Shown here: positions 1 to 22,744 of the stretch, piece after piece
Position numbering within the stretch: the first letter of the stretch is position 1
How the letters are laid out: each line of letters begins with the position of its first letter
Source: a virus
Strand: one strand, 5' to 3'
Virus record (IMG/VR): IMGVR_UViG_3300008470_000363
Span: 1-22,744 of that record
DNA length: 22,744 bases
Translations under genes and position numbers: made by a program
The notes under the pieces: generated by a model
Database searches by the model: none
What the model was told of the DNA's origin: nothing
What the model saw: only the letters and a program-made list of their open reading frames with translations

Positions 1-3
1 CAA

Positions 4-192
4 ATGGCAAAGCAGGGTGAGATATGCAAGGTCTACGGGCATGTTTTTAATGCCCCGCCATTTAAAAGTTGGGGTAGTGTTACCTATTGTGATATGTTTT
101 ACACTACGCCAGGAACGCGAACTTGCCGGATCTGTGGACAGAAACAAATTCAAAAGATAGTTGATCCGGTTTGGGTTGACGTTGAAAAATAA
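4..192 (+). CDS. small cysteine-containing hypothetical protein
   Basis: A 62-residue plus-strand reading frame. It contains Cys8 and His13 in a CKVYGHVF segment, Cys29, and a CRIC knuckle at residues 41-44. This resembles small phage proteins with a CxxC zinc knuckle (for example DUF1660-like proteins with a C..GH...C.CG pattern), so zinc binding is plausible. No function can be assigned. The ATG is three bases from the window edge, so neither a ribosome binding site nor an upstream extension can be checked and the true start may lie outside. It reads in the opposite direction to the virion genes and probably belongs to a separate transcription unit with the next small gene. Confidence 0.6.
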   Translation: MAKQGEICKVYGHVFNAPPFKSWGSVTYCDMFYTTPGTRTCRICGQKQIQKIVDPVWVDVEK

Positions 193-224
193 GTTTAACC
201 AATAAATAAACCAAAGGAGGCTTT

Positions 225-245
225 ATGAAAAACCGCTCGTTTTAA
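225..245 (+). other. strong ribosome binding site followed by a 6-codon ORF (possible frameshifted gene start)
   Basis: AAAGGAGG at 213-220 lies five bases before ATG 225. The reading frame then stops after six codons (MKNRSF, TAA at 243-245). Skipping one base in the TTTT run at 240-243 would enter the frame that stays open from 229 to 540 and contains the downstream zinc-ribbon gene. This may be a leader peptide, a +1 slip site (TTT followed by TAA), or the start of a gene broken by a one-base insertion. Confidence 0.45.
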
Positions 246-270
246 AATCGGGCCACTGTTCACAATCCGC

Positions 271-315
271 AAATTTACTAAGGAGAAATTTACTAAGAAG
301 AAATTTATCAAGCGG
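271..315 (+). repeat. 15-base tandem repeat, three copies
   Basis: Three consecutive 15-base units begin at 271, 286 and 301. The first two differ at a single base; the third is more diverged. In the frame of the downstream gene they encode the pentapeptides KFTKE, KFTKK and KFIKR. A period of 15 (a multiple of 3) in an open frame suggests this stretch is or was coding, which supports the broken-gene reading of 225-540. Confidence 0.6.
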
Positions 316-360
316 GTTGTGGATGGTTGCATGATGTTAAAACTTAAAAGGAGATACTAT

Positions 361-540
361 ATGAAAGCATATGAAGACATTGAAGAACGTGAGATAAAAA
401 GATTTAAAGCCGAATATAAACCTTTGACATGCCCAATTTGCGACATGCCGTTAACCCCGGTTATTCGTCCGAAAAGTACCAAGTGGCATTGCTCTGCTAT
501 TTTATGCTTTTACAACCACGTCGAAGTTGATGAAGATTAA
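361..540 (+). CDS. small zinc-ribbon-like hypothetical protein
   Basis: A 59-residue protein starting at ATG 361, chosen because AAAAGGAG lies just upstream (about 347-354) at good spacing. In-frame ATGs at 319 and 331/334 have no such site. It carries CPIC near residues 25-28 and a later pair, CSAILC, near residues 44-49. This two-CxxC/CxxxxC layout is typical of a zinc ribbon. The N-terminal third is highly charged and probably helical. The frame is open upstream to 229, so it may be the end of a longer protein of about 103 residues whose start at 225 is out of frame by one base. The TAA stop overlaps the stop of the convergent gene by 4 bases. Function unknown. Confidence 0.6.
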   Translation: MKAYEDIEEREIKRFKAEYKPLTCPICDMPLTPVIRPKSTKWHCSAILCFYNHVEVDED

Positions 541-1655
541 TTAATTGTGCAACCCGCTGAAATCGTTATTCCGGTTGATGTTGATGATCCAGCCCCAAAT
601 GTTATTGCGTAACCCGCAGAAGCATCACCAGCATCATCAATCGCAAATAAATACGCTATGCCCGGCTCAAAAGACCCTGTGTTGACTGCGAATGAGCCTG
701 TTGTTGTTGTCCACGCTGTAGCGTCTTGTATCTCTCTATGTGTACAGCTTTCCCAGTCTGCATTGTCACCAATAACAAACCTTGCGGGTGTGTAGGCTAT
801 GTAAATATCATCCATGTATATTAGGGCGCTATACGGCGTCGCATCACCGTTTGAAAACTCGTACCCAAAAACAGAGTATAGCCAGTCTTCACTTGTGGCG
901 TCATGGGTTTCACAGCTGGATTCGTTGAGAACAAGGGCTTGGTTGATCCAATTCTTATAACCCCCATCGGATTCCCCGAGAGCAGAGTTTTTTGTTATAG
1001 AGTAGTCCATTTTGCTCCACGCGTTTATCGTTGGAAACTCTCCAACAGTCTGAATAAATGCTGTGCACGCAGCCCGAGTTGCAGGAGTGCTTGTTATTCT
1101 AAAGCCTGTGCCACTTGTTGTCCATACCGGTGTGTTGGAATCATACCACAAGGATTGGGCAAACTGTGTTTCAGAGCTTACTTGATCTGCTGTCGGCCTC
1201 ATTCTCCACAACTTTAATTGCATAGAATCTTCGCCTGTTGTTTCTATTGCCGGTTTAAGCCAAAAAGAGACAAACATTGTCGTACTGTGAGGTATAGCCC
1301 CCTGTGAGTATGATATTCTCGATAGATAATGCTGTGTTACTGAATTTTCAAATTTTGCGACTACTGAATTATTACCGGAATGTGATTCCTCGTTACTATA
1401 CCTGACAGAATAAGCGATTGTAGTGTCAGTCGTCGTACTCCATGATGTTTCCGCAAATACATCACCAGGCGTACCCGCCTCGATATTGTCCTTTATAAAT
1501 TCATGGGTTAGCGGGTTTACTCCAAAAGCTAAGCCCGTTACATCCACGCTCTCCCCATCTGAGACAGTACCCGTAACGGTGCTTATTGTGGGCGCTGAGT
1601 GTGCGTCATTGAAGATTATAAATATCGACAATGCTATTAATATTATATTTTTCAA
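537..1655 (-). CDS. exported protein with IPT/TIG-like and jelly-roll-like regions
   Basis: A 372-residue protein that starts with TTG at 1655, preceded by GGTGAG at suitable spacing. The start overlaps the stop of the upstream gene (TTGA), so translation is probably coupled. Residues 1-20 form a classical signal peptide: MKN, a hydrophobic core, then cleavage after AHS before APT. Mature residues 21-45 (PTISTVTGTV...VTGLAFG) resemble the start of an IPT/TIG immunoglobulin-like fold. The middle (about 60-290), ending in YMDDIYIAYTP, looks like a concanavalin/LamG-type jelly roll. The C-terminal 80 residues, from ARFVIGDNADW to AGYAITFG, form a second beta domain of a type I recall from other phage-associated exported proteins. 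A carbohydrate-binding or adhesin role is inference. It is the last gene of the minus-strand block. Confidence 0.7.
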   Translation of the reverse strand: MKNIILIALSIFIIFNDAHSAPTISTVTGTVSDGESVDVTGLAFGVNPLTHEFIKDNIEAGTPGDVFAETSWSTTTDTTIAYSVRYSNEESHSGNNSVVAKFENSVTQHYLSRISYSQGAIPHSTTMFVSFWLKPAIETTGEDSMQLKLWRMRPTADQVSSETQFAQSLWYDSNTPVWTTSGTGFRITSTPATRAACTAFIQTVGEFPTINAWSKMDYSITKNSALGESDGGYKNWINQALVLNESSCETHDATSEDWLYSVFGYEFSNGDATPYSALIYMDDIYIAYTPARFVIGDNADWESCTHREIQDATAWTTTTGSFAVNTGSFEPGIAYLFAIDDAGDASAGYAITFGAGSSTSTGITISAGCTIN

Positions 1656-2194
1656 AATGGGCTCACCGCGCTATTAGTAAAAATTATAGACATATCGTCA
1701 CTTGTTAGGTTTGTACCTGGTATAGATACCGCTGTTGGTGGTACTACATACGTTTGCGCCTCATAATCTGTATTCCCGGTGCCTAAATTATCGTGGAATA
1801 TACTTCCGCCTCCGTCAGAATTTACGGAGCAATAATATGTTACAGCAGTCAGTACAACCTCAGTGTTTAGCGTCACGCTTTGGGCTCCTGCATCATTCGA
1901 CGCGGGCGTGACAGTCCCATACGCAAGCACGGCCCCCGTAGAACTAAATAAAGTTAGCTCTACCGCATCGCTACCATAGTTTTGCACCCATACATGCCCA
2001 TAATTAACGGCCCCTGGGTCGCCTGTAAATTCGCAGAAGGCTTGATGATCCGCCGCAATAGGGAAAGCAGCTGTATGTGTAGTTTGACCAACTGAACCGT
2101 CACCTACATCGGCACTTTCAACCCCACCAGAAGTAACCCCGGTATTCATCCAGGCAAAACCAATATCTGGCAAAATAAACAATAATAAACACAT
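1652..2194 (-). CDS. small exported beta-rich protein (start disrupted by an A7 frameshift)
   Basis: The in-frame ATG at 2194 gives 180 residues, but it lacks a ribosome binding site and the peptide begins directly inside a hydrophobic core. A better-placed ATG at 2213 overlaps the upstream TAA (TAATG), has GGAGG about 11 bases upstream, and is followed by seven A residues. Removing one A yields MKKLILMCLLLFILPDIGFA, a textbook signal peptide with cleavage after GFA. The mature part (about 165 residues) is rich in Thr, Val, Gly and Ser, contains three cysteines and is probably an all-beta domain. I do not recognise a family. It is flanked on both sides by genes for exported proteins and is likely translated with them. 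Confidence 0.6.
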   Translation of the reverse strand: MCLLLFILPDIGFAWMNTGVTSGGVESADVGDGSVGQTTHTAAFPIAADHQAFCEFTGDPGAVNYGHVWVQNYGSDAVELTLFSSTGAVLAYGTVTPASNDAGAQSVTLNTEVVLTAVTYYCSVNSDGGGSIFHDNLGTGNTDYEAQTYVVPPTAVSIPGTNLTSDDMSIIFTNSAVSPF

Positions 2195-2203
2195 TAAAAT
2201 AAG

Positions 2204-2213
2204 TTTTTTTCAT
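2204..2213 (-). other. A7 homopolymer frameshift at a start codon
   Basis: On the minus strand ATG (2213-2211) is followed by seven A residues (2210-2204) and then CTTATTTTAATG. As written the frame reads MKKTYFN and does not match the downstream 180-residue frame. With six A residues the two join into one signal-peptide-bearing protein. The cause could be a sequencing miscall, a natural phase-variable mutation, or transcriptional slippage on the A run. Confidence 0.6.
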
Positions 2214-5200
2214 TAGTCTGCCGCTCCTCCGTCAACGCATGTTTCAGTTTCATTAAAAACTGTCCACGTGTCGTCTGCTGTACACAATAATGTTACCTTG
2301 TTCCCTGCTGTTGCCGGTAAGTCAAGTTCGTAATCTGCGGTCATCACAGTCCCGATAAATAGTACAAAATGATCACCTGAAGCCGGTATAATTTCAAGCT
2401 TATTAGCTCCGCTTGTCCATATTGTAACAAAATCGCCTATGTTAACAGCTTCGCCATCCCACATTGTTATTTCGCAAGCAGCTGTAACGTGTACAACCCC
2501 GCCCCCATTGGTAGCGTATGTTAAGGTTTGCGCCGAAGAATAAGAGTTGAACACGGATTGGCCTTGTAAAGCTCCGGTTGTTCTCCAATTGCCTGTTAGG
2601 CTTGTAAAGTTTCCGTCTGCGTCTATACCATCCATTATTACTGCGTCGGTTGCTATTTCTGCTGAATCGATTGCGTCATCTGCCATACACCCATTGTCAA
2701 CAGTGTTATCAGGCAAGCCACCAACAGCCATACTAGTTATGCTCCCGGACGATAAATCCAGCCCATCTGTTGCAAGATTGATTATCCCAAAATCTACAGT
2801 ATCAAGTGCTGTTGTAGATGTCATCGTTAGCGTATTAGCCGTGAAAGTCAGAACCAAATCTTCCGAGTTTCCAACTAATTGAATTATTGTATTATCGGTT
2901 GTAATGTCATTTGTCGTTGATGCAAGATTTGATCCCAGCGAGCCAGAGCCGGTGCTATCATCTTCCCACGTAATGGTGCCACCAGTATTCCATTTTGCAA
3001 CCTGTCCATCTGTCGGCGTGTCTGAAGCTGTTGTTGCGACAAAATAAGCTGAAGCGGTGCCATTAAAAGCCTCATAAGCGTCATATCCTGAACCCCATCC
3101 ATCAGTATCAAGTGCAATTTCACCATCTGCGTCTGTTGTTGGGTCTGCTACAGCGGGAAGCGTTAAGAGGCCAGATAGTACCAATGGTTTTAACACGTCG
3201 ACAGTTTCCGTTACACCATCAACTTCAATAAAAGTTGTCTTGCTTCCGGCTACATCCACGCTGATACTACCAACAATATCTTGAGTTTCGGCAGACTCGA
3301 AAGATATTTCTCCAGTTCCGGCTGCATCGTCTTTATCTTCTGTTGTTATTTTGGGTGTCGAACTTGCCCCGGTTGTAAAACTTGTGGCCGTAAGCGCCGT
3401 GAAATCACCGTCGGCTGGTGTCATTGCTCCGACTGTCCCGTTAATCGGTCCTGCAAATCCTGCAACTGTTAACTCCCCAGTATTTGAATTATACGTAAAC
3501 TGTGAATCAGTTTTAACCCCAAGATTTCCAGTTGCAGCAGTCATGAACAAAGGGAAACATGTTGTATCTGCGCTTTCGTCTGCTGCTGTGACTGTTGTTG
3601 CTACCGCTGCTGTCCCTGTTATAGACCCGCCAATCGAGTTTGTGACGGTCATATCAGTGAACCAACCCTCAAGAACTCTCGTTCCAGTAAGTCCGATTTT
3701 CCCAGTAGTTGTTAAATTTTCATTATCAAATGTGATCTCACCTCCACCGGCCTTGATGACTAAATCTCCATCGTCGCCTGCCTGAGTTTCTAATGTTATT
3801 ACATTTGTAGTTGTTGAAATTTTCAGATAATCGTTTACGTCGCCTGAAGTCAAGAGGTGAATTGCACCCTCATCATTTTCAATCGTACCTTCACCAGCAT
3901 CTTTTTTTGCAATTGCCAGGTAATGGTTATCAGCATCAATCCAATTCGAGACCGGAGAGTTCCCAACACCATCATCAAAATTAGATGTTCCACTTACTTC
4001 CAGACCTGTTAATATTCCGAGGCTTGTAATATTTGCCTGCGCTGCTGCCGTGGTCGCTGTGTCGGGAGCTAACCCTGTTATTGTCCCAACTGTTGCCGAT
4101 TTAAGATTTGTGACCTCTGTTGTCGAAGCAACAACGAATGGAGCCGTACCGGTTGCCACGTCTGATGTAAATCCTAAAGCTGTTATTATATAAGCCCCTA
4201 CGTCCCATGCTGCTGTCAGGGGTATTGTACCGTCTGCGAGTAGATCGCCTGAGGCTGAAATCGTTTCTATCTTATCTCTTATCGCATTCTTCGTAGCAGA
4301 GTCAGTGTTGTTATCCCAAGACGTTGCATCATATGCTGTATCATTTGCTGGGTCATCTCCTGTATTGGCACCTTCTATAGAACTTGCACCAGCTGCTGAT
4401 GTTAGTATAGATGAATTGGCGACATTACCCGTTATCCCGACCGTACCAGTATCGACGGTTAGTGCTGTTGTTAATGTTGCGTTGGTAACTGTATCAGCGT
4501 TGCCGGTTAAAGCGCCAGTCACGTTGCCGGTCATCGTCCCCGACACGCAGAAATCACCATCAGCAGGGCTTGATACAATATTAATATTCCCAGTATAGCC
4601 ACCAGTTGCGATAATATCATCCATATGTGAATTAATAACACCAGCACCACTTTCAACAAAACTATAAGCGGTGCCACTGCCTGAACATTCAACGTGAATA
4701 TGATTCAGGGCGCTTCTAAACGAGCCAAGAAGAGCCAACCCGCCATAAGCGTCATTGTCTGCGCCATGCACATGTACAATATTATTAACAAACTCAGTAG
4801 ATACACTCGTTGCGGACCCTATATAAGTAATCCCTACAGTTGAAGTAGAGGTATCATCGTCAACATCGATATTGCACCCCTCCATAACAATATAGCCAGT
4901 TCCAGCAACAATACCTATTGTAGTAACGCTTGAGGAACCAGATCCATCTATATCAACAGTTTTTTGGTTGAAAACTTTTATAACCCCACCAGTACCAGCT
5001 TTAAAAGGCGCTTTGATCCCACTCGTTGTTGTCCCTGAATGTTCGTACTTTGTAGTTCCAAGATTAAAACCAAGGACACCAGCGCCACTTATATATCCAA
5101 CAAGCGGTTGATCTGCTTGGACTAAATTTTCAGAGCATGCCAATGAAGTTTTAGATAGCCTCACTTGAAAAGTACCGGTTGTTCCTTGAATAGCTGCAAT

Positions 5201-5938
5201 AGCTGTTGTAGGAGCTGATAAGGTTACAGATACGTTGCAAAGGGTGCCCCCTGTCGTGGACCCGAAATCAACTATATTAGCATCAGCTTGCGTCAATATC
5301 GTGTTCGCCGGATTACCCATGCCAATAATGGATAGATTGTTCACGGCGTATGTAATAGTATCCGTATAGGTGCCTGGATATAACAAAATGGTATCTCCGG
5401 CACTTGCCGCCGCCACTGCTGTAGAAAGGTCTGTGTAATCTCCACCGCCTGTGGCTACATGTATCGCATTCGCTGGTATTCCAGCCTTTGTGCCTAGTTG
5501 TGTTTGTATCGCACCTGTAACGCCTTTAACGTGAGCCAATTCAGTCAATGATGGGTATGTTGCTACGTCTAAAGATTGAAATGCCTTACTTCCATCAGTG
5601 GCTACTATCTCGGAGGCGGTTAGGGCATCGACTATTGGCGCATTTGTGAGTTGGAGATCATCAAGCCAACCCTTTAACCACCTAACACCAGTGCTGCCGA
5701 GTGAATCAGTTCCGTCTGTATCAGATATTAAATCTGTATTGATCGCTGTTGTGCCTAAGTTGTCTAATTCTTCAGTAGCATTTGCGTCAATATTCGTCTG
5801 CAAATCTGAATTATTGAGCGTTTCTTTGGCCCATGCTTCGTTTCTTGTGTCCCCGCTAACAACGGCTACTTGAGCAGCAAAAGAGTAGTTGCTTGAAAAC
5901 ACTGTTAAAATTACAAAAACAATTACCTTTTTCATCAT
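2213..5938 (-). CDS. large exported tail-fibre-like protein with beta-helix domain
   Basis: A 1241-residue protein. ATG 5938 is chosen because GGAG lies five bases upstream and it makes an ATGA overlap with the small gene before it; a TTG further upstream would place 18 residues before the signal peptide. Residues 1-21 form a Sec signal peptide (MMKKVIV..., cleavage after SFA). Residues about 155-460 look like a right-handed parallel beta-helix: GGGDYTDLSTAVAAASAGDT, LLYPGTYTDTI, then regular short strands, as in pectate-lyase-like phage spikes. The rest has low-complexity Thr/Ala/Gly fibre-type repeats such as ANITSLGILTGLEVSG and two PADGDF segments, plus a recurring TGxRxLxGW...TN motif near residues 84-100 and later. 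A compact beta domain ends in TCVDGGAAD. Binding or depolymerase roles are inferred; no catalytic residues could be assigned. Confidence 0.7.
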   Translation of the reverse strand: MMKKVIVFVILTVFSSNYSFAAQVAVVSGDTRNEAWAKETLNNSDLQTNIDANATEELDNLGTTAINTDLISDTDGTDSLGSTGVRWLKGWLDDLQLTNAPIVDALTASEIVATDGSKAFQSLDVATYPSLTELAHVKGVTGAIQTQLGTKAGIPANAIHVATGGGDYTDLSTAVAAASAGDTILLYPGTYTDTITYAVNNLSIIGMGNPANTILTQADANIVDFGSTTGGTLCNVSVTLSAPTTAIAAIQGTTGTFQVRLSKTSLACSENLVQADQPLVGYISGAGVLGFNLGTTKYEHSGTTTSGIKAPFKAGTGGVIKVFNQKTVDIDGSGSSSVTTIGIVAGTGYIVMEGCNIDVDDDTSTSTVGITYIGSATSVSTEFVNNIVHVHGADNDAYGGLALLGSFRSALNHIHVECSGSGTAYSFVESGAGVINSHMDDIIATGGYTGNINIVSSPADGDFCVSGTMTGNVTGALTGNADTVTNATLTTALTVDTGTVGITGNVANSSILTSAAGASSIEGANTGDDPANDTAYDATSWDNNTDSATKNAIRDKIETISASGDLLADGTIPLTAAWDVGAYIITALGFTSDVATGTAPFVVASTTEVTNLKSATVGTITGLAPDTATTAAAQANITSLGILTGLEVSGTSNFDDGVGNSPVSNWIDADNHYLAIAKKDAGEGTIENDEGAIHLLTSGDVNDYLKISTTTNVITLETQAGDDGDLVIKAGGGEITFDNENLTTTGKIGLTGTRVLEGWFTDMTVTNSIGGSITGTAAVATTVTAADESADTTCFPLFMTAATGNLGVKTDSQFTYNSNTGELTVAGFAGPINGTVGAMTPADGDFTALTATSFTTGASSTPKITTEDKDDAAGTGEISFESAETQDIVGSISVDVAGSKTTFIEVDGVTETVDVLKPLVLSGLLTLPAVADPTTDADGEIALDTDGWGSGYDAYEAFNGTASAYFVATTASDTPTDGQVAKWNTGGTITWEDDSTGSGSLGSNLASTTNDITTDNTIIQLVGNSEDLVLTFTANTLTMTSTTALDTVDFGIINLATDGLDLSSGSITSMAVGGLPDNTVDNGCMADDAIDSAEIATDAVIMDGIDADGNFTSLTGNWRTTGALQGQSVFNSYSSAQTLTYATNGGGVVHVTAACEITMWDGEAVNIGDFVTIWTSGANKLEIIPASGDHFVLFIGTVMTADYELDLPATAGNKVTLLCTADDTWTVFNETETCVDGGAAD

Positions 5939-6114
5939 GGTATCTCCGTTGTGTATGTTTTGTCCCAATCCGTTCCATATGCCGTATCCCAATCTGCTGT
6001 ATCATCGTAAGTAGTGTCCCAGTACGTGCCGCCACTCGAACCAATTAATGATAAAGCAACCTTTTTTAGTTCTATCTTTTTTAATTCTATTTTTTCAAGG
6101 CTTAACTTTTGCAA
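5935..6114 (-). CDS. 59-residue W/D/Y-rich small protein
   Basis: A short gene starting with TTG at 6114, preceded by an AAGGGGGG purine run at about seven bases, and ending in TGA at 5937-5935 that overlaps the ATG of the fibre-like gene (ATGA). The first 20 residues form a Leu/Ile/Lys heptad-like helix (LEKIELKKIELKKV). The rest is a repeat of aromatic and acidic residues: YWDTTYDD, DWDTAYG, DWDKTY. The WDTAYG motif also occurs in repeats of phage tail fibres (from memory). The tight coupling suggests a role with the following protein, for example as a trimerisation or chaperone-like partner; this is inference. It is short and easily missed by gene callers. Two eight-base T runs lie just upstream at 6127-6134 and 6145-6152. 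Confidence 0.6.
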   Translation of the reverse strand: MQKLSLEKIELKKIELKKVALSLIGSSGGTYWDTTYDDTADWDTAYGTDWDKTYTTEIP

Positions 6115-6169
6115 TTGCTACCCCCCTTTTTTTTAACGTAACACTTTTTTTTATATTACTCAATTCATA

Positions 6170-8359
6170 CTACCTCTCATAGGCATATTTCGAAAAATAA
6201 GACCCCCCAACATTGAACCGTATTAAATAATCACCGGCAGCGTTTATATGGTAGAAAAATTCCCCGCTATTAGCTATTAATCCATCATTTGTTGTGGCTC
6301 CTGATTCCATAACGCCGAGGCCGGTGTGTACCTCAAACCCTTCTACCATCTCGATATTGTGGTCGCCGTTGCGGAATTTAATATAGTCGTCTGTTCCTGC
6401 CGCGTCTGATGCGCTTACTGTTATAATGGCCTTTACTGTGCTGCTTTGCGTAGCTGACATTGTTGCTTGGAAATCTGTGGCCGGGTCTGAAGCGCATTGT
6501 ATTTGTGCGCTTGATGTTGAATCATCGTAAGCAAGGAGTGTGCAACTATCTTTAGATATTGCTTGAATGCCGTAAAACGGTGTTGTTGTGCTGCCAATTC
6601 TAAATGCTTTCCCCGTAGACGCTGGTATTATGCTTACAGTCGGCAGAACAGGGGAACCAGTCCCACCAGCATCCGCAAAGATAGATGCCACTTTTGTACC
6701 GGACCGATTAAAAATGACTTCGCCAGGATCTGTTGCCGTTGAGTCAAGCGTTATGTCTGCACCATCTGCGATAGATACAGTTGCTCCATCTGCAACAAGA
6801 ACACCCGGCCCGTCTACAACAGGGACAACATTTATAACCGGCGCTATTATTGGGCTTGCATCAGCAACGAGTGTGACAGCTGCCGGACTATAATCAGTCA
6901 AATCACCTATCGCTGCCGAATACGCATCAAGAGAAAATTCAAACTTCAGATCAGGCATAATTGTAATCTGATCGACGTAAACATTCGGGTATGATTCGTA
7001 TAAATCGTCTAATATAGATAATCTGTCCCCTAAGTACGGTTCAATCATCGAGTGATTTGACGAAAAGCTAACGGTCCCGGTTTGCAAAAATTTCCTGCGA
7101 AAATTTACAATTGCAAGTTTCTGAATTATTTGGGTGTTCGTCGTATACTTGTACAATACTTTTTCCGCTGAAATATTCGTGTAACTTGAGCCATCTATAG
7201 CAACACCTATTTCAGACGGCACACCATCTTGAATTCCAGGGTAATAAGTAGCATATCCACCGTCAAAACTTTCTTTATATATTTTTTCTGCAAAATTTAA
7301 ATTTAAAATATTATTCCGGTTAATTTCTTTAACTGCCGCACCGCCTTCAAGAACTATTAGCTGCACGACATCTGAACGTGGCATAATACAATTGCAAGAT
7401 TCCAGTAGTTCGCATAATACCTTTAAGGCGTCCTCTTTCGTCGTGAAGCAATAATTATATGTTATCCCAAGGGTTGCCAGTGCTGTTTTTGCGCTTGCGA
7501 AAGTCCCGGCTGAGTCTATTTGTGCAGATGGCACACCTATATCCTCCAAGATTGTTTCAATAATATCTGCGGGGCTTGTAACCGCCGATGTAGCTGAATT
7601 TGAAAATTTTGTGGGTAAATCATACAGTTTGCCTGACTGCCCGAATGGGGCGTTGACTCCATTTTGCCCTATATCGTTCTCAAAAACACGTAAACTTGTA
7701 ATCGTTGACTGAGTGAATGTGTATGTTGCGGTGCCGTACGTAGACGTGTTATTAGCAAATTCTACAGGGCTTGCAATCTCTGTTATCGTGTATGTGCCGA
7801 CTACAGCACCTAATACAGCATACCACTCATTAGCATCAGGGATCATGCGTAATTGGGGGTAGGCTGTCCCGAAAACTTTAGGAATTACAGCATTGTCAGG
7901 CCCATCCATAACAGCAGTTGTGTCGTTATAGCTATTTAACAAGGCTGTGTCTGGGTAATAATTTTGAAATAAATATTGTTGCAAAAAATCTTCGCACGTA
8001 AAGTTAAATTTCCCATATTCGTAGTGACATGATTTTACAGAAAATAACCAGGAATACACCTTCACTCCAGAATTAAGCAACGTAATTAGAACATCCTCAC
8101 CTTTGAACCCCGGCGCTGAAAAATCTCCTTTGCTGCCAGAAACGGAAAACTCTGTTGTGTTAGGCGGTATTAATTTATCAGCGCAACGTGTATTTTTTTC
8201 TTTTATCCCCGTAAAAGATTCACTGATAATTTTCGAGGTGTAAGTGTCAGAATCATATGTTATATCATTTCCAAAAGTCCAATAGTTACTATCAACCTCG
8301 AAAATCCACTGCGCTGTTATATTGCTTAGCGCCGCAACTGCTGAAAGTCCTGATCTCAT
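6170..8359 (-). CDS. tail hub / tail-tip protein
   Basis: A 729-residue protein. Its ATG at 8359 overlaps the preceding stop (ATGA). Position after the tape measure and the two Dit-like genes is where siphophages encode the tail hub that links the tail tip to fibres. The N-terminal part (about 1-480) contains a segment with AVIPKVFGTAYPQLR near residue 157-171, similar in style to conserved tail proteins of this position, and ends in repeated beta segments (YLGDRLSILDDLYESYPNVYVDQITI). A Val/Ala/Asp-rich linker near 500-540 (VLVADGATVSIADGADITLD) leads to a distinct C-terminal fibre or collar-like beta region (about 560-729). The hub role is inferred from order and length; no peptidoglycan hydrolase motif was seen. 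The end is followed by about 55 bases before the W/D-rich gene. Confidence 0.6.
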   Translation of the reverse strand: MRSGLSAVAALSNITAQWIFEVDSNYWTFGNDITYDSDTYTSKIISESFTGIKEKNTRCADKLIPPNTTEFSVSGSKGDFSAPGFKGEDVLITLLNSGVKVYSWLFSVKSCHYEYGKFNFTCEDFLQQYLFQNYYPDTALLNSYNDTTAVMDGPDNAVIPKVFGTAYPQLRMIPDANEWYAVLGAVVGTYTITEIASPVEFANNTSTYGTATYTFTQSTITSLRVFENDIGQNGVNAPFGQSGKLYDLPTKFSNSATSAVTSPADIIETILEDIGVPSAQIDSAGTFASAKTALATLGITYNYCFTTKEDALKVLCELLESCNCIMPRSDVVQLIVLEGGAAVKEINRNNILNLNFAEKIYKESFDGGYATYYPGIQDGVPSEIGVAIDGSSYTNISAEKVLYKYTTNTQIIQKLAIVNFRRKFLQTGTVSFSSNHSMIEPYLGDRLSILDDLYESYPNVYVDQITIMPDLKFEFSLDAYSAAIGDLTDYSPAAVTLVADASPIIAPVINVVPVVDGPGVLVADGATVSIADGADITLDSTATDPGEVIFNRSGTKVASIFADAGGTGSPVLPTVSIIPASTGKAFRIGSTTTPFYGIQAISKDSCTLLAYDDSTSSAQIQCASDPATDFQATMSATQSSTVKAIITVSASDAAGTDDYIKFRNGDHNIEMVEGFEVHTGLGVMESGATTNDGLIANSGEFFYHINAAGDYLIRFNVGGSYFSKYAYER

Positions 8360-8556
8360 TTATTTGCCTTTTTTATGCGTGGCTTAAACACCTTGTCCGG
8401 CTGATGTTCATCCCCTAAAATCGTTAAATTTTTTTCCTCTATCTCTTCCTCACATTTTTCTATTGAGCCATTAAAAATAATATGGGGAGTTGCGATTCTC
8501 ACGCTGTTGTCTGCAACTTCACTTATTAGCTTGTCGTTATCATGTACTATTCTCAT
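8356..8556 (-). CDS. 66-residue hypothetical protein of the tail-tip cluster
   Basis: The start is ATG 8556, chosen because AGGAAG lies just upstream, immediately after the stop of the preceding gene; extending to 8583 would overlap that gene without a ribosome binding site. The protein is charged, with an acidic middle (EKCEEEIEEKN) and a basic C-terminus (KPRIKKANK). It has no signal peptide and no membrane segment. Its TGA overlaps the hub ATG, so the two are probably co-translated. I do not recognise the family; small genes between Dit-like and hub genes often encode tail-tip assembly factors, but that is only context. Confidence 0.6.
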   Translation of the reverse strand: MRIVHDNDKLISEVADNSVRIATPHIIFNGSIEKCEEEIEEKNLTILGDEHQPDKVFKPRIKKANK

Positions 8557-8564
8557 ATCTTCCT

Positions 8565-9557
8565 TTAATACGTTACTGTGCAACCAGCATCCTTTATGCC
8601 ATCTGCGGCATAAGCTCCTGTTCCTTCTATTTTTGCTATCGCGTCGGAAGTTAGTCCGTTATTATCTTCTAATCCTATTACGCAAGAATTACCGCCTAAA
8701 GCTACACGGTTAGTGTAAAGGTCATCTACGCAACTTGATAAAGATGCTTCTGTTATATTACAGTCGTGCAAATATAACGCAGTTAGTGCCGTATTGGTGA
8801 TAACGTCTGGCGCAACTGTTATTAATGTGTCGGATAAATTTAAATGAGTTAGCGCCGTATTAGTGCTAACGTCTGGCGCAACTGTTATTAATGTGCTGTA
8901 TAAATATAAATAAGTTAGCTCCGTGTATGACTTTATTTGGGATAGACTATTTATCGAATTGCCATTCAATAAAATCTGCGTAACCAATAAAGGATCATCT
9001 ACAATAATAATTGTTCGCCTTGTTGCAGAAGTAACAAAATCTTTTAGCGGTGGGTTGGCTAATAAGCTTTCTGTTCCATCTGAATATTTTGTTGTAAAAC
9101 TTGCCGTTCTAGCATATTCGAAATCAAGTGTCGAGCCTGACGAGACAACGGTTAATCCGGGAACGCCTAAGATTTTAGCGGTAAATGAAATATCATACCT
9201 ACCGTAACTCATGATTGTAGCGGTTTGAGTGTATTCGCTTATATTTTGAATGGTGAAGTATTCAAGTGTTTGCGGGTGTTGCCAAACGTATGAATTTACC
9301 ATGCCATAGGCCTTTGCAGGATTGTAATATAAGTCAGAAAGTGTATCTGCATCTGCTTGCGATACGCCGGTCCACCTTAAATTAACCGTTGAATCTGGCG
9401 TAGTTTTTAGGGTTACAATTTTCCCACTCCCACCATCGGTATCGTTAACTACCTGCTTATACGATCCCGGCATAGGAATATCATAATTAGCCGATTTGGT
9501 TAGATAAACGGTATAATAATCTGGAACTTCGACATTGAGATAATCTGTAAACGCCAT
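8565..9557 (-). CDS. tail-tip protein with Dit-like N-terminus and leucine-rich repeats
   Basis: 330 residues in two parts. Residues 1-131 are a paralogue of the N-terminus of the preceding gene product (86 of 131 positions identical by my alignment), including NYDIPMPGSYKQ, YNPAKAYGM, VWQHPQTL and TIMSYGRYD. This looks like the tail-docking part of a distal tail (Dit)-type or minor tail protein, inferred from position right after the tape measure. After a linker, residues about 190-285 contain four leucine-rich repeats of 22 residues (VTQILLNGNSIN, LTYLYLYSTLIT, LTHLNLSDTLIT, LTALYLHDCNIT), followed by a C-terminal cap ending GCTVTY. The repeats are encoded by near-identical 66-base units. 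Leucine-rich repeats suggest protein or glycan binding at the tail tip. Start ATG 9557 follows AGGTG at about nine bases. Confidence 0.7.
   Translation of the reverse strand: MAFTDYLNVEVPDYYTVYLTKSANYDIPMPGSYKQVVNDTDGGSGKIVTLKTTPDSTVNLRWTGVSQADADTLSDLYYNPAKAYGMVNSYVWQHPQTLEYFTIQNISEYTQTATIMSYGRYDISFTAKILGVPGLTVVSSGSTLDFEYARTASFTTKYSDGTESLLANPPLKDFVTSATRRTIIIVDDPLLVTQILLNGNSINSLSQIKSYTELTYLYLYSTLITVAPDVSTNTALTHLNLSDTLITVAPDVITNTALTALYLHDCNITEASLSSCVDDLYTNRVALGGNSCVIGLEDNNGLTSDAIAKIEGTGAYAADGIKDAGCTVTY
8781..8930 (-). repeat. 66-base tandem repeat encoding leucine-rich repeats
   Basis: Units begin at 8781 and 8847, with a third partial copy from 8913, all beginning AGTTAG(T/C)(G/T)CC on the plus strand. 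The core GTCTGGCGCAACTGTTATTA is identical in the first two. The period of 66 bases equals 22 codons, matching the leucine-rich repeat length. The near identity points to recent duplication. Confidence 0.75.
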
Positions 9558-9568
9558 TACTTTGACAC

Positions 9569-11044
9569 CTATTCTATTAAAAAAGTTTTTACGAAGCCAT
9601 CGCTATCAGCGCCAGTGTAGGCAAGCATAAATCGTGTGGCCCCTACTAATACCAGAGAGTTATACGTTCCGTTTACTGTATCATGTTCTAATACGTCAAT
9701 TTCTGTTATATTGTCATAGTTCCCATCAATAGAGAAAGTCCCAATAAATCCATCGTCATTTCCGTCACTATATGCTAACGCTAAATGTGTTGAATTGATC
9801 AACACTAATGAGCTATAAGCGCCAAGGCCAGCTGGATTGGGTGTTACATCGTAGGAGTCAATTTCTGTTATATTGTCGTACGCTCCGTCTATAGAAAAAG
9901 TCTTAATGCGCCCAATCGCCCCAAATGATTGATAAGCTAACGCAAAATGGGTGGCGTCAATCAACACTAAAGAGTAATAATTCCCCACAGCCCCGCTATG
10001 GCTTAGCATATCAATGTCTGTTATATCGTAGCCACTATCGAGCACAAGAGTTTTAATTCTGGAACTTGTTGCCCCCAAATATGCAAATATGTAATGTGTG
10101 GCATCAATTTTTACCAGAGAGGGTTTGTTTCCGCCGTATGTTTCGTGATTATGCACATGTAGCTGAGTTATATTGTCGTAAGATCCGTCTATAGAAAATG
10201 TTTTTATATACCCTTTAGTTGCCGTGACATCCCAATATGCCAGAATGAGATGAGTTGAATCTACTAAAACAAGTGACGATGATCTACAATTTGAAGTATC
10301 GTGTTCTAATACGTCAATTTCTGTTATATTGTCATAGTTCCCGTCTATAGAAAATGTTTTTATATATCCATCCGCACCGTCACCAGTATAGGCAAGAATA
10401 AAATGCGTTGGGTCTATCATGACCAGAGAATTTTCGACTGCGTAACCTGTATCATGTTCTAATACGTCAATTTCTGTTATATTGTCATAGTTCCCGTCTA
10501 TAGAAAATGTTTTTATGTATCCGTCGCTACCATCCCCAGTATAAGCTAATATAAAATGCGTTGGGTCTATCATCACGAGGGAACTGTATTGACCGGTTGC
10601 TGGGTCATGCTCAAGAACTCCAATCTCGGATATAATAAAATCATTAAAGGTGCCTAAAATTTTGAAGCTAAAAGAAACATCATACCTACCGTAACTCATG
10701 ATTGTAGCGGTTGAATTAAACGCGCTTACATTCTGCACCGAATAAAGAGCAAGTGTTTGCGGGTGCTGCCAAACATATGACCGGCCCATACCGTAGGCCT
10801 TTGCAGGATTGTAATAATAGTCAGATAATATATCATGCTCAGATTGTGTTAAACCTGTAAATTTAATTGTCGCAACTGCATTAGGCGTAGTTTTAAGCGT
10901 GGAAACATCCCTACTCCCACCATAGGTATCGTTAACTATCTGCTTATACGATCCCGGCATAGGAATATCATAATTAGCCGATTGAGTGAGATAAACGTCA
11001 CTATAATCCGCAGATGCAATTTCAAGATAGTCTATAAATGCCAT
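9569..11044 (-). CDS. tail-tip protein with Dit-like N-terminus and seven-repeat beta-propeller
   Basis: 491 residues. ATG 11044 shares one base with the tape measure stop (TGATG). Residues 1-131 are the same docking domain as in the next gene. Residues about 137-491 contain seven units of 49-54 residues, with SLV at residues 155, 206, 257, 309, 358, 412 and 463. Each unit has the pattern SLVxIDxTHFxLAYxGxxxDGYIKTFSIDG, then a YDNITEIDVLEHD strand. That is four strands per unit and seven units. The first unit is preceded by a lone ISEIGVLEHD strand (138-147) while the last lacks its equivalent, which is the circular closure expected of a seven-bladed beta-propeller. The fold is inferred from the pattern. 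A receptor- or glycan-binding role is likely but not shown. Confidence 0.75.
   Translation of the reverse strand: MAFIDYLEIASADYSDVYLTQSANYDIPMPGSYKQIVNDTYGGSRDVSTLKTTPNAVATIKFTGLTQSEHDILSDYYYNPAKAYGMGRSYVWQHPQTLALYSVQNVSAFNSTATIMSYGRYDVSFSFKILGTFNDFIISEIGVLEHDPATGQYSSLVMIDPTHFILAYTGDGSDGYIKTFSIDGNYDNITEIDVLEHDTGYAVENSLVMIDPTHFILAYTGDGADGYIKTFSIDGNYDNITEIDVLEHDTSNCRSSSLVLVDSTHLILAYWDVTATKGYIKTFSIDGSYDNITQLHVHNHETYGGNKPSLVKIDATHYIFAYLGATSSRIKTLVLDSGYDITDIDMLSHSGAVGNYYSLVLIDATHFALAYQSFGAIGRIKTFSIDGAYDNITEIDSYDVTPNPAGLGAYSSLVLINSTHLALAYSDGNDDGFIGTFSIDGNYDNITEIDVLEHDTVNGTYNSLVLVGATRFMLAYTGADSDGFVKTFLIE
9572..10636 (-). repeat. seven tandem propeller-blade repeats (about 150 bases each)
   Basis: Seven coding repeats of about 147-162 bases. 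Several stretches are almost identical between copies, for example the plus-strand TCAATTTCTGTTATATTGTC, seen near 9688, 9859, 10314 and 10468. Conservation at the DNA level indicates recent amplification or ongoing recombination between blades. Confidence 0.75.
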
Positions 11045-14000
11045 CAGCTTAACATCCTTGCAAATTCAGGATTATCCCGGCTTTCGTTAATTAGTATCGA
11101 AGCAAGAGCTTTCCCGGATACTACTAAATTAACTTGTACAGGATCGCCACCGCCTCGTTTCGATCTGTCATCGTCTGGCCTAATTATCGGCGCATTTTGA
11201 TATCCTTCTGTTGCTGTGTACCCACCATTAATATCTGTCGGAGATACCATGTTCTGTAATAACTCTAACATTTCTCTGATGTTCTCGGTTGTAACTTCCT
11301 GAGACGTAGAAGCGTCTAAAGCCGCCGCCCACGCGTTAAACGCTTCCCATTCTGCTGTGTCTCTGACTGATTCACTCGCAAGGTCAGCCCATGCAACCAT
11401 ATCTTGCGCGAACAAGTCAAGTTGAGAGACTACAATCCCGGGAATATCATCAACCATTTCGCCGACGATATCAGGTAGCGTGTTGAAAATAGTAAATAAA
11501 TTTGCAGATGCTATGTCTAAACCTTCAAGACTCTCAAAAAATCCCTGTGGCATTTCTGGTCTAAGGTTCATCCACTCAGAAAACGTTGCATCATTGGCTA
11601 TATTAGTTATAACAGATTCAAGATTTTCAAGCTGCCCGATTATAGCAAGCGTGTTTTCACCCACTGCACCAGTATTAAGCGTTAACGCTTGTGCAAGTAT
11701 TTCCATTTCAGATTGTACAGCGTCGTTTATTTCCAATAAGTCGCTTGAAGCTTGATTAATAAGCGAGGCATGGTCAAAACCCAACATTGACATTGTGTCG
11801 ACATAATCAGTAACGAAAGCCTGGAAAAATGCAATATCTGTTGTGTTTAACATTCCGTCTTCAGACGTTAACGCAGCGTCTAACAATCTGGCATATTCGT
11901 TTTCAAAAAATTCCCTCGAAATAGGCATACCCTCAGACGTTTGCAATCCTGTCGCTTGAGCAACAAGGCTCTGAGACGTGCTGTCTAATGCTCTTAGCTG
12001 ATTTTCTTGAACCTCATAAATGCTTTGTAATATTTCGTATTGATCTGTTAATAAATCAAGGCTTCTGTCGTTATAATCATCTGCCGACGTGTTTAAGCTC
12101 ATTAATTCGTCTGATAGAACCCCGAACTCACGTTGCCAGTCAGCCACGCTCCAATCTTGGCGTTGCTTCCCAGTTATATAATCCTCGATATTTCCAGCCA
12201 AATTATTATACCCCGCCGACGCCTGTTCAATAATCGCTTTCGTTTCAAGCTTTCGTAGCTTTACTATATCTTCCAGCGGTAACCCGGCTTTTCTTGCCGA
12301 TTCAACAAGGTCTTTAATTCTTTCATTGAGCTGATAAGCTTGGTAATCTAAGTCTGACAATTCTAATTGGGCAAGGCTTGCAGAAACCTCCGTATTCACT
12401 CTTTCTGTAATTTGGGCTATTTCTCTTCTTTCTGTTCGCTCTCTATCTCGCTCTTCTGCCCGGTCACCTAAAAAACTGCTAACTCCACCGATAGCAAGAC
12501 CAGCTGCACCTAAAGCTGCAAAATTACCAACCTTCTGCATTGATTGAGTCATCACCATTTTTGCGGCCATTTGGCCCCACATTTGAGTTAGAGATTGCGT
12601 GAAATTGCTGAAATAATCTTCGAATGAATCAAGGTCATCGGTCAATAGGCCGGTGAATACTCCTGACATTTCAGATTTAATTGCGCTGGTGAAATTTTCT
12701 GCTACTCCGGCGAAAAATGATTCTTTGCCTTCAAAGGATAATTTCAGTATTTCTTTTATTTTTTCAATTTGTTCTTTTGTCAGGTTTAAATCTTCGTTCC
12801 ATTTTTCCATTTCCATTTCGAGCCATTTAGTTTTATACTCTTCAGACGTTTTATCCATACTATCAAGGATAAACCTACTATATCTTTTTTCGGAAACTTC
12901 TAATTGCTTGTAGTACTCTAACACGTGTGCGTTTTGATCTCTTCCCGGCGCCCTGAGTGCGGATAGCTCTATCTTTAATCTCTTAGCTGCTTTTGCCACC
13001 TCATTTATTCTATCAATTTCGTTTTGAAATGGGTTTTCATTTAATGTTACGACATTATTTTCTTTCTTGCCTACAACCTTGTCAAACTCTTTGTTGAAAT
13101 CAGATACTATTTTTTCAAGCTCCTTGAAGTTTGCAGAAGCAACATCAGTAAAATCAACAGAACCAGTGGATGCAAGCGCCATAGCTGCACTTATATTCAT
13201 TAGCCATGTATGCATATGGGCAAGGCTACCGAGTGCAACTGCTCCTTTTCTGCCACCGATCAAAAGACCAAACATGCCATACTCAAGAATTGCAGGGTCA
13301 TATGTTAAGACGTCCCACAAAGTCTTTGCTACGTTTTTAAACTTTTCTATGTATTTAGGAACATCTTGCTTTATTAGTTCTCTGTTACTTTCAAGCCAAC
13401 TTTTCATTTCAGTATTAAATAATGACAATGCATTTTTCAATTCATCAAAAACACCAGCCGCCATAATTGATCTTTCTATCTCAACAAAATAACTTTTAGA
13501 TACAGTTTTTAAACCTCTCCAAGAAGTCATCATTTTTTTTGCAGAACCGCCAAAATCTTCTTCTATGCCCTTGAAAATAGTTCCTACAATATCTTTTATA
13601 TCTATTCCTGATCTTTGTATTTCTTCAACGGTCATCCCGTAAGCATCTTTTAAATACTTACGTGCGTTAATACCAGCCTCAGCCATAATATTAAGGTCTT
13701 GAGCCATAATCTTACCCTTTGCAGAGGCTTGACCAAGTTGGAGTGCTAAACGCTGTAGAACATCGTCTCCGAAAATACTTGCAACGTCTGTTAAGGTTTC
13801 AAGGCTTTTAATCGTTGGGTCAAGACCCATTGCAGTCATAAGGCGAAAAGAGTCAACCGCTTTTTGGGTGTTAACAGGCATATCCAAAGCCCATTGGTTT
13901 AATTCGTGAAGGGTTTCTTTTCCACGGCCCTTTGTGAGTACGTCAAGTTGCACCTCCATCGCTTCAAAGGATGCAGCAACGTCGATGAAATCAGCTGCCA

Positions 14001-14244
14001 ACCTTTTACCAAAGTAAATAGCGCCAAGACCTATAAGCTGTTGGTGCATCCCAGTTAAATGGCTTGTTGCTTTACCGATATGTTTTGCAGTTGCGTCCCA
14101 TGCTTTGTTTATTGTTTTGGTGGTTTTAACTGTAGTTACAGCAACGGCCTGAATATCCTTTTTGACTTTTCCAAGGGATTTGTTAAATTTGGTTGTTTCT
14201 GCTACTATTGATACTTTGGCTTTTGCTAATGAAGGAATTTTCAT
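11044..14244 (-). CDS. tail tape measure protein
   Basis: 1066 residues, the second longest product here, directly after the frameshifted tail chaperone as in lambda-like tails; its ATG overlaps the chaperone extension's stop (ATGA). Residues about 70-260 match the tape measure N-terminal type: GLGAIYFGKRLAADFIDVAASFEAM, then DMPVNTQKAVDSFRLMTAMGLDP and GKIMAQDLNIMAEAGINARKY. Hydrophobic segments lie near residues 320-358 and 571-592 (NFAALGAAGLAIGGVSSFLG). Long charged helical stretches follow (RAEERDRERTERREIAQ, EEVQENQLRAL region), typical of a helical ruler. Tape measure length sets tail length; at the usual 1.5 Angstrom per residue this gives a tail of about 160 nm, so a siphovirus with a fairly long tail is expected. 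No lysozyme or peptidase motif was noticed. Confidence 0.93.
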   Translation of the reverse strand: MKIPSLAKAKVSIVAETTKFNKSLGKVKKDIQAVAVTTVKTTKTINKAWDATAKHIGKATSHLTGMHQQLIGLGAIYFGKRLAADFIDVAASFEAMEVQLDVLTKGRGKETLHELNQWALDMPVNTQKAVDSFRLMTAMGLDPTIKSLETLTDVASIFGDDVLQRLALQLGQASAKGKIMAQDLNIMAEAGINARKYLKDAYGMTVEEIQRSGIDIKDIVGTIFKGIEEDFGGSAKKMMTSWRGLKTVSKSYFVEIERSIMAAGVFDELKNALSLFNTEMKSWLESNRELIKQDVPKYIEKFKNVAKTLWDVLTYDPAILEYGMFGLLIGGRKGAVALGSLAHMHTWLMNISAAMALASTGSVDFTDVASANFKELEKIVSDFNKEFDKVVGKKENNVVTLNENPFQNEIDRINEVAKAAKRLKIELSALRAPGRDQNAHVLEYYKQLEVSEKRYSRFILDSMDKTSEEYKTKWLEMEMEKWNEDLNLTKEQIEKIKEILKLSFEGKESFFAGVAENFTSAIKSEMSGVFTGLLTDDLDSFEDYFSNFTQSLTQMWGQMAAKMVMTQSMQKVGNFAALGAAGLAIGGVSSFLGDRAEERDRERTERREIAQITERVNTEVSASLAQLELSDLDYQAYQLNERIKDLVESARKAGLPLEDIVKLRKLETKAIIEQASAGYNNLAGNIEDYITGKQRQDWSVADWQREFGVLSDELMSLNTSADDYNDRSLDLLTDQYEILQSIYEVQENQLRALDSTSQSLVAQATGLQTSEGMPISREFFENEYARLLDAALTSEDGMLNTTDIAFFQAFVTDYVDTMSMLGFDHASLINQASSDLLEINDAVQSEMEILAQALTLNTGAVGENTLAIIGQLENLESVITNIANDATFSEWMNLRPEMPQGFFESLEGLDIASANLFTIFNTLPDIVGEMVDDIPGIVVSQLDLFAQDMVAWADLASESVRDTAEWEAFNAWAAALDASTSQEVTTENIREMLELLQNMVSPTDINGGYTATEGYQNAPIIRPDDDRSKRGGGDPVQVNLVVSGKALASILINESRDNPEFARMLS

Positions 14245-15001
14245 TTCTTGTTTTCCTGTTTACGTCTGTTTTCTTCATTTCTAAGCGAAATTACTTTATT
14301 AGCCCCCATTGAAACTAAGTCGAGTGTTTCTTCATGGTATCTCTTTTTAATTCCCCTCAACTTTATTCTGTTCATTATTGCCGATTCTTTTGCAGCAACA
14401 ACCCCGTTCATCGACATTATAACTTGATTAGATACCGCGTTATAAATCGAAATTACATTATAATTTATAGGCCACATTTCCGGCTTGCAAGTTTTACAAG
14501 GTGGCCCGTTCTTTTTTAATTCTTTTCTTTTTTCGTCATCCCGGGGGCTTGGCTCAAATGCTTCTAAACACGATTTGCAATCTTTCCTATTAACACACGC
14601 AAGCCAACCCGCCCAGGCTATTAGTTTTTTCCTGCTTTCTCTCTTTGCTTTTTAAGGGCAACTTCCATTTTTTTGTATTCTGCAAAAAAAGTCTTTGAGA
14701 AATCATCAAACACATCTTGAGGTAAATTATCACAAAACATCTTTTTGCCTACCTTGTCGCATTTCAAATCTTTCCCGTCTTCGCCTGTTACACCTTCCCA
14801 ATCTGTCAAAGCCTCTTGAATTTTAAGGTGTGTCCCTAATTCCATAGACGTTTCAACAGATTGCCCATGGCTTTCAAGGTCGAGTCTTAATTGCATCGTC
14901 TTATCTTTAATTCTTGCGTTTGCACCGGAAAGAATCTCTTTAATTGTGAATTTTGCATCGGAATAACCAAAAGTTACATTTTCGATTTTTGCTATTTGCA
15001 T
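14241..15001 (-). CDS. tail assembly chaperone, -1 frameshifted long form (gpGT-like)
   Basis: The short chaperone frame ends in GGA AAA AAC TAA. The heptamer A AAA AAC allows a -1 slip, after which the new frame (CTA ATA GCC TGG ...) is open for 127 codons down to TGA at 14243-14241, giving a 253-residue fusion. Long tail phages make such a minor fusion (lambda gpG/gpGT) that recruits tail subunits around the tape measure; the position directly before the tape measure fits exactly. The extension contains Cys142-x2-Cys145 and Cys169-x2-Cys172, a possible zinc-binding pair, then a basic helical tail (MNRIKLRGIKKRY, NEENRRKQENKK). A plain ORF search shows only its last 78 residues from ATG 14477, which has no convincing ribosome binding site. 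The frameshift itself is inferred, but the geometry is canonical. Confidence 0.85.
14602..14630 (-). promoter_or_regulatory. -1 programmed frameshift site
   Basis: Slippery heptamer A AAA AAC at 14630-14624, immediately before the in-frame TAA (14623-14621). A small AGCC/GGCT stem (14619-14616 with 14605-14602) lies four bases beyond the heptamer in a GC-rich patch; it is weak and may be part of a larger structure. AGGA directly upstream is too close to act as the usual stimulatory Shine-Dalgarno. Confidence 0.8.
14621..15001 (-). CDS. tail assembly chaperone, short form (gpG-like)
   Basis: 126 residues starting at ATG 15001 with AGAGGT six bases upstream. It sits between the major tail protein and the tape measure, the standard place for the gpG-type chaperone, and ends at the slippery heptamer described separately. 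The protein is charged and largely helical at its C-terminus (FAEYKKMEVALKKQREKAGKN), with two cysteines (KCDKVGKKMFCDN). Expected role: the abundant partner that coats the tape measure during tail assembly, with a small fraction extended by frameshifting. Sequence identity to known chaperones cannot be judged by eye; the call rests on position, size and the frameshift. Confidence 0.85.
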   Translation of the reverse strand: MQIAKIENVTFGYSDAKFTIKEILSGANARIKDKTMQLRLDLESHGQSVETSMELGTHLKIQEALTDWEGVTGEDGKDLKCDKVGKKMFCDNLPQDVFDDFSKTFFAEYKKMEVALKKQREKAGKN

Positions 15002-15023
15002 TTTGTACCTCTGTTAAGTTGTA

Positions 15024-15039
15024 ACCCCCCGTCGGAGGT
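15024..15039 (-). other. small GC hairpin between major tail protein and chaperone genes
   Basis: On the minus strand ACCTCC, a four-base loop and GGGGGT can form a six-pair stem (one G-U pair) upstream of the chaperone ribosome binding site. No T run follows, so it is not a standard terminator; it could tune the ratio of tail protein to chaperone. Confidence 0.3.
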
Positions 15040-15069
15040 CTTCTCGTTACAAGAATTTGTTAAAAGTTA

Positions 15070-15783
15070 CTAAAATCTACCTGCATGAATTGTAAAACTT
15101 GACCCTGTTAATTGCGCTGTAAGCGTATCAAGGGAATCGGTTGTTATTACCGTTTCGGTGACAGCGGTCACAAGGTGTTGAGTGTATTGATCCGCTGCCG
15201 CTGTAATTAAGCTACCAAGCAGAATTGTATCACCAACTTTCACACCATCTGTAACAAAAGTACCGCTTGTCGCGTCTGTGAGCGTATCACCGCCCGCGTC
15301 TGCCGCAACGACGATTGTGCTTGAAGTATGATGAATATAAAACGTAGCTGGTGCGCCATTAAAAACCATCTCGCCGTTAAACGAATATATACCATTAACA
15401 TCAGCCTCATCAAGGTCATGTTTTGACACCTGTACGCTTGAATTTGCATCTGTTGCAAGATCAGGCATAAAGAAATCAGTTGTGTTTTTGTAAAATCTTG
15501 TAGTCGTCAACTCTGTTTTTGCCAGTGCTGCCGCTTTTAAGTACGCTTGCGCACCATCATCGCTTATAGCATTACCTCCGTAAGTTATCACGCCCAAATC
15601 TCCTACACTTACATATTTCGACGTGTAACCAATGCGAAACTGGCTTACATCATTGACTTGGTTTGTAATACCGTAAGGCTTGAATTTATTAAGCCCGTCC
15701 ACATACGCATCATCTGATCCACCGACATCAATACGAATCCCGGCCCAAAACGACTGTTCAAAACTTGCTCCTGGCATAATCAT
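15070..15783 (-). CDS. major tail (tube) protein
   Basis: 237 residues, located between the tail terminator gene and the tail chaperone, which is the conserved position of the tube subunit of siphophages. The sequence is beta-rich with few cysteines. The segment YLKAAALAKTELTTTRFYKNTTDFFMPDL is the probable helix of the tube fold, and alternating beta segments such as NGIYSFNGEMVFNG and PATFYIHHTSSTIVVAADAG follow. The C-terminal 60 residues (GVKVGDTILLGS to SSFTIHAGRF) look like an extra small beta domain, as tube proteins often carry on the outer surface. The ATG at 15783 lies only three bases after GAGG, so the next ATG at 15777 (MPGASFEQ) may be the true start. Confidence 0.8.
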   Translation of the reverse strand: MIMPGASFEQSFWAGIRIDVGGSDDAYVDGLNKFKPYGITNQVNDVSQFRIGYTSKYVSVGDLGVITYGGNAISDDGAQAYLKAAALAKTELTTTRFYKNTTDFFMPDLATDANSSVQVSKHDLDEADVNGIYSFNGEMVFNGAPATFYIHHTSSTIVVAADAGGDTLTDATSGTFVTDGVKVGDTILLGSLITAAADQYTQHLVTAVTETVITTDSLDTLTAQLTGSSFTIHAGRF

Positions 15784-15788
15784 TTACC

Positions 15789-16190
15789 TCATTTTTTTTG
15801 TAAAACTGCGTTAAATTCTATCACCGACATCCATTTAATGCCATCAATGTTTACTGGTGGCACTTCCATTATCTTAATCAATGTCGCATCGTAATAACCC
15901 GACATTGTTAAAACCTGATTTTCAAACAAAAGCCTGCAAGCCTCAAGTAAATCGAACGCGGGCTCGACATCTGTATCCGATTTCGTATATAAATTCATCT
16001 GAATAGGTATCTCAGATATAACTTTCCTGTAAATGTTTTCGTATCCTGTATCCCCGGCGGTATAAACACAATATGGTAAAGACTCGTTTTGTTTCGCTCT
16101 CCCGTACCGGAATGCTCCAGTAGATAGCAACCCCTTAAAGGTTGTTGATGCGTTATATTTTGTGTATATTGCTTCCATTAGTGCTTTCAT
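15789..16190 (-). CDS. tail terminator / completion protein (DUF3168-like)
   Basis: 133 residues. Start ATG 16190 overlaps the previous stop (ATGA), with AGGAT eight bases upstream. The N-terminal helix (MKALMEAIYTKYNAST), the YGRAKQNESLPYCVYT turn, the central IQMNLYTKSDTDVEPAFDLLEACRLLF, and the closing strand VIEFNAVLQK follow the layout of the small tail terminator proteins (lambda gpU / DUF3168 class) that cap the tube and join it to the head. Position between the gp10-like gene and the major tail protein agrees. The family name is by pattern and context. Confidence 0.75.
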   Translation of the reverse strand: MKALMEAIYTKYNASTTFKGLLSTGAFRYGRAKQNESLPYCVYTAGDTGYENIYRKVISEIPIQMNLYTKSDTDVEPAFDLLEACRLLFENQVLTMSGYYDATLIKIMEVPPVNIDGIKWMSVIEFNAVLQKK

Positions 16191-16645
16191 AATGCATCCT
16201 TAAAGCTTTCAACGAATCTTTTCTTTTCCGATCTTAGTGCTGGCCGTAAATATGGTTTTGCTTTTATGGGTGTTCTTTTCATTATCGTTCTTCTGCGCTT
16301 AACCCATGTCATCCGACCATTAACCATTCTTTGTGTTCTGAACTTCACATCCTGCCTTACTCGCATTGTTTCGCCTGGCGTGCCAAGCTCAACAAACATC
16401 GCAATATAAGCATCTCCTGAATCCTCGCCTCTTTTCCCTGCTGCTACATATGCACCAACGACGCCTTTTTCTTTCCACTTTATGATATGGATAGACTCTT
16501 TTAGATAGCCATTATCAACCAGGACCCGTTTCTTTGCTCCGGCTCTAACTCGCCTTGCTGCCTTCATTACGTTATCTTCTGCAACAGCTTCAATTTGTGC
16601 TTTTAATTCTTTGCCATTCCATTCAAGTTCAAACGCTTTAGCCAT
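16187..16645 (-). CDS. HK97 gp10-like neck protein
   Basis: 152 residues starting at ATG 16645 with AAAGGG six bases upstream. The motif AYIAMFVELGTPGE followed by KAKPYLRPAL is the signature of the HK97 gp10 family (a putative tail or neck component). The N-terminal helix KAARRVRAGAKKRVLVDNGYLKESI, with its basic residues, is also typical. The middle is unusually basic (RTQRMVNGRMTWVKRRRTIMKR), an insertion between the two signature motifs that may form a beta hairpin. Located between head closure and tail terminator genes, the usual place. Confidence 0.85.
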   Translation of the reverse strand: MAKAFELEWNGKELKAQIEAVAEDNVMKAARRVRAGAKKRVLVDNGYLKESIHIIKWKEKGVVGAYVAAGKRGEDSGDAYIAMFVELGTPGETMRVRQDVKFRTQRMVNGRMTWVKRRRTIMKRTPIKAKPYLRPALRSEKKRFVESFKDAL

Positions 16646-16646
16646 T

Positions 16647-17003
16647 TTAAACCCTTTCGAACGCTAAAAAGTCAAGTGTTACGTTCGCCTCGTCTTTATT
16701 AATTATGCCAACTATTTCAAACTGCCTTGACCCGAATTTAATTTCCATACTTGGTAGAATGCCAGACTTGTACCAAATTCTTATTTTATGCGTTATTTTA
16801 AGCTCGTTCCGCATGTTTTCAACACTTTCCTTTCCAGACATAGGCCAAATTGCCGCCATTGTCGTGTAGAAAGTGGTTGAACCTGTTGCTGTGCCGCCCA
16901 TTCCATTGGATGCTCCGGCGGTTAGAGATATAAAGCTTATTGAATGCCTTAACTCTGTAGATGGCCTGTATGGTTTTCGCCCATTTTTACAAATACGACT
17001 CAT
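16647..17003 (-). CDS. head closure protein (phage head-tail joining family)
   Basis: 118 residues from ATG 17003, chosen because it overlaps the upstream stop (TAATG), allowing re-initiation; an ATG at 17015 would add four residues with no better ribosome binding site. The sequence shows the head-tail joining pattern: an N-terminal LRHSISFISL strand, a central TFYTTMAAIWPMSGKESVENMRNE segment (matching the family's W..i.P.sG.E...), then ITHKIRIWYKSGI and FGSRQFEIVGIINKDEANVTLDFLAFERV at the end. These beta-barrel proteins close the connector after DNA packaging (SPP1 gp16 class). Order between gp6-like and gp10-like genes supports it. Confidence 0.82.
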   Translation of the reverse strand: MSRICKNGRKPYRPSTELRHSISFISLTAGASNGMGGTATGSTTFYTTMAAIWPMSGKESVENMRNELKITHKIRIWYKSGILPSMEIKFGSRQFEIVGIINKDEANVTLDFLAFERV

Positions 17004-17575
17004 TAAAAACACCATAGTCTGTAAGGTTGAATTAACGATGTAATGACATCCTCAGTGCACTCGCCAGCAAACAAATCAGAAACTTTAAACTTAATAGCAT
17101 TTTGAACCGCTTCCGGTATAATATTCGGCAACGCACTATCCACAAGTAAATCATAACCTAAAATAAACTCTATTGTAATCGGTTCAACCTGGAAAACTGC
17201 CGGATAATCAAAGTCACCATCAGTATGGAAAATAACCCTGCCGTTATCAGTGCCAACACCGGCAACCCTGTAATCACCAGTCGAAACGGTTTGGCTTGCT
17301 TCATCTTCGTCAAGATATTTCACAGACGATATAGAACCCAATTGACCGAATTTAATAACCTCAACAGCTTCAGCCCATGTGTTGCAAACTAAAGACCATG
17401 TTTGAGTCATTAATTTCCGTCCTGTTCTGTTTTCCACGAAGTCAATTGCAGCATCTATATAGGTCTGTATCATCGTATCTTGTGACGTATCAGAACCTAA
17501 ACGCAAGTGTGATTTTACCTCGGCAATGGTGACTGGTAGCAATATTGACTTAGTTTTTATTTTGTAGTTAATCAT
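17003..17575 (-). CDS. head-tail connector protein (HK97 gp6-like)
   Basis: 190 residues. The N-terminal half carries the family pattern: LLPVTIAEVKSHLRL, then IQTYIDAAIDFVENRTGRKL and TQTWSL. The helical C-terminus (PEAVQNAIKFKVSDLFAGE) also matches. In HK97 this protein forms the ring below the portal that links head and tail. The family often ends with a similar helix followed by a short Tyr/Arg stretch, here LIQPYRLWCF. A weak ribosome binding site (GGG about seven bases upstream) precedes the ATG, which follows the previous stop within a few bases. Confidence 0.87.
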   Translation of the reverse strand: MINYKIKTKSILLPVTIAEVKSHLRLGSDTSQDTMIQTYIDAAIDFVENRTGRKLMTQTWSLVCNTWAEAVEVIKFGQLGSISSVKYLDEDEASQTVSTGDYRVAGVGTDNGRVIFHTDGDFDYPAVFQVEPITIEFILGYDLLVDSALPNIIPEAVQNAIKFKVSDLFAGECTEDVITSLIQPYRLWCF

Positions 17576-17578
17576 ACA

Positions 17579-17860
17579 TTAACCCGATATAATTAAGGTT
17601 ACGCTAGTACTTCCACCCACGCTTGACAATACAGCCTTAACTAGTGCCCCTTGAGGTATATTTACTTGAGACGAATAAACCCCCAAAGCATCAATAGCAA
17701 GATCTGTATTCGTATTATACCCGCCACCAATATCAATAGATATCGTAACTGTTGCAGTGTCAATAGTCCCGTTAAGGTCGAAATAAGCAACACCGCCACT
17801 CCATGTTACATATCCACTATCTGCGTTTGTGTCGGCGAGTGTTAAAAGATTTTCTATCAT
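17579..17860 (-). CDS. 93-residue beta-rich hypothetical protein of the head module
   Basis: Starts at ATG 17860 with GAGGGA about six bases upstream. The small, cysteine-free, Thr/Val/Gly-rich sequence (ATVTISIDIGGGY, GALVKAVLSSVGGSTSVTLIISG) reads as one compact beta-sandwich. It lies between the decoration-like pair and the gp6-like connector, and directly after a hairpin element that also follows the capsid gene. It could be a head decoration or a connector accessory protein; I do not recognise a family. Confidence 0.65.
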   Translation of the reverse strand: MIENLLTLADTNADSGYVTWSGGVAYFDLNGTIDTATVTISIDIGGGYNTNTDLAIDALGVYSSQVNIPQGALVKAVLSSVGGSTSVTLIISG

Positions 17861-17877
17861 TTTAATTCCCTCAATAA

Positions 17878-17904
17878 TAGGCGGTTTTTACACCGCCGTT
17901 ATTA
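17878..17904 (-). other. repeated hairpin element, copy 2
   Basis: A 27-base sequence identical to 19047-19073. On the minus strand it forms GGCGGT-GTAAAA-ACCGCC, a six-pair stem with a six-base loop (17897-17880). It begins a few bases after the stop of the second decoration-like gene. No long T run follows, so it is more likely an RNA stability, processing or attenuation element than a full terminator. Confidence 0.6.
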
Positions 17905-17907
17905 ACA

Positions 17908-18351
17908 CTAAACAGCACCTTCAATCGGCTCTACATGTAGCTCACCAGTTACGCCAGTGGCGTGTGAAGTCGGTTTTGTTCTCGGATTATATTGGATATA
18001 TGTAGCACTCGCAACAACCGCGTTCTGAGTAGCTCTTGGGACAACGAGCCTGACATATCGCTCAATCGGCTTAATAAGATCAATGTAAAATGTCTCATTG
18101 TCGTCATCGTCTGCGATCGTCTGACCAGTACCGAGCAGGTTTTCAGCACTTGAAAAACTATCAGAGCTTTGCTGGGCCTTGATTGATGTTACAGCACTCC
18201 CGGTAATAACACCGAAAGTAACAATCATGAGGACGGATTCATAGTTTACCATGTCAAGGGTTGCGCCGTTTATTGTGGATGTTGCCGCAACTCCCGCACT
18301 AGGTAGAATCGCCCGAGTGATTTTACAGTTTTTAGATATATTGTTCTCCAT
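17908..18351 (-). CDS. putative head decoration protein, paralogue 2
   Basis: 147 residues, clearly paralogous to the gene just upstream. Shared blocks are LDM-x2-YESVL, LLGTxQTI, FYID(L)-x-KPIERYVRL, a YIQYNPRT block and GELHVEPIEG at the end. The N-terminal 30 residues differ (ENNISKNCKITRAILPS). The start at 18351 follows GAGGTGAAAAAAG, nearly the same leader as the first copy. The size, lack of motifs and place next to the capsid gene suggest a capsid-binding decoration or stabilising protein. I recall similar proteins with a GELHVSPxEG ending between capsid and connector genes of other phages, but their role is not established to my knowledge. The product ends in EGAV. Confidence 0.65.
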   Translation of the reverse strand: MENNISKNCKITRAILPSAGVAATSTINGATLDMVNYESVLMIVTFGVITGSAVTSIKAQQSSDSFSSAENLLGTGQTIADDDDNETFYIDLIKPIERYVRLVVPRATQNAVVASATYIQYNPRTKPTSHATGVTGELHVEPIEGAV

Positions 18352-18379
18352 CTTTTTTCACCTCGTAATATTCAAAAAA

Positions 18380-18826
18380 TTAAGCTGTGCCCTCAATAGG
18401 TTCAACGTGTAGCTCACCGGAAACGCTTGTTCCCTGAGTTGTCGGATATGTACGCGGATTATACTGTATATACATCGCACTGTCCACGGTCGACGCCTGC
18501 GTTGCTCTACTTATGTACAACCTGACATACCTCTCTATTGGTTTCACAAGGTCGATGTAAAATACTGTGTTATCTGCTGTATCCACAATGGTTTGGCTTG
18601 TGCCTAACAGATCAGCCGCATCTGATACAGTATCGTCCGTGCCTGACTGCATCTTAATAGACGTTGCCGCCCCACTTGTTATAGCGCCCATTCTAATAAC
18701 AACTAAAACCGATTCATACTGGTCCATATCAAGAACAGCCCCCTCAATTGAAGCGGAGCCAGAAGCTCCATCGGTTGAGGCAACAGCCAAAGACATTGCA
18801 ACGCTACTCGACATATTATTATCCAT
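18380..18826 (-). CDS. putative head decoration protein, paralogue 1
   Basis: 148 residues. The start at ATG 18826 has GGTGA upstream and overlaps the end of the 71-residue gene by eight bases (stop at 18819). Likely beta-rich: YESVLVVIRMGAIT, NTVFYIDLVKPIERYVRLYI, AMYIQYNPRT. The last residues GELHVEPIEGTA match paralogue 2. The two copies are diverged (roughly half identical by eye), so the duplication is not recent, although the intergenic leaders remain alike. Candidate role: outer capsid decoration, from position and small size only. Confidence 0.65.
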   Translation of the reverse strand: MDNNMSSSVAMSLAVASTDGASGSASIEGAVLDMDQYESVLVVIRMGAITSGAATSIKMQSGTDDTVSDAADLLGTSQTIVDTADNTVFYIDLVKPIERYVRLYISRATQASTVDSAMYIQYNPRTYPTTQGTSVSGELHVEPIEGTA

Positions 18827-19034
18827 GTTTTTTCACCTTACCCTTTTTATTTTCTTTCGTAGGAACCTCTTTTTCTTCAGGCTCTTCGATTATTTCGGTT
18901 TTTTCTTTTTCGACAAGTACAGCATAGCCACCATTAATTAATAGTGCCCCGTCCTCTTCTGAAACATCGCGTATAAAACCGACTCCAAAACATCCCCTCG
19001 GCCCCGCTTCGATTGTCTTCATTTTTACTTTCAA
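18819..19034 (-). CDS. 71-residue hypothetical protein between capsid and decoration genes
   Basis: Starts with TTG at 19034, chosen because AAGGTGAT lies about five bases upstream; the in-frame ATG at 19022 is too far from it. Residues 10-41 (AGPRGCFGVGFIRDVSEEDG then ALLINGGYAVLV) resemble small proteins found beside the capsid gene in many siphophages, with a short beta-type fold ending in a GGYA turn. The last 30 residues are a highly charged Lys/Glu tail (EEPEEKEVPTKENKKGKVKK), likely disordered. Function unknown. The overlap with the next gene suggests coupled translation. Confidence 0.65.
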   Translation of the reverse strand: MKVKMKTIEAGPRGCFGVGFIRDVSEEDGALLINGGYAVLVEKEKTEIIEEPEEKEVPTKENKKGKVKKHG

Positions 19035-19046
19035 GATATCACCTTT

Positions 19047-19073
19047 TAGGCGGTTTTTACACCGCCGTTATTA
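19047..19073 (-). other. repeated hairpin element, copy 1
   Basis: The same 27-base sequence as 17878-17904, placed immediately after the TAA of the major capsid gene. On the minus strand it folds as GGCGGT-GTAAAA-ACCGCC (19066-19049). With copy 2 it brackets the three genes for the 71-residue protein and the two decoration-like proteins. Confidence 0.6.
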
Positions 19074-20315
19074 TTAACCAAGTTTGATTCTTACAAAAGC
19101 CTCTTCGAGAACTGGTTGTGCATCACCTTCATATCTTCCGATGTAACCAATTTGATTTGTTTCAGAATACAGCTCGTTAAGAACTTTCATTTGCATATCA
19201 AGCGCATCTACAATCCAGTATTTTGAGAAATCTCCATACATACCAACATAAAGACCTGACGTATATGTATGTGGAACCCACTCAGAAAGGACATAAGGTT
19301 TTGCAAGAAGTGTATTCGGGATACCAGCAGATAAACCAGGCTGCCAAATGTACTGCAAATCTGAAGTTTTAAGCTTTCTTGCCATTGTTATCAAATTTCT
19401 GTGAACCAACCACTGTGCTTTTTTGTCATAAGCCTGTTTAAGAGTTCCCTGGACGTTAATCATGCCGTCGCCAGTGATCAAAGTAGCGGCCATAGCTGTA
19501 GAAACATCGCGGCCTGTCGAAATACCATCATCAGAAGCAGTAAAAAGTCCCAAGGGCTGATTATGACCCGTTCCAGTCATGTACGCAGTTTCCATTGTAC
19601 CGCCCAACTTATAACGCATTCTATCCTGGACAAGTGCCTGTACGCTCATAGTGGAATTTCTTAGCAACGTGTTTGAAATCTTGACACGCTTTGCAATTGG
19701 ATGTGGTCTTAACTCACGCTTTCCGAATCTCAACGCAGTATCTTCGGAACCTGTTTTAAGCTCCTGTGTCCATTCCCAATCATCCATATCTGTGTCAAGT
19801 TTTACAACACCAAGAGATTTTGCTTTTTTGAGCTGAATTATAGTCGCCAATTTTCTGACAGCAACATCATCATCAACATTTTTAAGAAGACCTGACATCA
19901 TTTTTTGAGGTAGCACAAGATAGCCACCTTCAATATCAGATCCGACCATCAAAGCTCTTTGCTCACCTGACAACGCTTGCATACCACCCATAAGACAAGT
20001 GTCAAAAATCTGACTTCTGATTTCTTCATCTTTGTTTACATCACGATTTTCACCATTTGGCCTGAAGTCGTCATTATTTGTTTGCTCGAAAGACTTTTCA
20101 CGTTTTTCGTCTTTTTCTTCCCTTGCAATGTCTTTTTCAAGTGTTGCAATGCGGGCTTCAATTTTATCAACATCTGTATCGAGCTTATCAAACTTTGTTC
20201 GATGCTCTTCAGTCCATGTCGACTGATCTGCATCAAGCGTGTCACGGTGCGCTTTATACTTATCCCATGCAACACCTAAACTGGTTCGTTCTTCAATTAA
20301 CTTTTCTTTTTTCAT
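19074..20315 (-). CDS. major capsid protein, HK97 fold
   Basis: 413 residues; ATG 20315 overlaps the protease stop (ATGA) and is preceded by AGAGG at nine bases. Residues 1-80 are a charged coiled coil (DTDVDKIEARIATLEKDIAREEKDEKREK), the usual scaffolding delta domain removed by the protease. The HK97-fold body follows from about residue 100: SDIEGGYLVLPQKMMSGLL, then RFGKRELRPHPIAKRVKISNTLLRN, a TGTGHNQPLGLF loop, the backbone region KAQWLVHRNLITMARKL, and the C-terminal EGDAQPVLEEAFVRIKLG. Length is in the normal range (about 380-420 before cleavage). The probable cleavage site lies near residue 95-110. Covalent cross-linking cannot be judged. Confidence 0.93.
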   Translation of the reverse strand: MKKEKLIEERTSLGVAWDKYKAHRDTLDADQSTWTEEHRTKFDKLDTDVDKIEARIATLEKDIAREEKDEKREKSFEQTNNDDFRPNGENRDVNKDEEIRSQIFDTCLMGGMQALSGEQRALMVGSDIEGGYLVLPQKMMSGLLKNVDDDVAVRKLATIIQLKKAKSLGVVKLDTDMDDWEWTQELKTGSEDTALRFGKRELRPHPIAKRVKISNTLLRNSTMSVQALVQDRMRYKLGGTMETAYMTGTGHNQPLGLFTASDDGISTGRDVSTAMAATLITGDGMINVQGTLKQAYDKKAQWLVHRNLITMARKLKTSDLQYIWQPGLSAGIPNTLLAKPYVLSEWVPHTYTSGLYVGMYGDFSKYWIVDALDMQMKVLNELYSETNQIGYIGRYEGDAQPVLEEAFVRIKLG

Positions 20316-20986
20316 TTTATAAGACCTCTAATTTTAAAGTATTTTTCTCTTTTTTCATCTTCTGCCAGTCTGCTTTTTGCAATGGTATCATTGCTATTTT
20401 CGCCACTGGTATCAGTGGACTTTTTAAATCTATCTAAACTTCTTTTTTTTGCTTCTGCCGTTGTGTCCGTATATTGCGGATAGGTGACAAAAGAATAATC
20501 ACCAATTTCTTTAAATTCGACTATTTCTCTTTTTTCCCGAATATCTTTACCATCATTTATAGGCTCATACGTCCAGATTTCTTTTTCACGGTTAGACCGA
20601 AATGCAAAAGATTGCCCCGTGATAAAACCGCTTTCAACGTCTGCTACAAGTTGGTCAAATCTTTGTGATTTAACTTTTGGCTCAGATACCTTTATAAAAA
20701 CACCTTTATCATCTTCTGTGGCAACAATATTTATACCAGTGCGCCCTATAATAAGCTCGGACCGATGATCTATAAGACCAGCTATGCCCTTTGCGTTATA
20801 AGTTTTAGACGCAGCCCCCTTGTTTATCCTTTCGTCATACCACCCAACATCAGTCCATATATCATACACAATTGAGTAACCGTCGATAATAGTTGGTTGC
20901 CCTTCTACTCTGGAAACTCTCAACTCTGTATCTACCGAAACCTGCGAACGTTTTTCAAACTGTTTGTCATCTACTTTGTTTGGCAT
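20312..20986 (-). CDS. prohead protease (HK97 gp4-like)
   Basis: 224 residues from ATG 20986, chosen because AGAGGT lies six bases upstream; an ATG at 21001 has no such site. The order (after portal, before capsid) and the motifs fit the caudoviral prohead protease family: GLIDHRSELIIGRT with His74 as the likely catalytic histidine, and SGFITGQSFAFR with Ser126 as the likely nucleophile (numbering from this start). An EIGDYSFVTYPQYTDT segment matches the family's 'l.dvs.Vt.PAY..T' stretch. The charged C-terminal tail (about 180-224) is typical of a self-cleaved portion. It cleaves the N-terminal delta domain from the capsid protein during head maturation. Confidence 0.92.
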   Translation of the reverse strand: MPNKVDDKQFEKRSQVSVDTELRVSRVEGQPTIIDGYSIVYDIWTDVGWYDERINKGAASKTYNAKGIAGLIDHRSELIIGRTGINIVATEDDKGVFIKVSEPKVKSQRFDQLVADVESGFITGQSFAFRSNREKEIWTYEPINDGKDIREKREIVEFKEIGDYSFVTYPQYTDTTAEAKKRSLDRFKKSTDTSGENSNDTIAKSRLAEDEKREKYFKIRGLIK

Positions 20987-21013
20987 TTTGTTACCTCTCA
21001 TTTAAAGGGCAAT

Positions 21014-21052
21014 AAAAAAAGGGCAATGTAGTGATGTAGCACTACATTGCCC
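21014..21052 (-). terminator. strong Rho-independent terminator between portal and protease genes
   Basis: A perfect 13-pair stem, GGGCAATGTAGTG (21021-21033) with CACTACATTGCCC (21040-21052), closes a six-base loop. Read on the minus strand it is followed by seven T residues (21020-21014). This is a textbook intrinsic terminator in the direction of the structural genes. On the plus strand the stem is followed only by CTCTTTT, so termination in that direction would be weak. It lies about 60 bases after the portal stop and 28 bases before the protease start. Confidence 0.85.
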
Positions 21053-21114
21053 CTCTTTTAAAATTTTGCTTCCTGTCAAACTGGCCGGTCTTTCAGGAGA
21101 ACCCTATTTGTGTT

Positions 21115-22744
21115 TTACCTTGCTGCTATAACGCAGTCACAACCCCCATGTAATGGTGGATATTTTGTTGCCCTTACTGTCATATTTCCAACTTCACCGC
21201 CATCAATTGTTGTCCCGCTTGGCAAAAATGGAGATCCGTATCGCTTTACCGTTTTGCCGTTCATTTGATTACAAAAAACACAAGATTTCCCAAGAGTTCG
21301 CCATGTTGGTGAAAGACCAACGCCAGCAATAACAAACGAGGCCACCATATTTGATACCCCGTTACTTTCTGAAGCTTCTACTTTATCGGCTCGTTTTTCG
21401 TGCCATTCGTCGGCTCTTGTGTCAATTGCGTCAATGCCTTTTTCCAACTCTTTGAACATTTGGCCCCTCGAACTACTTATGTATTGACCTTTAAACCCTT
21501 CGATATAATTATCAATCTCTGTTCTAAGCTCATCCGTCACTCCAATATCCGCCCCGACTTCTCCGGCTACGGCTTCTTGAATTAACTCCGCATAAGTCCT
21601 TAGCAACGGGGCTAAGTCCCTGTCAATATATTTTCCGAAATCCTCAGAGTAAAAATTATCTAACCATTTACCCATATCTGAAGCCGATCTTTCACCGGAT
21701 TGCTTTTTAGACTCTCTTTTTATTTTTAGTGTTTCTAGGCTGACAAGTTTTTGCGCTGCGCTCCTAATTAAAGGGGAAAATCTTTTTTGTATTCTTTTCC
21801 TTGCCGCTATTGTTGTATTTACATCTCTATGCTCAATACTTCTATTATTATTTTGGTTTACTGGTTCAGGTTCCGGCTCGTTTTCGATTTGGTTTAAATT
21901 TTCAAGAGAAGTCATATTCAACTGTATATAGGTCTGATCGGCCCACTCCTTTTCTATTGGGTTTCGTTCCTCAAGCTCTCTTATTTCGTTCGGCGACATG
22001 GCGCCACAGTTAAATTGGCCCTTGTAATATTCTGTTCTTGCTGCCGAATCACCACGGAGCAACCCTTCAACGTTATGTCTGATAATGTATTCAACTTGTT
22101 CTTTCGGTGTCAATAACCACGCCTCGAAAGATTGTTCGAGTCTCACAAGCCACACACGAATTGAATATTTTACAAGCTCTAAAGACTGCTGTTCAATATT
22201 TGAGTAAGTGGACCTAGAAAGATCTTTCAAAACATGCGGTGGTAAATTAAACCACCTGGCCACATCTGAAATTGAAAATTGACGACCTTCTACAAGCTGG
22301 CTTTTATCAGGCTCGGTCCCAACTTTCTGGACCTTCATTCCCTCTTCTGCAACAAATGCTTTGTGACTCTTTCCAAGTCCAGACATTGCAGATGATAAAG
22401 ATGCTGTTAGGTTTTTGTGTGCAACTTCTCCTAATGCCCCTGGATGTTCAAAAATAACACCCATATTAGAGCCGTTTGAGAAAAACAAATTAGCATAAGT
22501 TCTCATTGCCAGCATTAACCCGAGAGAATCTTTTGAATAATCTATCAGAGCATTTCCAAAAAGACCGTTTAAGCCCAATGCCGGAATATGCAATATTTGA
22601 TTCCTACTATATGGCTTTTCTTGACCACCAGGCATGGTGATAAAATATTTTAGAGTTTTCCCGACTCTTTCAACTCTCATATTATCAGGATGAACAGGCC
22701 ACAATGCGACTATTCGATTTAAGTTGTTCCTGATTTGAATTGAA
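21115..22744 (-). CDS. portal protein fused to a MuF-like domain (N-terminus outside window)
   Basis: The frame is open to the window edge, so the N-terminus (probably about 100 or more residues) is missing; TTG/ATG codons near 22704 are internal. The visible part begins NRIVALWPVHPDNMRVERVG and continues with PYSRNQILHIPALGLNGLFG, SISDVARWFNLPPHVLKDL and STYSNIEQQSLELVKYSIRVWL, which is the HK97-type portal pattern. After a linker rich in E, P and N there is a helical region and then, in the last 70 residues, WRTLGKSCVFCNQMNGKTV ... YPPLHGGCDCVIAAR. This is the C-terminal signature of phage Mu gpF / SPP1 gp7 minor head proteins (CxxC...GK...PPLHxxCxC). The portal forms the DNA entry vertex; MuF proteins associate with it inside the head. 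Here they appear as one chain. Confidence 0.88.
   Translation of the reverse strand, partial: SIQIRNNLNRIVALWPVHPDNMRVERVGKTLKYFITMPGGQEKPYSRNQILHIPALGLNGLFGNALIDYSKDSLGLMLAMRTYANLFFSNGSNMGVIFEHPGALGEVAHKNLTASLSSAMSGLGKSHKAFVAEEGMKVQKVGTEPDKSQLVEGRQFSISDVARWFNLPPHVLKDLSRSTYSNIEQQSLELVKYSIRVWLVRLEQSFEAWLLTPKEQVEYIIRHNVEGLLRGDSAARTEYYKGQFNCGAMSPNEIRELEERNPIEKEWADQTYIQLNMTSLENLNQIENEPEPEPVNQNNNRSIEHRDVNTTIAARKRIQKRFSPLIRSAAQKLVSLETLKIKRESKKQSGERSASDMGKWLDNFYSEDFGKYIDRDLAPLLRTYAELIQEAVAGEVGADIGVTDELRTEIDNYIEGFKGQYISSSRGQMFKELEKGIDAIDTRADEWHEKRADKVEASESNGVSNMVASFVIAGVGLSPTWRTLGKSCVFCNQMNGKTVKRYGSPFLPSGTTIDGGEVGNMTVRATKYPPLHGGCDCVIAAR

Follow-up and report, generated by a model that had tools for sequence, protein, structure and literature searches.

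Fibre genes in phage genomes are usually annotated as parts of the virion, and the locus described here raises the question of whether some of them encode proteins that leave the cytoplasm through the Sec pathway of the host. The window covers an entire IMG/VR virus record (22,744 bases), which may itself be a fragment. On its minus strand PHROGs matches identified, in this order, portal, protease, major head protein, connector, tail tube, chaperone and tape measure genes. The tape measure gene is followed by two paralogous tail proteins with differing ends, a 729-aa gene (6170–8359) that is a probable tail tip or hub gene by position only, a 59-aa ORF (5935–6114) that is charged and rich in W and D, and then genes A, B and C (all on the minus strand, as are the features within them). 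The stop codon of the 59-aa ORF overlaps the start of A (ATGA), and similar overlaps link A to B (TAATG) and B to C (TTGA), suggesting a single coupled late unit. To the left of these genes the window contains only two small ORFs, zinc-ribbon-like by eye.

Elsewhere on the same strand there are two pairs of neighbouring genes whose members resemble one another. The neighbouring paralogues after the tape measure gene (8565–9557 and 9569–11044) are 60% identical over their first 147 aa; one carries leucine-rich repeats at its end (PF12799, E 4e-7), the other several copies of a repeat with IDVLEHDT...IKTFSIDGNYDNITE, an arrangement that looks like a common tail-binding base with exchangeable adhesin ends. 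A tandem duplicate (17908–18351 and 18380–18826; 56% identical) lies after the major head protein gene, its first copy matching phrog_5707 (unknown function).

Signal peptides of genes A, B and C

The first-pass annotation had assigned Sec signal peptides (SP) to all three genes, which holds for A and C, and for B only on condition of a frame shift at seven consecutive A residues. Gene A (2213–5938), an open frame with homologues in four phage records (G001–G004), encodes a predicted exported, fibre-like protein of 1241 aa; GGAG lies five bases ahead of its ATG and the SP (MMKKVIVFVILTVFSSNYSFA/AQ; 5876–5938) scores 9.95 in a rule-based finder, with 26 of 20,000 shuffles as good. Gene C (537–1655), also an open frame, encodes a predicted exported protein of 372 aa without a family match, for which a single-sequence structure model reached a pLDDT of only 31. 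It starts with TTG, overlapping the TGA stop of B, and its SP (MKNIILIALSIFIIFNDAHS/AP; 1596–1655) scores 10.07, a value matched by 1 of 20,000 shuffles.

Gene B (1652–2213) encodes a small protein whose frame is broken after the start. Its ATG at 2213 overlaps the stop of A, with GGAGGA upstream, and as assembled the frame passes from this ATG through the seven-A run (2204–2210; an error or a possible slippage site) into another frame with an early stop. As the MKK start is reached only with a one-base frame change, the SP of B (MKKLILMCLLLFILPDIGFA/WM; 2153–2213) is conditional; in the frame-joined version its score is reached by 2 of 20,000 shuffles. In the sequence as given, the open frame of B begins only at an internal ATG (2194; 180 aa) and lacks a charged start. 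Assembly error, real decay and slippage are all possible causes of the break. A weak match of B to DUF4082 (PF13313; E 8.8e-5, 22.9 bits) falls under the Pfam cut-off of 28.4.

The finder works with a small set of simple rules (threshold 9; shuffles are of N-termini) and picks up Lom of lambda, OmpA, MalE and LamB, and PhoA only after one rule was loosened. A and C each have a charged n-region, a hydrophobic core, small residues at −3 and −1 and no lipobox Cys at +1. Lipoprotein signals were rejected for A, B and C because no Cys is present at the cleavage site, and Tat signals because the twin arginine is absent (by eye). None of the 16 other window genes reaches the threshold, the 729-aa gene also scoring below it; three of three against 0 of 16 corresponds to 1 in 969, a post hoc figure with B counted. 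Shuffled N-termini from six records passed in 13 of 11,250 cases. With the shuffle frequencies of A, B and C and no other window gene at threshold, chance is a poor explanation for the three signal peptides. Judged on their sequences, A, C and probably B are very likely late phage genes whose products would travel via host Sec and have a type I SP removed.

Mature SP proteins have no excess of Cys (11.6 versus 9.3 per 1000 in other genes of at least 200 aa; p about 0.14–0.18), and a disulphide argument for periplasmic life was dropped for this reason. In this test two start positions in G003 were coded out of both sets, and an SP-like gene of 92 aa away from the fibre module of G002 (25178–25456), which is included in the SP counts given below, was treated as an ‘other’ gene.

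Fold and relatives of the A protein

The earlier suggestion that A is a fibre with a beta-helix is borne out by an AlphaFold2 model, by its structural neighbours and by a domain common to other phages. The model contains a right-handed beta-helix at about residues 155–457 (4568–5476; mostly pLDDT 55–84), preceded by 155 N-terminal residues with pLDDT <50; A has no family match. In VIA the beta-helix gave Z scores of 19–22 to pectin methylesterases, an alginate lyase, the surface adhesin PfbA and phage tailspikes, the best being alginate lyase 6kfn (Z 22.1, rmsd 2.8, 264 aligned), with pectin methylesterase 1xg2_A (Z 21.3, rmsd 2.9, 240 aligned), PfbA (Z 20.9, rmsd 2.7, 270 aligned) and several tailspikes (Z about 19–20) below it. 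A profile search also found pectinesterase 1xg2_A (E 1.4e-4), while Foldseek alone gave no PDB match <E 0.001 and six matches in viral predictions. The central domain shares its fold with the tailspikes or fibres of Det7, HK620 and CBA120 (TSP2), virion proteins that are not known to carry an SP.

The beta-helix is present in four of the five phage records searched (G001–G004), with 54–60% identity in the matched stretch and 50–53% over a wider alignment. A C-terminal cap-like region (residues 1132–1225; 2264–2545), identified by a second G001 match (E 2e-5), is also common to A and the SP-less G001 fibre. From its predicted architecture A is a phage-type fibre, with beta-helix, fibre-like repeats and end cap, and an SP apparently takes the place of the N-terminal part by which fibres usually attach to the tail. 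Among 50,697 phage records A, B, C and the hub gene have no relatives, none of B or C was found in viral contigs, a pattern scan of GTDB genomes gave none for the beta-helix and tape measure, and a search for defence families gave none.

The fold neighbours raise the possibility that the beta-helix acts as a glycan-modifying enzyme (depolymerase, esterase or lyase), exported to condition the envelope or matrix of the host. Among these neighbours are pectin methylesterases and alginate lyases, and many His, Asp and Glu residues are invariant across the five aligned rows (50–53% identity). However, the pectin methylesterase fold is common to many other beta-helix families and a beta-helix is equally common among non-enzymatic adhesins, no catalytic motif was established, and in G001 the domain is part of a homologue without SP, making an enzymatic role highly improbable.

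Signal peptides at other fibre modules

Searching for the same arrangement in other phages, as the first-pass annotation had advised, showed that it recurs: SP groups, some of whose members are fibre- or adhesin-like, were found at the fibre modules of G002, G004 and L028, the last being a fragment from the tape measure search. Homologues of A in G002 and G003 have their N-terminus cut by the contig end. The start is present in two, L006 (in G004) with an SP and L002 (in G001) without, the latter starting as an ordinary fibre would. The L006 protein (1060 aa; GGAGGT ahead of the ATG) enters its beta-helix almost directly after the SP, and a tail-binding domain was not seen between them. Its C-terminal 437 aa match phrog_5302 (‘tail protein’, E 8e-79), a family to which A itself has no match, and in annotated phage tail proteins with this C-terminus an SP was found in none of seven (7 of 29 matched records). 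Portal and two small genes precede this gene, the sole fibre candidate in a 14-kb fragment; two further SP genes (151 and 261 aa) lie downstream.

In G002, SP genes of 227 and 430 aa are found downstream of the fibre and one of 972 aa further on. The last has a Pfam Beta_helix match (E 3.7e-19) and a tail spike match (phrog_2234, E 1.4e-7) and a C-terminus in which basic residues come after a hydrophobic stretch, as would be expected if the protein were exported and anchored in the membrane. Both closing genes of the L028 fragment (337 and 196+ aa) bear SPs. The alignment of its 337-aa protein with the 972-aa one of G002 (30% over 148 residues, E 1e-5) takes in the SP and continues beyond it into the mature protein, as though signal and module had travelled as a unit. 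This alignment and the anchor-like topology both speak for real export. Ribosome-binding sites lie directly before the SP starts of A, the L006 fibre and its 151- and 261-aa neighbours, the 227-aa gene (L003) and the 972-aa gene. G003 offers weaker cases, below threshold and left out of the counts: a 107-aa gene scoring 8.5 and a 291-aa gene after the fibre (start MKRYLILLSLFIAFLTFMGA) with no score and an Lcl_C adhesin domain (E 1.4e-19).

Two other ideas about these genes were discarded. A host fragment or prophage boundary does not fit G002 and G004, which have phage genes (some identified by eye) on both sides of the SP genes. Lectin likeness of C, the 227-aa L003 protein and the 196-aa L028 protein, seen by eye, was not supported by family searches, which gave nothing, or by BLASTP pairs (C versus L003, E 0.18; L028 versus L003, E 0.025).

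The first-pass annotation reasoned that export would take these proteins out of assembly, but SP fibres could still belong to virions, as fibres matured outside the cytoplasm whose monomers are exported, fold and trimerise in the periplasm and join tails at lysis. Free P22 spikes can join particles extracellularly, both A and the L006 protein are built like complete fibres, the C-terminus of the latter belongs to a tail protein family, and its phage has, within the fragment, no second fibre candidate. Against this, the L006 SP is not followed by a visible tail-binding domain, the paralogues at 8565–11044 offer the window phage further candidate adhesins that lack an SP, and the predicted membrane anchor of the 972-aa G002 protein would hinder release. 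Such completion of virions after lysis seems unlikely, and is the main rival to the receptor masking proposed below, above all for L006.

The adhesin domain in G003 and the likeness of the A beta-helix to PfbA (VIA Z 20.9) would also suit proteins expressed from a prophage that make the host stick to surfaces or cells, as Lom or PblB, the latter providing a precedent. The genes, however, sit in a late tail operon, and promoter-like sites are no commoner than in shuffles. In none of six records searched (including the 62-kb G002; all may be fragments) did an integrase exceed the family cut-off, which speaks weakly against a prophage role. Lysogenic conversion is accordingly a rather improbable function here.

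Signal peptides as such are not more frequent in these records than in cultured phages: 11 of 306 gene models (B not counted) versus 8 of 272 in four cultured phages, where Lom and lysis proteins of the Rz type are among them but nothing annotated as a fibre. The SP genes here differ in size, kind and grouping, not in frequency. Records without SP genes at threshold are G001 (41 models), G003 (40), G005 (16), L027 (22), L029 (13) and L030 (25); fibre regions of G005 and L029 fall outside the count because these records, read as they are transcribed, stop at the tape measure gene or within it. L005 (on the same contig as L002) and L026 (a part-copy of L027, 99.98% identical by position) were dropped before counting. 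Within-record permutations gave as much grouping in 442 of 20,000 cases for genes up to two models apart and in 2,332 of 20,000 for adjacent genes only (B not counted in either), so that grouping moderately exceeds chance in this small sample, whose records are without exception uncultured and possibly incomplete.

These counts also bear on whether the signals function at all, rather than being hydrophobic starts, recombination relics of host genes for secreted proteins or N-terminal segments used in the virion. About 3% of genes in the four cultured phages also score as SP, and B is frame-broken. Nevertheless, two to three nearby SP genes with differing mature parts, most with start signals, are found in four records, and shuffle rates are low; non-functional signals deserve very little weight.

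Known systems and a possible role

The first-pass annotation had called the gene group possibly an undescribed export cassette, and ‘undescribed’ is too strong in view of Lom (lambda), Cor (T1), Llp (T5) and PblB. Lom, like A and C, is encoded by an SP-bearing gene beside tail genes (between J and stf; finder score 11.35), but is a 206-aa outer-membrane protein from a single gene, not a fibre. Cor and Llp are likewise exported and encoded beside tail or receptor-binding genes, cor adjoining tail genes on the T1 map. According to PMC9586334, Llp is an exported lipoprotein that is encoded just downstream of the receptor-binding protein and blocks the receptor from the periplasm. Both are small lipoproteins (Cor 75 aa), whereas the predicted cleavage sites of A, B and C lack Cys and A is 1241 aa long; none of the three is a small lipoprotein with a lipobox. 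The pneumococcal PblB is described in PMC4508584 as a fibre-type phage adhesin on the cell surface with a putative SP. PblA/PblB of streptococcal phages differ from the window genes in being Gram-positive and without a reported SP gene group, the likeness being one of description, and PblB of S. mitis arrives on the surface once lysis has permeabilised the cell.

In open-licence literature little was found on SP-bearing phage fibres beyond PblB, and no description of a large beta-helix fibre in a run of two to three SP genes. The passages of PMC5889276, PMC3517404, PMC5313236 and PMC3338817 that mention ‘signal peptide’ belong to methods or references only. The arrangement is a real, recurrent oddity, not yet amounting to a new kind of system.

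The reading preferred here, with a probability of roughly 0.55, is that A and its partners form an exported set of fibres and adhesins acting at the envelope. Given export, receptor masking is tentatively suggested as their function, by analogy with Llp and Cor. The fibre and its partners would accumulate in the periplasm during late expression and, upon leakage or lysis, reach cell surfaces and debris, where fibres would occupy the receptors or glycans recognised by the phage's own binding domains. Reinfection would be blocked and fewer progeny lost to debris, an effect similar to that of Llp or Cor. Masking is the most economical function because a shed or displayed fibre would first meet the receptors of its own cell and debris.

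As a broader and equally tentative proposal, a recurrent phage ‘export cassette’ may exist in diverse uncultured tailed phages, in which two to three late genes (coupled in the window) would send fibres and adhesins through Sec, a C-terminal helix anchoring some of them in the membrane; infected cells would thus wear or shed phage binding proteins. Fibre domains would then swap by recombination between SP-less, virion-bound and SP-bearing, exported forms. If some fibres are exported, part of the annotation of host-range proteins from environmental phages is wrong, and fibre-based receptor masking or cell-surface display, if true, is testable by fusion and adsorption assays. One beta-helix with and without SP across phages provides a natural comparison.

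Other genes of these records have features of their own. Relatives of the C-terminus of the L006 fibre (4732–7899) are found near a reverse transcriptase gene in Perkons and two crAss-like phages, and some phrog_5302 tail proteins, which resemble this C-terminus, occur in phages with reverse transcriptase. The L006 fibre may thus be an exported diversity-generating target; the 14-kb record showed no template repeat. The SP genes of G003 are followed by glycosyltransferase-, radical-SAM- and methyltransferase-like genes (L004, 4920–10362; by reading translations). In L003, a gene built of APISSVG.I...G.K-type repeats (3729–4670) is flanked by two SP genes.

Follow-up and report, generated by a model that had tools for sequence, protein, structure and literature searches.

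The window analyzed here, a 22,744-nucleotide (22.7-kb) viral record (IMG/VR IMGVR_UViG_3300008470_000363), contains a siphophage structural module encoded on the minus strand, on which all the features described below lie. The module includes genes for a portal, a protease, an HK97-type major capsid protein, connectors, a major tail protein, a tail assembly chaperone, and a 1066-aa tape-measure protein (positions 11044 to 14244; Pfam TMP_3, E 3e-13; phrog_973, E 3e-21). After the tape measure come two adjacent genes, one for a beta-propeller-bearing protein of 491 aa (9569 to 11044) and one for a leucine-rich-repeat (LRR)-bearing protein of 330 aa (8565 to 9557), followed by a putative tail hub and a fiber-like protein. 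The tape-measure gene is directly upstream of the propeller gene, its stop codon overlapping the ATG of the latter. For the genes at 19074 to 20315 and 21115 to 22704, the closest annotated phage is Streptomyces phage Chymera (47% for the capsid, 30% for the full-length portal). Downstream of the capsid gene, two adjacent ORFs (17908 to 18351 and 18380 to 18826) encode proteins of 147 and 148 aa that are 56% identical over 146 residues; this genome thus has another tandem duplicate pair, possibly of capsid decoration proteins.

The 729-aa protein encoded at 6170 to 8359 is, from its position, the presumptive tail hub. Its residues 1 to 510 are 52% identical to the product of L045:8168-11569, from an uncultured phage discussed below, while the C-terminal remainder is unrelated; the hub thus echoes the pattern of the neighboring tail-tip proteins, with a conserved N terminus and a variable C terminus. 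It has no Pfam match, and an hhalign comparison with PF09931/PF09356 hubs gave none either. A small ORF with a TTG start (75 aa; 8356 to 8583) lies between the LRR gene and the hub gene; it has no counterpart between domain and hub in L045 and may not be a gene. The fiber-like protein (1259 aa; 2213 to 5992) is related to the product of L005:5296-7533 (phmmer E 4e-69), which matches a tail fiber PHROG and adjoins a free-standing propeller gene. Beside the fiber-like gene, the ORF at 1652 to 2194 encodes a 180-aa protein with a below-cutoff match to DUF4082.

Duplication of the N-terminal domain

Residues 1 to 131 of the propeller protein (copy 1, 10652 to 11044) and of the LRR protein (copy 2, 9165 to 9557) can be aligned without gaps and are identical at 86 of 131 positions (66%; BLASTP E 9e-61), confirming the count obtained by hand in an earlier, sequence-only reading of the locus. 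Beyond residue 131, sequence comparison found nothing shared between the two proteins, again as that reading had it. At the DNA level the copies are 75% identical over 393 nt, with a sharp drop past residue ~131; upstream, the similarity reaches back only ~10 nt from the ATG. DNA self-comparison places the corresponding short stretch before copy 2 at 9558 to 9570, and the putative AGG ribosome-binding site of copy 2 within it (9568 to 9570) overlaps the copy 1 stop codon. An E value of 9e-61 rules out chance similarity, and an assembly artifact is ruled out by the 25% DNA difference between the copies and by their different contexts.

The dN and dS values between the copies (0.24 and 0.61; dN/dS about 0.4) argue that both domains have stayed functional and under selection. 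The reading frame and start region are intact in both, and both retain the best-conserved stretches of the domain (about residues 22 to 35, 77 to 98, and 112 to 121). Across the first of these stretches, residues 22 to 35, 14 consecutive codons are identical between the copies (shuffle p 0.027), hinting at either gene conversion or strong constraint. Overall, the duplicated pair is real and probably functional.

The two C-terminal modules

In the 491-aa protein, a hidden Markov model detected seven repeats of ~51 aa occupying residues 134 to 491 (9572 to 10645), up to the C terminus. AlphaFold, run with 19 sequences, returned a beta-propeller with a pLDDT of >90 over most of residues 138 to 490, and a Foldseek search with this model gave hundreds of matches with propellers on top (E 3e-10). 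The segment is thus confidently predicted to fold as a seven-bladed beta-propeller, in agreement with the seven units given in the earlier reading. No Pfam model matched the repeat.

Searching viral contigs with the seven-repeat profile identified 22 propeller loci, 16 of which have exactly seven repeats (about 14 distinct, two being near-duplicates). Apart from loci at contig edges, the remainder comprises L009, which has four repeats, and a group of nearly identical contigs to which L003 and L008 belong. These last two have six and two blades, respectively (L003 about 7308 to 8861, L008 about 7308 to 8264), an in-frame difference of four blades between near-identical phages whose flanks are 99.96% (before) and 99.6% (after) identical; either a true deletion or an assembly collapse would account for it. 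The predominance of seven-repeat loci weakens the proposal that repeat gain and loss drive the evolution of this module. What varies is the context: some of the propellers are free-standing proteins of ~360 to 385 aa, others follow an unrelated N-terminal domain of ~180 aa, and in L023 and L024 the gene immediately following the tape measure encodes a protein that ends in a homologous propeller. The propeller can therefore be regarded as a mobile, closed module. A detectable gpM-like N-terminal domain (see below) was found in none of the 22 propeller contigs. L013:3923-7798, L004:6993-10139, and L011:6834-11381 each continue from a propeller of the same family into a long, repeat-rich C-terminal region, akin to separate genes in neighboring phages (e.g., L003:8886-11597), a further instance of module shuffling. 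Almost constant in its number of blades and joined to a variety of partners, this family appears to be an uncatalogued and widespread phage module.

The LRR assignment of the 330-aa protein was likewise borne out. Pfam LRR_4 scored 30.4 bits against a cutoff of 27, with the best stretch at residues 235 to 270 (E 4e-7), and LRR chains of solved structures in the PDB matched residues 192 to 272 (E 4.6e-6). This segment (8742 to 8984), the DNA of which contains a 66-nt tandem repeat, has only about three to four visible LRR units; LRRs are not recognizable in residues 132 to 190 or 273 to 330. The first of these regions, the linker (8988 to 9164), gave no matches in Pfam, PHROG, or NCBIfam. No close relative of the LRR unit was present in the viral contigs searched. 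A literature search for LRRs in phage tails, with most subscription journals outside its reach, yielded nothing relevant.

Relatives and gene position of the shared domain

Searches for the N-terminal domain in viral contigs, including one with an alignment of both copies, in genome contigs, and in annotated phages returned nothing. Its central 56-residue segment as the query found the uncultured phage L045, in which a 132-aa protein (L045:7773-8171), 41% identical, consists of the bare domain and is encoded between the tape measure and a hub-like protein. The L045 tape measure is 75% identical over 229 aa to that of the phage studied here. A tape-measure scan recovered 28 loci, among them another uncultured phage, L064, with a 142-aa version of the domain (L064:6747-7172; E 3.6e-14), also between tape measure and hub. 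Both phages have one copy of the domain and no C-terminal module, and neither contains a further gpM or DUF2460 candidate between the tape measure and the hub. The order tape measure, domain, hub thus occurs in all three phages found to carry the domain, with the tape measure identified by Pfam and the hub by position and conservation only.

In all five phages with related tape measures that were tested (L051 to L054 and L061), the same slot holds a protein of the DUF2460 family (PF09343), known as the distal tail protein (Dit) of gene transfer agents. In L051 and L054, the DUF2460 gene is followed by one for a PF09931/PF09356 hub protein. The DUF2460 protein of L054 (L054:11095-11958; 288 aa) has an insert of ~70 residues missing from its relatives and may be another decorated distal tail protein.

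The distal-tail location proposed from the sequence alone is therefore upheld by the bare gene found at the same slot in two relatives. A recurrent docking domain that presents alternative modules was not found: the viral contigs yielded no fusion of the domain to other C-terminal repeat types, only the bare copies of L045 and L064, and of the suggested modular system what stands is the mobility of the propeller on other proteins.

Profile similarity to lambda gpM

An hhalign profile built from four domain sequences (the two copies, L045, and L064) was compared with one of ten proteins of the lambda gpM family. The match scored 27.7 (P = 3.5e-4; hhalign probability, 37%); none of 150 column shuffles did as well (best, 17.2), and unrelated profiles reached at most 15.6. 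In the alignment, SYVWQHP of the domain falls on SFLWTPP, with the subsequent strands in register. The L045 and L064 domains alone matched the gpM family with a P of 0.0013, whereas the two copies of the studied phage alone gave a marginal match; the match thus gains strength with more diverse sequences, as expected for true homology. Against DUF2460 the domain profile was marginal, with one of 150 shuffles equally good.

The curated gpM (PF05939) and DUF2460 (PF09343) models gave no hit at E<=10 in the 22.7-kb record, so the domain is not filed in either family, and no other family in Pfam, PHROG, or NCBIfam matched it. Structure prediction, successful for the propeller, gave values too low to assign a fold to the N-terminal domain: its pLDDT was 20 to 56 within the full protein and averaged 48 when modeled alone with three sequences. 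These low-confidence models have a strand-helix-strand-strand-strand order at residues 57 to 129, compatible with a tail-tube-like beta-sandwich that has a flanking helix, and with such a model Foldseek retrieved no confident ring protein. The gene position in the relatives and the profile match make a gpM-type distal tail domain the probable assignment, and the ring fold that it implies is supported but not proven. The notion of a tail-tip docking domain, at first guessed from the order of the genes, is now well supported by the same evidence. Nothing pointed to a fold other than that of a ring protein; the single, ancestral-type protein of the relatives, on the other hand, corresponds to neither fusion.

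DISCUSSION

The bare single copies at the distal-tail slot of L045 and L064 suggest that the phage studied here has duplicated its distal-tail gene. The explanation that we consider likely is that a siphophage Dit gene of the gpM type was duplicated in tandem and that each copy gained a different C-terminal module, a propeller or LRRs. The gpM ring of lambda, which has 3-fold symmetry, consists of six chains that adopt two conformers and sits between a 6-fold tube and a 3-fold hub (PMC10721106). The 131-residue domain would most likely build a comparable hexameric ring between the tail tube and a trimeric hub, from which the propeller and the LRRs would point outward as accessory adhesins binding host-surface molecules. 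Both proteins would be present in the virion, and a host-binding role for their modules is suggested by analogy with evolved Dits and with the propellers of phage receptor-binding proteins. The arrangement looks like the outcome of one duplication and two module gains in a single lineage.

Alternatively, one copy alone could be the ring protein, the other being a decoration elsewhere on the tail, a low-level copy, or a decaying duplicate. In favor of this, one position in three differs between the copies, the dN/dS of about 0.4 is only moderate, and a single ring protein is enough in L045 and L064; the preservation in both copies of the most conserved stretches, the frame, and the start region nevertheless makes this somewhat unlikely. 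The shared domain might also be some other tail-tip adaptor, or an attachment domain for peripheral fibers, that was duplicated to anchor two fibers or spikes. The modest profile match of a domain with neither a confident structure model nor a curated family would leave room for this, but the bare copies occupy the Dit position in two phages that offer no alternative gpM or DUF2460 candidate there, and the best profile match, above all shuffles, is to gpM; we therefore consider it unlikely.

A special form of the tandem Dit duplication is a hetero-hexameric ring in which the two gpM conformers have become two genes, with three propeller-bearing and three LRR-bearing chains alternating; although the purifying selection on both retained copies, the two conformers and 3-fold symmetry of the lambda ring (PMC10721106), and the adjacency of the genes, with the copy 1 stop codon overlapping the putative ribosome-binding site, would all suit it, the relatives make their ring from one protein and the available results fit a 3+3 ring and two homo-hexamers alike, so that we hold it to be quite unlikely. 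That such a single ring of three and three Dit paralogues would use the 6-to-3 symmetry step to display two adhesins in fixed alternation is a distinctly improbable extension.

Returning to the proposed duplicated gpM-type Dit with two outward modules, one of its closest known counterparts is lambda gpM itself (PF05939). The two are alike in gene position, after the tape measure and before the hub, in stand-alone size (109 aa for gpM, 132 to 142 aa here), and in profile, the similarity exceeding that of shuffles with matching register. They differ in that the gpM proteins retrieved (109 to 122 aa) are single-domain, single-copy, and devoid of a C-terminal module, and in that the Pfam gpM model misses the domain of the studied phage. 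DUF2460 proteins share the slot beside a related tape measure in L051 to L054 and L061; they are, however, about 200 aa long, and their profile match to the domain is only marginal.

Among phage beta-propellers, phi11 Gp45 has five blades, PRD1 P2 a distorted five, and PhiKZ gp131C seven (PMC4901313). All three serve, or have been suggested to serve, in recognizing the host from the virion surface, as we propose here. None is described as fused to a Dit-like domain (PMC4901313), and the present propeller family has no Pfam match.

The functional parallel lies with the evolved Dits (evoDits) of Gram-positive siphophages, in which carbohydrate-binding modules are inserted in peripheral-domain loops of a single Dit (PMC7291167, PMC10688798); in lactococcal phages, Dits with such modules help adsorption (PMC10688798). 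As in evoDits, a tail-tip ring protein would here bear extra, putatively host-binding modules, and, provided that the core is a Dit, a module missing from the basic form has been added to it. Unlike in evoDits, the modules are a propeller and LRRs, placed C-terminally after residue 131 on two paralogous copies. Because they are C-terminal rather than loop insertions, the system might work in an evoDit-like manner yet falls outside the strict definition. In the literature covered, which left out most subscription journals, a search for duplicated Dit genes brought up unrelated papers only, and no account of a Dit duplicated and fitted with two modules was met, although this does not prove that none exists. 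The accessory adhesion modules of Dit rings have so far been mainly carbohydrate-binding modules inserted in the Dits of Gram-positive phages. If the proposed explanation is true, a duplicated gpM-type core with a C-terminal propeller on one copy and LRRs on the other would offer a natural test of whether two adhesins can work on a single ring of the same phage, and would represent a second route to Dit-borne adhesion modules.
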